Shown here: one piece after another, positions 1 through 61,576 of the stretch
How the letters are laid out: every line of letters begins with the position of its first letter
Numbering within the stretch: position 1 is the first letter of the stretch
Assembly: GCA_009889625.1 (NCBI GenBank)
Contig: WTZU01000005.1
Coordinates: 1 to 61,576 of the forward strand
Origin: Candidatus Hikarchaeia archaeon HikBin5
GTDB taxonomy: Archaea; Halobacteriota; Halobacteria; Halobacteriales; Hikarchaeaceae
Length of the DNA stretch: 61,576 nucleotides
Reading direction: 5' to 3'
Translations under genes and position numbers: made by a program
Notes under the pieces: model-generated
Told to the model about the DNA's origin: nothing
Database searches by the model: none
What the model saw: only the letters and a program-made list of their open reading frames with translations

Positions 1-113
1 CATATCTGTATCGACGCACTCCTCACTCGATAGTAGTGGAATGATTTATGCCCGTTTGCATCCTCAATACCTGTGTTATGTTCATAAGATGGCACAAGAG
101 TCTAACTGAAAAA

Positions 114-221
114 ATGAAGAAAATTCTTGGGATCTCTGACTATCAACTCCTTTGGCTGGCATGGCTCAAAGGCATCATATTTGGGGCCGCTCTTGCATAT
201 GTCGCACTTATTTACTTTTAA
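114..221 (+). CDS. possible 35-aa single-pass membrane peptide
   Basis: A short reading frame of 35 codons just upstream of tRNA-Thr. After a short polar N-terminus (MKKILGISDYQ) the rest is almost entirely hydrophobic or aromatic and would make one membrane helix ending in YF. The frame stays open upstream to an ATG at position 48, which would give 57 residues, but the added part looks non-coding. I recognise no family. Small membrane peptides are common and such frames can arise by chance, so this is tentative. Confidence 0.3.
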   Translation: MKKILGISDYQLLWLAWLKGIIFGAALAYVALIYF

Positions 222-232
222 CACATTCACGC

Positions 233-305
233 GCCTATGTAACTCAGCTGGTAGAGTGATTCCTTCGTAAGGAATATGTCGGGAGTTCGAACCTCTCCAT
301 AGGCT
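233..305 (+). tRNA. tRNA-Thr (anticodon CGT)
   Basis: A complete cloverleaf can be drawn. The 7-bp acceptor stem pairs 233-239 with 298-304, and the discriminator base is T305. The D-arm carries AGCTGGTAGAG, the anticodon stem is ATTCC/GGAAT around a TTCGTAA loop, and the T-arm is GGGAG/CTCTC around TTCGAAC with one G-T pair. The anticodon CGT reads ACG (Thr). CCA is not encoded and no intron is seen. Confidence 0.92.
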
Positions 306-341
306 TCTAATCTGCAAGTGCAAATTCCTTGTTTCGGTTTA

Positions 342-728
342 TTAGGAATATTCGTCTGGGAATAGGAGCACTGGACCTGCTACCATAACGATGAATGTTA
401 TGATGTATATTGCAACCCCTTCCAATGGGATGGGTGTCTGACCTACAATAAACACAAAATAAGCCACCATCACCACGTTTGCAACTATTGCAATTATGGC
501 ACCTTGTTTCTTCTTGTTGTATAGGAGGTATGCACCATATAGGATCAATACCATGGCAACCACATTAATGGTCCCTGTCACTGCTCCCAGTTCTGCAAAT
601 GTGGCTGTTATTTCTGTGGCATTTCCTGATATTTGATCGAGTACGATGAAACCTAGACTGAACCAGTAGATAAGTAAGAACTTGTTTAGTGGATTCAATC
701 CAAGATCAGCTAATATTTTATTTGCCAT
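342..728 (-). CDS. small multi-pass membrane protein, unknown function
   Basis: 128 residues with about four predicted membrane helices: roughly 17-35, 50-70, 77-96 and 105-122, divided by a short NKKKQG basic loop near residue 72 and a TPIPLEG loop near 98. There is no signal peptide, metal motif or recognisable family. It is transcribed alone towards the tRNA-Thr 3' end. The gene is likely real because it uses the full frame without overlap and its hydrophobic pattern is regular. I cannot assign a role. Confidence 0.6.
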   Translation of the reverse strand: MANKILADLGLNPLNKFLLIYWFSLGFIVLDQISGNATEITATFAELGAVTGTINVVAMVLILYGAYLLYNKKKQGAIIAIVANVVMVAYFVFIVGQTPIPLEGVAIYIITFIVMVAGPVLLFPDEYS

Positions 729-775
729 ACTCGCAAGATAACGTTCTAAACCTGATAAAGGTTACTCCATTTTCA

Positions 776-787
776 ACGTTAAAACGT
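776..787. promoter_or_regulatory. short palindrome upstream of the membrane-protein gene
   Basis: ACGTT-AA-AACGT is a perfect 5+2+5 inverted repeat about 48 bp upstream of the start at 728, between it and the MOSC gene end. The position fits a regulator site, but a repeat this short can occur by chance. Confidence 0.2.
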
Positions 788-797
788 GATAAATGCC

Positions 798-1289
798 CTA
801 TTCCACTATTTCTTCTATCTCTTCTCCAACTTTAATCACGCCTCCTTCTAGTATGTCTGCCCTAAGACCTCCTCTATTCTCCAATGCCTCCATCACGCCC
901 TTTGAAGTAAGGGCCTCCATATGGCGGCAAGGAGTACAAAGACAGATCCCTTTGCAAATTACTCCCCCTATTCTAAATTTTTTCCCAACAAGATCATTCA
1001 AAGCCACGCCCCTTGTCGTTATATTTCGCCTATGTGTTCCTGGCTCAATCTCAATATGCTGCTCTTTAAACACTGCCTCCACAGCTTCTGCTTCTATTAA
1101 TGTAAGATCTCTTCCATCTGTACTGGATTTGTCTGCATATCTATTACTCTTAGAAAATGTCCCATTTCCTTCATAATATCTATCTCCCTCGATCCCCCTT
1201 CCTGCTATGACTACAATCTCTTCCATTTGGGTTATTTTTCCTGCACCCTGACTAGCTGTATGAATTAATTCTACGGACCCTTTGATCAT
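798..1289 (-). CDS. MOSC domain protein
   Basis: A 163-residue stand-alone MOSC domain, the fold of the molybdenum cofactor sulfurase C-terminus. MOSC proteins are thought to carry or transfer sulfur or bind Mo cofactor. Family features are visible: the GIEGDRYYEGNGTF segment near residue 32, RRNITTRGVALNDLVGK near 87, and the conserved cysteine region GICLCTPCRHME near 114-124. It is cytosolic, with no signal. It may serve the two molybdenum hydroxylases in this window (17-19 kb and 23-27 kb), which need sulfurated cofactor; that link is inference. Confidence 0.85.
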   Translation of the reverse strand: MIKGSVELIHTASQGAGKITQMEEIVVIAGRGIEGDRYYEGNGTFSKSNRYADKSSTDGRDLTLIEAEAVEAVFKEQHIEIEPGTHRRNITTRGVALNDLVGKKFRIGGVICKGICLCTPCRHMEALTSKGVMEALENRGGLRADILEGGVIKVGEEIEEIVE

Positions 1290-1337
1290 TTTTCTAACAC
1301 AGGAAAGTGGGGCCCATTCTACTTATAATCTTTTACC

Positions 1338-1553
1338 TTATTCAAATTTTTCTCCACAGACAATTTCTCTAAGTTCTGATAGAAGCCGCGGATGGAATTC
1401 TTCCAATAATGACACATCGACCCGTAGCTCTTCCAATCTATCCCGCACCCTAGAAATGGCCTGATATCTCTTGTTCTCACTAACGCTGATTTCTCTGCTT
1501 ATATATTTCCTTTCAGTTTCAGTTATTATTGCCCGTGTTCGAGACATTTCCAC
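1338..1553 (-). CDS. conserved small acidic/basic helical protein, function unknown
   Basis: 71 residues rich in Arg and Glu, with the pattern RYQAISRVRDRLEEL followed by LLEEFHPRLLSELREIV. This resembles a small protein I associate with haloarchaeal genomes, but I know no function. The start lies in an AT-rich leader. The composition suggests an all-helical, possibly nucleic-acid-associated protein. The gene stands alone between the MOSC gene and pncB, both on the same strand. Confidence 0.6.
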   Translation of the reverse strand: MEMSRTRAIITETERKYISREISVSENKRYQAISRVRDRLEELRVDVSLLEEFHPRLLSELREIVCGEKFE

Positions 1554-1685
1554 ACAATCTTCCTCCCCCGCGAATCTTATTAAGTTTGCATATATTTAAA
1601 CATTTGCAAATATAGCTACATATGCTTATATGAAAATGTATACGTATATGTATACTATTTCTGCACTCTCATCTCCTGCTTATGT

Positions 1686-3044
1686 TTATAACAACGTTTT
1701 AATTAGGGCGTCTATACCCTTGCTAATTTCCACTCTATATCGTTCTTGACCTTCAATTTTCTTGCAGGATTCCGGGAGTGCAGAGATGGAATCCTTAGCC
1801 CTCCTTCGTATCACTTCCAATTCAGGAAGGTCGTATACCAATTCCCCATTAATATACACGTCAACTAATTGTTCTTCACCGTCTACTGATTCCCCTCTCA
1901 ACGCAAGAATATCTCTCTGATATTTTCCATTTTTAATCACTCTACGTATGCTTTTTTCCCCTGGATATGTCTGCTTCCCTTCTGATAATTTCATGCATGG
2001 TGTCCTTTCCCCATCCCTTTCCGTCTGAACTAGTTTGTACACAATTTCTGCAACGGGGCTATCTTGACTAGTTACTAAATTGCCACCCACTCCAAATCCC
2101 GTAGCAACACCTCCTTCTTTTAAAAACAGATCAATTTTGTATTCGTCTAACCCTGATGTGATGTATATCCCTAAATCCTCAATTATACCTTTCACTTTCT
2201 TGGACAAAGATACTAAATCTCCTGAATCTAGTCTAACTCCTTTTATTTTCACCCCTTTGGTTTGAACAATGGATTTGACCTTTTTTGCACCTATTATTGT
2301 ATCGTATGTATCGATAAGCAAAATCGAATCTTCACCATATGTTTCTATAAATGATTCAAATGCTTCTTCCTCCGTATCATAACTTTGCATCCACGAATGA
2401 GCCATCGTTCCCATGACTGGGATTCCATATATGGCCCCTGCCGCCAAATTAGACGTCCCTTCGAACCCTCCTATATATGCTGCCCTTGAAGCTTTGATTC
2501 CCGCTTCGATCCCATGTGCTCTCCTTGCACCAAATTCTATAAGTGATTGATTCTGTCCATATTTTTGAACTACATCATATACTCTTGCAGCTTTTGTAGC
2601 AACCAAACTTTGAAATCCAATTTGATTAATTAACATCGTCTCTAGGATTTGGGCTTCTACTATTGGGGCGGTTATTTCGATAATAGGTTCACTTTGAAAT
2701 ACCACTGACCCCTCTGGAACTGCTCTTAAATCTCCTGTAAAACTAAAATCCGATAAGTAATCACAAAGATCCTGTTTGAATCCTATTTCCCGCAAGAATG
2801 AGATGGCTTCCTCCTCAAACGTTATTGATTCAATACATTTGACAACATCTTCCAATCCCGCAGCCAACATGTATCCTCGATTACTTGGGATATCTCTGAA
2901 ACTTAGATCAAAAGAAGAGATAATATTATGGTCCCTTTCAAGATGGGCTTGGGCCATCGTCAACTCATATGAGTCTGCAAACAACGACACTTCTTCCTTT
3001 GTTATTTCCCCAATTTTTCTCTTCTCTGATTTCATTTCTGACAT
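1686..3044 (-). CDS. pncB: nicotinate phosphoribosyltransferase
   Basis: Makes nicotinate mononucleotide from nicotinate and PRPP with ATP, for NAD salvage. The 452 residues show the family's FGARRAH segment (171-177), the His that is phosphorylated in the family in GTMAHSW (His216), a LLIDTYDT strand (about 242-249) and the phosphate-binding RLDSGDL loop (271-277). The length is normal. An AT-rich tract with palindromic GTATACGTATATGTATAC follows the gene at about 1636-1655 and is shared with the next gene's promoter. tRNA-Arg lies directly upstream, so the promoter may be shared or just behind the tRNA. Confidence 0.93.
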   Translation of the reverse strand: MSEMKSEKRKIGEITKEEVSLFADSYELTMAQAHLERDHNIISSFDLSFRDIPSNRGYMLAAGLEDVVKCIESITFEEEAISFLREIGFKQDLCDYLSDFSFTGDLRAVPEGSVVFQSEPIIEITAPIVEAQILETMLINQIGFQSLVATKAARVYDVVQKYGQNQSLIEFGARRAHGIEAGIKASRAAYIGGFEGTSNLAAGAIYGIPVMGTMAHSWMQSYDTEEEAFESFIETYGEDSILLIDTYDTIIGAKKVKSIVQTKGVKIKGVRLDSGDLVSLSKKVKGIIEDLGIYITSGLDEYKIDLFLKEGGVATGFGVGGNLVTSQDSPVAEIVYKLVQTERDGERTPCMKLSEGKQTYPGEKSIRRVIKNGKYQRDILALRGESVDGEEQLVDVYINGELVYDLPELEVIRRRAKDSISALPESCKKIEGQERYRVEISKGIDALIKTLL

Positions 3045-3060
3045 TTATTTTCTATGACGA

Positions 3061-3135
3061 CGAGCGTGAAGGGATTTGAACCCCCGACATCTTGGTCCGA
3101 AGCCAAGCACTCTATCCAAGCTGAGTTACACGCCC
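3061..3135 (-). tRNA. tRNA-Arg (anticodon TCG)
   Basis: Read on the minus strand, the acceptor stem GGGCGTG (3135-3129) pairs with CACGCTC (3068-3062), including one G-T pair, and the discriminator is G. The anticodon stem CTTGG/CCAAG closes the loop CTTCGGA, giving TCG (Arg). The T-arm contains TTCAAAT. No CCA and no intron. Confidence 0.92.
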
Positions 3136-3227
3136 AGAATTACCAATTATTGGGGCAACGGTTTAACGACGACGATTCTCATATCATCCGCAGCAATTTT
3201 AAGGCTCTCCTGACTAGGGTTTATTAA

Positions 3228-4103
3228 ATGGTCTCTATCATTGGTGGATATTACCAACTTTCCCGCCCATTGAATGCTCTTGCTGCTGGCATGCTGAGCT
3301 TAATTGGCATCTTAATGGTGACAAATTCCCCTTCAGAATTCCTGTACAAAATTTCTCTATCCTCTCCTTCTTCCCCCTTGATCATCGCTGCAGTAATTGC
3401 CACTATTCTTGCCACTGCAGCGGGAAATTCTATAAATGATTATTTTGATAAGGATATTGACCAGATCAATTCTCCCACTCGGCCAATTCCTCTCGGCGTC
3501 GTCTCTGCAGATAATGCTTTGGTGTTTAGTACTTTTTTATTTCTTTCAGCGATCATCGTTTGTTTAATTCTCCCCAAATTTGCCATATATATTGCAGTCT
3601 TCAATTTTATCTTATTAATTTTATATACTCCGATTTTCAAAGGAATCCCACTCGTCGGGAATATTATAGTTTCGTATCTAGGGGGGAGCACTCTTCTTTT
3701 TGGGGCAGCATCTATCATTGGTTCTCAAGCCCTCTCTAATCAAACACTAATAGTTCTATTCGCTCTTGTCACATTGTCCACTCTTTCACGAGAAATAATT
3801 AAAGATATAGAAGACATGGAGGGTGACCAAACCCAAACTCTCAAAACCCTCCCCTTGTCAATTGGAATCAAACCATCCCTATTTATTTCTTCAGTATCTC
3901 TTTTAATAGCAATCCTAATCAGCCCCTTGCCATTTTTAAGCGGGACTTTTGGCTTGTTCTATTTGATCATTATATTCCTCTCTGATTTATTAATGGTTTT
4001 TGCACTTTTCATTTCTTTCACCGACCCTTCTAAGGGACAAACATATCTCAAATATGGTATGTATTTGGCTATTGCAGCTCTCATTACTAGTGAGGTAGTG
4101 TAA
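3228..4103 (+). CDS. ubiA: digeranylgeranylglyceryl phosphate synthase (UbiA family)
   Basis: An integral membrane prenyltransferase that adds the second geranylgeranyl chain to geranylgeranylglyceryl phosphate in archaeal ether-lipid synthesis. The 291 residues carry the first aspartate motif NSINDYFDKDID (67-78) and the second, DIEDMEGDQ, near 195, between about eight or nine hydrophobic helices. The DGGGP synthase assignment, rather than another UbiA activity, rests on archaeal context and the short length typical of this subfamily. The stop codon directly abuts the next start. It runs divergently from tRNA-Arg/pncB. Confidence 0.85.
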   Translation: MVSIIGGYYQLSRPLNALAAGMLSLIGILMVTNSPSEFLYKISLSSPSSPLIIAAVIATILATAAGNSINDYFDKDIDQINSPTRPIPLGVVSADNALVFSTFLFLSAIIVCLILPKFAIYIAVFNFILLILYTPIFKGIPLVGNIIVSYLGGSTLLFGAASIIGSQALSNQTLIVLFALVTLSTLSREIIKDIEDMEGDQTQTLKTLPLSIGIKPSLFISSVSLLIAILISPLPFLSGTFGLFYLIIIFLSDLLMVFALFISFTDPSKGQTYLKYGMYLAIAALITSEVV

Positions 4104-4520
4104 ATGGATCTCCCCAATGATGCCACTCTGCGCAATATCTTTAATTTAGAAACAATTGCTGTTATTGGGTGCTCTACCAATCCTTCAAAAGCGGCCCATA
4201 ATATTCCTCTATATATGCATAAACAAGGATATAATGTAGTTCCTATAAACCCAAACACTACTGAGAATATTTTTGGTCAAACCACCTACGATTCCATCGC
4301 TGAAATACCCGAAAAAATAGACATAGTGAATATCTTCAGACCTCCTTCTGAAATCCCTTCTTTAATGGAGGAAATTCTCCATAGAAATGACTCCAACATT
4401 ATTTGGATGCAGTCAGGAATAAGTCATATGGAGGCCACGAAATTGGCAGAATCTCAGGGTAGGGTAGTTATCCAAGATGAATGCTTGATGGTGGAACACC
4501 GCCGGATTACAAACCATTGA
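4104..4520 (+). CDS. CoA-binding (succinyl-CoA synthetase alpha-like) Rossmann protein
   Basis: 138 residues forming a single CoA-binding Rossmann domain: AVIGCSTNPSKAAH near residue 18, NVVPINPN near 47, IVNIFRPPSEIP near 76 and IWMQSGI near 100. The family (YccU-like, PF13380) binds CoA in characterised members, but its cellular role is not settled. It begins on the base after the ubiA stop, so the two are cotranscribed. There is no membrane segment. Confidence 0.85.
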   Translation: MDLPNDATLRNIFNLETIAVIGCSTNPSKAAHNIPLYMHKQGYNVVPINPNTTENIFGQTTYDSIAEIPEKIDIVNIFRPPSEIPSLMEEILHRNDSNIIWMQSGISHMEATKLAESQGRVVIQDECLMVEHRRITNH

Positions 4521-4566
4521 GATTCTTGTCGAAAAGGACTTATCCTTTCCTCTAGTATTAAAACAA

Positions 4567-4873
4567 GCGGATAGGTTGGGCGGTTAGGCCCCGCTTCTCA
4601 CTCACAATATGGTCTTAAGTGAGGACCGAAACCAAGGCACGTCTGTTCCAAATTGGTTCATGTCCCTGGATCCAACTGAGAAACCTTGTCCATTGGGGGC
4701 AGAGGCCTCTAGTAATCGCATGAAGGTGCGTTTATATAGAGCTAATCGGCAACAACTCGTCAGGCACGGAAGTGAACAGCGAATTGTCGAACACCTGTCG
4801 CTCAATGGGGTGCGGGGTGGAGGCGGTGATAGGATAAACTTGTCCCAAGCAGTCGGGCAAACCTTATTTCCGC
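4567..4873 (+). ncRNA. ffs: signal recognition particle (7S/SRP) RNA
   Basis: The gap after the CoA-binding gene folds as an archaeal SRP RNA of about 307 nt. The ends pair as helix 1 (GCGGA plus AGGTT near 4567-4577 with AACCT and TCCGC near 4859-4873). The Alu-domain hairpins are present (GGGCGGTTAGGCCCCG, then CTCACT...AGTGAG). Helix 8 carries GTCAGGCACGGAAGTG and AACAGC, with the GGAA tetraloop and asymmetric loop that bind SRP54. Ends are set by pairing and may be off by a few bases. Confidence 0.88.
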
Positions 4874-4888
4874 ATTATTTATCCTATT

Positions 4889-5137
4889 CTATCGAATGAA
4901 AATTGCAGTATTTCCTATTGTTTCATATCCCTTTGCACCAGACTTATCCGCCAAAGTAGCTGCTAACTCTTCAACCGATTTTTCTCCCCTTGCAGACTGC
5001 AATAACTTGACTTTTACCACTTTCTTTTCCCTCAATTGATTTTTTAACTCATCTAGTACTTTCTCTATTCCTCCCTTCCCCGCCCGTATAGTTGCATCAG
5101 TTTCGTGAAATAATTTCCTTAATTCTTTGTTGTTCAT
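4889..5137 (-). CDS. YhbY/CRM-domain RNA-binding protein
   Basis: 82 residues matching the CRS1/YhbY fold: an N-terminal basic helix, the IRAGKGGIEKVLDEL segment (about 17-31, matching the family's GxxG loop), and a C-terminal hydrophobic strand ending IGNTAIFIR. YhbY proteins bind structured RNA and are linked to ribosome assembly in bacteria. It sits 9 bp after the RNase P subunit gene on the same strand, so a role in RNA maturation fits. Convergent with the SRP RNA. Confidence 0.85.
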   Translation of the reverse strand: MNNKELRKLFHETDATIRAGKGGIEKVLDELKNQLREKKVVKVKLLQSARGEKSVEELAATLADKSGAKGYETIGNTAIFIR

Positions 5138-5146
5138 GTTTGCTCT

Positions 5147-5446
5147 CTATTCTTCCATCCCTTTTAATTTGGTCTTTTTATATGGATATCTTTTATGCGA
5201 GCCACAGTCACATGAAACAACAACACATTTTTTATTAGTACGAAATCTAGCATTTCTACCCGGAACTAAATATGTTCCACATGCTGAACAGATGAATCTT
5301 TTTAGTTGCACTGGGAATTTTAGCCGATGCCTCTGTGCAATTTTTTGAGCTAAAAATATATATCTCTTCGCCCGAATCTCTTCTCCTTTAATGCCCGCTT
5401 CCCTTGCCAATTGACCTAGTTTCTCAATCCGTTCTTCTGCTATCAT
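5147..5446 (-). CDS. rnp4: ribonuclease P protein component 4 (Rpp21/Rpr2)
   Basis: A zinc-ribbon subunit of archaeal RNase P, which trims tRNA 5' leaders. The 99 residues have the helical RIEKLGQLAREAG start, RYIFLAQKIAQRH near 28-40, and four zinc-ligand cysteines at 53, 56, 79 and 81 (CSAC and CDC), followed by the family's closing RYPY. It starts 2 bp after thiI ends and precedes yhbY, giving a three-gene tRNA/RNA-processing operon. Confidence 0.92.
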   Translation of the reverse strand: MIAEERIEKLGQLAREAGIKGEEIRAKRYIFLAQKIAQRHRLKFPVQLKRFICSACGTYLVPGRNARFRTNKKCVVVSCDCGSHKRYPYKKTKLKGMEE

Positions 5447-5447
5447 T

Positions 5448-6587
5448 TTAAGTCTTTAATTCTACCCTCTCAATATTTTTTTTCGCGATTGCTACTAGTT
5501 CATTAAAATTAACCCTTTCTTTAAGAAGTTCTAATTCTTCTTGTTTCATCGAAGTGGCTGGATTCGATGGGGCCAATGTAGAACAAGCAGATTTCATATT
5601 TGCTAGCTCGAATGTATTTATATTTTTAGACGCTTCGACTATATCTTCTTTTTTTCGTGTAAGCAATGGTCGCAAAATTGGGATTTTTCTCCCCGAAGAA
5701 GTAATTGCCATATTTTCGGGAGTTTGGGATGATTTTTGCCCAATTACTTCCCCTGTTACTATCCCGTTCAACCCCCTTTCCAATGCTATTTTTTCTGCAA
5801 TTTCGAACATAATCATTCGGTGGAGTATCATTCTTCCTCTCTCTATCTTTAATATCTTGGAATTTATTATTTCCATATCAACAATATAATAGTGCCACCT
5901 TTTCATGGGATGGTGTTTAGCTAAAATCCTCAGAACTTGTTCGAATCTCGCAACATGGTCTTCAGAAGCCATTGGCTTGTTATAAAAATATATGGGGGTT
6001 ATGTCACAACCTCTAGTCATTACTTCATAAGCAGCCACTGGGGAATCTATTCCTCCACTTATCAACACAGCAAGTCCGCCCTCTGACCCAATTGGAAATC
6101 CTCCCCTTCCCCTATCTCTGCTCCAAAAAACAAATGCATTTTCATCTCGAATATCAATTTCTAACCAAATACTCGGATCTTTTAAATTGACACTTGCCTT
6201 TGTTCTATTTTTTATCCTTTCCCCGATTTCTTTCTCTATTTCTTGACTTGTTTTCTCATACTCTGAACCTCTGTTCACTCTAACTCCAAAATCCCTTCTC
6301 ACTTCTACCTGATCACTAGCATTTTTGATTGATTCCATGTCCCTTCCTGTTAAAATAACTGGAGAAGAAGAAACTACCCCTGGCACCTCAGCAATTTTTT
6401 TAGACGCTTCTAACGAATCATCTGTTTTAATAACAATTCTCCCTTGCATATTATTCAAGAATTCATATTCAATCCCTTCATAGTTTAATTTCTGACCAAT
6501 TCTCTTTTCCAAAAGTGCCACCATTCGTTTCCGAACACCTCTTGATTTTATCCCAATTTCTCCATACCTTGCCACAACGTGATCCAT
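5448..6587 (-). CDS. thiI: tRNA 4-thiouridine synthetase (ThiI)
   Basis: Adenylates tRNA uridine and inserts sulfur to make 4-thiouridine; in many organisms it also serves thiazole synthesis. The protein opens with the family's VVARYGEIGIKSRGVRK, so I prefer the ATG at 6587 (379 residues) to an in-frame start 12 codons upstream. A THUMP domain covers about residues 60-160. The PP-loop SGGIDSPVAAY sits near 186. A conserved Cys lies in the SACSTLAP segment near 335. There is no rhodanese extension, as is usual in archaea. It heads the operon with rnp4 and the YhbY gene. Confidence 0.92.
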   Translation of the reverse strand: MDHVVARYGEIGIKSRGVRKRMVALLEKRIGQKLNYEGIEYEFLNNMQGRIVIKTDDSLEASKKIAEVPGVVSSSPVILTGRDMESIKNASDQVEVRRDFGVRVNRGSEYEKTSQEIEKEIGERIKNRTKASVNLKDPSIWLEIDIRDENAFVFWSRDRGRGGFPIGSEGGLAVLISGGIDSPVAAYEVMTRGCDITPIYFYNKPMASEDHVARFEQVLRILAKHHPMKRWHYYIVDMEIINSKILKIERGRMILHRMIMFEIAEKIALERGLNGIVTGEVIGQKSSQTPENMAITSSGRKIPILRPLLTRKKEDIVEASKNINTFELANMKSACSTLAPSNPATSMKQEELELLKERVNFNELVAIAKKNIERVELKT

Positions 6588-6679
6588 TATGTGTTCTTTA
6601 CATCTCTGTATTTTTAGCATCACCGTTCGAAACCAATATCCGGTAATTTTTTTTAACTTCTACACATACGTGCAATATA

Positions 6680-7714
6680 TTGAAAGTTCTCAATTATTTG
6701 GAAATGGAACACTACCTTCACCGAAGTGGTATTGGGACTGCAACCAAACACCAACGCATCGCATTGAAATCGACCAATTTCAATGTAGTTTCTTCCCCTT
6801 GGGGTTTTAAAACCAATTCCAAACGTCGCATTATATGCGACTTCGATGTGGCACATTGTAACCTCTTTGGTCCCCTTAGCCTACTAGTCGCAAAAACAGC
6901 CCTACTCCGAAGGAAACCTCTCCTCTTGCATGCCCATGTGACTGCAGAAGATTTTGCGGATAGCTTCAAAGGATCAACCGAATTATCTGGCCCGTTAAAA
7001 CGATATCTTAGGTGGTTTTATTCTCAAGCGGACCATATCATTTGCCCTAGCAACTATACTAAAAATATTCTCCAAACATATCCTGTTACTTCTCCTATAT
7101 CTGTGATGAGTAATGGTGTTGATATTGATTCTCTTCAGGGATTTGAAACTTTACGAAATGAATATCGGTCTAGATATGACTTATCCGGACTAACTATTTT
7201 CAGCGTTGGAAATGTATTTGAAAGAAAAGGACTCACTACATTTTGCCAACTCGCAGAAGATACTAATTATAATTTTGTTTGGTTTGGACCATATGAAACA
7301 GGCCCTAGTGCAAGCCAATCTGTGAAAAAATGGACCCAAAGCAACATACCCAATCTAACCTTCACCGGCTGGATCCCCGACAAACGGGGGGCATATGCCG
7401 CAGGGGATATATTTTGCTTCCCCTCTAAAGTTGAAAATCAAGGCATATCTGTCTTAGAGGCCATGGCTTGCGGCAAAGCAGTCATACTAAGTGACATCCC
7501 CGTTTTTAAAGAATACTATACTCATGGGGAAGATTGTTTGATGTGCAATTCAACATCCGAATTCAAGCAAGCCATTGATCTGCTCAACGAAGATGAATCT
7601 CTTTATAAAAAAATCTGCAGAAATGCGAAAAAAACCGCCAGTGAACACACTATAGATCTGCTTTCTAATAACTTAACTAACATTTATAACTCGGCCCTTC
7701 ACAACATATCATGA
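6680..7714 (+). CDS. GT4-family glycosyltransferase
   Basis: A 344-residue GT-B fold retaining glycosyltransferase. The N-terminal acceptor domain ends near residue 140 (VMSNGVDID). The C-terminal donor domain has IFSVGNVFERKG near 174, LTFTGWIPDKRGAY near 232, and the nucleotide-sugar motif ENQGISVLEAMACGK near 253, with the E-x7-E pair typical of GT4. No signal or membrane helix. It overlaps the next glycosyltransferase by 4 bp (ATGA). The pair may build glycolipid head groups or surface glycans; substrate cannot be told. Confidence 0.85.
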   Translation: MKVLNYLEMEHYLHRSGIGTATKHQRIALKSTNFNVVSSPWGFKTNSKRRIICDFDVAHCNLFGPLSLLVAKTALLRRKPLLLHAHVTAEDFADSFKGSTELSGPLKRYLRWFYSQADHIICPSNYTKNILQTYPVTSPISVMSNGVDIDSLQGFETLRNEYRSRYDLSGLTIFSVGNVFERKGLTTFCQLAEDTNYNFVWFGPYETGPSASQSVKKWTQSNIPNLTFTGWIPDKRGAYAAGDIFCFPSKVENQGISVLEAMACGKAVILSDIPVFKEYYTHGEDCLMCNSTSEFKQAIDLLNEDESLYKKICRNAKKTASEHTIDLLSNNLTNIYNSALHNIS

Positions 7715-8811
7715 TTCCTTCCATATCTGCATTTTCTGATACCTATCTCCCGACTTTAAATGGAGTTACTTACACACTCACTACTTGGAAAAAATGGTGG
7801 GAACGTAGCGGTGGTAAGATGCATATTGTCTACCCAAAATCCGCCCATAATTCCAAACAAAATGAATGGCCAATCGGTAGCATTAAATTTCCATTTTATC
7901 CCGGGTACAGAATTGCATCCCCTACTTATCCTCCTTCTTTAAAAAATACAGATATTGTCCACACTCATACTCCCTTTTCTCTCGGAATAGCTGGACAAAA
8001 TATGGCCAAAAAATATAATTTACCAATAGTGGCATCTTACCACACTCCCCTTTCAAAATATGTCGAATATATCTCTTCTAATAAATCGATTTCTACACAA
8101 CTTTCTAAAGCTAGTAATTATTGGGAATATAGCTTTCTAAACCGTGCAGATTTAATCCTTGTTCATAGTAAAACTGCACTATTCGACCTCCAAGAAATGG
8201 GAGTAACCTCTCCTATCATTTTATTGAAAAATGGTATTGATATCTCCCTATTCAAACCAATTGAAACCAAATACTTTCTAGATAAACACGGCATAGATCC
8301 CGACCAAACTATTTTGGGTTATACTGGACGGCACGGCCATGAAAAAAACATCCATGAGTTAATTCAAGCGTCCTCTTCGTTGGATGCAACAATACTAATT
8401 GGGGGGGTTGGTCCTGCCAAAACCAAACTTGAATCTCAAGCCAAACGCCTTGGTACAAATGTTTTATTCTTAGGGCGGCTCCCACGAGACGAATTATCTG
8501 CCTTTTATTCATCATTAGATCTATTCGTATTCCCCAGCCCTGTAGAAACACAAGGTTTGGTCGCATTAGAATCAATAGCATGTGGCACTCCTGTGGTTGC
8601 CGCGAATAAAGGTGCACTTATCGAAACAGTCACTGACGGAAAAACTGGAACTCATTATTGTTCCGGTGACACTTCTTCTTTAGTTAGTAAAATATCTGAA
8701 ACTCTTCAAAATAAAAACAATCTGTCAAAAAGTTGCATAAATCATAGAGATTCAATTTCTGTCGACACTACAATTCATCAACTATCTCAAATATATCGGT
8801 CTCTATTGTGA
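7711..8811 (+). CDS. GT4-family glycosyltransferase
   Basis: 366 residues, translationally coupled to the preceding GT4 gene. The N-terminus has SDTYLPTLNGVTYTL, typical of lipid-glycosylating GT4 enzymes (mannosyl- or glucosyltransferases that begin with a GG/NG-V loop). Further on are HTHTPFSLGIAGQ near 88, GYTGRHGHEKNI near 206, GRLPRDELSAFYSS near 255 and ETQGLVALESIACG near 280 with the E-x7-E pair. A two-enzyme pair of this type could add two sugars in sequence to a lipid; that is inference from the N-terminal resemblance. Confidence 0.85.
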   Translation: MIPSISAFSDTYLPTLNGVTYTLTTWKKWWERSGGKMHIVYPKSAHNSKQNEWPIGSIKFPFYPGYRIASPTYPPSLKNTDIVHTHTPFSLGIAGQNMAKKYNLPIVASYHTPLSKYVEYISSNKSISTQLSKASNYWEYSFLNRADLILVHSKTALFDLQEMGVTSPIILLKNGIDISLFKPIETKYFLDKHGIDPDQTILGYTGRHGHEKNIHELIQASSSLDATILIGGVGPAKTKLESQAKRLGTNVLFLGRLPRDELSAFYSSLDLFVFPSPVETQGLVALESIACGTPVVAANKGALIETVTDGKTGTHYCSGDTSSLVSKISETLQNKNNLSKSCINHRDSISVDTTIHQLSQIYRSLL

Positions 8812-8823
8812 GTTTAAATTGCT

Positions 8824-9627
8824 TCATTTGAGCATTCCTAAACTTGCTTGAAGACTCATCTCTCCACTTCCCTTATCCTGTTCTATTTCGTATCCAATTA
8901 AATCTCTTAAATCCACAGCATAGTTGTCATTCGACACCTTCAACACAAGAAATCTTCCCTCTACGCCCACAATTTCTCCTGACAACATTACTGTGGGAAT
9001 TGGGGGATACTCCAATTCAAATCCATATTCCAAATCGAATGTTTTCACCGTTTTATAATTTTCTATAATTTTTTCCCATTCCTCCTCATTGACATATTGG
9101 CCAATGCCATTTATTTTCTCTTTAGAAATCACACGGTCCTTGATTTTGTCAGCAATACCTCGCTCTATCTGCCTTGCAGTTCTCCCATTTGAAACAGTTT
9201 CAATGTGGGCAGCCTTCCGGGCTCCTTGCTCTTTCAATCTTGTTATCAAACGTGACATCCGAGTGACTCCAACTTTAAACGTGGATGGGGGAAAACCTGC
9301 GATATATACTGCATGAACCTGCTTGCAAGTCGGCAATGGCAAATCACAATTACCAGTACATCTAGCACACAACCAATCATTTATATGAGTTGTACAATAT
9401 GGGGCTTTTCTCTCTCCACAAGCCTGGTGCTTTCCATTTTCGATTTCACCAGCGCAACTCCTCTCTAATAATTTGTATCTAATGGTTTCTCCCCGATTAA
9501 GACGAATTCGTTCCAATTCCCCTCTATTTGCTATTATCAGATGGGGTGCCTCAGGTTCACTACTTGTTCCTTCTACTAAATCATATTCAATCCCTTCCAG
9601 ACCTGATTCAAATCCAACAATTTGCAC
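8824..9627 (-). CDS. DUF2797 family protein
   Basis: 267 residues. A cysteine-rich middle part (CAGEI...CGERK...CTTH...CARCTGNC...TCKQ, about residues 79-123) would bind one or two zinc ions. It is followed by YIAGFPPSTFKVGVTR, which resembles a GIY-YIG-like strand pattern. This is the DUF2797 arrangement found in Haloarchaea and Actinobacteria; function unknown, nucleic-acid binding plausible. It overlaps the epimerase stop by one base (TAATG), so the two are cotranscribed. Confidence 0.8.
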   Translation of the reverse strand: MQIVGFESGLEGIEYDLVEGTSSEPEAPHLIIANRGELERIRLNRGETIRYKLLERSCAGEIENGKHQACGERKAPYCTTHINDWLCARCTGNCDLPLPTCKQVHAVYIAGFPPSTFKVGVTRMSRLITRLKEQGARKAAHIETVSNGRTARQIERGIADKIKDRVISKEKINGIGQYVNEEEWEKIIENYKTVKTFDLEYGFELEYPPIPTVMLSGEIVGVEGRFLVLKVSNDNYAVDLRDLIGYEIEQDKGSGEMSLQASLGMLK

Positions 9628-10556
9628 TATTCAATTGACACCATTTCTCCCACTGCTTTTCTAACTGCATCTTCACTTTCTAGTTCTGGACCCCATCCTA
9701 TGGACATTAATTTTTCCACCGATAAACTCATACGTGGGACGTCTCCTACCCAACCCCTATCTGAGGATGTGTATGTTATCTTCGGTGACAATCCCATTTC
9801 TTTAGAAACTATCTCTGCGATTTCTCTTACAGAAATTGTGGTTGTCGTCCCGATATTATATGTATTTATGGGGTCGGAAGTGGCTTCGACTATCCAACAC
9901 ATGGCTTCTATACAATCTTCAATGTATATGTATGATTTTTCTTGATGACCATTCCCTAACACATGCAACACTGAAGAATCATTTTTTAACTTCTCAATAA
10001 AATCTGGTATCACTGCTCCTCTTTGCAATCGCGGCCCTACTACATTGGCAAATCTGAAAATCCATGTTGTATAATCAAACCCATGTGCATAAGCCGACAA
10101 AAGAGCCTCAGAAGCAAGCTTCGACGCCCCATATACACTTATCGGTTCTAACGGTGTGTAATTTTCAGGGGTGGGAAAATCTGCCTCTCCATAGACCGTA
10201 GACGAAGAAGCAAATGCGATATTTGAAACGCCCACTTCTTTCATACGAGCCAATATATTCGAAGTCATTTTGTTATTGAAATCAAATTGAGCAGTTATGT
10301 CTCCCGAATTAACAGCTTTGTCAGCTGCCAAATGAAATACTATGTCTATCTCTGATGTAATTGCCATTTCGACCACAGATGGATCCGATAAATCTCCTTC
10401 AATCAATTTCATCCCTTTCCCTTCTTCAACATCCATCCGATCTGTTGATCTATCCACAATGGTTACACTGTTATTGGAAGATAATTGCTCTGCTAAATGG
10501 GATCCTATAAATCCGCACCCCCCAGTAATCAAAATCTGTTTTCCATCAAGATTCAC
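9627..10556 (-). CDS. NAD-dependent sugar epimerase/dehydratase (UDP-glucose 4-epimerase-like)
   Basis: An extended short-chain dehydrogenase acting on a nucleotide sugar. ILITGGCGFIGSHLAE is the NAD-binding loop, SSSTVYG carries the catalytic Ser/Thr, and YGASKLASE the YxxxK pair. The frame is open to an ATG at 10718, but that would overlap the divergent aTrm56 gene and adds a non-family extension, so I place the start at the GTG at 10556 (309 residues). It may supply sugars to the nearby glycosyltransferases. Exact substrate unknown. Confidence 0.85.
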   Translation of the reverse strand: MNLDGKQILITGGCGFIGSHLAEQLSSNNSVTIVDRSTDRMDVEEGKGMKLIEGDLSDPSVVEMAITSEIDIVFHLAADKAVNSGDITAQFDFNNKMTSNILARMKEVGVSNIAFASSSTVYGEADFPTPENYTPLEPISVYGASKLASEALLSAYAHGFDYTTWIFRFANVVGPRLQRGAVIPDFIEKLKNDSSVLHVLGNGHQEKSYIYIEDCIEAMCWIVEATSDPINTYNIGTTTTISVREIAEIVSKEMGLSPKITYTSSDRGWVGDVPRMSLSVEKLMSIGWGPELESEDAVRKAVGEMVSIE

Positions 10557-10643
10557 AACTCCTTCATTGGCACCTATTACTAAGACCCTTACTACTTTAT
10601 GAAATTCACTAACATTTTTAATCTTATTCTGCAATAGTAATCT

Positions 10644-11171
10644 ATGGACAGTAAACACGAAGTGGCAGTCCTCCGAATTGGACACCGTCCCGGGAGAGAC
10701 GATAGGATCACCACGCATGTCGGCCTTGTGGCGCGCGCATTCGGTGCCGATAGGGTAATTTTTTCTGATAAAGCAAATTCTTCCACTTCCACTATTAATG
10801 AAGTTTCTTTAAACTTTGGTGGGCCATTCAGAGCAGAAACTACGCCTTCCATCCCAAAATTTGTTAAATCATGGGAGGGGCTAATAGTCCACTTGACAAT
10901 GTACGGACAACCAATCAATCCTCTGGTCGATGAAATAATAACTTCCTACAATTCCCAGCCCATTCTAGTTATTGTGGGTGCAGAAAAAGTCCCATTTTTT
11001 ATTTATGAATTAGCAGATTGGAACATATCTGTAACAAATCAACCACATTCAGAAATAGCAGCATTAGCCATCTTTCTAGACCGATTATTCCAAGGAGAGG
11101 AGTTTAATAAATCATGGGATGGCGCAAAGCAAAAAATAATTCCTCAAAAATTAGGAAAACTTATCAAATGA
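10644..11171 (+). CDS. trm56: tRNA (cytidine-56 2'-O)-methyltransferase, aTrm56
   Basis: A SPOUT-fold methyltransferase specific to archaea that methylates the ribose of C56 in the tRNA T-loop. The 175 residues begin with the diagnostic VLRIGHRPGRDDR and ITTHVGLVARAFGAD segments (about 9-36). The C-terminal half has LVIVGAEKVPFFIYELADWN and NQPHSEIAALAIFLDRL, which form the knotted cofactor site. Divergent from the epimerase gene, with an 87-bp shared promoter region. Normal length for the family. Confidence 0.92.
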   Translation: MDSKHEVAVLRIGHRPGRDDRITTHVGLVARAFGADRVIFSDKANSSTSTINEVSLNFGGPFRAETTPSIPKFVKSWEGLIVHLTMYGQPINPLVDEIITSYNSQPILVIVGAEKVPFFIYELADWNISVTNQPHSEIAALAIFLDRLFQGEEFNKSWDGAKQKIIPQKLGKLIK

Positions 11172-11245
11172 GCTTGATTTTCCCTTTCTCTTTTTGTAAA
11201 CACGAGTGCATAGGTTTAAACCCAACTGCTGCTCTTTTTTAATTA

Positions 11246-11773
11246 ATGGCATTCGAAGACCTACTACATGATGCAGTGGTCCAAAGATATCTCTATGAAT
11301 TGGTTGGCGACCGGGGAATGCCCGTGGCAGCTTCTCCTCCCGATGGGGAAGTAACTGATGAGGAACTTGCACAAAAATTAGGATTGGAATTGAATAACGT
11401 GCGAAGGGCACTTTTCATATTGTACGAAAATGAGCTAGCTAGTTATCGGCGCGTCCGAGATGAGGATTCTGGCTGGTTAACCTATCTGTGGACGTTTAAT
11501 TACGACCAAATTAAAACGAATTTAGTGGAAGCCATGTCTACTCTCGAAGGTAATCTCTCTAAAAGATATGATTTCGAAGTTCAAAATGAGTTTTATCTAT
11601 GCGAAAATTGCTCCATTCGATTTAGTTTTTCAGATGCACTCGATCAGAGTTTTACCTGTCCAACTTGCACTTCTAGTTTAACTCTCATGGATAATTCCAA
11701 ACTCATCCTGTCTATGAAATGCCGTCTAGATGATTTACAAAACCAACTTGAAGTATTGTCTATGGATAAATAA
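11246..11773 (+). CDS. tfe: transcription initiation factor TFE (alpha subunit)
   Basis: Helps TBP/TFB open promoters, as TFIIE-alpha does. The 175 residues consist of an N-terminal winged helix (about 1-90, with VTDEELAQKLGLELNNVRRAL as recognition helices) and a C-terminal zinc ribbon with cysteines at 119, 122, 138 and 141, then a short coiled tail. It overlaps the DUF2110 gene by one base (TAATG). The block tfe-DUF2110-DUF5803-CinA-like-NAD kinase-like matches a haloarchaeal gene order. Confidence 0.93.
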   Translation: MAFEDLLHDAVVQRYLYELVGDRGMPVAASPPDGEVTDEELAQKLGLELNNVRRALFILYENELASYRRVRDEDSGWLTYLWTFNYDQIKTNLVEAMSTLEGNLSKRYDFEVQNEFYLCENCSIRFSFSDALDQSFTCPTCTSSLTLMDNSKLILSMKCRLDDLQNQLEVLSMDK

Positions 11774-12441
11774 TGGTCATACTGGCAACCAAAATTTATG
11801 TTAAAGGGGATGCGAGAAATAGGGCAATTAGATCTCTAGATTCTATTATCTCCAATGATATAGGCCAATTAGATGTAACTTATGATGTCGATTTCACCCC
11901 CTACCATTTCCCAAAAATAACTGTACAAGGGCCTGATGAGGTGGCAGCAACCAACATTTTAATTGAAACGTGGGGTGAAATTTTACCACCTATAGAAAAT
12001 GGAGTTGAATACTGGGGAACGTTGTCTTCTTGGAATGAAAACGGATTCTTACTCGATTCGTACGAGCCTATTCTAATCCCGGCAAGTCATATAGGACTTG
12101 GTCCTGGAACTCCTGCTCAAATACGCCAACGTTTCGGACTTATACAACATATGCCGATTTCCTTTATCCAAGGAGATTCTCCCTCTTTATCTAAAAAAGA
12201 ATTAGATCGGCTTTACGGATGGAGAAGGGGACTTGGTCGCGTGAATGTTAACAGCGCGACTAAAAGCGAAGTCCGGGCCACGGTGAATAAATCGGGACAT
12301 GCAAAAGATATAGTTTCTGTAGAGCGACTTGGCCTTTTGGAACAAAGTATCATTTGTGCTGCAGGAACTGACCCTCCTGGAATTTTATCTTCAATAGGTC
12401 CTCATTTACCATCCGAAATGAAGTGCGTAATTCCTTTGTAA
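11773..12441 (+). CDS. DUF2110 family protein
   Basis: 222 residues, cytosolic, no known motif. Recognised as DUF2110 from its place immediately after tfe and its general pattern (N-terminal TKIYVKGDARNRAI; central WGTLSSWNENGFLLDSYEPI, which looks like an OB-type or TRAM-like strand series; C-terminal SVERLGLLEQSIICAAGTDP). Found mainly in Haloarchaea beside tfe, so a role linked to transcription or RNA is plausible but unproven. Coupled to tfe by TAATG. Confidence 0.75.
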   Translation: MVILATKIYVKGDARNRAIRSLDSIISNDIGQLDVTYDVDFTPYHFPKITVQGPDEVAATNILIETWGEILPPIENGVEYWGTLSSWNENGFLLDSYEPILIPASHIGLGPGTPAQIRQRFGLIQHMPISFIQGDSPSLSKKELDRLYGWRRGLGRVNVNSATKSEVRATVNKSGHAKDIVSVERLGLLEQSIICAAGTDPPGILSSIGPHLPSEMKCVIPL

Positions 12442-12451
12442 ACCATTTATC

Positions 12452-13165
12452 ATGTCATATAGATTCTTTTCAATCTCCCTTCTGCTCCTCATAGTAATTT
12501 GCACGGGGTGTCAAACTCTTCCTTTAACCGAACCCAAATCGGATTTTTCTGACCCTCTTATCTATGAATCCCTTTGGAATTCGAACGAAACTGCAGTCTT
12601 TGTTATGGATAAAAATCAATACCGTGCAGTTTATTCTGTTGAAAACAGTTCTGAAATAGAATTATACCGGATACACAGAATCAACACGAAAAAACCCCTC
12701 TCCATATCTGATGTTCAATTTAAACATACCAATGGAACCATTGCCTTTGAAAGTGAGATCCACATCGAACAGAATAGATCTTTCACTTTGGTGACTCTTC
12801 CTAGTAAAAATGGCAAATTGGCATTTACTTCCCCGCGGTCCGGGAAATCATTTCAGGCACCCATAGCTCTATCTGGAAATTACACTGTCATTTTGCCCAA
12901 AGACTCTGACATTAGCATTTCCCTCCTCAGCAAGGTCATCCCTTCTAATCATACCACCACACTTTCCCCAAACCAACCAAAAATTCGTTGGGAAAATCTC
13001 TCTGGTGGTGCCATACACGTCCAGTATTATCTAATCCGAGATTCTCAATTATTAGCAGCTTTGTTACTTCTTTGTAGTGTGTCTCTTCTCTTTTATATGG
13101 TGCACTTTTGGTGGAAAATGAAACATATAACCAAGAAAAAAATTGATATAGAACCGCCCGTATAA
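12452..13165 (+). CDS. DUF5803-like membrane-anchored lipoprotein
   Basis: 237 residues. The N-terminus is a lipoprotein signal: basic MSYRFF, a hydrophobic run and a lipobox ending ICTGC (Cys near residue 19). A beta-rich extracellular domain follows (about 20-200), with several N-x-S/T sites. A single membrane helix (about 202-223) and a basic cytoplasmic tail (WKMKHITKKK) end the protein. This double anchoring and the place after DUF2110 match haloarchaeal DUF5803. Function unknown. Confidence 0.75.
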   Translation: MSYRFFSISLLLLIVICTGCQTLPLTEPKSDFSDPLIYESLWNSNETAVFVMDKNQYRAVYSVENSSEIELYRIHRINTKKPLSISDVQFKHTNGTIAFESEIHIEQNRSFTLVTLPSKNGKLAFTSPRSGKSFQAPIALSGNYTVILPKDSDISISLLSKVIPSNHTTTLSPNQPKIRWENLSGGAIHVQYYLIRDSQLLAALLLLCSVSLLFYMVHFWWKMKHITKKKIDIEPPV

Positions 13166-13205
13166 CAACCCTACTTTATTTAGCCATCCTGGTCAAACAA
13201 TAACT

Positions 13206-13913
13206 ATGAACATAGCCATCATAACTATTGGGGATGAATTACTTTCTGGCGATACTGTCAACACAAACGCCACTTGGATCTGCGCCCAACTCACCAACTG
13301 TGGTGCATCTGCCAGTCTGGTCCTCGTCATCCCTGATGTAATTGATGAAATAGTGTCTGCCATCCATGAATGTCAATTAAAGTATGACGCGATAATCATC
13401 ACAGGGGGACTTGGACCCACTCATGATGATATAACTCTTGAGGGGGTTTCAAAAGCAGTAGGCCAGCCTCTAGAGCCTCATGAAGAAGTCATAAAGTGGA
13501 TTGAAAATCACCCTCGGTACCAGAATAGAAAACTATCCCCTGGAACTATGGATTTGCCTCTTGGGTCCACGATGATTCCGAATACTGTTGGGGTTGCACC
13601 AGGTGCTATTGTGACCACTAATAACAAAGTTTCTCTGTATATTTTACCTGGCGTCCCTTCTGAAATGAAGGCCATGTTTGAACAGATTTCTCATAATTTT
13701 AGTGGTCCTATCAAAACACGAATTTTTGTCTTCACCAAAATTGGAGAAAGTAGATTGGTTCCTCACTTTGATTATTTGTTGGATAACTTTGACGTTACTA
13801 TTGGGAGCTATCCTCAAAAAGGAGGGGTCAAAATAAGAATAGAAGGGGTCAACACGACCCAAGTTGAACAAGCTGTATCTTGGCTTACTGCCCAAATACC
13901 CACTTCTGAGTAG
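13206..13913 (+). CDS. molybdopterin-binding domain protein (CinA/MoaB-like)
   Basis: 235 residues of the MoCF-biosynthesis fold: ITIGDELLSGDTVNTNATW at the N-terminus, the ITGGLGPTHDDIT signature near 66-78 and LPGVPSEMKAMF near 148. This is the CinA N-terminal type rather than a dedicated MoaB/MogA. CinA-type proteins bind molybdopterin-like or ADP-ribose ligands. The CinA C-terminal nicotinamide-nucleotide deamidase domain is absent. The neighbour downstream is an NAD-kinase relative, so NAD repair or turnover is as likely as Mo cofactor work. Confidence 0.85.
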   Translation: MNIAIITIGDELLSGDTVNTNATWICAQLTNCGASASLVLVIPDVIDEIVSAIHECQLKYDAIIITGGLGPTHDDITLEGVSKAVGQPLEPHEEVIKWIENHPRYQNRKLSPGTMDLPLGSTMIPNTVGVAPGAIVTTNNKVSLYILPGVPSEMKAMFEQISHNFSGPIKTRIFVFTKIGESRLVPHFDYLLDNFDVTIGSYPQKGGVKIRIEGVNTTQVEQAVSWLTAQIPTSE

Positions 13914-13946
13914 ATTTTTGTTTCTCCATACCTGATATCATCTTAC

Positions 13947-15062
13947 ATGCGGATTGGATTTTTAATCAACCCCATTGCTGGAATGGGGGGCAAGGTGGGG
14001 CTAAAAGGGACTGACAATGTAGTCCACCAAGCAATCAAATTAGGTGCAAAACCTAGTTCTCCTGATCGGGCATTAACCGCTTTGTTAACCATCTCTTCTG
14101 ACACTATGTCTGAATTGCTAGTCTATGGATCTACAATGGGAGAAGATGTGGCACTTAAAGCTGGACATATTCCAATTGTTGTTGGACACCCCCAAGGTAA
14201 AATAACCACTTCTCTTGATACTTGTAATTGCATAAATTCTTTTGTATCTCGTGAGGTCGATTTAATTTTATTTGCAGGAGGGGATGGAACTGCAGTTGAT
14301 ATTTCCAATACGTTGGATGAACTAGATTCGACCATTCCTTTATTGGGGATTCCATCAGGGGTCAAGGTATATTCTTCTGTATTTGCCAATTCCCCACATG
14401 ATGTTGGTAATATCTTATCTTCTTTCTCCACAACCGAACTCCGGGAAGTGGTGGATCTAGATGAATCTGCATACCGGCAGGGGAAAATAATTCCCAACCT
14501 ACATTCAGTTCGACCAGTCCCTCTATCCGAAGATCTGCAGTCTTCTAAACAATTATTGGGTGGTACTGTAGAAGGGGCAATAGAAGGATTAATATCCGAT
14601 TTTATTCCCGACACCACTTATATATTGGGCCCTGGGGGGACTTTATACCAATTAAAACAAACACTAGGAATCGAAGGAACATTACTTGGGGTTGATATTT
14701 GGAGAACAAAACCCATTGAAAAGCAAGAAAATTTAAATTTTTCTTCATCTAACCTCCCTTCTGGGACTCTAATAGCAAAGGATGCAAACGAATCAACCAT
14801 ACTCTCTTGTTTAACTGATAGTAATATTGTAATAGTTTCTCCAATCGGAGGGCAAGGTTTCATCTTCGGACGGGGGAATGGACAAATATCACCTTCTGTA
14901 CTGGAGCATTGCACTATCAAACTCATTGGTTCTCGAACAAAACTCGACGAAATAGATTCTCTCCGAGTAGACACAGGCAATAAAGATATGGATGATACTC
15001 TGAAAGGATGGCATAGGATCCATATCGGAAGGTTTGAAACACGGCTTATACGCGTCGTTTAA
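13947..15062 (+). CDS. ATP-NAD kinase family protein
   Basis: 371 residues of the NAD kinase/diacylglycerol kinase superfamily, in the long AcoX-like branch. GFLINPIAGMGGKVGLKGTD is at the N-terminus, ILFAGGDGTAVDI (the GGDG nucleotide loop) near 108 and PLLGIPSGVKVYSS near 130. The long C-terminal part (TYILGPGGTLYQLKQTLG near 223; VSPIGGQGFIFGRGNGQ near 297) is typical of this branch. Substrate could be NAD or another diol; members are often annotated as NAD kinase without proof. Last gene of the tfe block. Confidence 0.82.
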   Translation: MRIGFLINPIAGMGGKVGLKGTDNVVHQAIKLGAKPSSPDRALTALLTISSDTMSELLVYGSTMGEDVALKAGHIPIVVGHPQGKITTSLDTCNCINSFVSREVDLILFAGGDGTAVDISNTLDELDSTIPLLGIPSGVKVYSSVFANSPHDVGNILSSFSTTELREVVDLDESAYRQGKIIPNLHSVRPVPLSEDLQSSKQLLGGTVEGAIEGLISDFIPDTTYILGPGGTLYQLKQTLGIEGTLLGVDIWRTKPIEKQENLNFSSSNLPSGTLIAKDANESTILSCLTDSNIVIVSPIGGQGFIFGRGNGQISPSVLEHCTIKLIGSRTKLDEIDSLRVDTGNKDMDDTLKGWHRIHIGRFETRLIRVV

Positions 15063-15138
15063 CCACTAACATTATATTATCTATATTATATCAATTTATA
15101 CTAGCGAAGGTTATATCGCCCCTCCTCTTAATCGAATC

Positions 15139-16170
15139 ATGACTGATTCTCGAAAAGTACAACGACTCGGGCCATCTACGTTAGCGATTACACTCCCTTC
15201 GGAGTGGGTCAGAGAATTCGGCGTGAAAAAAGGGGATGAATTGTCATTGACCCAATTAAAAAGTGGAGTAATGGCAGTTTCTCCTGCATCTGCAACTTAT
15301 CAAAAACCTACTGCAACTTTAAATGTGGAACATATGAATTCATCTTCAATTGAACGGGCCATTATTGCCCAGTATGTATTGGGAAGGCGTACAATTTATA
15401 TTAAAAGTGAAGTCACTCTTAATTCTGAGACAATCAATGCAATTTATAAAGCAGAAACTCAGCTAATGGGACTTGGGGTCGTAGAAGAAACTACAAATGC
15501 AATTGTAATTAATTGCTCCATTGATCCAACCGATTTCAATCTAAATGATCTATTAACCCGACTTGAAATCACAGGAAGGACCATGCGAGACGAATCCATC
15601 AATGCATTCATGACTGGGAATAAAGATACTGCCCAACGATCTCTCAACCGAGAAAACCAAGCCAATAAAATTTTTCTTTTACTCTTACGTCTGATCTATA
15701 TTTCTTACCAGAATCCTGTTGTGGCACACTCCGTGGGGTTTGAGGACGTCTTCCCTCTAATCAGCTACCGTTCAATTGCAAAGAATTTGGAATTGACTGC
15801 GGACGATTCTGAGGACATAGCAAAAAAGGTCCTTGAATCTGAAGACCATCTAGTTAACCTCGACGTTGAAACTTCAAAAATGCTATTAAAACTAGTAGAC
15901 AAAGTAGATGATCTAACTTATAACGCCGTTCAATCTGTAGTCACTTTTGATTTTGGAGTCGCTGTCACTTGCCGTGAATTGTTCCATGAAATTAATCTAT
16001 TAGAACAAAAACTAATGGAAGAGGTGTCTCCCATGTCCAACTCAGATCTTTTATTCCTCAAAGAAATTCTTCATAGTTTAACGCGCTCTGCTGGCTATGC
16101 CATGAGGAATGTAGAAATTGCCACAAACCTGTCTCTAAACCAAAATTCAGAGTATGTGACTATTGAGTGA
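15139..16170 (+). CDS. PhoU-type phosphate uptake regulator with AbrB DNA-binding domain
   Basis: 343 residues. The N-terminus (about 1-50) is an AbrB/SpoVT swapped-hairpin DNA-binding domain: RKVQRLGPSTLAITLPSEWV then KKGDELSL. The rest is helical, with PhoU-like bundles near 125-215 and 230-330. Such archaeal fusions act as transcription regulators linked to phosphate status. No pst or pit genes are in the window. An AT-rich leader of 77 bp lies upstream. Confidence 0.85.
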   Translation: MTDSRKVQRLGPSTLAITLPSEWVREFGVKKGDELSLTQLKSGVMAVSPASATYQKPTATLNVEHMNSSSIERAIIAQYVLGRRTIYIKSEVTLNSETINAIYKAETQLMGLGVVEETTNAIVINCSIDPTDFNLNDLLTRLEITGRTMRDESINAFMTGNKDTAQRSLNRENQANKIFLLLLRLIYISYQNPVVAHSVGFEDVFPLISYRSIAKNLELTADDSEDIAKKVLESEDHLVNLDVETSKMLLKLVDKVDDLTYNAVQSVVTFDFGVAVTCRELFHEINLLEQKLMEEVSPMSNSDLLFLKEILHSLTRSAGYAMRNVEIATNLSLNQNSEYVTIE

Positions 16171-16196
16171 ATCTTTCTCGTTCTGAATAGGAAAAG

Positions 16197-16209
16197 ACTT
16201 AATATATTA
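16197..16209 (+). promoter_or_regulatory. TATA box for the small wHTH gene (leaderless arrangement)
   Basis: CTTAATATATTAT at 16197-16209 is an archaeal TATA element about 25 bp before the GTG start at 16226, so transcription would begin at or next to the start codon. No Shine-Dalgarno sequence is seen. Confidence 0.45.
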
Positions 16210-16225
16210 TACTGTATTCTCACAC

Positions 16226-16453
16226 GTGACTAATATTTCAATTGAAGATGCCCAATTACTCGAGTATCTACTTGACCATGTTTCACATGGGTCGGAGTAT
16301 TTTAGAGCAAAATATATAGCAGATGTTCTTGGATTATCTGCAAAACAAGTGGGGGCCCGACTAGCAAGATTGTCTGTTAAGGCAGACGGCGTTCAAATCG
16401 AAAAGTGGGGGCGTGGAAAATCTACAACTTGGAAAGTAACCATGTCCGATTAG
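16226..16453 (+). CDS. small winged-helix protein (DUF7123-like)
   Basis: 75 residues starting with GTG. The sequence has YFRAKYIADVLGLSAKQVG (helix-turn-helix, about 24-42) and then IEKWGRGKSTTWKVT, a wing and closing strand. This closely follows a small haloarchaeal family I know as DUF7123. A DNA-binding role is likely; its target is unknown. The last 4 bp overlap the convergent nth gene. Confidence 0.75.
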   Translation: MTNISIEDAQLLEYLLDHVSHGSEYFRAKYIADVLGLSAKQVGARLARLSVKADGVQIEKWGRGKSTTWKVTMSD

Positions 16454-17166
16454 TCTCTTCCCTTGACGTCCCACAACTTACCATTTGACAAATCAACTTC
16501 TGAATATAGCCACGATGAAGGGCATATTTCTCCCATGGGACACGAATCACATTTTGGACCCCGGGCTTTACAAATGGCTCTCCCATGAGCAATCATCAAA
16601 TGGGTGTATCTTCTCCATTTCTCTTTCGGAATTATTTTCATTAATTCTATTTCAATTGCATCTCTGTTCTTTTTGTTCACAAGTCCCATCCTACGAGAAA
16701 GTCTCATTACATGCGTATCCACGACGATTCCTTCTGTTTCTCCATATGCATGTTGTAATACAACATTTGCAGTTTTCCTCCCAACTCCTGGCAATGCAAG
16801 AAGCTCATCCATTGTACTTGGAACTTCTCCATCATGCCGTTCTATAATTTCCTTTGCTGTACTTACAATCCACCTAGCCTTTTGATTAAAATACGTTACA
16901 GAAGCTATGTCATTCGAAAATTCATCTGCGCCAACATCAGCATAACTTTCCATCGTTTTGTATTTTTCAAAAAGCGTCTCTGTAACCATGTTGACCCTTT
17001 CGTCAGTACATTGGGCTGAGAGGATGACTGCAACTAACAATTCAAAATTATTTGAATACCGAAGTGAAATTTCAGCATCTGGATATTCTTGGAATAGGAT
17101 CTTCAAAATTCTCGAAGAATGTTTCTTTAGCTCTTTATCACTAACAATCATACTCACGTAGTTCAC
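16450..17166 (-). CDS. nth: endonuclease III
   Basis: A bifunctional DNA glycosylase/AP lyase for oxidised pyrimidines. The 238 residues contain the helix-hairpin-helix LPGVGRKTANVV near 126-137 with the catalytic Lys, the catalytic Asp in VDTHVMRLSRRMG near 150, and a [4Fe-4S] cysteine set (C-x6-C-x2-C-x5-C: CKARGPKCDSCPMGEIC) near 199-215. A start at the sixth codon (MIVSDKEL) is possible. Normal length. Confidence 0.93.
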   Translation of the reverse strand: MNYVSMIVSDKELKKHSSRILKILFQEYPDAEISLRYSNNFELLVAVILSAQCTDERVNMVTETLFEKYKTMESYADVGADEFSNDIASVTYFNQKARWIVSTAKEIIERHDGEVPSTMDELLALPGVGRKTANVVLQHAYGETEGIVVDTHVMRLSRRMGLVNKKNRDAIEIELMKIIPKEKWRRYTHLMIAHGRAICKARGPKCDSCPMGEICPSSWLYSEVDLSNGKLWDVKGRD

Positions 17167-17271
17167 TCAAATTTTAATACATTTGAATACATTTATCATT
17201 TTTGACTTATCAATCTCTTATTTATCTTGCAAAGTAACCATTAAGCCTCAGCCTGTCATCTAACCACATAT

Positions 17272-19647
17272 ATGTCTCACCCCGTAGAAACAGTAACCAA
17301 TCCTACAGATGTGGTTGATGTAGGAGATAGGATCGTCCGCAGAGAGGACGGAAGTCTTGTCACTGGAAAAGCCCAATACACTGATGATTATTCGGCTCCA
17401 GGTATGCTTTATGCTGCCATTCTTAGAAGTCAATATGCATATGCAAATATCTCATCTATAGACACTAGCTTAGCAGAAGAACACGAAGATGTTGTGGCCG
17501 TTTACACGGCAGAAGACGTCGAAGCATCAGGCGTACTTGGGGAAGTTCTCTCACCCGTTGGGCTTCTCAACCCTGGGCCTGACTCTCCTGTCACCATTAA
17601 ACAGGAGTTGTACAAACCATTTAGGCCCATGCTGGCAAAAGACGTTGTCCGGTATACTGGAGAAGCAATAGCAGTGGTAGTCGCAACCGACAGATACTCT
17701 GCATACGATGCCCTCGATTTAATCAACATAAAATACGACCCCTTAAAAGCAGTTACTGGTGTATCCTCCTCTCTTGATGATGGCGCACCCCAATTACACG
17801 ATGATGCACCTGGAAACATTTCTTATGATTGGGAAAATGGAAATAAAGAAGATGTAGAAATAGCATTTAATAATGCTGAAAACGTGGTCGAATTAGACCT
17901 AGTTCTCCCTCGGTTAATCCCCAATGCAATTGAACCACGTGTGGCTCTTGCAGACTATTCCACTTCTACTGGTAAATTGACTATCAAATTATCAAGCCAA
18001 GGTGCATTTGGCCATCGAAATTACTTTTCCAAATCTCTAGGAATCCCTCTCCACAAAGTCCATGTAAATGTACCTGCAGTTGGAGGTGGATTTGGATCTA
18101 AAAGTAAATTCTATGCTGGGGAATTACTATGTGCATGGTGTTCTATTCAATTGGGATTACCTGTCAAATGGCAAAACACCCGTTCAGAGGCACATATTAC
18201 CGACGCTCAAGGTCGGTCCCATTCAACAACAGCACGAATTGCATTTAACAATGATGGAACCTTCACAGCACTTGAAGCCCACACCCATCTTGACATTGGT
18301 GCATATGTGTCTACAAAAGCACCACTACAAACAGGAGGTTATGGGGTCTTGCTTTCTGGTCTATATAAAATCCCTGCTATATCTGTCAGAATGACTGGCG
18401 TATTTACCAATTCTACCCCTGTAGATGCATACCGGGGCGCTGGAAGACCTGAGGCAGCATTCGTCGTCGAACGGCTTGTCCATTTGGCAGCAAAGGAGCT
18501 AGGAATGGATCCCGTGGATATTCGTAGGAAAAATTTTGTTCAAAAAGACGAATTCCCCTACAAAACCCCTATCATTGCAGAATATGATTGCGGTGATTAT
18601 GAGGCAGCACTCGATCTAGCCCTGAAATCAATTGACTATGAAGGACTAAGACAAAAACAGGCTTCCCTTCGAAATGAAGGCCGCCATATTGGAATTGGAC
18701 TTTGCTCCTTCATTGAACGAAGTGGCGGTGGTACTGAAACCGCAAAATTGAGGGTGCATCCCACTGGTGCGATAACTGCATATGTTGGCTCGGCGGATTG
18801 TGGACAAGGGCACCAAACCCCCTTCACCCAACTAATATCTCAAGGAACGGGGGTGCAATTCAAAGATATTGAAATCGTTGCAGGAGATAGTGAAATATTG
18901 CCTAGTGGAACTGGATCTTTTGGCAGTAGGACTGGATCTATGGCCGGTAGTGCACTACTTCGGTGCACCGAACAGGTAGTGGAAAAAGCAACAAAAATAG
19001 CAGCTCATATGTTGAATGCCTCCATCTCCAATATATCGTTTGAAGATGGGGAGTTTGCCACTTCGGATTCTTCAAATGACCCAGTTACCTTCGCCGAAGT
19101 TGCAGCAGCAGCGTATGGCAACGACCTCCCTAAAGATGTTGAAAAAGGATTCGAAATCACAACTGTCTATGAGAATAATAAAAAGGCATGGCCATATGGG
19201 ACTCATATAGCCGTAGTTGAAATTGACATAGAAACTGGAGAAGTGGAATTACAACGATATATAGGGGTTGATGACGTCGGGACTATTTTAAATCCCATGA
19301 TCGTCGAAGGTCAAATTGTAGGGGGTATTGTCCAAGGCATTGGTCAGGCTTTATTCGAACAGGCAGTTTATGATTCAGCTGGAAATTTAGTAACTGGGAC
19401 TTTACAAGATTATGCAATGCCCCGGGCAATGCATCTTCCTGATATAGAAACAGACCATATTGTCACGTTAACACCTAGTAATTTACTTGGGGTAAAAGGT
19501 GCTGGAGAGAGTGGAACAATTGGATCTCCTGCAGCAATTGCAAATGCTGTATCCGATGCACTTTCTCCATTTGGAGTTTCCCACATAGATCTACCCATAA
19601 CTGATGAAAAGGTATGGCAATCACTCAGTGAAGCCACTTCTTCATAA
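17272..19647 (+). CDS. molybdenum hydroxylase large subunit (CoxL form II / xanthine dehydrogenase family), unpartnered
   Basis: 791 residues. The protein begins with a short N-terminal piece and VGDRIVRREDGSLVTGKAQY, then the two large-subunit domains. Visible cofactor-site features are VGGGFGSK near 274, the AYRGAGR signature at 386-392 and the catalytic Glu in GAGES (Glu746). AYRGAGR is the mark of the so-called form II CoxL group, whose members need not oxidise CO; true form I enzymes have AYRCSFR. No small or medium subunit gene adjoins it; the nearest are at 23-27 kb on the other strand. Substrate unknown. Confidence 0.88.
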   Translation: MSHPVETVTNPTDVVDVGDRIVRREDGSLVTGKAQYTDDYSAPGMLYAAILRSQYAYANISSIDTSLAEEHEDVVAVYTAEDVEASGVLGEVLSPVGLLNPGPDSPVTIKQELYKPFRPMLAKDVVRYTGEAIAVVVATDRYSAYDALDLINIKYDPLKAVTGVSSSLDDGAPQLHDDAPGNISYDWENGNKEDVEIAFNNAENVVELDLVLPRLIPNAIEPRVALADYSTSTGKLTIKLSSQGAFGHRNYFSKSLGIPLHKVHVNVPAVGGGFGSKSKFYAGELLCAWCSIQLGLPVKWQNTRSEAHITDAQGRSHSTTARIAFNNDGTFTALEAHTHLDIGAYVSTKAPLQTGGYGVLLSGLYKIPAISVRMTGVFTNSTPVDAYRGAGRPEAAFVVERLVHLAAKELGMDPVDIRRKNFVQKDEFPYKTPIIAEYDCGDYEAALDLALKSIDYEGLRQKQASLRNEGRHIGIGLCSFIERSGGGTETAKLRVHPTGAITAYVGSADCGQGHQTPFTQLISQGTGVQFKDIEIVAGDSEILPSGTGSFGSRTGSMAGSALLRCTEQVVEKATKIAAHMLNASISNISFEDGEFATSDSSNDPVTFAEVAAAAYGNDLPKDVEKGFEITTVYENNKKAWPYGTHIAVVEIDIETGEVELQRYIGVDDVGTILNPMIVEGQIVGGIVQGIGQALFEQAVYDSAGNLVTGTLQDYAMPRAMHLPDIETDHIVTLTPSNLLGVKGAGESGTIGSPAAIANAVSDALSPFGVSHIDLPITDEKVWQSLSEATSS

Positions 19648-20118
19648 TTAATTCCCTCTCCCAACTTGCCATGTAATGAGGGATTCAAGGACATAATTTA
19701 CGACCAACCCTGCCACTATACCTGTAACGTTTGCCAAAACTAGTTCTGCCCCTCCATATTCGGGACTAATTCTCCCTATGATGGTGACCATAACTCCGGT
19801 TGCAACCATGACTCCTATTGATCTAACAAGATTGGATTTCATAAACCGAATCAATTTTTGATATTTTCCACCAAATCCATCTTCTGAAAACGTCCAATGT
19901 TCATTCACCAAAAACATGGCTATAATTGCCATTTCCGCCCCTATTAATTTGGAAGGAATCAATGAGAAATTCATCAAAATAACCAATAAACTTAATGTCA
20001 TGTTATCTATCAATGCCCCCATAATCCCAACTATTGTGAACTTTGAAAATTTAATAATGGAAAAAATATTTCTTACATTTCCAACTTTTAAACTTTTCAT
20101 AATATCTTCCATTTTCAT
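19648..20118 (-). CDS. GtrA family membrane protein
   Basis: 156 residues with about four membrane helices, at roughly 27-47, 55-72, 93-112 and 125-145, and the family pattern FTIVGIMGALIDNMTL near the first helix and NEHWTFSE after the second. GtrA proteins are thought to help move lipid-linked sugars across the membrane. It overlaps the GT2 gene by 4 bp, a common partnership with polyprenyl-phosphate glycosyltransferases. Its stop abuts the stop of the convergent CoxL gene. Confidence 0.85.
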   Translation of the reverse strand: MKMEDIMKSLKVGNVRNIFSIIKFSKFTIVGIMGALIDNMTLSLLVILMNFSLIPSKLIGAEMAIIAMFLVNEHWTFSEDGFGGKYQKLIRFMKSNLVRSIGVMVATGVMVTIIGRISPEYGGAELVLANVTGIVAGLVVNYVLESLITWQVGRGN

Positions 20119-20825
20119 TTCATTCTTCTCTTTATATTTGTAACCTTCATACGAACTGAAACCAATGCATTAAGTAATTCTATTATGGCTGGAATTATTT
20201 TCACAGTTGACCCTGGCTGATCCTCCCATTCTATAGGGATTTCTTCAATTTTGTGGCCCATAGCTGATACAACCGAAATTAATTCAATGTCCCATGAAAA
20301 TCCCTCTCTTTCTATATCGTCCCTGACCTCTTTCCATACGTTTCTCTCGATCGCCTTTGCACCGCACTGATAATCATACAATTTAACTTCCAATAGTATT
20401 CTGGATATGAATGAGAATCCATCCCCTAGTAACTTCCTGATATTGCCTTGGTGGGATTTAACATCAGAGTCAGGATGTCTACGCGAACCAACGGCCAAAC
20501 CAATGGATGAATTTCCAATTGAATTGCATACCTTCTCAACAGATTTCACTGGAACGCTACCGTCTGCATCAACAAAAACTAGTATGTCCGATTCCAGTCT
20601 ATCAAAACCCCTTGTAATTGCGGCACCCTTTCCTCTTTTTGTATCAGAAATTTCAATTCTTACTGACATTTCTTCCAATTGATTCAATTCACGTTCATCC
20701 GGTTCATCTATTTCTACTATAATTAAATCTGGATGGAGCGCTCCTTCCAAATCCTTGACATACCTTTCTAGCACCTTTAAATTTGGATTATAAGCTGGAA
20801 TGACAATGCCAATTGAATTTTTCAT
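20115..20825 (-). CDS. GT2-family glycosyltransferase (polyprenyl/dolichyl-phosphate sugar synthase type)
   Basis: 236 residues of a GT-A fold. VIPAYNPN is at the N-terminus, KRGKGAAITRGF near 62, the metal-binding DADGS at about 81-85, VGSRRHPDSDVK near 108 and YDYQCGAKAI near 140. This pattern fits dolichyl-phosphate mannose/glucose synthases. There is no C-terminal membrane domain; the coupled GtrA protein may supply it. Together with the divergent DUF2298 gene this forms a lipid-linked sugar module for glycoproteins or surface glycans. Confidence 0.87.
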   Translation of the reverse strand: MKNSIGIVIPAYNPNLKVLERYVKDLEGALHPDLIIVEIDEPDERELNQLEEMSVRIEISDTKRGKGAAITRGFDRLESDILVFVDADGSVPVKSVEKVCNSIGNSSIGLAVGSRRHPDSDVKSHQGNIRKLLGDGFSFISRILLEVKLYDYQCGAKAIERNVWKEVRDDIEREGFSWDIELISVVSAMGHKIEEIPIEWEDQPGSTVKIIPAIIELLNALVSVRMKVTNIKRRMK

Positions 20826-20882
20826 TATCTACCGCTATAGAATGCGAAAGTACTTTGTCCTTTTGCATGTTTTTTCCCTCTA

Positions 20883-23132
20883 ATGGAATATAATTTGATC
20901 TTGACATGGTGGATTTTGCTATTCCTATTGTCACTCATTAGTCTCCCAATAACCTCTTTTCTTTTTTGGAGGCTATCTGATAAAGGTGCATCTTCATCCC
21001 TAATTTTTAGTCTCACCGTGTTATTTTTCTCTGTTTATTGGCTGGGCCATTTCTCATTTGATTTTTTCACAATATTTGCCGGGGTTATAATTTTACTTTC
21101 ACTTTCAATATTTACATTTTTTATAAAGAGGCCGAAACTACCCTTAAAAAGATTTGTAGAATCTTTCATAGTATTTTCAATAGCATTTTTATTAATAGTG
21201 GCTATACGTTCGGCCGACCCATCTATATATCCCATAGGGGGGGAAAAATTTCTAGACTTTGGGCTCTTACAATCCATCCTACGATCTACAATTCTTCCCC
21301 CTGAGGATATTTGGTTTGCAGGAGAAGCGGTTAGATATTACTATGGTGGCCACCTAATATCTGCCATACTTTCTATACTTTCCGGCATTCCTGCAAAATT
21401 TGCATATAATTTGGCTTTAGCCACATTTTTTGGTGCCCTGGTTTCTGGAGTATATGGATTGTCCGGATCCATTTCCACCTTCTATGGCCATTCTCATAGA
21501 TTTGCAGGGTCTCTTGGGGCAATCATAGTTGGGATATCTTCCAATTTTGTAGTTGCATTTTCCATCCTTCTTTGGATTCTTCCCGCTGGGCTGGCAAGCA
21601 CTATTGCACGTTACATTGGTGATGTAACCGATTTAAAACCTTTATACTTGATACACCCTGACACCTTTTTCTATTGGACATCTAGTAGAGTGATACGCGG
21701 TACGATCAATGAATTTCCATTTTTCGCATGGCTCAATGGAGATCTCCACGCACACATGATGAGCACTCCTTTTATGATCCTTGTTCTGTTCATAGCTTTT
21801 GCTTATTATCTGGCTCCTCCGGATTCCCTCCGTGAACGAAGACTATTGATATTATTGATAATTCCATTCATTTCTGGCCTACTAATCGTAGTAAATACTT
21901 GGAGCTATCCCACAGTATTTGGAGTCTTATTTCTGACACTATTATTCTCTCCAAGCGAACCTTTGTCTCTTATTTCTGCCAATCTGAGTTCAAAACTCAA
22001 CTTCAAAAATTTCCAACGTGAAATGATTCGTATCTTTACTTCTCTTTTTATTTCTGCGGTTGTAGTACTATTCGGGTCCGTAACTGTCCTCCCCTTTTTA
22101 ACCCAGTCCGCCTCCCTACGTACGATTGCATTATTTCCCCCCAGAAGCGGACTCATTGAATTATTACTTGTTTATGTATTTTTCATACTCGTATTTTCAA
22201 TTTATATGTATTCTATATTGCCCCTCGAATTATCTCAAAGTAATAGGAGAATATTATCATTATGCAGTTTATTGTTTTTAGCCGGTCTATTGTTTGGGGC
22301 CCCTGCAATATCTCTATTACTGCCTCTGTGTATTGTATCCTGGCTTTTATTGGAACATTTCTCTTCTAAAGTTGGGTTTGAATTAATTCTATTTCTTGCA
22401 GGAGCAATACTCATACTGTTAACTGAATTTTTATTCATTCAAGAACAAGCTGGTCCTGGCAGGATGAATACCGTATTTAAAATTTATATGCAAGTTTGGC
22501 TATTCTTCTCGATAGGGGCTTCAATAGCACTCATTCGTTTATTTGACGGTTCCATTTTGAAACGTAATTTCACACGGAGAAAAAATTATAATTTCATTCT
22601 GTCCATTTTCTTATCTCTTTTATTTATTTCCACCACTTTCTATGCCGGATTTTCTATTGGGGAACACTTTTCAACTGAATCCGATTTCACTCTCGATGCA
22701 ACTCTAGATGCCCGTATAAATCACCCTCTTGAATGGGAGGCGATCACATTTCTAAATACTAAACCAGGGTCTCCAAATATAGTCACTGCGCCTGGATGTT
22801 GGTGCAACCCTGTGGAAACAACGCGTCCTTATTCATGGGTCAACGCACCATCTAGCTTTACAGGAATTCCTACACTCGCAGGTTGGTCACATGAGGTGGG
22901 CTACCGCGGAGAAGAACCCTATTCTAAGAGGGTCAATCACATAAATGAAATATATACTGGATCTTCTGAAACTAGAATTGAACTTCTGGAATTTTATGAT
23001 GTAAAATATATTTATATGGGTAAAAACGAGCGAGATCTTTATGGGGTGTCCAATTTCCAGGAATCTTATTTAAAACCCGTCTTTGAAAACAAAAATGTCA
23101 TTGTGTATGAATATGTGCCACCTTCGGAATGA
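20883..23132 (+). CDS. DUF2298 (Chlor_Arch_YYY) large multi-pass membrane protein
   Basis: 749 residues with about a dozen or more membrane helices and a soluble C-terminal tail of about 140 residues. The family's conserved regions are visible: PPEDIWFAGEAVRYYYGGH near 138-156, FPFFAWLNGDLHAHMM near 277-292 and AGPGRMNTVFKIYMQVW near 523-539. DUF2298 proteins resemble GT-C glycosyltransferases and are found in archaea and Chloroflexi; the acidic NGDLHAH loop fits a metal and lipid-phosphate sugar site. Divergent from the GT2-GtrA pair, with a 57-bp gap. Confidence 0.88.
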   Translation: MEYNLILTWWILLFLLSLISLPITSFLFWRLSDKGASSSLIFSLTVLFFSVYWLGHFSFDFFTIFAGVIILLSLSIFTFFIKRPKLPLKRFVESFIVFSIAFLLIVAIRSADPSIYPIGGEKFLDFGLLQSILRSTILPPEDIWFAGEAVRYYYGGHLISAILSILSGIPAKFAYNLALATFFGALVSGVYGLSGSISTFYGHSHRFAGSLGAIIVGISSNFVVAFSILLWILPAGLASTIARYIGDVTDLKPLYLIHPDTFFYWTSSRVIRGTINEFPFFAWLNGDLHAHMMSTPFMILVLFIAFAYYLAPPDSLRERRLLILLIIPFISGLLIVVNTWSYPTVFGVLFLTLLFSPSEPLSLISANLSSKLNFKNFQREMIRIFTSLFISAVVVLFGSVTVLPFLTQSASLRTIALFPPRSGLIELLLVYVFFILVFSIYMYSILPLELSQSNRRILSLCSLLFLAGLLFGAPAISLLLPLCIVSWLLLEHFSSKVGFELILFLAGAILILLTEFLFIQEQAGPGRMNTVFKIYMQVWLFFSIGASIALIRLFDGSILKRNFTRRKNYNFILSIFLSLLFISTTFYAGFSIGEHFSTESDFTLDATLDARINHPLEWEAITFLNTKPGSPNIVTAPGCWCNPVETTRPYSWVNAPSSFTGIPTLAGWSHEVGYRGEEPYSKRVNHINEIYTGSSETRIELLEFYDVKYIYMGKNERDLYGVSNFQESYLKPVFENKNVIVYEYVPPSE

Positions 23133-23135
23133 TGC

Positions 23136-23639
23136 CTATGCATTCATTTCTTTAGCCGCACTTTTCACTGCTTCTATTATGCTATCATATCCTGTACATC
23201 TACATATGTTCTCAGAAAGGAATTCTCTTATATCGTCGTCAGATGGATCTCGGTTCTGATCAAGCAACGCTTTGGAAGCCATCAACATTCCTGGAGTGCA
23301 ATAGCCACATTGGAATCCTTCATACTCTCTGAAAGAGTCTTGAAGCGGGTGGAATTCACTATCCTGGTACGTATCTGCGAGACCCTCAATTGTTAATACT
23401 ACCTTTCCATCTACATTAACTGCCAATTCCAAACAAGAGGCCACGACCTTGCCATCTATTAACACTGTACAACAACCACAAACCCCCACTCCGCATCCCT
23501 CTGTCGTTCCTATCAGGCGCAATTCTTGTCGTAATAACTCCACTAAAGTGAGATTGGCTGGAATTTCAATCACACATTCTTCTCCATTCAATATGAATTT
23601 TATTTCGTGGCGCGTGGCTTCTATGTAATTGTCCATCAT
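23136..23639 (-). CDS. molybdenum hydroxylase small subunit, 2x[2Fe-2S] (CoxS type)
   Basis: 167 residues carrying electrons between the Mo and FAD subunits. The plant-type cluster ligands are in EGCGVGVCGCCTVLIDG (near 45-60) with a further Cys in VVASCLEL; the second cluster uses CGYCTPGM near 113 and ENICRCTGY near 148. The order small, large, medium subunit with tight spacing forms a three-gene operon (FAD gene first). It overlaps the large-subunit gene by 4 bp (ATGA). Confidence 0.93.
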   Translation of the reverse strand: MMDNYIEATRHEIKFILNGEECVIEIPANLTLVELLRQELRLIGTTEGCGVGVCGCCTVLIDGKVVASCLELAVNVDGKVVLTIEGLADTYQDSEFHPLQDSFREYEGFQCGYCTPGMLMASKALLDQNRDPSDDDIREFLSENICRCTGYDSIIEAVKSAAKEMNA

Positions 23640-25975
23640 ATTCCCTCCTCTATGGCCTTTAAAACTTTATCTGGTGTTATGGGTAGCTCTGTGACCCTTG
23701 CTCCACATGCATTTTGGATTGCATTTCCTATCGCAGGAGGGACTGTAACCGTATTTGACTCGCCTACACCCTTCGCACCGTGGGGCCCATTTGGATCTCC
23801 TGATTCTACTACAATGACTTTCGAAACTTTCGGCACATCTCCAATTGCAGGCACTTTGTAGTCTAATAATGACTTATTTACTTGCTGTCCCGATTCAAAT
23901 ACCATTTCTTCACTCATGGTGTGACCTAGTGCCTGAACTGCAGCCCCTAGAATTTGCCCCTCGCATCTAATGGGATCTATCGCCTTTCCACAATCTGCCG
24001 AATTGACCCATTTATCAATTGTGTATTTCCCAGTTCGCGTATCCACCGAAACTTCTGCATACGTGGCCCCAGTCATCCAAAATGCAGATGCGTATCTATC
24101 TCCACTACTTGCTTCAGTAGAAAAATATCCTTTCCCAATAAGCGTCCCGCCACCTCCTACAAAATACGAGGAAACCACAGATCCTATCGACTCTTCGCCC
24201 AATGGACTTTTAACCAGGCCCCCTTCTACCGTCACTTCTTTTGATTCTATTCCTTGTTTTTCTACTACAATGTCAATTAACTGACCTTTTAATTCATCTA
24301 TTGCCCTAAGTATGGCATTCCCCAAATGGAATGTAGATCTACTACTTGTTGTGGAGGTATTAAATGGGGCGCTATTTGTATTTGGAGTATTCACGTTAAT
24401 ATATTCTATTCCGATCCCAAGCCCGTCCGCCGTTATCTGTGCCAAAGTTGTAATTATCCCTTGGCCCACTTCTGTCCCTCCTGTAATCACATTCACGCTC
24501 CCATCGCAATCCAATAATACAATCGCCTCAGAAGTAGAAGGTGTTATTGTAGCTTTCAATGTAACTGCAACTCCTCTTCCTTTTTTAATATGGCTTCTTT
24601 TTGGTTCTTCAGGCTTCAGTTCACTTCCAAACCAATCAACTTCATCAATCACTGCCTGGAGGCACTGCGGGGCCCCATGTGGTTCTATGGGGACACCATT
24701 GTATGTGCCACCATCTTGCGTAATATTTCTTATTCTTAATTCAACCGGATCCATTCCAATTTCTTTCGCCACATCGTCCATATGGGACTCCACTGCCCAT
24801 GCAGTTTGGGCCACTCCAAATCCTCTATATGCAACACCAGGAGGTTTATTCGTATATGTTGATTTTGATACCACTTTGACATTGGGAATGTCATACGCAC
24901 CAGGTGCTGTATATCCTGCCTTTTTTACTTTTCTAGGGCTGATATCTGCATAGGCTCCACTATCCCATATAACTTCCACCTCCTGAGCTATAACGTCACC
25001 ATCATTTGTTACTCCTGTTTTCACCCTTGTCTGCGTCCCATCTCTGACTGAAGTATCGAAAGATTCACTAGATGTTTGACGGAGTTTCACCGGGGCTTCT
25101 ACCACTCTAGATAGTGCTGCAACAAGGGGTTCTATCCTGACATATGTCCTTGAACCAAACGCACCGCCCATTTGCGGAACCTCGACTTCAACTTTTGAAG
25201 ACGGAATATCAAATATGCGAGCAATCTCTCTGCGAACAAAATGAGGTGTTTGATTCCCCGTTATTATTTTAAAAGAATTATTCGAGACATTATAACTAGC
25301 AACAGTTACAAATGGTTCAAGGTGGGTGTGCTGGACCATTGGAGTGGCATATTCCCCCTCAAGCACTACATCTGCATCCTCAAATCCTTTCTCTATATCT
25401 CCCACTTTCAATTCATAGGTATAAGCAACATTGGGCTCTTCACTACGATGGACTGTCGCCAGATCTTCAAAAACAGCAGCAGAATCTCCACTCTCATGTA
25501 ATATTGGGGCAGTCTTCTTTCTAGCTCTGTTCACATCAGTTACACTCCTCAATTTATTACATTCCACAACTACTTCTGTAGCTGCCAATGATGCTATATC
25601 TGGACGTTCTGCAATGACTGCAGCGACCGGTTCTCCTACATACCTAACCTTTTCAATCGCCAAAACAGGCTGGTCTCTAAACGCTGGCCCCACGTATGGG
25701 GAGATCCAATCTGCATTTTTAAGATCATCTCCTGTAACGACTGCAACAACTCCTGGTATGGCTTCTGCAGCTTCTGTGGAAATCGATATTATTTCTCCAT
25801 GTGGGATATTACTTCGAATAACTTCTGCATAATATCCTTCAAATGGAAGGTCATCTGTATATGCCACTGTTCCTGTAACTTTACTCTCTCCGTCCAATCG
25901 AAGCGTATGCCTCCCTATGGTGCCTGATTTCTCAACCTTTTTATCTTGTTCTATTATGGGTATCTGTGTTGACAT
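23636..25975 (-). CDS. molybdenum hydroxylase large subunit (xanthine dehydrogenase family)
   Basis: 779 residues binding the Mo cofactor and the substrate. Seen are QMGGAFGSRTYVR near 262, AYRGFG at 382-387 in the active-site loop position, GGTEVGQG near 498 and the catalytic Glu in GVGES (Glu739). The loop differs from both CO-dehydrogenase types (AYRCSFR, AYRGAGR), so an aldehyde, purine or other N-heterocycle is more likely than CO. The FAD gene lies 12 bp upstream and the small subunit overlaps downstream, a complete enzyme in one operon. Confidence 0.9.
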   Translation of the reverse strand: MSTQIPIIEQDKKVEKSGTIGRHTLRLDGESKVTGTVAYTDDLPFEGYYAEVIRSNIPHGEIISISTEAAEAIPGVVAVVTGDDLKNADWISPYVGPAFRDQPVLAIEKVRYVGEPVAAVIAERPDIASLAATEVVVECNKLRSVTDVNRARKKTAPILHESGDSAAVFEDLATVHRSEEPNVAYTYELKVGDIEKGFEDADVVLEGEYATPMVQHTHLEPFVTVASYNVSNNSFKIITGNQTPHFVRREIARIFDIPSSKVEVEVPQMGGAFGSRTYVRIEPLVAALSRVVEAPVKLRQTSSESFDTSVRDGTQTRVKTGVTNDGDVIAQEVEVIWDSGAYADISPRKVKKAGYTAPGAYDIPNVKVVSKSTYTNKPPGVAYRGFGVAQTAWAVESHMDDVAKEIGMDPVELRIRNITQDGGTYNGVPIEPHGAPQCLQAVIDEVDWFGSELKPEEPKRSHIKKGRGVAVTLKATITPSTSEAIVLLDCDGSVNVITGGTEVGQGIITTLAQITADGLGIGIEYINVNTPNTNSAPFNTSTTSSRSTFHLGNAILRAIDELKGQLIDIVVEKQGIESKEVTVEGGLVKSPLGEESIGSVVSSYFVGGGGTLIGKGYFSTEASSGDRYASAFWMTGATYAEVSVDTRTGKYTIDKWVNSADCGKAIDPIRCEGQILGAAVQALGHTMSEEMVFESGQQVNKSLLDYKVPAIGDVPKVSKVIVVESGDPNGPHGAKGVGESNTVTVPPAIGNAIQNACGARVTELPITPDKVLKAIEEGI

Positions 25976-25987
25976 AGATCTATTTAA

Positions 25988-26845
25988 TTATATTAAGGAA
26001 TCTCCAACTCCTGTTATTTCCCTTAGGGCCCTTATTGTGAATTCACCAGCCATTTTTCTCTTATACCACACCGAACCTCTAGCATCCCCAATTGGTTCGC
26101 ATTGATTTGCAGCGAGTTCTCCCACTTTGTCAATTGACTCTGTAGTTATTCCTTCTGAAAATGCATCTTCTACTCCTTCAACTTGCATTATGGGTGTGTC
26201 GGCAACCGAGTTTATAAACACTCTTGGCACCGAACCCGGAGAATCATCAATAAAAGCAGCTACACCAACACACGGCCAATCTGCTTCTGATAATGCCCTA
26301 TGTTTCAAGTAAATTCCCTTTCTATCTGGTATGATTGGTATGCTAATTGATTTTATCAATTCTCCCTCTTTTAGATCAGTTTCGTAATATCCTTGTATGA
26401 ATTCTTTTATATCCATTGAACGTTCTCCTTCTTCTCCTATTATGTCTATGTGGGCATCTAATCCTGCCAACACAGGGGGGAGATCCAAGTCCGGATCCGC
26501 ATGAGCCAGATTTCCTCCTATGGTGGCAACATTCCTTATTCTTATACTTGCAATTTTCGAAAGACAATCTGAAACGACAGGGTGATTTTTTCTCACAATA
26601 TCGCTCGTTTCTATGGCCCTCAAGGTTGTCAAAGCACCAATTTTAATTTGCCCTTTCTCTTCTACAATAAAAGCGTGATCTTTCTCCAATTTCCGTAAAT
26701 TGACCATCACTGTTGGCTGAAATATTTTTTCTTTAATTAAAGTGGTAACTGCAGTGCCACCCGAGATGGGTTTCGCACCGTGTTCTTTCATCAACCCGAT
26801 GGCTTCTTCAAAAGATTCTGGAAGAAATAATTTGAATGGCTGCAT
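25988..26845 (-). CDS. molybdenum hydroxylase FAD subunit (CoxM type)
   Basis: 285 residues. PISGGTAVTTLIKEK (about 26-40) holds the FAD pyrophosphate, and the second flavin motif ATIGGNLAHADPDLDLPP near 107-124 is complete. The C-terminal CO_deh_flav_C domain ends near 280 (SVWYKRKMAGEFTIRA near 257). It passes electrons from the FeS subunit to an unknown acceptor. First gene of the operon; the ThDP enzyme gene lies 61 bp upstream on the same strand, so the four genes may be cotranscribed. Confidence 0.92.
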   Translation of the reverse strand: MQPFKLFLPESFEEAIGLMKEHGAKPISGGTAVTTLIKEKIFQPTVMVNLRKLEKDHAFIVEEKGQIKIGALTTLRAIETSDIVRKNHPVVSDCLSKIASIRIRNVATIGGNLAHADPDLDLPPVLAGLDAHIDIIGEEGERSMDIKEFIQGYYETDLKEGELIKSISIPIIPDRKGIYLKHRALSEADWPCVGVAAFIDDSPGSVPRVFINSVADTPIMQVEGVEDAFSEGITTESIDKVGELAANQCEPIGDARGSVWYKRKMAGEFTIRALREITGVGDSLI

Positions 26846-26906
26846 TATATGATTTTATTTAGTTTTTCTACCATTATTATCATGCCGATCCCATTCTGTG
26901 CATATT

Positions 26907-28580
26907 TTATTTATTCAATTCTGCATTGAGAAACTCTGTTCCAATCCAAGGATCCACGTGAGCATCAATCAAAGCAGGCCCTTTCACCTCTACAAATCGT
27001 TCAATAGTATCTGTCACTTGGGAGCTGTCTTCAATAGATTCGCCAAACATGCCCAGATCTCTAGCAAAAGCAGCAAAATCTGGATTTTTGAACACCGAAC
27101 CTGTAGTCCTGCCGTCATATACACGGTGCTGCCTCACGGCTTGGGACATATATGCATCATTATTGAAGATTATTATTTTTACTGGTATTTCTTCTCTGAC
27201 TGCAGTTTCTAGATCTTGCATAACCATAGCAAATCCACCATCTCCTTCGAATACGAACACTTGTTCATCAAGGGCTATCTGTGCCCCCATTGCCAATGGC
27301 AAACCCTGGCTCATTCCTGAGAAGTTGAGAGTTCCAAAATGCCCATTGATACTAGTCACTGGCAAATGACGTGCAAATTTAGCATGTATGCCGCCCCCTG
27401 TAACAAATGAATAGTCTCCTGCCAAGCTATCCAATAAATGAATTATGGGTGCAGGATCAACACCTCCTTCCCCCCGAGGAACTTTCACATTAAAAACAGA
27501 ATTGCGGGCTCCTTCATACTCCTTCCTCACAGGGGCAACAATTTCTTTAAACGAAATATTTTTATTACTTTTTTCAAGTTTTTCATTCAAATCTATTAAT
27601 GTGGATGTAGAATCTGCCATTACATTCACATCAGCTACATATTGGCGATTTAATTCTCTTGGCCTCATCGTAATATGTACGATCGATGCCGATGGATCTA
27701 CTCTCTTCCAATCAGAGGTGGTATAATCTGATAGACTTGCCCCTACTGCTATGATCAGATCGGCACTTTCAAGATAATCGTTCGTTGGCTTGAGTCCAAT
27801 CCAACCAACTAGGCCAATTGACAACGGATGTTCTTCTGATAAAGCCCCCCGTGCATTATGTGCATTGGCAACTGGGATTTGCATTTTCTCAGCAAGTACT
27901 TTTAATTCATTAGAAGAATCAAACCAACGGATTTCACTACCTGCGATTATCAAAGGACGCTTTGCAGTTGACAGCAATTCAATAATTTGATCTAGTCCAT
28001 CTGGATTTGGACGGCATCTATTCATTGAAGCTATGTATTCATGCGATCTAGTTTTCTTCCTAAGCTTTTCATCAAGGTCTGGAAATGTTTCATTTTCCAA
28101 ATTATGGGGTACATCTATGTGAATTGGACCCGGGATTCCCGTGACCGATTGCGTCACAGCATCCCGTATTTGATCATGTGTATTTTCCCTACCCATCCTG
28201 ACATTGTACTTTGTAATGCGTTCGAAAACTTGAAGCACATCCCATTCATGCTTTACATTCCTTCCAAGATTATAACTAGGCTCGTTGCCAGTTATCGCAA
28301 TTACTGGGACATTTTCTCTATATGCCGAAGCCATTCCTAAAATCATATTTGCCGCCCCTGGCCCTACGTGCACTACAGCTGCAGTTGGTTTTCTTGTAGC
28401 AAGTGCATATCCAGTAGCCATTCCTGTGGCAACCTGCTCATGCCGAGTAGTATAAAATTCAATCTTACTACTTTTTTCAATCTCATCCAAAATACCCAGG
28501 TTGGTAGATCCTGCCAGTCCGAATGCACAATCTACGCCAGTATCCTCTAATACTGAAACTAATAGTTTCGAGCCATGCAT
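26907..28580 (-). CDS. thiamine diphosphate-dependent enzyme (acetolactate synthase/decarboxylase family)
   Basis: 557 residues in the three-domain layout of acetohydroxyacid synthase-like enzymes. The cofactor-activating Glu lies in TRHEQVATGMATGYA (Glu48), the central domain spans about 185-320, and the ThDP/Mg motif runs from FEGDGGFAMVMQDLETA to FNNDAY (about 440-470). No acetolactate synthase small subunit is nearby. The position just before a molybdenum hydroxylase operon suggests a shared catabolic route in which an aldehyde made by a 2-oxoacid decarboxylase or lyase is then oxidised; that is inference. Confidence 0.85.
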   Translation of the reverse strand: MHGSKLLVSVLEDTGVDCAFGLAGSTNLGILDEIEKSSKIEFYTTRHEQVATGMATGYALATRKPTAAVVHVGPGAANMILGMASAYRENVPVIAITGNEPSYNLGRNVKHEWDVLQVFERITKYNVRMGRENTHDQIRDAVTQSVTGIPGPIHIDVPHNLENETFPDLDEKLRKKTRSHEYIASMNRCRPNPDGLDQIIELLSTAKRPLIIAGSEIRWFDSSNELKVLAEKMQIPVANAHNARGALSEEHPLSIGLVGWIGLKPTNDYLESADLIIAVGASLSDYTTSDWKRVDPSASIVHITMRPRELNRQYVADVNVMADSTSTLIDLNEKLEKSNKNISFKEIVAPVRKEYEGARNSVFNVKVPRGEGGVDPAPIIHLLDSLAGDYSFVTGGGIHAKFARHLPVTSINGHFGTLNFSGMSQGLPLAMGAQIALDEQVFVFEGDGGFAMVMQDLETAVREEIPVKIIIFNNDAYMSQAVRQHRVYDGRTTGSVFKNPDFAAFARDLGMFGESIEDSSQVTDTIERFVEVKGPALIDAHVDPWIGTEFLNAELNK

Positions 28581-28643
28581 AATGTAAGCTAATCTCTTTG
28601 CTTACTAAAAAGTATTGTACTTATCTTTTCTGTAAATTTTTTT

Positions 28644-29180
28644 CTATCTGTGCCTACTACTTCTTCCAACCGCCCCTGATGCACGGATAGTTTTTAGTAC
28701 AAATTCAGCATTACTGCCCCCTGCGACTATGAGTATCATCTCTAACACTACGACCGCAAAACCTGCCAATGGTGCTATCTGCCATTGATAACCCATCCAA
28801 TAATATCTGTCAAGGAAATACAGGGTCACCACGGTCACCATCACAATGGTCACAACTGCACCTATCAACAACCACCACCCTTTGCTACTTTTTGGAGGCA
28901 AATCCAGTGATTTTAACATCTGCTTAGTTGTTTGTGGTGGATTTTCAAACATATCCAGTGCATGGCCCAAACATGCCCCTAAAAACATCATGAGACAGAT
29001 TAGTGAGAATGCAAACACCACCACGATATCTGCAACTAACCAATCAATCCCCTGTTCAGCTATTGCCCGAACTAATATGTATAAAATGGACAACGTAACT
29101 CCCATCCGAGCTCCACGTTGCATTAGTTCTGTGAAGTTCTCTAAGTCCTCCACTCCATTTCCTATTTTTCCCTGTGGCAT
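28644..29180 (-). CDS. membrane protein, unknown function
   Basis: Starting at the ATG at 29180 avoids overlap with nrdJ and gives 178 residues (an upstream in-frame start exists). About four membrane helices lie near 26-42, 46-72, 104-124 and 136-155, with the loop ENPPQTTKQMLKSLDLPPKSSKG between the second and third. The C-terminus is basic (GRSSRHR). No family is recognised. It lies 7 bp after nrdJ on the same strand and may be cotranscribed. Confidence 0.55.
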   Translation of the reverse strand: MPQGKIGNGVEDLENFTELMQRGARMGVTLSILYILVRAIAEQGIDWLVADIVVVFAFSLICLMMFLGACLGHALDMFENPPQTTKQMLKSLDLPPKSSKGWWLLIGAVVTIVMVTVVTLYFLDRYYWMGYQWQIAPLAGFAVVVLEMILIVAGGSNAEFVLKTIRASGAVGRSSRHR

Positions 29181-29187
29181 CGCGACC

Positions 29188-32100
29188 CTAACACTCCGAC
29201 CATCCGCACGATTCACACGTCTTACAACCCTCTGAGAAATTCAATGTCAAAGATCCACATGAAGGGCATTCTGGACTTTCTCCTGCATCTATTAACGATT
29301 GGGTCACATCAACTACTACTGGGGCCACTTTTTTTGAAGTGTCTTGATTTATTTCTTGATTATTGATCTCGGATAGGTTCTTCTGTTGAGGGTATTCTTT
29401 GTGAATTTCACCATCTAAATATCGCTTCATCGCAGTTCCTATTGCATCGGGTATCGATTGAATTTGGCCGCCCTTGTCCCATGCAATTTTTGGCGATCTT
29501 ATTCCCTTCAATTCGCCTGCAATCTCTCGAGGATCTACTCCAGATCTCAATGCAGTTGAAACTATTTTTGCCAATGCTTCTGTAAAACTCGCAGTAAATC
29601 CTCCTGAGTTCCCAATATTTGCAAATAATTCAAATGGCCTACCTTGCTCATCTTCGTTTATATTCACATATAATTTGCCATACCCTGTATCTATCCGCTG
29701 GGTAAGTCCATAAAGAACACCCGGTCGAGGGCGTTTTCTGGATTTTCCATATGCTAGTGCCGGAACATCCCATATGCTAAGATCTTCTCCATGATGTTTC
29801 CATTCTTCTGTGATTTTTGCACGAATAGTTTCATCATTTAAAAATTCTGACAAACTATCGAAATGAACATTTATATATTCGAGCAATCGATCTGCTGCCT
29901 CTCCTTCGCCAGCATCTATAAATTCGGCATTTTGCGCCCTAGTTGTAAGGACTTGTTTAGTTCTAGACCCATCTCTGTATACTGTAACGCCCTTTCCACC
30001 ATTTTCATAAATATATCTATAGACTTCATCCATTTCTTCAACCGTGGCATCATTTGGAAAATTGCACGTCTTGGAGATTGCAGAATCAACTCCCTCTTGA
30101 CATGCACATTGCACACTTGCATGTTCTATTGCAGATACTTCTGCAGATACCACAAATAATTCTCCAATGGAATCTGGAACTGTAGTAAGTCCTTTTATCC
30201 CTTTGAATTCATTATTTTGCATTTGTTCTAATGCCTCTTTTTTAACCACATCAACATCAATCCCATTGGCCTCAATAGTCCTCAAAAAGTAGTCATCAAA
30301 TTCAACAAGCATTTCATCCCCTTGAACATCGTCTGACACATTTTTATAATAGGCAACACTGAATATGGGTTCGCACCCTCCTGTTGTATTTGCAATCATA
30401 CTAGTTGTCCCCGTAGGGGCTATCGTTGTGGTATTGTGATTCCGTATTGGAAATCCACCTTTCCAATCTTCAGGATCTAAACCTGTTTCTTTTGTAAACC
30501 ATTCTGCATATTTAACCGGGTCTGCGTATTTGGAATCTGTCCAATTTTTAAACGACCCTCTTGTTTCTGCCAACTCATGGGAAGTCCATTTTGAAACATG
30601 ATTGATGTAAATCATCACTTGTCTAGCCAGTTCATTTCCTTCAGGCGACCCATACTTTAGACCAAGTTGAACGTATAGTTGGGCCAATCCCATTATCCCC
30701 AATCCTATTTTTCTATTATTGTATACTGTCTCTTCAATCCTCTCTACTGGGAAGTCCGACATCGTACACACATTTTCTAGAAAACGCGTACCTAGTTTGA
30801 TTCTTCTATCAAATTCTTCAATATCTATTGCCACTTGAATGAAATCTGACATCAACTCATCAAGTTCTTTATTTGATCTTTTGCCTTCTTTTGACCACGT
30901 TCTCCAATCCGGCGCATCATGAGCTGCGATAGTGGAAAGATTAATGTGGCCCAAATTACATGCTTCATATTCCATCAATGGCTGTTCACCACAAGGATTG
31001 GTCGCTAGAATTTCATAAGGAGATGAATCTCCCGTTGGAGTCGATTTAACAGGAAATGAATGGGCTTGGTTCACACGATCTATATATATTATCCCTGGTT
31101 CTCCATTTTCCCATGCCCCTTCTACTATTCTTTCCCACAAAATAGCTGCAGGTATTGACAATGGCTTTCCTACTTTGACATAATCTTCTAAATCATATCT
31201 CTCATACATTTCCAATGTATATTTTGTCGCGATATGTGGGTCTCCCGTACGAGGATTCAATAAGGTATAATCTCTACCTTCTTTCAACGCTTTCATGAAG
31301 TCATCAGTCACGCCCACAGATACATTAAAATTAGAAAGATGACCTTCAACCGCATTTCTGAGATGTCGAGGGACTCGGCCTTCCGCATCAAGAAGGGTAC
31401 GTGCTTCTTCCAATGCCTCATTAAATGTTGTATATGTGTAATCATCTGGGTCATTCAACCGAAGCGAATGGGCAAGTGATACATCTTTGTTCTTTGCATG
31501 GATGAATTCGATTACATCAGGGTGAGAAATTCGCATGATTGCCATCTGTGCACCCCTTCTCGATCCACCTTGTGCAATAGTTTCGCACATCTGGTCAAAA
31601 GTTTCCATGAATGTTATTGGCCCTGATGCAATTCCTCCTGTAGACCCAACTGTATCTCCATAGGGGCGTATTCTCCAAAATGCATATCCCATCCCGCCTC
31701 CTGATTGGAAAACTTGTGCTGCTTCTAGTGCCGTATGGTGGATGTCAACTATATCATCTTTTGGAGAATCTACAAAACAAGCAGAAAGTTGTTGAAGCTC
31801 ATCCCCTGCATTCATTATAGTGGGCGAATTTGGTATGAATGATAGATCTTCCATAAATTCACAGAATTCATTTGCAATGCCTTCTACATGTTTCTGGATG
31901 TCTTCTGGAAGTAATGGCAAAATAGTTTCGTAACTAAATTTACTCACATTTTTATCTGTTAAATCAGTACTCATGTTCCCTGCGATTATCATTTCTCCAT
32001 TACTTGCAGTGGTTTGACCAAACACCTCTTCAATTAACCTTTCTCTCCGGGGATGTTTCGGTTTGATATGATCTGGAGTAACTGTTATTTTTATATTTTG

Positions 32101-32331
32101 TCTATCTGCCTCATAGACGGCTTCAGCCAAAGCGATATTATTCCCAATCCGGCGAAATAACCTTTCAGGAGTCTCTACAATTTCGCCTTTGTCATCTTTT
32201 CTCAGATATCTCGCAGGAAGGATATTATGATAGGCATTTTTTGTAAGGCGCTCTTCTAGAGTCGACCCATCGGTTCGTTTAACTGGAAGTACAATTGCAT
32301 TTTTTCCACTTTCGGTATCTGCTCTGCCCAT
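29188..32331 (-). CDS. nrdJ: adenosylcobalamin-dependent ribonucleotide reductase (class II)
   Basis: Reduces ribonucleotides to deoxyribonucleotides using a B12-generated thiyl radical. 1047 residues. The N-terminal region (about 1-90) is followed by the catalytic barrel with LSACFVDSP near 180, GGGMGYAFWRIRP near 211, the radical-site NPCGEQPL near 445 and ACNLGHINLS. TTTIAPTGTTSM is near 634. A zinc-ribbon tail with CPSC, CKTC and CGWSEC closes the protein. No class I subunit is present, so B12 is needed. A strong ribosome-binding site precedes the start. Confidence 0.93.
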   Translation of the reverse strand: MGRADTESGKNAIVLPVKRTDGSTLEERLTKNAYHNILPARYLRKDDKGEIVETPERLFRRIGNNIALAEAVYEADRQNIKITVTPDHIKPKHPRRERLIEEVFGQTTASNGEMIIAGNMSTDLTDKNVSKFSYETILPLLPEDIQKHVEGIANEFCEFMEDLSFIPNSPTIMNAGDELQQLSACFVDSPKDDIVDIHHTALEAAQVFQSGGGMGYAFWRIRPYGDTVGSTGGIASGPITFMETFDQMCETIAQGGSRRGAQMAIMRISHPDVIEFIHAKNKDVSLAHSLRLNDPDDYTYTTFNEALEEARTLLDAEGRVPRHLRNAVEGHLSNFNVSVGVTDDFMKALKEGRDYTLLNPRTGDPHIATKYTLEMYERYDLEDYVKVGKPLSIPAAILWERIVEGAWENGEPGIIYIDRVNQAHSFPVKSTPTGDSSPYEILATNPCGEQPLMEYEACNLGHINLSTIAAHDAPDWRTWSKEGKRSNKELDELMSDFIQVAIDIEEFDRRIKLGTRFLENVCTMSDFPVERIEETVYNNRKIGLGIMGLAQLYVQLGLKYGSPEGNELARQVMIYINHVSKWTSHELAETRGSFKNWTDSKYADPVKYAEWFTKETGLDPEDWKGGFPIRNHNTTTIAPTGTTSMIANTTGGCEPIFSVAYYKNVSDDVQGDEMLVEFDDYFLRTIEANGIDVDVVKKEALEQMQNNEFKGIKGLTTVPDSIGELFVVSAEVSAIEHASVQCACQEGVDSAISKTCNFPNDATVEEMDEVYRYIYENGGKGVTVYRDGSRTKQVLTTRAQNAEFIDAGEGEAADRLLEYINVHFDSLSEFLNDETIRAKITEEWKHHGEDLSIWDVPALAYGKSRKRPRPGVLYGLTQRIDTGYGKLYVNINEDEQGRPFELFANIGNSGGFTASFTEALAKIVSTALRSGVDPREIAGELKGIRSPKIAWDKGGQIQSIPDAIGTAMKRYLDGEIHKEYPQQKNLSEINNQEINQDTSKKVAPVVVDVTQSLIDAGESPECPSCGSLTLNFSEGCKTCESCGWSEC

Positions 32332-32334
32332 GTT

Positions 32335-32376
32335 CTATTTTCCTCCTTTTATTTGATTCATTTTCTTTTTTTTCAT
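32335..32376 (-). promoter_or_regulatory. nrdJ translation start region: strong Shine-Dalgarno and 13-codon upstream frame
   Basis: GGAGG lies about 10 bases before the nrdJ ATG, the clearest Shine-Dalgarno sequence I noticed here. The same stretch holds a tiny lysine-rich frame (M-K-K-K-K-M-N-Q-I-K-G-G-K-stop) ending 3 bases before nrdJ. Whether it is translated cannot be told. Confidence 0.4.
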
Positions 32377-32389
32377 AACTCCTCCACAT

Positions 32390-32540
32390 GCGGCGCTCGC
32401 AGCGCTATAAGTTATCAGTACGGCAAAAGCCGCGTTGCCTCGATCAACTTATTAGAGGATTTAATGATGCAACTCTGAGGATATAAGGTTCTTGTGAGCA
32501 TAGTGAAAGTGATAATTGAATGCCTGTATTGTGTCCTCAT
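32390..32540. ncRNA. strongly structured intergenic region between trpG and nrdJ
   Basis: The 252-bp gap before nrdJ holds a GC-rich core in AT-rich surroundings. Perfect stems follow each other: GCGCT-CGC-AGCGC (32393-32405); ATAAGTT (32407-32413) with AACTTAT (32446-32452), enclosing CGGC-AAAA-GCCG (32421-32432); and GAGGA (32477-32481) with TCCTC (32534-32538). It could be a leader element of nrdJ (minus strand), a terminator region after trpG, or a separate small RNA. I see no cobalamin-riboswitch B12 box. Strand unknown. Confidence 0.45.
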
Positions 32541-32583
32541 TAATTGATTTTCCACTGGAAAAATACCTCCAATTTCACTTTTG

Positions 32584-33165
32584 TCAGACAATACTCGAGA
32601 TGAAATTTAGTATGATTTTTTTACCTACTTTTGTAAGTATACTTTCCGGATGAAATTGTACACATTCTATTGGGAATTCATTGTGGCGAATTCCCATCAC
32701 AAGCTCTTCTCCATCTTGAGTTGTAGTTGCAGTCACTTTGAAACATTCTGGAATTTCTGTAGCAACCAAAGAGTGATACCGCGCACCTTGGAAATTTTGC
32801 CGTATATCCTTGAAAACTCCTTCTCCGTCATGGTATATAGGAGAGGATTGGCCATGGATTGGGGACGGGGCCGGGCCAATTTCACCTCCGTATGCATAAA
32901 CTGCGGCTTCTAATCCAAGACATACGCCAAACGTTGGAACTGACGGGCTTATTTCTTTCAATACTTCTAACGTGATTCCTACATCCCTTGAATTTCTTGG
33001 ATGTCCTGGCCCCGGACTTATTACTATCCCATCAGGTTTTTTATCATATATTTTATCTAATGTAGTTGTATTGAGCACCACTTCGGTTTCTGAATGTGCA
33101 CTTACATAATCCACGAGATTGTATGTGAATGAATCAAAATTATCAATAAAAAGTATTTTGATCAT
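32584..33165 (-). CDS. trpG: anthranilate synthase component II (glutamine amidotransferase)
   Basis: Supplies ammonia from glutamine to TrpE for anthranilate. 193 residues of a class I amidotransferase: the nucleophile Cys82 in FGVCLGLEA, the His/Glu pair in QFHPES near 170, and the oxyanion PGPGHP near 51. A pabA role in folate-type synthesis is possible, but the place after trpE in a trpDFEG operon favours tryptophan. Coupled to trpE by TAATG. Confidence 0.93.
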   Translation of the reverse strand: MIKILFIDNFDSFTYNLVDYVSAHSETEVVLNTTTLDKIYDKKPDGIVISPGPGHPRNSRDVGITLEVLKEISPSVPTFGVCLGLEAAVYAYGGEIGPAPSPIHGQSSPIYHDGEGVFKDIRQNFQGARYHSLVATEIPECFKVTATTTQDGEELVMGIRHNEFPIECVQFHPESILTKVGKKIILNFISSIV

Positions 33166-34727
33166 TATTCTTCCTGGTCCTCCTCCACCAAACGATATAT
33201 CGATTCTCTAACTGCATGCATTTTTTTCTCCGTTTCCTCATATTCTTTTTCAGGAATTGAATCTGCCACAATACCGGCACCAGCCTGTATGGTTATTGTA
33301 TCAATATCTCCCATTTCAATGGTGGCGGTTCTAATTACAATCGCAAAATCTGCATCCCCCTCCCATGAATAGTATCCGATTCCTCCTCCATAGACGCCTC
33401 TCGGTGCAGATTCTAACTCATCAATAATTTCCATCGCTCTTATTTTGGGTGCGCCAGATAAAGTCCCGGCCGGAAACGTTGCACGAGTCGCATCGAAAGA
33501 GGTACATTTTGAATCAAGTTCTCCCGTTACTGTACTTTCTATGTGCTGAACATGACTGTATTTTAAAACATTCATGAATTCTTCAACTTCAACAGTCCCT
33601 GACAAACAAACCCTTCTCACATCATTCCGGGCTAAATCTACAAGCATTGTATGTTCAGACAATTCTTTTTTGTCTGATAGCATCTCCTGAGAAAATAGAA
33701 AGTCTTCCTCTGTAGTTTTCCCCCTTGCACATGTCCCTGCAATGGGATTCGAAATCACCCGATTACCTTTGATGGAGATGAGGGTTTCTGGACTAGCACC
33801 CACTATAGCAAACCCATTAAATTTCAGGAGATACATATAGGGGGAGGGATTCACACTTTTCAAGGATGCATACAATTCCAATGGATTTACTTTACATTTT
33901 ATCTCGCGCTTTCTGGATAATACACCTTGATATATATCTCCACTTTTCACATATTCAATCACTCGTTTCACTGCAGATTCATATTCCTGCTTGCTGCCAA
34001 CACTTTCTTCATAAATTACAATTTCCCCTGTCTCTGGCTCTTTTGCCATTTCTATCCTTTCCATCACATCTCTTACTTCATGGCATAGTGATTCATAGAG
34101 TGATGACAAATCCGTTTCTTCAGTTATCAATGGTGTAAATGCCAAATGAGCTTTGTCAATATTGTGGTCAAAAATAATTGTCTTCGTATTGACAACAAAT
34201 TGTGCATCGGGAATTTGACTTATTTTTTTCTGTACTCCCACTTCTCTGAGCCATAAATCATACACCGCTTCATATGATAAAAACCCAATCAAACCCCCTA
34301 ATAATTGCTGCCGATTAGTATTCGGAAAACCAACTAAAGGGTATCTTGGAACTGCACCCTTTAAAATATCCAAAACATCCCCTTCTCCTTTTGCCAACTG
34401 ATTTGCCATAGTCGAATCTTTCAAAACTAAAATCTCCGTCTCATTTCCTCCTATTGTAACTACTGCATCGGGGTCGTACCCTACAAATGAATATTGGGCA
34501 TGCCCTTCTATAGAAATTGGTTCTTCTCCCATCCCCGTGGCACTATGGGCACTCTTTTCTCCACTTTCTAATAAAAAAGAATAACCTTCTTCTCTTCCCC
34601 TTGCCATCGCAGAATAAGCTGCCAAAGGCGTTACATCTGTGTCTATTTCTGCAGAAACATATGCGATACATGGGCGTTCTTGGACCAATTCCTCAAATTC
34701 CCGGAACGATATTTCGAGGGGGCTCAT
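33165..34727 (-). CDS. trpE: anthranilate synthase component I
   Basis: Converts chorismate to anthranilate. 520 residues: an N-terminal regulatory domain in which tryptophan feedback would act, then the chorismate-binding domain from about 235, with YQGVLSRKREIKC, IAGTCARGKT near 331 and FPAGTLSGAPKIRAMEII near 415. Slightly longer than many archaeal TrpE because of an expanded N-terminal region (residues 20-70). TAATG junctions join it to trpF and trpG. Confidence 0.93.
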   Translation of the reverse strand: MSPLEISFREFEELVQERPCIAYVSAEIDTDVTPLAAYSAMARGREEGYSFLLESGEKSAHSATGMGEEPISIEGHAQYSFVGYDPDAVVTIGGNETEILVLKDSTMANQLAKGEGDVLDILKGAVPRYPLVGFPNTNRQQLLGGLIGFLSYEAVYDLWLREVGVQKKISQIPDAQFVVNTKTIIFDHNIDKAHLAFTPLITEETDLSSLYESLCHEVRDVMERIEMAKEPETGEIVIYEESVGSKQEYESAVKRVIEYVKSGDIYQGVLSRKREIKCKVNPLELYASLKSVNPSPYMYLLKFNGFAIVGASPETLISIKGNRVISNPIAGTCARGKTTEEDFLFSQEMLSDKKELSEHTMLVDLARNDVRRVCLSGTVEVEEFMNVLKYSHVQHIESTVTGELDSKCTSFDATRATFPAGTLSGAPKIRAMEIIDELESAPRGVYGGGIGYYSWEGDADFAIVIRTATIEMGDIDTITIQAGAGIVADSIPEKEYEETEKKMHAVRESIYRLVEEDQEE

Positions 34728-35368
34728 TACATTCCACCTCCTATTTTATGGGCACTGCGTATGAATTCCCGAATGGCTTCATGATTCTTCAATCCTCCTG
34801 GCCCCTCCACCCCGCTTGAAACATCCACTGCAAATGGATCTACAATGTCTATTGCTTTAGAAACATTCTCTGGAGTCAATCCCCCCGCGAGTATGATTGG
34901 AAGTTTTGTTTCTTTTTTCAATTCTCTAACTCGGTCCCAGTCATTCGTTTTCCCAGTTCCACCTGCACCCCTTTCTCCTTGAGAATCGCAAACTATTGCA
35001 TCAATGATGTCTGCAACTTGATCAACAATTTCATTTTTTGGATCGATAGATACTACCAATTTTTTATCTATCATGTCTGATATTTCTTCGATGAGTTCAA
35101 TTGTAAAATCACCATGAATCTGAAGTACATCTGCACCTACTTGTTCGAATAAATCAACTGTTCTCTCCACCTCCTCTAAAATAGTTACCATTGTTGTGGC
35201 CACTCCAGTCGGCGTTTCCGAAACCAACTCATTTGCCAACTCCGGTACTATCTCTCTATGCGATACTATGGGGAGGTCTACAATAAATCCCACATAATCT
35301 GCTCCAAATTCAATCGAAGCGATTAAATCTTCGTGATTTGTTATTCCACAAATTTTAACCTTTGTCAT
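34727..35368 (-). CDS. trpF: phosphoribosylanthranilate isomerase
   Basis: Third enzymatic step of tryptophan synthesis, an Amadori rearrangement on a TIM barrel. 213 residues. The N-terminal VKICGITNHEDLIASIEFGAD has the catalytic Cys, IHGDF is near 85, the catalytic Asp is expected in IVCDSQG near 126-132, and ILAGGLTPENV near 153 and DVSSGVEGPGG near 175 form the phosphate site. Second gene of trpDFEG, coupled on both sides by TAATG. Confidence 0.93.
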   Translation of the reverse strand: MTKVKICGITNHEDLIASIEFGADYVGFIVDLPIVSHREIVPELANELVSETPTGVATTMVTILEEVERTVDLFEQVGADVLQIHGDFTIELIEEISDMIDKKLVVSIDPKNEIVDQVADIIDAIVCDSQGERGAGGTGKTNDWDRVRELKKETKLPIILAGGLTPENVSKAIDIVDPFAVDVSSGVEGPGGLKNHEAIREFIRSAHKIGGGM

Positions 35369-36372
35369 TATTTCATCTCTGGATTTTTTAATGCTGAAAG
35401 TTTCTTTTCTGCAGATCCATCTTCAATTGACTTCTGAGCACATTCAATTCCATCTAAAATTGAATCAGAAATCCCTGAAACATAGATGGCAGCAGCAGCA
35501 TTCAACAAAACTATATCTCGTTTTCCTCCTTTCAATTCCCCACTGAGTATCTCAAGTATGTCCTTTGCATTTTCCTGGGGACTTCCTCCTTTTATGTCCT
35601 CTAATGAATATCCACTCATCCCAAACTCCTCTGGATCAATCGTGTATTCTTTAATGCTTCCATTACATATCTCTGAAATATAAGTCGAACCATGTATGGC
35701 AATTTCGTCCAATCCTGATCCATGGACTACCATTGCATTTTCAATATCCATTTTCTTTAGAGCTCTAGAAACAAGGGGAACTAGATCTTTATCATACACC
35801 CCAATAGTTTGTGCACTAGCGCCTGCTGGGTTTGTTAATGGCCCCAATATATTGAATATGGTCCGCATTCCTAATTCTTTTCTCGGTCGGATAACGGCTT
35901 TCATAGCAGGGTGAAACACGGGGGCTAGCATAAACCCAATCCCATGATTTTCAATTGAAGCCTCTACCAATTTCGGTTTTGCATCGACAGTAACTCCCAG
36001 TGCAGATAGAACATCTGCGCTACCTGATGAAGAAGAAACTGAATAGTTTCCGTGTTTTGCTATTGCCACCCCTGCCCCACTAGCTACAATCGCACTAGCT
36101 GTTGACACATTTATTGTATTTTTACCATCTCCTCCTGTCCCGCATGTATCTACTAGTGGGTCTCTCTTCGGGTTGATCCTGAACGCTACGTCTCTCATCC
36201 CTTGTGCAAAACCTGCAATTTCATCTTCAGTTTCTCCTTTTGATCTGAGGGCAGTCAATAAAGCTCCAATTTGCGCATCTGTGGCCTCTTTAAATAATAT
36301 TTGTGCAGCTTCTCTTGATTCTTGCTGAGTCAAGTCATCCCCGTCAGTAACTCGTTCTATATATTCTTGCAT
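35368..36372 (-). CDS. trpD: anthranilate phosphoribosyltransferase
   Basis: Joins anthranilate to PRPP. 334 residues with the PRPP-binding DTCGTGGDGKNTINVST near 76-92, AKHGNYSVSSSSGSADVL near 107-124 and the metal-binding region ENAMVVHGSGLDEI near 213. First gene of the trpDFEG operon, an order also seen in Haloarchaea. The other trp genes (A, B, C) are not in the window. The 123-bp region between it and tRNA-Pro would carry the operon promoter. Confidence 0.93.
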   Translation of the reverse strand: MQEYIERVTDGDDLTQQESREAAQILFKEATDAQIGALLTALRSKGETEDEIAGFAQGMRDVAFRINPKRDPLVDTCGTGGDGKNTINVSTASAIVASGAGVAIAKHGNYSVSSSSGSADVLSALGVTVDAKPKLVEASIENHGIGFMLAPVFHPAMKAVIRPRKELGMRTIFNILGPLTNPAGASAQTIGVYDKDLVPLVSRALKKMDIENAMVVHGSGLDEIAIHGSTYISEICNGSIKEYTIDPEEFGMSGYSLEDIKGGSPQENAKDILEILSGELKGGKRDIVLLNAAAAIYVSGISDSILDGIECAQKSIEDGSAEKKLSALKNPEMK

Positions 36373-36495
36373 TTTTCACCACAATGGATTTATTTGTTCT
36401 ATAATGATCTATTTTGTACATAGTATTAAGCTTGCCGGAGGTCTTCCACCCTTTTCGAAACGTTGAATTGCTCACGTAGGTTCCAGAAAGCTACT

Positions 36496-36568
36496 GGGAC
36501 CATGGGTTAGCCTGGTATACTTCAGCGTTTGGGACGCTGCGACCCCGGTTCAAATCCGGGTGGTCCCA
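36496..36568 (+). tRNA. tRNA-Pro (anticodon TGG)
   Basis: Acceptor stem GGGACCA (36496-36502) pairs with TGGTCCC (36561-36567), discriminator A. The anticodon stem CAGCG/CGCTG closes the loop TTTGGGA, anticodon TGG. The T-arm CCGG-TTCAAAT-CCGG is intact. No intron, no encoded CCA. Divergent from trpD. Confidence 0.93.
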
Positions 36569-36596
36569 CTCAGTTTTTCGATTTTTATGTTGTGTC

Positions 36597-36995
36597 TTAT
36601 CGGGAGGGGATATTATTCCGATTTTTATAAGGTAATATTCTGTCTTCCCATGTGAGTATCTCTTGGGTCATCCCTGCCTTTTGTATCAAACCATTTCTTG
36701 TCCAATAGTAGATTATCACTGATAAAAGTGGGACAAACAAAAATAGAATTATGTATCCTAATGACCATTTATCCAGGTCGTGCGTCTCTCTCAAATTAGC
36801 TGCATCGGCATATAGGAGCCATATGGAGGCCAAGAATCCACCTGCCGCCAATAGAGGGACCAAAGCCACGAAGAGATCAGAAATGAAAATTCCTAGGAAC
36901 AAACAAATTATTGGATATAGCCAACATTTCCATAACCCTGCAAAATACCTTCCAGAAACAACGATGTTCTCTTTACCCATGATGTTATCCATCAT
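36597..36995 (-). CDS. small membrane protein, unknown function
   Basis: 132 residues with two or three membrane helices: about 22-45 merging into 46-64 (Leu/Ala/Ile rich, including LFVALVPLLAAGGFLASIW) and 82-103 (LGYIILFLFVPLLSVIIYYW). The charged loop DAANLRETHDLDKW lies between. The short polar ends carry no motif. The pattern (two helix pairs and WTRNGL after the last) resembles small archaeal membrane proteins of unknown role. Convergent with tRNA-Pro. Confidence 0.55.
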   Translation of the reverse strand: MMDNIMGKENIVVSGRYFAGLWKCWLYPIICLFLGIFISDLFVALVPLLAAGGFLASIWLLYADAANLRETHDLDKWSLGYIILFLFVPLLSVIIYYWTRNGLIQKAGMTQEILTWEDRILPYKNRNNIPSR

Positions 36996-37010
36996 ACACC
37001 TCTCTTCTTC

Positions 37011-37109
37011 ATAATTTTATTCCCAGATTCCAATATGATCTGTCTCTCTTGAACCATCGCAATTACCATTAGATGGAATAGTTTCCCCCGGTTTATAATT
37101 TTATTCCCA
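37011..37109. repeat. 15-bp direct repeat in a divergent promoter region
   Basis: ATAATTTTATTCCCA occurs at 37011-37025 and again at 37095-37109, in the 140-bp space between the divergent membrane-protein gene and the cyclodeaminase-like gene. Each copy contains a TATA-like run, so they may be the promoter cores of the two genes. Confidence 0.35.
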
Positions 37110-37135
37110 ACAAGTCGTTCATAAGATTTAACTTC

Positions 37136-38203
37136 ATGACTTTTTTAAATGAAAGTAATATGTCTCAAAAAGCATTATTTCTTTCTGGCAAAGATGTCGC
37201 CGGATTAGCAACAATGGAAGAATTTATCGAAGCCATTCGGGATGGGTATCGCCAAAGAGGAGAAGGCGCGTCTGCAAAACCATCACAAGTAATCTCAAGC
37301 GACGCAGGCCCCACACCTCGATATGGAAAAGCGGCCAGTCTTGTCACCTATGGGGCTAGCATGCCCGATTCAGATGTCATGGGGATGTACACAATGTGCC
37401 CTTCTTCTGCCACTGAGGGTTGGTATTTGAATCAACTATACAGTAGTATCGGAGAGCCAATGGCAGTCATCGATGGAGCTAGCTGGAATCCTCTTAAAAC
37501 GGGTGCAGTTGGTGCAGTTGGTGTGGATGCATTGGCACGGGATGATTCCTCCGTTGTTGCCTTAATCGGAAGTGGAGAACAATCAAAAGGCCAACTCGTC
37601 GCTATTGAACATGTCCGAGATATAGAACATGCGTATGTATATTCTCCTAACAAAGAACATAGAGATAAGTTTGCAAAAACTATGCAAGATTTCGTCAAAT
37701 GTGACCTAACTTCTGTAGATTCTAGCGACGAAGCGATCGCAAATGCAGATATCATTGTCACCGCAACAAAAGCATCAGATCCTGTATTCGATGGGACTAA
37801 AATGAAAGAAGGTGCCCATGTAAATGCAGTGGGTCAGGGAAGTGAAGCCGATAAACGAGAAGTAGACGAAGTGACTGTCAAAAAGGCCAAATGGGTCTCA
37901 GATATAAAAGCAAGAACCCTACGATCCCAAGGTGCCTATATCTATGCCGCAGAACACGGTTTCATAGATTTCGATACTCATTACTATGCAGAACTGGGTG
38001 AAGTTCTGGCAAATAAATTCCCTGGTAGGGAATCTGAATCCGAAATAACTCTATTTGATTCAACAGGATCGGGACCTGAGGCAGTTGCTGGTGGAAAATT
38101 GTTATATGACAAAGCCGTCAAAGCAGGAGTTGGGACCGAGATTGAGTTCTATTCTGCAGAAGAATCCTTTGGCTTCACCGATTATATAGCAACAGACTGG
38201 TAA
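37136..38203 (+). CDS. ornithine cyclodeaminase/mu-crystallin family protein (atypical)
   Basis: 355 residues. A second start at 37160 (MSQKALFLSG) fits the family's N-terminus better. The Rossmann part is clear: VVALIGSGEQSKGQL near 140, then YVYSPNKEH, and IIVTATKASDPVFDGTKMKEGAHVNAVGQ near 207. In the substrate domain the usual Arg-Thr pair is changed: WNPLKTGAVGAV has Lys121 where classical enzymes have Arg. Likely an NAD(P)-dependent imine or amino-acid enzyme, substrate unknown. A paralogue faces it 8 bp downstream. Confidence 0.8.
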   Translation: MTFLNESNMSQKALFLSGKDVAGLATMEEFIEAIRDGYRQRGEGASAKPSQVISSDAGPTPRYGKAASLVTYGASMPDSDVMGMYTMCPSSATEGWYLNQLYSSIGEPMAVIDGASWNPLKTGAVGAVGVDALARDDSSVVALIGSGEQSKGQLVAIEHVRDIEHAYVYSPNKEHRDKFAKTMQDFVKCDLTSVDSSDEAIANADIIVTATKASDPVFDGTKMKEGAHVNAVGQGSEADKREVDEVTVKKAKWVSDIKARTLRSQGAYIYAAEHGFIDFDTHYYAELGEVLANKFPGRESESEITLFDSTGSGPEAVAGGKLLYDKAVKAGVGTEIEFYSAEESFGFTDYIATDW

Positions 38204-38210
38204 TTTCCAT

Positions 38211-39245
38211 TTATATATTTCCAGTCCCGGGGGTGGCATTTTTATACGATGTCATTGGAAGTTCGATCCCCAACCCTTCTTTTATTGCTTTTTCATACAA
38301 CATAACTGCAGATGCAACAGTTTCAACACCCACACCTGTACTGTCAAAAATTGTAATTTCTTCTGCACTTGTTCTTCCTGGTATACGTCCTGAAATTATG
38401 TCGCCTATCTCTGCATATATATGATTCTCGCCCACTCGGCCTGCATTATATGCTGCTAGAAATCCACCTGCCATCCGAAGACGTTCTTGTACACCATGTG
38501 CAAACACCCGTTCTCGGAGGTCTGGGACGTACTTGTCTGCTTTACAAATAGCTTCTATGTCCAACTCCCTCTCATGCCCCGATTGGCCCATCGCATTTAC
38601 ATGAATTCCTGGATTTAGTCTAGACCCATCGAATACAGGATCTGAAGCAACTGTTGCAGTCACTAGAATGTCTACATCATCAACCGCACCATCACTAGAA
38701 TCTACAGGTTTTGCGTCAAAACCCATATCCTGTTCGATTGTTTTACAAAACGCTTCTCTATTTTCAGATTTCCTAGAATATACTTTTACCTTGGTGATAT
38801 CCCGAACAACATCTAGTGTTTGTAGTGCCCCATATGAAACCCGGCTTGTCCCAATTATTCCAACTGTTTCCGAATCTTCTCTTGCAAGAACCTCTGAAGC
38901 TACTGCACTCGATGCGCCCGTTTTAAGAGGATTCCAATAAGATCCATCTAGAATAGCAAGCATTTTTCCTGTTTTTATATCCCAGATTGGACATATGAAC
39001 CAACCATCTCTTTCCGGCCCACCAACTGAGTATACATAATATCCCATGTATCCCATTTCTGGTAACATAGACATATATCCTGTCAAATCGGTATTTGGAT
39101 CTTCAGTTGCTAGTGCAGAAGGAGCGTTTGAGGGGGCACCCCCTCCCCGTTCTCTATATGCTTCTCTTGTCACATTGACATAGTCTTCTGGCTCTGCTAA
39201 ATCTATCAAATCTTCAGTTGTCAAATACAATATTGTATCAATCAT
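38211..39245 (-). CDS. ornithine cyclodeaminase/mu-crystallin family protein (atypical paralogue)
   Basis: 344 residues. It shares with its convergent neighbour the GSYWNPLKTGASSAV segment (Lys108 in place of the usual Arg), the Rossmann loop VGIIGTSRVSYGAL near 127 and VDILVTATVASDPVFDGSRL near 190. The nucleotide loop has GTS instead of GxG at its third position. The two proteins may act on related substrates or form a heteromer. RidA-like and cyclase genes lie next to it. Confidence 0.8.
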   Translation of the reverse strand: MIDTILYLTTEDLIDLAEPEDYVNVTREAYRERGGGAPSNAPSALATEDPNTDLTGYMSMLPEMGYMGYYVYSVGGPERDGWFICPIWDIKTGKMLAILDGSYWNPLKTGASSAVASEVLAREDSETVGIIGTSRVSYGALQTLDVVRDITKVKVYSRKSENREAFCKTIEQDMGFDAKPVDSSDGAVDDVDILVTATVASDPVFDGSRLNPGIHVNAMGQSGHERELDIEAICKADKYVPDLRERVFAHGVQERLRMAGGFLAAYNAGRVGENHIYAEIGDIISGRIPGRTSAEEITIFDSTGVGVETVASAVMLYEKAIKEGLGIELPMTSYKNATPGTGNI

Positions 39246-39286
39246 TATTTCTTTTTAGTAACAAAAGTAGATAATTCTCTTGATCA

Positions 39287-39676
39287 TCACCCACTAGCAA
39301 TTTCAACATCCACTTCGACCAAATATGCCTCTTGAACTAGCTGGTGTATCCCGATTAATGTGTGGCAAGGATATGGTTCTTCTACAAAAACCTCTTTCCA
39401 AACGGCATTATATTCTTGAAGGTGCTTCCTGGGCTCGATCAAGTAACTAGTCACTTTTGAAATATCATTCAAATCTTTACCCATTTCTGCCAATATCGTT
39501 TCGATATTCAAAAATATTTGCCTCGCCTGACTCGTCATATCTTCTCCAACTGGTTTGAATTCACCAACTCTTCCGACCATTCCTGAAATGGATATGTGCC
39601 CGTTATCTATTCTAGCTTGACTATAACCTCTCGACACTGTGTCTGGCATATTTTTTGGACGTATAACTGTAGTCAT
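39287..39676 (-). CDS. RidA/YjgF family protein lacking the catalytic arginine
   Basis: 129 residues with the full RidA fold pattern: SRGYSQARIDNGHISISGMV near 15-34, ARQIFLNIETILAEMGKDLNDI near 51-72 and the closing VEVDVEI. True RidA proteins, which hydrolyse reactive enamines such as 2-aminoacrylate, have an Arg in a PAR-S/T segment; here the position reads PCHTL (His105). It is thus one of the Rid subgroups without proven deaminase activity. Next to cyclodeaminase-like genes, whose products could be imines. Confidence 0.85.
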   Translation of the reverse strand: MTTVIRPKNMPDTVSRGYSQARIDNGHISISGMVGRVGEFKPVGEDMTSQARQIFLNIETILAEMGKDLNDISKVTSYLIEPRKHLQEYNAVWKEVFVEEPYPCHTLIGIHQLVQEAYLVEVDVEIASG

Positions 39677-39763
39677 GTTCTAAAATCCACCTCAGAGAAA
39701 ATAGCACTTTTCAATAGATCAATCCGAACATATATCTTGGACAAATACATTTTGTTAATCACA

Positions 39764-40450
39764 ATGTTATTCGATTTAACACTCCCTCTTAATGATGATA
39801 CGATATTAATCCCAGGAGGGGGAAATGCATTTAAAGCAGAAACGATACTGAGCATAGAACAAGGCCATGCAGCTGCAGTTCATAGTTTTAGCCAAAGTAC
39901 ACATGTTGGTACTCATATGGATGCAGCAGCACATTACATTGGTGGCGGGAGGACCATTGACCAAATAGAACTAGATGTGCTTATTGGCCCTGCACAAGTT
40001 ATCGATCTACGTGATTATTCCGGAGAGTATATCACATCAGATATTTTGGAAACAAAAGCTTCCCATGTTCAAAAAGGAGATCGGCTTCTTATGATCACAG
40101 GCGATGTTGATAAATATTTCCACCGGGCAAAAAATCCAAAAATTAAAACTTTATTTGAAGAAGGCGCTTGCTTCTCAGTCGACGGGGCACAATGGCTAGT
40201 CGATAAGGGAATTCGAATGGCCGCAAATGATTTTGTAACAGAATCAACAAAAGATGCAAAAACTAAAACATTCGACGCCGACCGCCCGGTGCATAACATT
40301 CTGTGCGGCGCAGATATCGCCATACCTGAATATTTATGTAACACTGATAAAGTCGTTGAAGAATCCTCTATTGACTTATTCTGCTTACCTCTTCCAATCA
40401 CTGGATTTGAAGCCGCGCCTACGCGGGTCATCGCAAGGACTTACAACTAG
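39764..40450 (+). CDS. cyclase family protein (kynurenine formamidase-like metal hydrolase)
   Basis: 228 residues from the ATG at 39764; an upstream in-frame start would overlap the RidA gene. The family's metal motif THVGTHMDAAAHYI (H-x-G-T-H-x-D-x3-H) sits near 45-58. LPLNDDTILIPGG is at the start and RMAANDFVTEST near 152. PF04199 enzymes are Zn/Mn hydrolases that open amide or lactone rings. Together with the two cyclodeaminase-like and Rid-like genes, a route degrading a cyclic or N-formyl amino compound is possible, but the substrate is unknown. Confidence 0.87.
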   Translation: MLFDLTLPLNDDTILIPGGGNAFKAETILSIEQGHAAAVHSFSQSTHVGTHMDAAAHYIGGGRTIDQIELDVLIGPAQVIDLRDYSGEYITSDILETKASHVQKGDRLLMITGDVDKYFHRAKNPKIKTLFEEGACFSVDGAQWLVDKGIRMAANDFVTESTKDAKTKTFDADRPVHNILCGADIAIPEYLCNTDKVVEESSIDLFCLPLPITGFEAAPTRVIARTYN

Positions 40451-40457
40451 TAAACCA

Positions 40458-40498
40458 CTATATAGCAATATTTTGTTTATATGTTTTAAATAAAACAA
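40458..40498 (+). promoter_or_regulatory. photolyase promoter: TATA element plus GTTTTA-AA-TAAAAC inverted repeat
   Basis: CTATATAG (40458-40465) is a TATA element. GTTTTA-AA-TAAAAC (40483-40496) is a 6+2+6 inverted repeat ending two bases before the ATG at 40499, where a repressor would cover the start site. The same repeat occurs three times at 44345-44460, after the recombinase gene. Confidence 0.55.
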
Positions 40499-41833
40499 AT
40501 GAAAAGCCTATTTGTGTTCAGACGTGATTTGCGATTGGAGGATAATACTGCTTTAATCCAAGCACTTACAGAAAGTGATGAAGTAATTCCTTGTTTTATA
40601 CTCGACCCCCGGCAATTGGAATCTAATGACTATAGGAGTTTAAACGCAATTCAGTTTATGTTTGAAAGCTTACGCGACCTCAATTCTGAACTTTTAAAAA
40701 ACGATTCTTTATTGTACTTATTTAAAGGCAAAAGTGAACAAATAATTTCTCAATTATTGGATCAAGTGGATGCAGTATACCTTAACAGGGACTACACACC
40801 ATTTAGTATTAAACGAGACGATTCTATTAATAATTCATGTTTGAAATATGGTAAAAAATTTGTTCTCTGCGACGATTTGTTGTTACATCGGCCTGAAGAT
40901 GTGTCTACTAAAAATGGAGGGATTTATCAAATTTTTACCCCATTTTACAAAAATGTAATTCAAAGGGAGATTCCACTCCCTGTTTCTAACAATTATTCCA
41001 ATTACTCTAAAATAGACCTTGGTAATCTCTCCATTGATGTGTTAAATACTAATAATAATAAAGATATTTTTGTCCGAGGAGGCCGAAAAAGAGTTATCAA
41101 CACACTCGATGATTTGACCCAATTCAAAAACTATTCCGAGGAACGTAATTACCCATCCATACTCTGTACCACTGGTCTTTCTGCACATAATAAGTTCGGC
41201 ACGATCAGTGTCCGAGAATTCTACCATGCTATTAAAAATCAATTCGGAAAAGACCATGCATTAATAACTCAATTAATATGGCGCGATTTTTACACCCACA
41301 TAGCATTTCACCACCCTTATGTTTTTGGCAGCAATTTTCGTAAAAAATATGACCAAATTCAATGGTCCACCAATGCAGATCACTTCGAAAAATGGTGTAC
41401 GGGATTTACTGGATTTCCAATAGTAGATGCAGGAATGCGGCAATTGAACATCACAGGGTGGATGCATAACAGAATACGAATGGTAGTTTCTAGCTTCTTA
41501 ACAAAATCGCTACGTATCAATTGGCAATGGGGTGAAAAATATTTTGCACAAAATCTAATTGACTATGATCCTTGTGTAAATAATGGAAGTTGGCAATGGG
41601 CAGCCAGCACTGGGTGTGACGCACAGCCTTATTTTAGAATATTTAACCCGTGGCGGCAACAAGAACGATTCGACAAAGAATGCAAGTACATTAAAGAATG
41701 GATTCCAGAACTTAGTGGCTATTCTTCTAAAGAGATACATAACTGGGAAGGGTGTTCTGTGTACCCCAAACCAATAATCGACCATAAAAGCGAAGCTAGA
41801 AAAACATTGGAGCTCTTTAAGTTAGCATCATGA
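40499..41833 (+). CDS. phr: deoxyribodipyrimidine photolyase
   Basis: A light-driven FAD enzyme that splits pyrimidine dimers. 444 residues. The N-terminal antenna domain begins LFVFRRDLRLEDNTAL. The FAD domain carries ITQLIWRDFYTHIAFHHP near 258, GFPIVDAGMRQLNITGWMHNR near 302-322, INWQWGEKYFAQNLIDYDP near 340 and NNGSWQWAAS near 361. This fits class I CPD photolyases. It implies exposure to sunlit water or past acquisition. The ATG lies directly behind the inverted repeat; the stop overlaps the next start (ATGA). Confidence 0.93.
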   Translation: MKSLFVFRRDLRLEDNTALIQALTESDEVIPCFILDPRQLESNDYRSLNAIQFMFESLRDLNSELLKNDSLLYLFKGKSEQIISQLLDQVDAVYLNRDYTPFSIKRDDSINNSCLKYGKKFVLCDDLLLHRPEDVSTKNGGIYQIFTPFYKNVIQREIPLPVSNNYSNYSKIDLGNLSIDVLNTNNNKDIFVRGGRKRVINTLDDLTQFKNYSEERNYPSILCTTGLSAHNKFGTISVREFYHAIKNQFGKDHALITQLIWRDFYTHIAFHHPYVFGSNFRKKYDQIQWSTNADHFEKWCTGFTGFPIVDAGMRQLNITGWMHNRIRMVVSSFLTKSLRINWQWGEKYFAQNLIDYDPCVNNGSWQWAASTGCDAQPYFRIFNPWRQQERFDKECKYIKEWIPELSGYSSKEIHNWEGCSVYPKPIIDHKSEARKTLELFKLAS

Positions 41834-42750
41834 AATTAACTGTAGGGTGTAAGGACTATGAATGGTTGGAGCCGCTTATTCATGGATATGTAAAATCCGA
41901 GGATCTAGAGTTGCAATTTTTCACAGATGCGCCTAGCAATCGAATACACGATAGAACAGTTGGAGGGGATTTTGATGTCGCGGAATTTTCTCTAGCTAAA
42001 CATATTCTAGGATATCCCAATTGGGAATTCATAGGATTGCCTGTTTTCCCCCGTCGCTTTTTTCCACATTCTCATATTTTTGTCAATCAAAATTCAAACA
42101 TAACTGAACCTAAAGATCTAGAAAACAAACGGGTTGCAATATATCAATATCAAAATACATTGGCTCTCTGGGCAAGGGGAATTTTCTCAGAATATTACGA
42201 TGTCGATTTAGAATCAATTGAGTGGGTCACTTCACGTCCAGAAACATTTGAAGTTCCATATAATCCTGAGATTGTTAATCATAAAACATTACCAGAGCAG
42301 TTATCTCAAGGAAAAATAGATGCCTTATTTCTTCCAACAACAAATAGAATTTATCCACTTCCTAAAAATGTTACTCGGATGTATTCCGATCCCCGTGGGG
42401 CGGAAAAAACATATTTCCAAAAATCGGGCTTCTGCCCTCTAATGCACGATATAGTCATTAGAAATGAAATTATTGAAAGTGACCCGTGGGTTGCTACTGA
42501 ATTATACGATCTATTCCAAAAATCGTACGCTTCCCATATAACTAGGATCGCCGATGACACTAAATGGCCCTTGGCCTGGTGGACTATGTATATTGAAGAA
42601 GAACTAGAGGTGTTCGGAGATATATGGGCCCGATCCTTCGATTTTAATTCAAATGTACGGGCCGAATTAGAAACTATGATTCAATATGCATATGATCAAC
42701 ATTTGATATCTGCCATCTTCGATCCTCAGGATCTGTTCTATAAAGTTTAA
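41830..42750 (+). CDS. substrate-binding-like protein (4,5-dihydroxyphthalate decarboxylase-like), cytosolic
   Basis: 306 residues of the type II periplasmic-binding-protein fold: LTVGCKDYEWLEPLIHGYV at the start, GGDFDVAEFSLAKH near 45, PRRFFPHSHIFVNQNSNI near 77, KRVAIYQYQNTLALWARG near 100 and LSQGKIDALFLP near 157. This resembles the NMT1/ThiY and 4,5-dihydroxyphthalate decarboxylase-like group. There is no signal peptide, lipobox or TAT motif, and no ABC permease beside it. It is coupled to the photolyase by an ATGA overlap. Function unknown; a cytosolic ligand-binding or decarboxylase role is possible. Confidence 0.75.
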   Translation: MKLTVGCKDYEWLEPLIHGYVKSEDLELQFFTDAPSNRIHDRTVGGDFDVAEFSLAKHILGYPNWEFIGLPVFPRRFFPHSHIFVNQNSNITEPKDLENKRVAIYQYQNTLALWARGIFSEYYDVDLESIEWVTSRPETFEVPYNPEIVNHKTLPEQLSQGKIDALFLPTTNRIYPLPKNVTRMYSDPRGAEKTYFQKSGFCPLMHDIVIRNEIIESDPWVATELYDLFQKSYASHITRIADDTKWPLAWWTMYIEEELEVFGDIWARSFDFNSNVRAELETMIQYAYDQHLISAIFDPQDLFYKV

Positions 42751-42761
42751 TAATATATTTA

Positions 42762-42857
42762 TTATCAACGAATCTACTTTATAAATATAATTATCGATGA
42801 AAATAAATAAATAAGATAAAAATATACCTGTATTTAACACGATAAATATTATTATCG
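42762..42857. promoter_or_regulatory. operator-like repeats upstream of the DUF5805-like gene
   Basis: A very AT-rich 143-bp gap holds CGATAA-N6-TTATCG (42840-42857), a perfect inverted repeat ending 36 bp before the downstream ATG. TTATCG also occurs at 42791-42796 and the related TTATCAACG at 42762-42770. These could be sites for the ribbon-helix-helix protein encoded just downstream. Confidence 0.4.
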
Positions 42858-42893
42858 TCAAATTTAAGTTATTTGAGGCCATATTATGCTAAA

Positions 42894-43298
42894 ATGGAAC
42901 TTGAAATTCAAAATGATACACGTGTAACAATCAATACGTACGTTCCAGAATACCAACGGGAACTTTGGAAACAACACGCAGAAGATATGGGCATGAATTT
43001 AAGTGAGTTCGTTCGATTAATGGTCCAATCGGGGAGGCGTAACTTTGACATAAAAGGGGAAAATCACCGAAATGTACTAAAAGTTAATTTTAATGACAAA
43101 ACCCCAGGGGTATCTGGGATAAAAATTCAAGTTCTCAATTTCTTTCAGAAAGACGGATGTTTGGGGTGGGATCATCTAGTTCAAAAATTGACAGTGGGCA
43201 TTGAAGATGAATTGGAAACGGCGTTGACACAACTCCAAGATGAGAATTTAATAAGATATAGCGGCAGGCTCGGTGGGTATACTTTATTGCAAAATTAG
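42894..43298 (+). CDS. ribbon-helix-helix/winged-helix DNA-binding protein (DUF5805-like)
   Basis: 134 residues from the ATG at 42894 (a TTG seven codons upstream is less likely). The N-terminal RVTINTYVPEYQRELWKQHA then MNLSEFVRLMVQSGRR has the ribbon-helix-helix pattern: strand, helix, turn, helix. The C-terminal half (about 65-134), with LETALTQLQDENLIRY, looks like a winged helix. In Haloarchaea, proteins of this type (DUF5805) stand beside a tyrosine recombinase, as here (5 bp gap). Likely a regulator or recombination accessory factor. Confidence 0.7.
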   Translation: MELEIQNDTRVTINTYVPEYQRELWKQHAEDMGMNLSEFVRLMVQSGRRNFDIKGENHRNVLKVNFNDKTPGVSGIKIQVLNFFQKDGCLGWDHLVQKLTVGIEDELETALTQLQDENLIRYSGRLGGYTLLQN

Positions 43299-43303
43299 AT
43301 TTC

Positions 43304-44335
43304 ATGAAAAAATTAAACCCAAACCAAAGTGACCCCATTTCCTATTTTATAGAGGACATGGAATATCATGGGCGATCAAAAAGAACTAGAGATGCATACT
43401 ATCGCGTACTCATTAATTTCCAGTCCTTTCTAAATGAAAAATGCCAAACCACCATTGCAAATGCTACCCAACGTGATTGCATGGCGTGGATTCACGGCGT
43501 CCGGCAAATCTCATCACCAAGTACTATCGCAACATATGCGTCATATATAAATCGATTTTATCGGTATATGTCCAATGTGGGGTTGCTAAACGCCAACCCC
43601 ATGTTATTAGTCGTAGAAGAATTAACAGAATCAATAGAACCGAACCCAATACGAAGGGATATCTCTTTAAAAAGTATGCAAGAATTTTTAAAAAATGTGT
43701 CACACCCTCTGGATCGTGCCATCATTATCACTTTGCTCAAAACAGGTATGAGGGTTGGAGAACTTTGCAACCTGGATCTTAGAGATTTGAATTTAGCCGA
43801 CGTGGATGTATCTTCTACCTACTCTGTCAAACCAAGAGGTGCAATTGGAGATCGCCCAGGGACTCTATATATTTCAAAAGATCCCGCCCGTGGTGAAATC
43901 TATAATGAGGAACTAAGAACTGCATCCAACAAACGGAAAAGGTCGACCATGGTTCCTATAGACGCCGAATTACATCACAATCTAAAAGTTTGGCTTTCTG
44001 TTAGGCCGGATGCCCTTTCTCCGGCACAACCTGTATTTCTCAGTACTGCTAAATGGGGGTGCCGAATCACCCCGAGCATAGTTCGTTCTAGGCTCCTGAG
44101 ATATACTAAAAATACAGGGTGGCATGTACCAGGGGCTGGTGCAGAAGAAAATGTAACTCCCCATTATTTCCGTCACTTTTTCACCACAAATTTGAGAAAT
44201 GAGACTGGAGATCGGGGTGTGGTCAAATATTTACGCGGGGATGTGGCAGACGATATTATTGAAACATATACTCATAATTGGGGAGATAGGGTGCGTTCAG
44301 TATATGAAAAAAATATTTATTCATTGTTAATTTAA
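43304..44335 (+). CDS. tyrosine recombinase/integrase (XerC/D-like)
   Basis: 343 residues. The N-terminal SAM-like core-binding domain (about 10-110) contains GRSKRTRDAYYRVLINF. The catalytic domain has the first Arg in TGMRVGELCNLDL near 147, HYFRHFFTTNLR (H-x2-R) near 289, the second His/Trp position in YTHNWGD near 323 and the nucleophile Tyr in the closing VYEKNIY. An insert (about 172-205) separates the first Arg from the rest. It could act on the repeats directly downstream or in chromosome resolution. Confidence 0.88.
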   Translation: MKKLNPNQSDPISYFIEDMEYHGRSKRTRDAYYRVLINFQSFLNEKCQTTIANATQRDCMAWIHGVRQISSPSTIATYASYINRFYRYMSNVGLLNANPMLLVVEELTESIEPNPIRRDISLKSMQEFLKNVSHPLDRAIIITLLKTGMRVGELCNLDLRDLNLADVDVSSTYSVKPRGAIGDRPGTLYISKDPARGEIYNEELRTASNKRKRSTMVPIDAELHHNLKVWLSVRPDALSPAQPVFLSTAKWGCRITPSIVRSRLLRYTKNTGWHVPGAGAEENVTPHYFRHFFTTNLRNETGDRGVVKYLRGDVADDIIETYTHNWGDRVRSVYEKNIYSLLI

Positions 44336-44342
44336 AAAATTT

Positions 44343-44495
44343 ATGTTTTAAATAAAACGTTTAAATAATATACTACTATATGACATTTTACTAGAATGTT
44401 TTAAATAAAACATATAAACACAATAACGCTATATATATACAATTATGTTTTAAATGAAACATTTAAATAAAATACTGCTATATCTGAAACTTGAA
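44343..44495 (+). repeat. three tandem ~50-bp repeats containing GTTTTA-AA-TAAAAC
   Basis: Cores are GTTTTAAATAAAAC at 44345-44358 and 44398-44411, and GTTTTAAATGAAAC at 44447-44460, spaced 53 and 49 bp. Around the cores the copies share ATG before, TTTAAAT(A)A after and a CTATAT element further on, so whole units are duplicated. The array fills the gap after the recombinase; the next gene converges. The same core, with a CTATATA before it, sits at the photolyase start at 40483. Confidence 0.7.
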
Positions 44496-44501
44496 CTAGA
44501 A

Positions 44502-45632
44502 TCAGTTAATATGACCGGGCGGGAACCAAGCTATTTTCGTTTTTGACTCTATCGAAATACGGACAAATGAACTAAGAGGTATGTCCGAAGTAGTCGGGGC
44601 AGAACATTGTATCACTTCCCCATCTATTAAAGTAACTTTGTACAATATCTTCTCGCCCAAATATCGTTGGTAAGTCACCGTCCCGTTGGCTTCTTTTGGA
44701 TTGCACCGCTCAATTTTAAGATCTTCTGGTCGGAACAAAACCTCCATCTCCAATTTATCATATTCTTTGGAAAGTCCATACATATCTGTCCGGTCAATAT
44801 CACCTATTACTGTGGAAATAACCTCTCCATTTAATTCCCCTAAAACGAAACTCGCGTGCCCTAAGAAACTCGCCACAAATCTAGATCTGGGATAATTAAA
44901 CAGATCTTGGGGCTCCCCTGATTGCTCTATCCTTCCGTCTTTGAGGATTAGGACCCTGTCTGAGATGGACAATGCCTCTTCTTGGTCGTGAGTGACAAAT
45001 ATCGTAGTTGTCCCGGTTGATTTTAGAATCGATCTAAGCTCTTCCCTCATTTCAATTCTGAGGCCAGCGTCGATACTAGAAAACGGTTCGTCCAGTAGTA
45101 AAATTGAAGGGTTGGGGGCCAACGATCTCGCCAAAGCAACCCTTTGTTTTTGACCGCCAGAGAGTTCACTAGGGTAACAATTTTTTTTATGAATAAGGCC
45201 TACTAGTTCTAATAATTCATCTATTCTTTCTGGATACAATTCCAAGTCATAATTATTCACCCCAAAGGAGATATTTTGGCTAACGGTTAGGTGGGGAAAC
45301 AAGGCCAAATTCTGAAATACAATTCCAACGCCTCGTTTTTCAGGAGGGACCATCATGCTTGGACTACTTACCAATTCCTCATGTATCTCAATGTTCCCCC
45401 CATCTATCTCTTGTAGCCCCGCTATGCATCTCAATATTGTGGTCTTTCCACTCCCTGAGGGCCCCAACAATGTCAATAGTTCACCCTTCCCCACAACAAA
45501 CGAAAGATCGGATAATATGCTGTTTTCTCCAAACTTTTTGATCAAATTTTCTATTCTCAAAATAGGGTTATTTGGTTCCGTTCCTTGGAGGGGGGGCCAC
45601 ATTTCCAAATTTATAGATTCTTCATCTCCCAT
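44502..45632 (-). CDS. fbpC: iron(III)-type ABC transporter, ATP-binding protein
   Basis: 376 residues. Walker A LLGPSGSGKTT (55-65), Q-loop VFQNLALFPHLTV near 106, signature LSGGQKQRVALARSLA near 157, Walker B LLLDEPFSS near 179, switch His in VTHDQEEAL near 213, then a C-terminal TOBE-like domain (from about 260; FRPEDLKIE near 292). This is the FbpC/PotA class. It overlaps the permease stop by 11 bp, so the two are one operon. Last gene of the run, convergent with the repeat array. Confidence 0.88.
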   Translation of the reverse strand: MGDEESINLEMWPPLQGTEPNNPILRIENLIKKFGENSILSDLSFVVGKGELLTLLGPSGSGKTTILRCIAGLQEIDGGNIEIHEELVSSPSMMVPPEKRGVGIVFQNLALFPHLTVSQNISFGVNNYDLELYPERIDELLELVGLIHKKNCYPSELSGGQKQRVALARSLAPNPSILLLDEPFSSIDAGLRIEMREELRSILKSTGTTTIFVTHDQEEALSISDRVLILKDGRIEQSGEPQDLFNYPRSRFVASFLGHASFVLGELNGEVISTVIGDIDRTDMYGLSKEYDKLEMEVLFRPEDLKIERCNPKEANGTVTYQRYLGEKILYKVTLIDGEVIQCSAPTTSDIPLSSFVRISIESKTKIAWFPPGHIN

Positions 45633-47187
45633 TTGATTCCTCCTGTGCTAAAAGTAAAATCATGGACAATCCAGAAACTATTAATAGCATTACTATTGGT
45701 AATGCCGCATCACCATAAAAATTCGCATCCTCTGCCATCCAAATTAATGTAACTAGCGTTTCAAAACCCGTAGGTCGTAGCATTAGTGTTATTGGGAGCT
45801 CCTTCATAACCGTAAGAAAGACTAAACAAAAACCAGCGAGCCAACTAGGTGTGACTAATGGAAATGTAATTTTCAAAAAAGATCGAATTGGACCAACCCC
45901 CAAAGTCCGCGATGCATGAATAAGTTCAACATCTGCACTAGAAATTGCAGTGGTATTGGAACCAATTGAAAGTGGGAAAAATCGTATTGCGTATGCAAAA
46001 ACCAAAAGAGGAAGTGTCTGATAATACGAACCAAGATGCCTAGAACCAAAGAAAATTAGGGCCAACCCTATGACTACTCCTGGCATCGCATACCCTATAT
46101 ATGATGATTTTTGAATAAGCCCATACCAAGCCGGAGTTTTCCTAACAATAAGATGTGACACAGGGGTACTAGCCAATGTTATCGCCGTGGCCGCTGCAAA
46201 TGACACTAAAACTGAGTTAAATATGTGTCTATAGGGGATTGTAAAAACACTCCCATACACCGGATCTAAACTAAACCATCCAAAAAATGTTATTATAGGA
46301 ATTGCAATTCCAAAAAATGAAACGATCAATGGAATCCCCACGAATGCCCTTCTCCATTTTCCTATGGGGACCTGGAGTGTACCTACAAAATCAACCGTTT
46401 TTCGATTAATTGTAGATCTAGTGAATCTAGATTCAATGGACAATATGGCGATGGCTAATAATAATAAAATCAATGATAATATCGCTGAGAATTCTATGTC
46501 AAATCTTTTAATATAGATTGCACGTGTAAATACGTCGTATCTCATTATCGCAGGAGTTCCAAAATCAGATAAACAATACAAAGCAACTAATAGGCCTCCT
46601 GCAATTACGGCAGGATATATCTGCCCCCATATAACTTTTTTAAATGTCTTCAAACGACCAATCCCAAGGGTTCTCGAGACATCTATTATCTGGGGGTCGA
46701 TAGTTTTCAGTGCAGACCTCGTGGTGAGATATACATAGGGGTAGGTATAGAGGGTAAGGACGATTACAGTCCCTACAAGGCCATATATTGACGGCAATTC
46801 TTCCACTCCAAAAGGCACAAGTAATTTTTGAAGGGTTCCGTGCGGACCAAATGTAGAAACATACGCAAAAGCACCTATGTAACTTGGAACTACTAGTGGT
46901 AAACAAACCATTGCAGTCCAAAACCGTTTGTATGGTATGTCCGTACAAGTTGTTATAAATGCAAGAGGGACTGAAATTAAAATAGTACATAGGGTAGTTA
47001 ATGAAACCATCACAACACTATTAATTAGTATTTGAATGGTCCGTTCCCGAGAAAGTATGGAAATTAGATCTGAAATTGGGACTGTTATGGCTGTTATAAT
47101 CAACCAGACGGAAGGTATCAAAATTAAACCTGCAATAATTGAGGAAGTAACTATGGAAAATAAGATAATTCGAGGATACCTTTTCAC
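45622..47187 (-). CDS. fbpB: iron(III)-type ABC transporter, fused permease
   Basis: 521 residues with about 12 membrane helices and two copies of the binding-protein-dependent permease domain. The EAA-type loops, which contact the ATPase, are visible as DVSRTLGIGRLKTFKKVIWG near 180 and HASRTLGVGPIRSFLKITFP near 428. This fused two-domain layout is typical of FbpB for ferric iron. The binding-protein gene is about 700 bp upstream, separated by a ferrochelatase remnant and a tRNA-like sequence. Confidence 0.88.
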   Translation of the reverse strand: MKRYPRIILFSIVTSSIIAGLILIPSVWLIITAITVPISDLISILSRERTIQILINSVVMVSLTTLCTILISVPLAFITTCTDIPYKRFWTAMVCLPLVVPSYIGAFAYVSTFGPHGTLQKLLVPFGVEELPSIYGLVGTVIVLTLYTYPYVYLTTRSALKTIDPQIIDVSRTLGIGRLKTFKKVIWGQIYPAVIAGGLLVALYCLSDFGTPAIMRYDVFTRAIYIKRFDIEFSAILSLILLLLAIAILSIESRFTRSTINRKTVDFVGTLQVPIGKWRRAFVGIPLIVSFFGIAIPIITFFGWFSLDPVYGSVFTIPYRHIFNSVLVSFAAATAITLASTPVSHLIVRKTPAWYGLIQKSSYIGYAMPGVVIGLALIFFGSRHLGSYYQTLPLLVFAYAIRFFPLSIGSNTTAISSADVELIHASRTLGVGPIRSFLKITFPLVTPSWLAGFCLVFLTVMKELPITLMLRPTGFETLVTLIWMAEDANFYGDAALPIVMLLIVSGLSMILLLAQEESNGR

Positions 47188-47247
47188 ATTAAATCTATGT
47201 CTTATAGATGGATATACTCATTGTAAATATCCAAACAAACCATAAAA

Positions 47248-47631
47248 CTAGAATGTATCTTCAATGATAATTTTTGATAGTGCAGATACCCACATATCGT
47301 CCTCGTTCAAACAAGGAATTAATGTGAATTCATCACCACCACTTTCAATGAATATTTCTTTACCCCTGATCCCGATCTCCTCCAATGTTTCTAAACAATC
47401 TGTCACAAACGCCGGGCAACAAACCGCGAGGTGCTCTATCCCACTCCTCGCCAAACGTTTGATCTCATTTTCAGTAGATGGTTTGAGCCATTCATCAAAG
47501 CCGAGACGGGATTGGAAAGACCAACTCCATTTGTCCCTCTCCAAATGCAGTTTCATCGCAGTATATTCGGACGTCTGTTTTATTTGATGGGGATAGCACA
47601 GAGAGTGACATTTCCGATTCGGTTTTTCCAC
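47248..47631 (-). pseudogene. hemH: ferrochelatase C-terminal fragment
   Basis: About 127 codons (GTG start) matching only the last third of ferrochelatase (normally over 300 residues): CYPHQIKQTSEY near 12-23, WSFQSRLGFDEWLKPSTE near 37-54, HLAVCCPAFVTDCLETLEEI near 67-86 and FTLIPCLNEDDMWV near 102. The active-site Glu/His half, including the His of the N-terminal domain, is missing; an in-frame stop lies four codons upstream of the GTG. The resemblance is to bacterial enzymes. Archaea generally make haem by the sirohaem (Ahb) route, so this looks like a decayed transferred gene. Confidence 0.75.
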
Positions 47632-47752
47632 ATTTACACATCATATCTTTTGAATAAAAAATACTTTCATAATCATATTGATCTACATTCATTTTGGCCT
47701 CATTTTGATTCATTTTATATTATCCATACTACATAGCGCCCATCGCATTCTA

Positions 47753-47845
47753 GGGGACCCTCCGGATTTGAACCGGGCCCAATGCCTGGTAGTCTTCAGA
47801 CGTTGGTGCCTTCAGGTGACACATATTATCAAAGGTTTAGGTCCC
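47753..47845 (-). tRNA. tRNA-like sequence, isotype not resolved (intron-containing or degenerate)
   Basis: On the minus strand GGGACCT (47845-47839) pairs with GGGTCCC (47760-47754), and the T-arm CCGG-TTCAAAT-CCGG (about 47762-47776) is textbook. The 61 bases between are too long for a simple class I tRNA and show no normal D-loop. A 5-bp arm GTGTC/GGCAC with loop ACCTGAA exists but lacks U33. Two TGAA-loop hairpins (CCTGAAGG, GTCTGAAGAC) follow each other. It may hold an intron or be a decayed tRNA. Confidence 0.45.
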
Positions 47846-47898
47846 AAACATAGAAGTTGTTAAAAAGACAGACTCTCTGTGTATGATGCCTTTTTAAT

Positions 47899-49035
47899 CT
47901 ATAGGACTCCGGCCTCTTCTTGTAGTGCGACAGTTTCGTTGATGTCTTGCGAAGCAAATTTAACTAGATCGACCTCTGGTGTCTTTTGTTCTGACAATTT
48001 GGGTAATCGTGGATCTGCTTCCAATCCAGGGATCATTGGGTATTCGAATTTCATATTTCCAATAAAGAAGTTTTGTGCTTCCGTAGATAGTAAGTGTCTA
48101 ATGAAATTAGATGCAAGAGCATAATTCTGTCTTGGATTTTTAATGATTGTTGCACCGGCAACATTCATGAATGCACCTGCGTCATTCTCCGTGAATGCTA
48201 GTTCTATATGAGATCCGCTTCCATAACTATGCCCAGTTGGATCATTCTTTACTCTCATTGGATAGTAATGGTTCACAGGCCCGGCATGGATTTCCCCAGC
48301 TAGAATGGCTTCAGTTACATTACTTTCTTTTGCATAGGTTTTGACACCAGCAGCTTTCATATCTTTCAACCATTGCAATGTTTTTTCTTTCCCATGCAAG
48401 TATCTCATGCATGTGATGAAATCTGCGTGGGATCCGTATGTCGGTGCCCACCCCATCTTATCTTTCAGTGCCTCAACTTTGGGAAGGTCAAAGATACTCT
48501 TGGGAATTATGGATGCATCGACTTCATTTGTGTTGTATGCGATGCAACGGAGTCTACCAGAGGTTCCAATCCAGTGTCCTTCTGGGTCAAGATAACCCTC
48601 ACGACCTGCAGAAATAACATCTGCATTAACAGGGACGGTCATTCCTTCATTTTTCAATAGACCTAGTGCGCCTGTGCTTACTGTGTAAAATACATCCGCA
48701 GGTGTGTTTTTACCTTCAACTCGTATCTGGTTTGCCAAAGCTGTTGATTTATCATATCGAATATCCAAATCAAACTTAGGATACTTGTCTTGAATCATTA
48801 CAAATAGTTCTCCAACTAGCGATTCTTTTCTACCAGAATACATGGTCAGACTTCCTTCTAATGGGGGAAGTGCATCCATGGATACGCCTGCTGGAACTGC
48901 AGGAGCTGCAGGAGCTGGTGCTGCAGGAGCTGGTGCTGCTGCTTCTTGTTGTGTTGCACAACCTGCAATAGAAATCAATCCGAAGGATCCCGCTGTTGCA
49001 AGTAATTGTCTTCGAGAGATATTTTTCAAACTCAT
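47899..49035 (-). CDS. fbpA: iron(III)-type ABC transporter, substrate-binding lipoprotein (TAT signal)
   Basis: 378 residues from the ATG at 49035 (a TTG one codon upstream is unlikely). The N-terminus has a twin-arginine signal (SRRQLLATAG) and a lipobox ending SIAGC, so the protein is exported folded and lipid-anchored. A repetitive Ala-Pro linker (about 30-48) follows, then the binding domain: LTMYSGRKESLVGELF near 63, ADVFYTVSTGALG near 113 and LAGEIHAGPVNHYYPMR near 245 with the paired Tyr that binds iron in FbpA proteins. Same strand as fbpB and fbpC. Confidence 0.9.
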   Translation of the reverse strand: MSLKNISRRQLLATAGSFGLISIAGCATQQEAAAPAPAAPAPAAPAVPAGVSMDALPPLEGSLTMYSGRKESLVGELFVMIQDKYPKFDLDIRYDKSTALANQIRVEGKNTPADVFYTVSTGALGLLKNEGMTVPVNADVISAGREGYLDPEGHWIGTSGRLRCIAYNTNEVDASIIPKSIFDLPKVEALKDKMGWAPTYGSHADFITCMRYLHGKEKTLQWLKDMKAAGVKTYAKESNVTEAILAGEIHAGPVNHYYPMRVKNDPTGHSYGSGSHIELAFTENDAGAFMNVAGATIIKNPRQNYALASNFIRHLLSTEAQNFFIGNMKFEYPMIPGLEADPRLPKLSEQKTPEVDLVKFASQDINETVALQEEAGVL

Positions 49036-49054
49036 CAAAGGGGCATAAATTGCC

Positions 49055-49116
49055 GTTAGTTATAAACTAGCGTATTTAATTCTATCATTGTAGTTAAACA
49101 AATATAGTTAACAATA
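49055..49116 (-). promoter_or_regulatory. fbpA promoter with TATA box and upstream repeats
   Basis: On the minus strand TTTATAAC (about 49059-49066) lies about 25 bp before the ATG at 49035, fitting a leaderless transcript. Upstream are two TTAACTA copies 15 bp apart within an outer ATTGT...ACAAT pair (49086-49113), in the place of an activator or metal-regulator site. No clear DtxR consensus. Confidence 0.4.
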
Positions 49117-49130
49117 AAGGATGATTGGAG

Positions 49131-49382
49131 TTATCTATCGTCGTTTAGAATGATCTCTGCAGGTATCCCCGTAAGTAATTCCCATACAGAACTTTCAAAT
49201 GATACCTCATGGTCATCTATTTGGATTATGTCTGATAGAATATCATTCGTGGCTTCGTGCCCACAAGTATAGTAATGTTTACCGGGCTTGGAAGATGAAA
49301 TTCCTGAGATTTCTTGATGACAAATAGGGCATTTTGGTGTCGATTCGATCCTTGTCGATTGAAGAGTCATTGTTATGCTCAT
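49131..49382 (-). CDS. small zinc-finger-like protein, unknown function
   Basis: 83 residues. CPICHQEI near 18-25 and YTCGHEA near 38-44 would give a C-x2-C ... C-x-H zinc knuckle. The rest is acidic, with DILSDIIQIDDHEVSFESS and a hydrophobic WELLTGIPAEIIL end. No known family. It stands alone between fbpA and the hairpin region, and its start is next to the first hairpin. Confidence 0.5.
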   Translation of the reverse strand: MSITMTLQSTRIESTPKCPICHQEISGISSSKPGKHYYTCGHEATNDILSDIIQIDDHEVSFESSVWELLTGIPAEIILNDDR

Positions 49383-49405
49383 GTTCCAACAGTGAATGCA
49401 CTACT

Positions 49406-49546
49406 ATTTAGACAACTGCCAAGCATAGTGAAAGTAAAACGAGAGACGTAAGGCTGCTATGCAGCAGACAATTGTCGTCTAAATATAGTCTAATTTATGT
49501 AAAAACGACATACACCCATGTGTCTGACAACTGACGTCTGTCGTTT
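49406..49546. ncRNA. two consecutive long hairpins upstream of the thiolase gene
   Basis: Hairpin 1: ATTTAGAC (49406-49413) pairs with GTCTAAAT (49477-49484), then CTGC (49416-49419) with GCAG (49464-49467), then GCATAG (49423-49428) with CTATGC (49457-49462), leaving a 28-nt loop. Hairpin 2: AAACGACA (49503-49510) pairs with TGTCGTTT (49539-49546). GACAACTG occurs in both. The stems are perfect and nested, which points to an RNA element or a DNA-level recognition site. No known class is recognised; strand unknown. Confidence 0.5.
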
Positions 49547-49590
49547 CTCACATTGGAAATAACTAAATCCACAGCAGCTAACTTCCTTCT

Positions 49591-50745
49591 ATGGATCGGA
49601 TCGCAATAATAGGTGCCTCTATGACTCAATTTGGGGTTCGGGAGGGCTCTTGGATATGCGATTTGCTTTCGGAGGCAGCAATGGGTTGTATAGATGCAGC
49701 AAACGTAGATCCCCAGGACATCGATCAAGTATATGTTTCCAACATGGCTAGTGGGGAATTTGAAGGCCGGACTGGCATTATGAATGCATTAGTCCACGAC
49801 ATTGGGGCAATTCCTGCCTATACCACTCGAATTGATCAAACTAGTGCTTCAGGAGGGGCTGGAATTTATGCAGCTTGGCAATCGATAGCCAGCGGACATA
49901 GTGAGATGACATTGCTTGTGGGTGGTGAAAAAATGACACATACTTCAACTTCACATGCAACAGATATCATCTCAACCCTCACCCACCCTGTAGAATATAA
50001 ACACGGTGTTACACTCCCTAGTTTCGCAGGCCTCATCTCTCAACTTTATTTACATGAGTATAATGCATCACGAGAATCACTTGCCAAAGTGGCAGTCAAA
50101 AATCATAAGAATGGCATCGATAACCCCCACGCACATTTTAGAAAAGCGATAGATATAGAAACGGTACTGTCTTCTCCCGTAATTGCAGACCCACTTAGAT
50201 TATATGATTTTTGCCCAATAACAGATGGGAGTGCGGCATTGATGATGTGTCCCGAATCAACCGCAAAAGAGATCACAGATGATTATGTAGTGATTACTGG
50301 AATAGGAGGGGCGACAGATACTCATGTCGTCCACGAACGAAGGGATCCCACTACATTGGATGCAGTAATAAATAGCTCTAAAAAAGCATACCATATGGCA
50401 AATAAAAATCCCGATGACGTGGATGTTGCGGAATTGCACGACATGTTCACAATACTTGAAATTCTTCAATCAGAAGATCTAGGATTTTTCAATAAAGGAG
50501 AAGGGTGGAAAGCAGTAGAAGAAGGCCTTACTGACCGAGATGGGACAATTCCAATAAATACATCTGGAGGATTAAAATCAAAGGGCCATCCTTTGGGGGC
50601 TAGTGGTGTTGCACAAGTACATGAACTATATCACCAACTATTGAATACTGCAGGAAAAAGACAGGTTAATGCAGACGTTGCATTGGCCTGTAATATCGGC
50701 GGATTTGGGAATTGTGTCATTACCACAATTCTGGAGTCAATATGA
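49591..50745 (+). CDS. thiolase family protein with serine at the nucleophile position
   Basis: 384 residues of the SCP2-type archaeal thiolase group. The fold is complete: VYVSNMASGEFEGR near 48, the active loop IDQTSASGGAGI near 81-92, DVAELHDMFTILEI near 275, the catalytic His in KSKGHPLGASG near 333 and CNIGGFGNC near the C-terminus. Classical thiolases have Cys at the position that is Ser85 here (TSASGG against ACASGG). It is coupled by ATGA to a DUF35 partner, as in archaeal thiolase complexes. Activity may be changed or absent. Confidence 0.85.
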   Translation: MDRIAIIGASMTQFGVREGSWICDLLSEAAMGCIDAANVDPQDIDQVYVSNMASGEFEGRTGIMNALVHDIGAIPAYTTRIDQTSASGGAGIYAAWQSIASGHSEMTLLVGGEKMTHTSTSHATDIISTLTHPVEYKHGVTLPSFAGLISQLYLHEYNASRESLAKVAVKNHKNGIDNPHAHFRKAIDIETVLSSPVIADPLRLYDFCPITDGSAALMMCPESTAKEITDDYVVITGIGGATDTHVVHERRDPTTLDAVINSSKKAYHMANKNPDDVDVAELHDMFTILEILQSEDLGFFNKGEGWKAVEEGLTDRDGTIPINTSGGLKSKGHPLGASGVAQVHELYHQLLNTAGKRQVNADVALACNIGGFGNCVITTILESI

Positions 50746-51125
50746 ACTTAGATTTAATTGTAAAAAAGTGTATTAAAGGCCACCTTTGCTATCCAACACA
50801 CGCCCTTTGTCCCAACTGTAGATCTATAATGAGTGAAGAAACTGTAAATTTATCGCAATTAGAAGGCACAGTTATTACTTGGACTACGAGCACAGTCCCG
50901 CCACCGGGTGTTCGTAGTCCAAATATTCTAGCAATTGTAGAATATGAGGTAGGGGGCGAATCTGTAAAATTAATAGGTGGAATTGAAAATGAATCTGTGA
51001 AAATAGGAGATAAGGTTAGGCCAGTGTACAGTTCACAACTTAGAGATCCTGATCATTGCCAGCGTGTTATGGAATGTCAAAAATGGTCTGGGCACCGATT
51101 TGAAATATTGGATAAAGACAATTAA
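50742..51125 (+). CDS. DUF35 OB-fold protein (thiolase partner, Zn ribbon incomplete)
   Basis: 127 residues from the ATG at 50742, which overlaps the thiolase stop. The N-terminal rubredoxin-like part has Cys10, Cys16, Cys23 and Cys26, but the usual first C-x2-C pair is not kept (CIKGH). The OB fold follows: GTVITWTTSTVPPPGV near 48-63 and LIGGIENESVKIGDKVRP near 83. DUF35 proteins position CoA substrates for thiolases or ketosteroid enzymes. The pair is probably one complex. Confidence 0.85.
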   Translation: MNLDLIVKKCIKGHLCYPTHALCPNCRSIMSEETVNLSQLEGTVITWTTSTVPPPGVRSPNILAIVEYEVGGESVKLIGGIENESVKIGDKVRPVYSSQLRDPDHCQRVMECQKWSGHRFEILDKDN

Positions 51126-51128
51126 GAT

Positions 51129-51566
51129 TTATTTCGCGTAGGTTTCGATGTTTTTCCACACAACTTGCATTTTCTCACCAGTTAATCTAATTAATTGATC
51201 TAGGGCGTCTCTAGATTCTAAAGATACCAATCCCAAATCTCGGATGGCCTTTGTTGCCGAAACATGATGGACATGCACCACTTTATCTTCTGATTCATAG
51301 ACTACAGTCGTGCAAGGTAACATTCCTGCTATTTCTGGGTCAATCTTCAACGCCCCATATGCTATCTGAGGGTGGCAAACTATTATCAATGCGACCTTTG
51401 AGACATGTTCTCCCAGGGTACCTTGTATCATTTCATCAAGATAGCTAACATTTATTGTCTCAAAATCAGCCAATTCATGTTCCAATTGTATTGCCAATAC
51501 TGCATCTTTAAAGGGCATATCAACGGTAGTATGTAGTACTTCTTTTGCCGTGGCAGTTTTATCCAT
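51129..51566 (-). CDS. DUF302 domain protein
   Basis: 145 residues. DUF302 pattern: VDMPFKDAVLAIQLEHELADF near 15-35, VALIIVCHPQIAYGALKIDPEIAGMLPCTTVVYE near 58-91 (HP and PC are family-typical) and VVHVHHVSATKA near 96. DUF302 proteins are small alpha/beta proteins of unknown role, some in sulfur-related clusters. No transmembrane segment. Convergent with the DUF35 gene and divergent from the zinc-ribbon gene. Confidence 0.82.
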   Translation of the reverse strand: MDKTATAKEVLHTTVDMPFKDAVLAIQLEHELADFETINVSYLDEMIQGTLGEHVSKVALIIVCHPQIAYGALKIDPEIAGMLPCTTVVYESEDKVVHVHHVSATKAIRDLGLVSLESRDALDQLIRLTGEKMQVVWKNIETYAK

Positions 51567-51676
51567 GCAGTTATGTAAAAACCTTTGAAAAAAAAACTTG
51601 TGTTTGGCAGATCAAAAATAGTTTCTCGAAAGTCGCATTCCAAAATGTTTAAACCCCGGCTGAATTGAGGTAGAAT

Positions 51677-51853
51677 ATGACCACAGCGATAAAGGAAATA
51701 CACTTTTGCATTTCATGCGGCATCAGCATTTCGGGGATATATGCAACATCATTCGAATGTCCAGATTGCAATGCAGTTATTTCCAGATGTGCAAAGTGTA
51801 AAAAACAAAGTAATCAGTATAAATGTCCACAATGCAACTTCGGAGGACCATAA
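51677..51853 (+). CDS. HVO_2753-like zinc-ribbon protein
   Basis: A 58-residue protein with eight cysteines in four CxxC-like pairs: CISC, CPDC, CAKC and CPQC, ending NFGGP. This matches the small two-zinc protein found upstream of EF-1beta in Haloarchaea and other archaea (HVO_2753 in Haloferax volcanii). In that species it has been linked to biofilm and swarming behaviour, as I recall. It lies 5 bp before the EF-1beta gene and leads the translation operon. Confidence 0.85.
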
Positions 51854-51858
51854 TACCA

Positions 51859-52125
51859 ATGGGAACTGTAGCTGCAAAACTAAAAATTATGCCGGAAACC
51901 TCCGATATCGATATCGAAGCGTTAGAAAAAAATATTGAGAACGCAGTGCCCGAAGGTGCTGAATTAAAAGGGATTGAAAGGCAACCTATTGCATTTGGCT
52001 TGGTGGCTCTTTATCCGACTGTATTAATACCCGACGGGGAGGGCGGCACCGACCAGGTGGAGGAGGCATTTTCCCAAGTGGAAGGAGTTGGAAGTATTGG
52101 TGTGGAGGCCGTAGGACGGATATAG
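51859..52125 (+). CDS. ef1b: translation elongation factor 1-beta
   Basis: Nucleotide exchange factor for EF-1alpha. The ATG at 51859 gives 88 residues, the family's usual size, beginning [13 protein letters not shown] and containing [16 protein letters not shown] near 43 and [20 protein letters not shown] at the end. An upstream in-frame ATG would overlap the zinc-ribbon gene and is not needed. A core archaeal gene in its usual place. Confidence 0.93.
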
Positions 52126-52175
52126 AAGTCGGAGTACTTAATACATTAGTAAAGTTAATTTATATACAAGATATC

Positions 52176-52469
52176 ATGCCAAGTTCCAAGGGACCACGTA
52201 GTAAAACAAGACGAAAATTGACAAATAAACTCCGAGATAGGGGCAATTCGCCACCTCAGAGGTTAGTCCAACAGTTTGAAAATGGACAGAAAGTGCACCT
52301 CAGGATCGATCCTAGTGTGCAGGATGGAAGATTCCACCCTAGATTCAACGGACATACTGGCGAAGTAGTTGGAAAACAAGGGTCTGCATTCAAAGTAGAA
52401 ATAACCGACGGGGGTAAGAAAAAGGTTCTAATTTCAGTTTCTGCCCACTTAAAACCCCAAACAAAATAG
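52176..52469 (+). CDS. rpl21e: large ribosomal subunit protein L21e
   Basis: 97 residues, basic. [21 protein letters not shown] opens the protein. [20 protein letters not shown] near 40-59 and [16 protein letters not shown] near 61-76 are the family's SH3-like core. Found only in archaea and eukaryotes. 50 bp after EF-1beta and 6 bp before rpo4, in the same operon. Confidence 0.95.
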
Positions 52470-52475
52470 ATAAAC

Positions 52476-52832
52476 ATGACCATATTTCAAGAAATAGTCT
52501 CAGAAGAATATTTGACAGTATCCGAAGTTAAAGAATATTTGCAGAAAATAGAAAAAGAACGCGCCATAGATGAAGATCGAGAATTGCCATATGAGTTGTC
52601 TAGAACAATTGAACATGTAAACCGTTTTACAATATTAGGGGGAAAAGATTCAAGAGAATTAGTAAATAAATTATTAGAATTGGAAAAGGTTAATGACAAA
52701 ATCGCATGCAAGATTGCAGACTTACTCCCTCAATCCCGCGATGAATTACGTTCCATATTCGTACAAGATCGGCAAACTGTAGAAGGAGATGAATTGGATG
52801 CCATTCTTTCCGTTGTGGCAGAATATATTTAA
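52476..52832 (+). CDS. rpo4: RNA polymerase subunit Rpo4 (RpoF)
   Basis: 118 residues, equivalent to eukaryotic Rpb4. The EYLTVSEVKEYLQKIEKER start and the HRDC-like C-terminus (ELVNKLLELEKVNDKIACKIADLLPQSRDELRSIF) are diagnostic. It pairs with Rpo7 in the polymerase stalk. In the usual archaeal place between L21e and DUF655. Confidence 0.93.
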   Translation: MTIFQEIVSEEYLTVSEVKEYLQKIEKERAIDEDRELPYELSRTIEHVNRFTILGGKDSRELVNKLLELEKVNDKIACKIADLLPQSRDELRSIFVQDRQTVEGDELDAILSVVAEYI

Positions 52833-52904
52833 AAACGGGCCAAATTTACTTTCGGCATTACCTATTTAACCATTTAGGCCTATATGTGCTATTAGTGATA
52901 GCTC

Positions 52905-53462
52905 ATGTTTCAAAATATCCGGTCAGTAATCGTCTTAGATTACTTGGCACATGGGCGCGACGGTGACGAATCTCCTCAATATCGGCGGTCAAAATTGATA
53001 CAAGCAATCGTTGAAGATGGTTTTGTTTTATGTGAACTCGTGCTCAACCGAGGGCCGATGGGAACAATAGGAGATTCAATTGACATAACTGACTATAACG
53101 AGCATATAGAATGCATTAGGCAGATTGAATATGAGGACCTATCCGTGGGGGCAAAATCAGAATTGGATCGTACAATACGCGATATAATTGAAAATGACAA
53201 TCAAAAGTTTGTGAATTTTTTTAATGATTCAACCCCCGTGAGCATTCGATTACATCAGTTGAATTTACTCCCTGGAGTGGGGGGGAAACTAAGGGATAGA
53301 ATTTTGGAATATAGAAAGTATTCGTCGTTTGAAAGTTTCGGGGATTTGGAAGAAAAAATTGAAGGTTTGCACAAACCCCAGGAAATAATTCTTAATCGCA
53401 TATTGGAAGAAATAAAAGATCCTAATATGAAATATCGTTTATTTGTTCACTCACCGAAGTAA
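52905..53462 (+). CDS. DUF655 family RNA/DNA-binding protein
   Basis: 185 residues. The N-terminal half is an S1/OB-like barrel (SVIVLDYLAHGRD near 7, then GDSIDITD near 56); the C-terminal half has a helix-hairpin-helix, LPGVGGKLRDRILEYRK near 122. Archaea-specific, conserved between rpo4 and ksgA, so a role in transcription or rRNA work is likely. Function not established. Confidence 0.88.
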   Translation: MFQNIRSVIVLDYLAHGRDGDESPQYRRSKLIQAIVEDGFVLCELVLNRGPMGTIGDSIDITDYNEHIECIRQIEYEDLSVGAKSELDRTIRDIIENDNQKFVNFFNDSTPVSIRLHQLNLLPGVGGKLRDRILEYRKYSSFESFGDLEEKIEGLHKPQEIILNRILEEIKDPNMKYRLFVHSPK

Positions 53463-53512
53463 GAAAATAGTTTATTTCCAGAGGGCCTATAAAAATAAGA
53501 GAATTGTTGAAT

Positions 53513-54340
53513 ATGAAGAGAGGATCAAGACAATTATTATCAAAAGCTGGAACTAGTGGCGATCAAAAATTAGATCAATATTTTTTGACAGACGACCGCA
53601 TTCTCGATAGATTGCAGGAATATGCGCTCAACTTTAACTGCCAAAAAGTGCTTGAGGTAGGGGCAGGAATTGGAAATTTAACAGACAAACTTGTACAAAT
53701 CTCAGAAGAAGTAATTGCTGTGGAAATCGATTCTCGGTTAGTGGGGTTTTTGAAGTCTGAATTTAAAGAAGAGATCTGTCAAAATAATTTACATCTGATC
53801 CATGGTGACATTCTATCAATTGACCTGCCCTCGTACACACTATCCGTTTCTAATTTACCATATGAGCTATCTAGTAAAATATTATTCAAACTTCTTCCAA
53901 ATAAAGTCCCCATGATATTGATGGTGCAAAAGGAATTCGCAAATCGCTTATGTGCAAAGTCAAATACTCCTGAATATGGGCGGATTACAATAACTACGGG
54001 ACATTATGCGGATGTAGAAATTCTTGAAATAGTGCCCCCAAGTGCATTCAATGTTAAACCCGCTGTGGAAAGTGCCATTGTCAAATTAGTTCCTTCGGAA
54101 CCCGAGTATAATTTGGAAGATGAGCGTGTATTTTTAAATTTGGTCACAGCGGTATTCACACAAAGGCGTAAAAAAATGTCCAATGCGATTAGAAATACAA
54201 CCCACATTTCGTGTATAGAAAATCCAGACCATGTAATAAGAATAATGGATGAAAAGTTGATGAACTCCAGGCCCGGTGAACTGAGTCCTGCTCAATTTGC
54301 AGAAATATCAAATGTTATAGCAAAATCCAAAGAAAATTGA
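53513..54340 (+). CDS. ksgA: 16S rRNA (adenine-1518/1519-N6) dimethyltransferase
   Basis: Dimethylates two adjacent adenines at the 3' end of 16S rRNA during small-subunit assembly. 275 residues from the ATG at 53513. The SAM-binding LEVGAGIGNLTDKL near 46-59, HGDILSIDLP near 98 and the adenine-site SNLPYELSSKI near 115-125 are present, with VTAVFTQRRKKMSNAIR near 213. Normal length. Overlaps the next gene region by a few bases. Confidence 0.93.
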   Translation: MKRGSRQLLSKAGTSGDQKLDQYFLTDDRILDRLQEYALNFNCQKVLEVGAGIGNLTDKLVQISEEVIAVEIDSRLVGFLKSEFKEEICQNNLHLIHGDILSIDLPSYTLSVSNLPYELSSKILFKLLPNKVPMILMVQKEFANRLCAKSNTPEYGRITITTGHYADVEILEIVPPSAFNVKPAVESAIVKLVPSEPEYNLEDERVFLNLVTAVFTQRRKKMSNAIRNTTHISCIENPDHVIRIMDEKLMNSRPGELSPAQFAEISNVIAKSKEN

Positions 54341-54342
54341 CA

Positions 54343-54888
54343 ATGAATGAAAAATTTTATCATCCAGCGGAAGACTCCTCTCTTTTAGCTAAAAGTGCAT
54401 TGAATAACGTTGAAAAGAATGATGTAGTACTAGATGTTGGGACTGGTTCTGGATTTGTAGCCTCGAAAATAAAGAAAAATTGCTTTGTAGTTATTGGGTG
54501 CGATATAAACCCCCACGCTTGTAAACATGTGAAAAAAAATAAAATTGAAGTTATACGGTCGAATCTTATGGATGCATTCAAACCAAATTCGTTCGACCTG
54601 ATATTATTTAATGCCCCATACCTGCCAGGAGATGGGCATAAATTTGAAGAATGGTTCGAAGTGGCCACAATAGGTGGTGAAACTGGACGAGAAGTCATAA
54701 AAAGTTTCATCAACGGGTTGGGGAGGGTCCTATCCAAAGGGGGGTGTGCATTATTATTGGCTAGTACTAAAACGGGGATATCAGAAATTGAAACATATGC
54801 AAAAGAAAAAAATTTCAATATTCAAATTATAGAAAAAAACCATTATTATGAAGAAACTTTAGTTGTTTTTAGAATAACTCCTGTTTGA
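54343..54888 (+). CDS. HemK/Mtq2-like methyltransferase
   Basis: 181 residues from the ATG at 54343; a TTG two codons upstream is also in frame. FYHPAEDSSLLAKSA at the start, VVLDVGTGSGFVASKI near 30 for SAM, CDINPHACKHVKKN near 56 and LFNAPYLPGD near 89 (the NPPY-type active loop, here NAPY). This matches the HemK2 group, which methylates glutamine of release factor aRF1 in archaea and eukaryotes. Loop variation is noted, but the fold is intact. Confidence 0.85.
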   Translation: MNEKFYHPAEDSSLLAKSALNNVEKNDVVLDVGTGSGFVASKIKKNCFVVIGCDINPHACKHVKKNKIEVIRSNLMDAFKPNSFDLILFNAPYLPGDGHKFEEWFEVATIGGETGREVIKSFINGLGRVLSKGGCALLLASTKTGISEIETYAKEKNFNIQIIEKNHYYEETLVVFRITPV

Positions 54889-54989
54889 ATAGATTCACTT
54901 TCATATAACTTTGAGTAATCGGTTTATAATGCTCTTTGATTCCACTGGACTTATAAAAATAGAATGGGAAGCGACCTAGTATGTGTACC

Positions 54990-55007
54990 TATGTATCAAA
55001 GTACATA
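54990..55007. promoter_or_regulatory. palindromic operator upstream of the methionine synthase genes
   Basis: TATGTA-TCAAAG-TACATA is a perfect 6+6+6 inverted repeat 45 bp before the ATG at 55053. A related TATGTGTAC lies just before it (54980-54988). Its place upstream of two methionine synthase genes suggests control of methionine synthesis. Confidence 0.45.
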
Positions 55008-55052
55008 ATTTGCAAAGGAAATATTAATACGCACACATAAGAGACTACTTTC

Positions 55053-56036
55053 ATGGTTCAGATTATGTCGTCTTCATTGGGCATGTATCCGCTTCCTGAC
55101 TGGACAAAGGATGAGTTGTCTAAATTGAAAGGGCATCAAAGAGATGGTCTTATCAGTGGGAATGAAAATGCACTGATAAATTCCGTTTACGATTCAGCAA
55201 GAGAGTTCATAATTGGAGAACAACAAAATGCAGAGATAGATATAATTATAGAGGGGCAACTTAGGTGGGATGATATGCTAGCCCACCCCCTTATAGTCCA
55301 CGAATCGGTGGATGCAAGGGGACTAGTTAGGTACTACGATAATAATAATTTTTATAGAGAACCAGTAGTAACGGGGGAGCTTACTGTTAGTGGAGACGTG
55401 GCGCAGGAGCTAGAAAAAACATCGGAATTGATAAGATTTCCCAGTGCCATATTCCCAGGGCCGTATACCCTTTCTCAACTTGCTACGGATGAATATTATG
55501 GTTCAGAAACTAGTTTTCTTGAAGCGATGGGTGAATTTGTCCAAGGTGAAGTAAATGCATTTCCTGACATAAATCATCTAATATTGTTGGAACCTTCCTT
55601 ATCATTTAATCCTCCTTCGACGGAGCACAAAGAAATATTTTTAAAATCGATTGAAGAAATAAAAAATACACTGAAAGAAGAAATCGTCATTCAAACTTAT
55701 TGGGGAACATTTGACAGGGAGGTATATTCAGATTTACTCGAATTGGATGTCGGAATTGGTTTTGATTTTGTTACAGAAGTTGAATCGAATTTGGCATTGT
55801 TAAATGAGCTTGGTTCTCCAAAAACCGCATCAATAGGGGTGGTCAATGGCCAAAATACAAATGTAGAATCGTTCGGAGAAGTCAAAGAAATTGTAGATCG
55901 TGTAATCGAGACAGGTGCAGACATACAAAATGTTATTGTAAACTCCAACACAGGATTATTCTATCTGCCTGAAAATAAATTTACTGAGAAACTAGGTGTA
56001 TTGGGGTCTTTTGTCAAAAACGAGGGAGGATTATGA
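55053..56036 (+). CDS. methionine synthase-like protein (MetE family, first of a pair)
   Basis: 327 residues of the UROD/MetE-like barrel. GMYPLPDWTKDELSKLKGH at the start, IIIEGQLRWDDMLAHPL near 64, FPGPYTLSQLA near 134 and VVNGQNTNVESF near 270. It lacks the zinc-binding His-x-Cys of true catalytic domains (QTYWG occupies that strand), so it is probably the substrate-binding or partner half. Haloarchaea carry two such adjacent genes (metE1/metE2). Its stop overlaps the next start by ATGA. Confidence 0.8.
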   Translation: MVQIMSSSLGMYPLPDWTKDELSKLKGHQRDGLISGNENALINSVYDSAREFIIGEQQNAEIDIIIEGQLRWDDMLAHPLIVHESVDARGLVRYYDNNNFYREPVVTGELTVSGDVAQELEKTSELIRFPSAIFPGPYTLSQLATDEYYGSETSFLEAMGEFVQGEVNAFPDINHLILLEPSLSFNPPSTEHKEIFLKSIEEIKNTLKEEIVIQTYWGTFDREVYSDLLELDVGIGFDFVTEVESNLALLNELGSPKTASIGVVNGQNTNVESFGEVKEIVDRVIETGADIQNVIVNSNTGLFYLPENKFTEKLGVLGSFVKNEGGL

Positions 56037-57079
56037 GGGATACTAGATCCCAATTCCGCCCAATAGATCATCCAAATGATCATTTCATATTGACAACAGT
56101 TGTTGGGTCTTATCCAAAACCTACATGGCTCAATCAAGCACGGGAATTATACCATACTCATTCGAGCAAGGATTCGAGAGAACGGTACAACGAAGCCAAA
56201 AATGATGCATCATCTATAGTAATAAAAGAACATGAAGATGCAGGATTGGATGTTATAGTTGATGGGGAGATGAAAAGGAATGAAATGGTAGAATATTTCG
56301 CAGAAAGGATACGGGGGTATGAATTTAATGGACCCGTCAAGGTATGGGGGCATAATTATTTTGACAAACCATCTGTAGTTGAAAAATTATCTTATGGAGA
56401 ACCATGGCTTCTTGAAGAATACAAATATAATATGAAAATTGCAGAGAAGCCAATAAAAGTGCCCATAACAGGACCTTATACTCTATCAAATTGGAGTTTC
56501 AATGAGTTTTACAAAGACGAAGTTGAACTATCATATGAATTGGCAGAACTTGTTAATAAAGAAATAAAGAATTTAGTTGGTTCAGGTGTCAGATACATAC
56601 AAATTGATGAGCCTGCGCTTGCAACGACTCCAGAAGATCATAAAATTGTACGAGATTGTCTGGAGAGAATAACAGAGGGAATTCCAGATAATGTAAGAAT
56701 TGGATTGCATGTGTGTTATGGAGATTATTCAAGGATTTTCCCAAAGATACTAGATTATCCTGTTGATGAATTTGATGTAGAACTAGCCAATGGAAATTAT
56801 GCCCAACTAGATGTATTCAAAAAAGTCCCATTCACGAAAGATATTGGATTTGGCGTAATCGATGTTCACGATTCTAGAATCGAATCTGTTGAAGAAGTTA
56901 AAGAACGAATTTTAAAAGGTTTAGAAATAGTCCCTCCTGATCGATTGACCGTGAGTCCAGATTGCGGACTCAAACTTCTGTCAAGAGAAGTTGCTTACAA
57001 AAAGATGGTAAACATGGTCAAAGCTACGCGAATGGTCGAAGAGGAATTGGATCGTGGAGAGATTGAAATAGTAGAATAG
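56033..57079 (+). CDS. metE: cobalamin-independent-type methionine synthase, catalytic half
   Basis: 348 residues. VVGSYPKPTWLNQARELYH near 24, the metal-site His and Cys in GLHVCYGDYS near 227 and the last Cys in SPDCGLKLL near 309, i.e. the zinc ligands that activate homocysteine. QIDEPALATTPED near 193 binds the substrate. This is the short archaeal form; the methyl donor may be something other than a folate, as proposed for related archaeal enzymes. Coupled to the preceding half. Confidence 0.85.
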   Translation: MRDTRSQFRPIDHPNDHFILTTVVGSYPKPTWLNQARELYHTHSSKDSRERYNEAKNDASSIVIKEHEDAGLDVIVDGEMKRNEMVEYFAERIRGYEFNGPVKVWGHNYFDKPSVVEKLSYGEPWLLEEYKYNMKIAEKPIKVPITGPYTLSNWSFNEFYKDEVELSYELAELVNKEIKNLVGSGVRYIQIDEPALATTPEDHKIVRDCLERITEGIPDNVRIGLHVCYGDYSRIFPKILDYPVDEFDVELANGNYAQLDVFKKVPFTKDIGFGVIDVHDSRIESVEEVKERILKGLEIVPPDRLTVSPDCGLKLLSREVAYKKMVNMVKATRMVEEELDRGEIEIVE

Positions 57080-57091
57080 AATTTTAAAATA

Positions 57092-57550
57092 TTATTCGTA
57101 AAGCCATTCTTCGTCTATACGTTCATACGAGGAAAATTCAAGTTTATCAAAGAATAGGTCAATCTCACGTTCACTAGATCCAGGGTTAGTGTCCGACCCA
57201 TGAATGACATTCCTCCCGAGATCGATTCCAAAATCGCCCCTTATTGTCCCTGGCGATGATTCTAGGGGGTTGGTAGCACCCATCATTTGGCGGACAATAC
57301 TAACTGCGTTTTTGCCCTCTAAGACCATGGCAAATGAGGGGCCTGAACAAATGAATTCTACTAAACCTGTAAAAAAAGGTTTGTCAACGTGTTCTGAATA
57401 GTGTTTTTCTGCAAGTTCGGGATTAATAGTTATGAGCTTTGCTCCAATAACTTTGAGCCCCCGATTTTCAAATCTTGATACTATAGTCCCTATGAGGCCA
57501 CGCTGGACCCCATCGGGTTTGACTAATACAAAAGTTTGTTCTTTTCCCAT
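57092..57550 (-). CDS. ndk: nucleoside diphosphate kinase
   Basis: 152 residues. [19 protein letters not shown] at the start, the catalytic His in RNVIHGSDT near 113-121, then [10 protein letters not shown] near 127. Balances NTP pools. Coupled to L24e by a TAATG junction, in the classical archaeal cluster L7Ae-S28e-L24e-NDK. Confidence 0.95.
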
Positions 57551-57804
57551 TATTCTTCAATTAATTCTAAGTCTACAGATACCGTTTTTGCAGTCGGTTC
57601 ATTCTTCTTTGGAGCTTTGCTAGCTTTAACGTGCCTACCTTGAGCGGTCCAAGGCAATCTTCTAGCCTTCCTACCCAGTTTTGAATTTTTATCACATTTA
57701 GAAGAACAAAAATGGGATGTCCTTCCATCATTTCTTACGAATAGCATTCCAGTACCGGGTTCCATTTTTGCCCCACAGTAATCACAAGAGATAGCAGATG
57801 GCAT
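57550..57804 (-). CDS. rpl24e: large ribosomal subunit protein L24e
   Basis: 84 residues; the family core (about 1-60) is a zinc finger [13 protein letters not shown] and [11 protein letters not shown] (C-x2-C and C-x3-C, near 7-10 and 33-37). The C-terminal tail (about 60-84, with [15 protein letters not shown]) is longer than the shortest archaeal L24e and charged. Third gene in the ribosomal cluster. Confidence 0.93.
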
Positions 57805-57813
57805 GGTTAAAAA

Positions 57814-58026
57814 CTACCTCCCTCCGATTGAATCCGCTTCTCTAGCAGTTTCTCGTAATTGAAGTATATCTCCAACCCGGACCGGACCCATGCAATTTCT
57901 AACCAATACTTGTCCTTTATTGACTCCTTCTTTAATTCGGCATTTTACTTGCATCGCTTCTCCATGCATTCCCGTTTTACCGACAATTTCCACCACTTCA
58001 GCTGGTGTGGAATCTTCGACACTCAT
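57814..58026 (-). CDS. rps28e: small ribosomal subunit protein S28e
   Basis: 70 residues with the typical core: [22 protein letters not shown] near 8-29 and the nearly invariant [18 protein letters not shown] near 42-59, ending EADSIGGR. Archaea and eukaryotes only. Overlaps L7Ae by 4 bp. Confidence 0.95.
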
Positions 58027-58391
58027 GCTTTTCGAAGGTCCTCGAGTTTATTAGATAGGTCCTCTATAGAATCCTTTGAACTGCCAGGATCAACAATTGC
58101 GGCAGCTGCGCTCGGAACAGACAACCCAATCGCATTTCCAATTTCTTCTTGTGTAGGTACAAATAAAAATGGGATCCCCTTTTCAATGGACAATTCTGGT
58201 AAGTGCATTACAATCTCTTCGGGTTGTACATCTTCTGCTATGAACACTAGTTTTGCATTTCCGCGTTCGATTGCTTTTGTCGTTTCATTCGTTCCTTTTT
58301 TGATGGACCCTGTATCGCGTGCAACTGCAAGTGCTTCTAGCGCTGATTGCTGCAAATCTTTAGGAACATCAAATGTTACATATATTGGCAT
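58023..58391 (-). CDS. rpl7ae: ribosomal protein L7Ae (kink-turn RNA-binding)
   Basis: 122 residues. Binds kink-turns in the ribosome, in box C/D and H/ACA guide RNPs and in RNase [30 protein letters not shown] near 37-65 and [13 protein letters not shown] near 78 are the RNA-binding face. Usual length. First gene of the ribosomal cluster; a short interrupted frame precedes it by 6 bp. Confidence 0.95.
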
Positions 58392-58397
58392 TATTTA

Positions 58398-58625
58398 TCA
58401 CTTTAGTCCCATTAAAAGCTCACCCACATTCTTTGGAATAACTCCTTTCAAAAAACACGGATCATTGACTTTTAGAGGGATTCTGAGCGTAGTAGTTATG
58501 CCTTACATAAAAACTATACTATCTAGTCTCGGCATATCGAGTGAGATAATGACTGTCCGTGGTGCGGATTTAACAAATGCATTTATATCATAATCTATAG
58601 GAAAATTCACCTCGATTGAACTCAT
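58398..58625 (-). pseudogene. 75-codon frame with one internal TAA between gltX and L7Ae
   Basis: Starting one base after the gltX stop and ending 6 bp before the L7Ae start, a frame of 40 codons (MSSIEVNFPIDYDINAFV..., ending in Met) meets a TAA at 58503-58505 and then stays open for 34 more codons to a TGA. The tight spacing on both sides fits an operon gene. It may be a broken gene, two tiny genes or chance. The product is not recognised. Confidence 0.3.
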
Positions 58626-58626
58626 G

Positions 58627-60345
58627 TTAGGGATGGGAAAAATAAGCAAGGTAGCCCTCCTTATTTACATCCATTTTGACAAATCCTACTCTTTCAAATT
58701 GAAGCGAATCGCCAGAGTGGTAATTACAAATAGCAGACTCGACAATTCCATTGAATTCTTCGTGAGGGGATTTTAAACAAAGTTCCTCGTGGGTCGATGG
58801 AAGCCAATGGGCAATAGGGATTGTTTGCGATTGTGCCAGACTAAAATCACCCCCTATGAATTCAAAAGAATCTCGAGTGTACCGGACAGAACCAATTCCT
58901 TTTAGATATAAAATTTCTTCAGGGGGAGGCAAGTCGGAGAGGTCAACATAAATAGAAGGTGTTATTGAAAGTTCTCGAAAGCCACGGTCTGGGTGGTCAG
59001 GGTGTATTGGTATTTCTACAGTTTTAGGAAGGCCTTTTCCAAATATTTGTTTTTCAACAGGATTTTTGATAAAAAATAATCTATCTGAAAGTTGATCAAT
59101 GCAAGACCTATTTTTAGAATAAATTGAAGAAATTGAAAGTGTGATATTATTTGTTGAAGTCCCTAATTCCACCATGGAAGAAGTAATAGAGCTCCCTCTT
59201 ATTCCGCGCCTTTCTAAATTTTGTAGCGTGGGAAGTTGGAGATCAGACCACCCTGTGAAAACCCCCGATTTGATGGAATCGGCCATATGAGATGTGGATA
59301 ATGAAACGGAGGGGTCATCAATGTCAATCCTGCCCCAATGAACCACTTCAGGATAGTTCCAATTAAAATAATCATATAAATATTGTTGCCTTCTGGCAGA
59401 ATCTTGTAAATCAATCCCTCGTATTATGTGAGTAATACCAAGAAGATAATCATCTATGGCACTTTGAAAATCCAATAAGGGCCAACATCGATAAAAGCGT
59501 GCTTCTTTTCGAGGATGAGGGGAATCTACAATTCTGAATGCAACCCAATCCCTAATTGCAGGGTTTGGGTGGGATAAATCGGTTTTGACCCTAAGTACTA
59601 TGTCCCCTGCTGAAAAGTTTCCATCCACCATATCTTGAAATTCAATAAGTGTTTGTTCAATGGGTTTTTTTCGGTGGGGGCAGGATTTCCCTGAATTTTT
59701 TAAGTCCGAAAATTTAGAAGATGGGCAAGTGCAAGTATATGCCCCATCTGAATTAATCAATCTAAGTGCATGTTCATAATATATGTCCAGTCTATCACTT
59801 GCCATTATAACCTCGTCCGCTTCAAATCCCAGGTATTGGATATCTTCTAAAATCCAATCATATGCTTCAAGCAAAGGTCTTTTAATAGCAGGATCCGTAT
59901 CGTCGAATCTACAAACGAACCATCCATCGTATATGGATTTGTAGGTCCCAATTACAGAAGGCATTCTAGCATGACCAATATGCCAAGGCCCATTTGGATT
60001 GGGGGCAACCCTCATTCTGATTTGATCATATGAATCTGCGTTGGGGAGGTCGGGGAGTTGTGGCTTGGGAACCGCTATGAATTCTTTTTCAAGCTGTTGT
60101 GCAAGGGAAATATCGAGTTTGGTTAAATTTTTAAGTTGGGTGGAATTGTCAAGATTATTTACACCCTCGATAAGGGGTGCAATCAAAGCAGGAATTTTAT
60201 CGGCAAATGGGCGAAAATTAGGATAATCTGCCATTAGAATCCCCATGACTGTTTTGACTTGAGAGGGCCCTTGGTACTTTAGTGCGTTGTAAAGTGCATG
60301 TTTCTCCGCTTCTATTAACAAGGTCTCTTTTATTTCGGCGTCCAT
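58627..60345 (-). CDS. gltX: glutamyl-tRNA synthetase (archaeal type)
   Basis: 572 residues. The N-terminal extension (about 1-100) is usual for archaeal/eukaryotic-type GluRS. The class I HIGH motif is in APNPNGPWHIGHARM near 113-127, FRIVDSPHPRK near 270, HIIRGIDLQDSARRQ near 308, and the KMSKS counterpart SLSTSHMADSI near 348. A beta-barrel anticodon domain follows. Archaea lack GlnRS in this lineage, so it probably also charges tRNA-Gln with Glu for later amidation. Confidence 0.93.
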   Translation of the reverse strand: MDAEIKETLLIEAEKHALYNALKYQGPSQVKTVMGILMADYPNFRPFADKIPALIAPLIEGVNNLDNSTQLKNLTKLDISLAQQLEKEFIAVPKPQLPDLPNADSYDQIRMRVAPNPNGPWHIGHARMPSVIGTYKSIYDGWFVCRFDDTDPAIKRPLLEAYDWILEDIQYLGFEADEVIMASDRLDIYYEHALRLINSDGAYTCTCPSSKFSDLKNSGKSCPHRKKPIEQTLIEFQDMVDGNFSAGDIVLRVKTDLSHPNPAIRDWVAFRIVDSPHPRKEARFYRCWPLLDFQSAIDDYLLGITHIIRGIDLQDSARRQQYLYDYFNWNYPEVVHWGRIDIDDPSVSLSTSHMADSIKSGVFTGWSDLQLPTLQNLERRGIRGSSITSSMVELGTSTNNITLSISSIYSKNRSCIDQLSDRLFFIKNPVEKQIFGKGLPKTVEIPIHPDHPDRGFRELSITPSIYVDLSDLPPPEEILYLKGIGSVRYTRDSFEFIGGDFSLAQSQTIPIAHWLPSTHEELCLKSPHEEFNGIVESAICNYHSGDSLQFERVGFVKMDVNKEGYLAYFSHP

Positions 60346-60355
60346 TCTTGATGAA

Positions 60356-61396
60356 TTAATGGTCCCGTTGACAGAAAAAGTCGACTATGTCAGATAGTAA
60401 CTCCCTGGAAGGACTGTGTGGAAGAATTTCTAATTGACGTTTGGCTTGGGTACATAAATCTTGAGAAAGTTCATATGCATATGATATCGTTCCAGAATCT
60501 TCCAATATCTGGACTAATTCATCCATATTTAATTCGTTGGGAATTGATTCTCCATTTTTTAAGAAAGGAGCCAGATCCACACCAGCATTAGACGCATGGA
60601 TGGTGAGTATAGTTTGTTTTTGTTCGGCGATGTCACTTCCTCTTTGTTTGCCGAGAATAGAACTAGGGGTGGTTAAATCGAGCAAATCGTCATAGATCTG
60701 AAATGCCTTCCCTGCGAGCAATCCAAAGGAATAGAGTGAATCAACAACTTCTTTTGGTTGCCCAAGGATTTGGGCCGGTAGGGAGGATGAAACTGCGAAA
60801 AGAACACCAGTCTTAAGTTCAATCATTTTGAGATATTCCTCGATAGGGACTAGATCCATATTTCCAAATTGGACATCTAATGCTTGGCCTTCACAGATAC
60901 CCGAGCAAACATGTGCCAAGCTTGCCAAAGCAGAAGATAAATTCGAAGAAGGCTTTGCTGAATTTCCTAGTGTTTCAAAGGCCTTTGAATGAAGGACATC
61001 TCCTGCAAGTATGGCATCATTTGTGCTAAATTTTTTATGCACCGAGGGGACACCTCTTCGGAGGTCGTCGTCGTCCATAATATCGTCGTGAATGAGTGTG
61101 AAAATATGAATGAGTTCTAAACTAGATGCAGCATCTAGCATGTTAACAGGAGACCCTTCCAAATCTAAGACGCCTTCATAAGGGAAAGAAGAAGATTCCA
61201 TATTGCATATGGCTTCTGCAGCTATGAGGCAAACTATTGGCCTGAGTCGCTTCCCACCTGCAAGAAAAAGATGATTCGAAGCTTGATGTAAAGATTTTGG
61301 GTTAATTGATTTTATATGGGCGGTCAAATTATGATTTACTAACTCTCTTCTATCAGAAAGGGCATCTAAGACGTGGGAAGAGTTTTTTTCGTCCAT
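60356..61396 (-). CDS. idsA: polyprenyl diphosphate synthase (GGPP/FGPP type)
   Basis: Makes the C20 (or C25) isoprenoid chains for ether lipids. 346 residues. The first Asp-rich motif is LIHDDIMDDDDLRRG near 101-115, the GGKRLRP basic motif is at 47-53, KTGVLF near 195 and the second motif GKAFQIYDDLLDL near 233. Slightly longer than usual, with insertions near 64-83. Gives the substrate used by the UbiA protein at 3.2 kb. 10 bp before gltX on the same strand, a haloarchaeal order. Confidence 0.9.
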   Translation of the reverse strand: MDEKNSSHVLDALSDRRELVNHNLTAHIKSINPKSLHQASNHLFLAGGKRLRPIVCLIAAEAICNMESSSFPYEGVLDLEGSPVNMLDAASSLELIHIFTLIHDDIMDDDDLRRGVPSVHKKFSTNDAILAGDVLHSKAFETLGNSAKPSSNLSSALASLAHVCSGICEGQALDVQFGNMDLVPIEEYLKMIELKTGVLFAVSSSLPAQILGQPKEVVDSLYSFGLLAGKAFQIYDDLLDLTTPSSILGKQRGSDIAEQKQTILTIHASNAGVDLAPFLKNGESIPNELNMDELVQILEDSGTISYAYELSQDLCTQAKRQLEILPHSPSRELLSDIVDFFCQRDH

Positions 61397-61405
61397 GGAT
61401 TTATT

Positions 61406-61576
61406 TTAATTTGTCAAAGAAATTCGATTCCCATTGTAAGAAATATGGATATCTCGACCTAGGACGTATCCTTGTTTTCGTGCCATATTGACATACCCCG
61501 AAGCACCAGCAATCGTTTGGTGAGCAGGAATTATGTGAGTTGGTTTAAGTGTGGTTAACATCTCATACAAACCTTC
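61406..61576 (-). CDS. rnj: ribonuclease J, C-terminal end (partial)
   Basis: The last 56 codons of a gene running off the window. LKPTHIIPAHQTIAGASGY contains the closing His motif of the metallo-beta-lactamase/beta-CASP nuclease, and GYVLGRDIHISYNGNRISL is the tail seen in archaeal RNase J. RNase J is a 5'-3' exonuclease for RNA decay. It leads the group rnj-idsA-gltX. Confidence 0.8.
   Translation of the reverse strand, partial: EGLYEMLTTLKPTHIIPAHQTIAGASGYVNMARKQGYVLGRDIHISYNGNRISLTN

Follow-up and report, generated by a model that had tools for sequence, protein, structure and literature searches.

Translational riboswitches and SD-masking leaders, of which the cobalamin riboswitch and the 'nrdJ RNA' motif are examples, place a folded 5' leader before a metabolic gene, with an SD that can be paired within the fold. 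Haloarchaeal mRNAs are described as mostly leaderless, and structured-leader control has been called untypical of haloarchaea in one report (PMC4983044). This report also lists Haloferax volcanii genes with a uORF in a long 5'-UTR (16 in its Table 2, none named nrdJ and several coding for unnamed hypothetical proteins). In the same species, termination-reinitiation, in which the stop of an upstream ORF lies at or overlaps the next start and the SD lies inside the upstream ORF, is described as strict coupling in all 9 overlapping gene pairs tested (PMC6728339). As for promoters, a TTTCACTTTCA box has been published for four UV-B-induced genes of Halobacterium (radA1, vng17, top6B, and vng280), and nrdJ is UV-induced in this organism too, the motif carriers being named without nrdJ in the available part of that report (Boubriak et al. 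2008, PMC2556686). Induction of nrdJ by UV in Halobacterium is also described by McCready et al. 2005 (PMC1224876).

Here, we analyzed the gap between trpG and nrdJ in a Marine Group IV (Hikarchaeia) archaeon, which belongs to a small genus and has a genome of 1.07 Mb. The window, that is, the whole stretch of DNA analyzed, is a contig of 61.6 kb (61,576 nucleotides). Streamlined genomes with a GC content of about 41% are described as typical for this group (PMC7599335). The closest named relatives of trpG are those of Marine Group IV archaeon HikBin4 (84% at the amino acid level) and Halobacteriales archaeon ALOHA_A2.5_47 (81%), followed by haloarchaea. The end of nrdJ is overlapped by a 190-aa ORF with hydrophobic stretches (28644-29216, minus strand), for which Pfam and NCBIfam gave no match. 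Our analysis identified in the gap an element of about 80 nt (Table 1), and we lean toward reading it as the 5' leader of the nrdJ mRNA, on the minus strand. The order on this strand, 5' to 3', is TATCACTTTCAC, TTATAT, the predicted start, UCCUC, the P2/P3 arm, P4, GGAGGA, the ATG of a leader ORF, the nrdJ SD, the stop of the leader ORF, and the nrdJ ATG.

Table 1. Features in and around the trpG-nrdJ gap of the window, and TTTCACTTTCRC loci before other genes of the genus.
Feature	Position	Strand	Remarks
trpG	32584-33165	minus	same strand as nrdJ; element sits in the trpG-nrdJ gap
Promoter box TATCACTTTCAC	32503-32514	minus	similar to the TTTCACTTTCA box found at UV-induced genes of haloarchaea
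TATA-like TTATAT	32481-32486	minus	identical in three genomes
P1 5' strand, UCCUC (anti-SD)	32455-32459	minus	predicted extreme 5' end of the mRNA
P2 5' strand, AUAAGUU	32446-32452	minus	partner 32407-32413; pairs invariant in the consensus fold
GAGG, possible alternative anti-SD partner	32438-32441	minus	minimum-energy fold of G003
P3 hairpin, GCGGC-UUUU-GCCGU	32420-32433	minus	stem reduced by one pair in G001; a single G-U in G003
P2 3' strand, AACUUAU	32407-32413	minus	
P4 hairpin, GCGCU-GCG-AGCGC	32393-32405	minus	loop GCG/GUG/AUG across three genomes; five-pair stem invariant
Leader-ORF SD, GGAGGA	32380-32385	minus	GAGGA (32380-32384) is the P1 3' strand
Leader ORF (MKKKKMNQIKGGK, TAG)	32335-32376	minus	13 codons; 3 nt between its end and the nrdJ ATG; includes the nrdJ SD
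nrdJ, adenosylcobalamin-dependent ribonucleotide reductase, 1047 aa	29188-32331	minus	NCBIfam TIGR02504, 707 bits (cut-off 400); Pfam
TTTCACTTTCRC locus L153	G000:C33:26361		precedes radA; homologues in G001-G003
TTTCACTTTCRC locus L145	G000:C8:17210		precedes RPA; homologues in G001-G003
TTTCACTTTCRC locus L149	G000:C23:73497		precedes the zinc-type protein gene; homologues in G001-G003

A preliminary description of this DNA had marked 32390-32540 as a GC-rich island with at least four stems in 150 nt just before nrdJ, possibly a functional RNA. The GC content of these 151 nt is 43.7%, as high as that of 25% of all 151-mers, the window as a whole having 39.9%. Real enrichment is confined to 57 nt (32388-32444), with a GC content of 56.1% that just 1.6% of the window's 57-mers reach, so that the GC-rich part amounts to about one third of the proposed island. 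The GC-richest 57-mer among the 26 intergenic gaps compared (0.63) lies in the gap 47632-47898 and exceeds that of the nrdJ leader. The perfect stems are indeed present, within 32380-32460 (on the minus strand UCCUC/GAGGA, AUAAGUU/AACUUAU, GCGGC/GCCGU, and GCGCU/AGCGC). A single RNA across the 150 nt is not supported, the upstream part (32481-32514) being promoter (box and TATA), and the folding energy of the proposed region, calculated on a slightly longer stretch, is not better than that of shuffles (z -0.41 plus strand, -0.68 minus strand).

The leader could be aligned for three of the four genomes of the genus (the window, G001, and G003), nrdJ of G002 being cut by a contig end that leaves its leader unreadable. 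In this alignment, the core (32377-32460) has pairwise identities of 88, 85, and 88%, above those of the spacer adjoining trpG (58, 60, and 75%) and the leader-ORF stretch (66, 71, and 72%); the third codon positions of nrdJ reach 54, 56, and 63% in the same genomes. When all segments of 84 nt in the aligned stretch are ordered by three-way identity, the core comes 98th of 4696. The sequence just upstream of the TATA (32492-32519) is 82-89% identical. Conservation is a stronger signal than folding.

The element consists of three helices in the minus-strand RNAalifold consensus: the closing helix P1, the P2/P3 arm, and P4. For the three sequences, the consensus energy is -25.3 kcal/mol, whereas shuffles average -15.1 kcal/mol (z -3.30) and 2 in 1000 column shuffles reach the observed value; a fold conserved beyond chance is thus observed in related leaders, in three sequences of one genus. 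Together with the conserved core, this bears out the earlier proposal of a structured element beside nrdJ. Trimmed to 96-98 nt, the single sequences fold modestly better than shuffles on the minus strand (z -1.41, -1.81, and -2.90), with plus-strand values of -1.78, -2.90, and -1.17. Since the plus-strand consensus fold is equally good (z -3.63, matched by 0 of 1000 column shuffles), the choice of strand rests on G-U pairs and on the orientation of promoter and SD: four G-U cells inside P3 favor the minus strand and two at helix ends favor the plus strand. Compensatory change, proposed earlier as a check, was found once and no more among the three sequences, one P1 pair being C-G in two genomes and U-A in G003 (UCCUC to UCCUU with GAGGA to AAGGA). 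Besides this, one P3 pair is lost symmetrically in G001, and P2 and P4 are invariant except for the end pair of P4. That there is a single double change reflects the existence of just three such sequences in the searched collections.

Single-sequence folds divide between two arrangements. For the window and G003, the structure of lowest energy pairs GCGGC with GCYGC in a different hairpin, which takes the place of P2-P4, and the predicted probability of P1 in the longer mRNA is 0.00 in the window, 0.66-0.79 in G001, and 0.05-0.06 in G003. UCCUC has three possible partners, namely the leader-ORF SD (P1), the GAGG listed in Table 1, and, in the window sequence, also the nrdJ SD. In these models, such competition would fit a switch and, equally well, an undecided fold. 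The cost of opening the SD is unexceptional in the three leaders (4.54, 2.18, and 2.12 kcal/mol, with 28, 73, and 131 of 200 shuffles as high, the shuffles preserving base composition and not dinucleotides), so that SD masking is not stronger than chance against shuffled leaders. It should be noted that SD motifs reportedly do not bring ribosomes to 5'-UTRs in Haloferax volcanii (PMC6728339), and, if this applies to Marine Group IV too, SD masking would be of little consequence. Among the leading genes of the window (45 of its 84 ORFs judged to be genes), 1 of 27 has an SD, and this is nrdJ itself, which makes SD-led initiation behind a folded leader an exception in this genome stretch.

Transcription is predicted to start at about 32460 (range 32458-32462) on the minus strand. 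The exact 11-base TTTCACTTTCA motif is absent at nrdJ; the window has TATCACTTTCA, with one mismatch, and G001 and G003 have two mismatches each. The nrdJ box stands just upstream of the TATA, an arrangement shared with radA. Exact TTTCACTTTCRC copies were found at 10 loci in the four genomes, in front of the genes for radA (1), RPA (4), a 38-aa zinc-type protein (3), and, farther away, a MetE-like protein (2), where families were assigned on one member per gene group and the 38-aa protein, without a match, is called zinc-type from its cysteine pairs alone. Near-exact copies occur at radA in G001 and G003, and box and TATA stand in nrdJ-like orientation at radA, RPA, and the gene for the 38-aa protein. 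The MetE-like sites (L154 and L148) were not counted as support, as they lie 146 nt before the gene and have no obvious link to a TATA. Site L146 also falls inside a 509-codon open frame on the opposite strand, and long frames also contain two of the one-mismatch sites, L157 and L165. Across the four genomes, one-mismatch boxes are not more numerous than in the reversed control, and our reading is therefore limited to the 10 exact and three one-mismatch loci. In its position before the TATA at nrdJ and in its exact or near-exact copies at radA of the same genus, the box resembles that of Halobacterium; it differs in its mismatches at nrdJ, a gene not included among the carriers named in the available part of the Halobacterium report (PMC2556686). 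As judged from these promoters, radA, RPA, the 38-aa zinc-type protein gene, and nrdJ likely form a DNA-damage/replication regulon in Marine Group IV.

The leader ORF has 19 codons in G001 and G003. Its SD, its ATG, the A-run after the ATG, and ATGAAAAAAA are conserved in the three genomes, and the peptide is not. Counted by eye from the nrdJ start, the stop positions are -6, +5, and +5. A short ORF with its stop at the nrdJ start is thus conserved in 3 of 3 Marine Group IV genomes, as well as in the haloarchaea described below. With the leader ORF running up to the nrdJ start, most translation of nrdJ probably comes from ribosomes that have only just completed this ORF. This layout shares with termination-reinitiation in Haloferax volcanii (PMC6728339) the upstream stop at or overlapping the next start and the SD inside the upstream ORF; it differs in that the upstream ORF is a leader of 13-19 codons without a conserved peptide. 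With the uORFs of Haloferax volcanii, it has in common a short ORF and a long leader.

For comparison with haloarchaea, we used 22 of the 26 nrdJ loci from outside the genus (L117-L138), omitting L139-L142, in which the start lies inside the protein. Several haloarchaeal nrdJ open frames (these four and others) extend over 1400-2660 codons and match in broken pieces, which suggests inteins. With shuffles that kept base composition and not dinucleotides as reference, TTTCRC-N14-18-TTA was found 214-283 nt before the nrdJ start in 19 of the 22 upstream regions (0.19 expected), and all 22 have a leader ORF that begins with ATG and stops at the nrdJ start (5.48 expected). Against such shuffles, the leaders show no shared fold (mean z -0.15, alifold 0). 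A stricter box pattern was matched 31 times, in 30 of 195 genomes of the order, and 0 times in the reversed control, and these matches precede nrdJ in the five matching genomes with nrdJ coordinates (G007, G019, G023, G032, and G034). The haloarchaeal leader ORFs have 14-30 codons (nearest ATG), many beginning at a conserved CGTYACGAATG and some having a common RIA-like stretch; their junction with nrdJ is a 4-nt ATGA/GTGA overlap in 20 of 22 cases, and the region from box to ORF lies about 40-280 nt upstream of nrdJ. In many of these regions, a second TATA-like stretch, seen by eye shortly before the leader ORF, suggests a nearly leaderless leader-ORF transcript. The box and the coupled leader ORF therefore recur in haloarchaeal nrdJ, whereas the Marine Group IV fold does not.

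Searches for known families gave the leader no other identity. Rfam returned six chance-level matches for 32250-32700 at E up to 10, with no riboswitch among them, and none for the three nrdJ leader loci at E up to 5; the scan at gathering thresholds was likewise empty. A cobalamin riboswitch was rejected, its covariance model (B12 box, core) being unmatched, in line with the preliminary description, which saw no B12 box. A C/D or H/ACA guide RNA, named there as the kind of known family that would speak against its reading, was rejected too, as Rfam gave nothing above chance (matches far below the gathering score, and 0 at the three loci), and neither ARAGORN nor Rfam found a tRNA in the trpG-nrdJ gap. 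A covariance model built from the three sequences (R1) recovered only its three source genomes among 293 genomes of the order. Among 392 genomes of the phylum it recovered its own genome and two weak matches (E 0.0123 and 0.099 per genome), which we regard as chance matches in a search of so many genomes. Within these collections, then, no convincing instance lies beyond the genus, and the fold is specific to this lineage. IMG/VR gave no match by protein or by DNA pattern, and in the part of the literature covered we found no report of a riboswitch-type leader of nrdJ or of a haloarchaeal nrdJ leader peptide.

Several explanations compete with a regulatory leader. The fold may belong to a plain conserved 5' leader, protecting the mRNA 5' end or keeping the ORF start reachable, with control by the promoter only and no switch. 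SD masking at the level of shuffles, a damage-type promoter box that suffices to explain regulation, and haloarchaeal leaders without a common fold would all agree with this; nevertheless, the core is conserved above the spacer and the leader-ORF stretch, the consensus fold beats shuffles, and P1 has changed on both sides, and we regard this explanation as possible, though rather unlikely. The inverted repeats could also be protein-binding sites around the transcription start instead of RNA structure, given that the promoter is conserved as well, that the fold is equally good on both strands, and that some repeats are perfect (for example, AGCGCT...AGCGCT in two genomes). The conserved minus-strand G-U pairs, a P4 loop that varies while its stem stays, and stems nested around the SD and ORF start make such DNA-level elements improbable.

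The GC-rich hairpins and the plus-strand consensus fold could also be explained by a separate small RNA or by a plus-strand antisense RNA. We consider this very unlikely, as Rfam and tRNA matches are lacking, the conserved TATA and box are oriented toward the minus strand, and the element keeps its place beside nrdJ in all 3 assembled loci. The preliminary description had left the choice between a different element and an independent RNA; a non-cobalamin element is what we find, and an nrdJ leader is likelier than an independent RNA because promoter, SD, leader ORF, and gene are all aligned on the minus strand. That the NrdJ enzyme uses adenosylcobalamin might point to a known riboswitch in diverged form, for instance of the cobalamin class, an idea that the absence of any riboswitch among the Rfam matches renders hardly credible.

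Under the favored reading as an nrdJ leader, the mRNA would be transcribed from the minus strand under a promoter with a DNA-damage-type box, and its first ~80 nt would fold as P1, the P2/P3 arm, and P4, with the 5'-terminal UCCUC pairing with the leader-ORF SD. Translation of nrdJ would then proceed mainly by termination-reinitiation after the leader ORF. As P1 holds the leader-ORF SD and nrdJ is coupled to the leader ORF, its opening or closing would set initiation at the leader ORF and, through coupling, NrdJ output. P1 might be opened by a ligand (adenosylcobalamin or a dNTP), by a protein, by temperature, or by nothing at all. We infer that the leader is transcribed, that its ORF is translated and, in this archaeon, coupled to nrdJ, and that P1 is regulatory; the switching of P1 and any ligand are guesses. 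A new class of archaeal riboswitch, in which a signal of DNA-precursor supply (adenosylcobalamin or dNTP) acts on a 5' anti-SD that gates a coupled leader ORF under a damage-inducible promoter, is a speculative reading to which we give a small chance. The Marine Group IV leader differs from translational riboswitches and SD-masking leaders in having no covariance-model match or known ligand and in coming from a lineage of archaea that rarely has leaders of this kind; if it acts at all, it would do so via the leader ORF.

The leader fold and the coupled tiny ORF probably help control the amount of enzyme. A conserved and structured nrdJ leader that is particular to this lineage and carries a coupled leader ORF would add to the known structured leaders that mask an SD or attenuate. 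On a gene that limits DNA-precursor supply, such a leader with its coupled ORF would be an exception among haloarchaeal-type mRNAs, and, as the box-plus-coupled-ORF layout is common to Marine Group IV and haloarchaea, the latter provide a cultivable model for the leader ORF.
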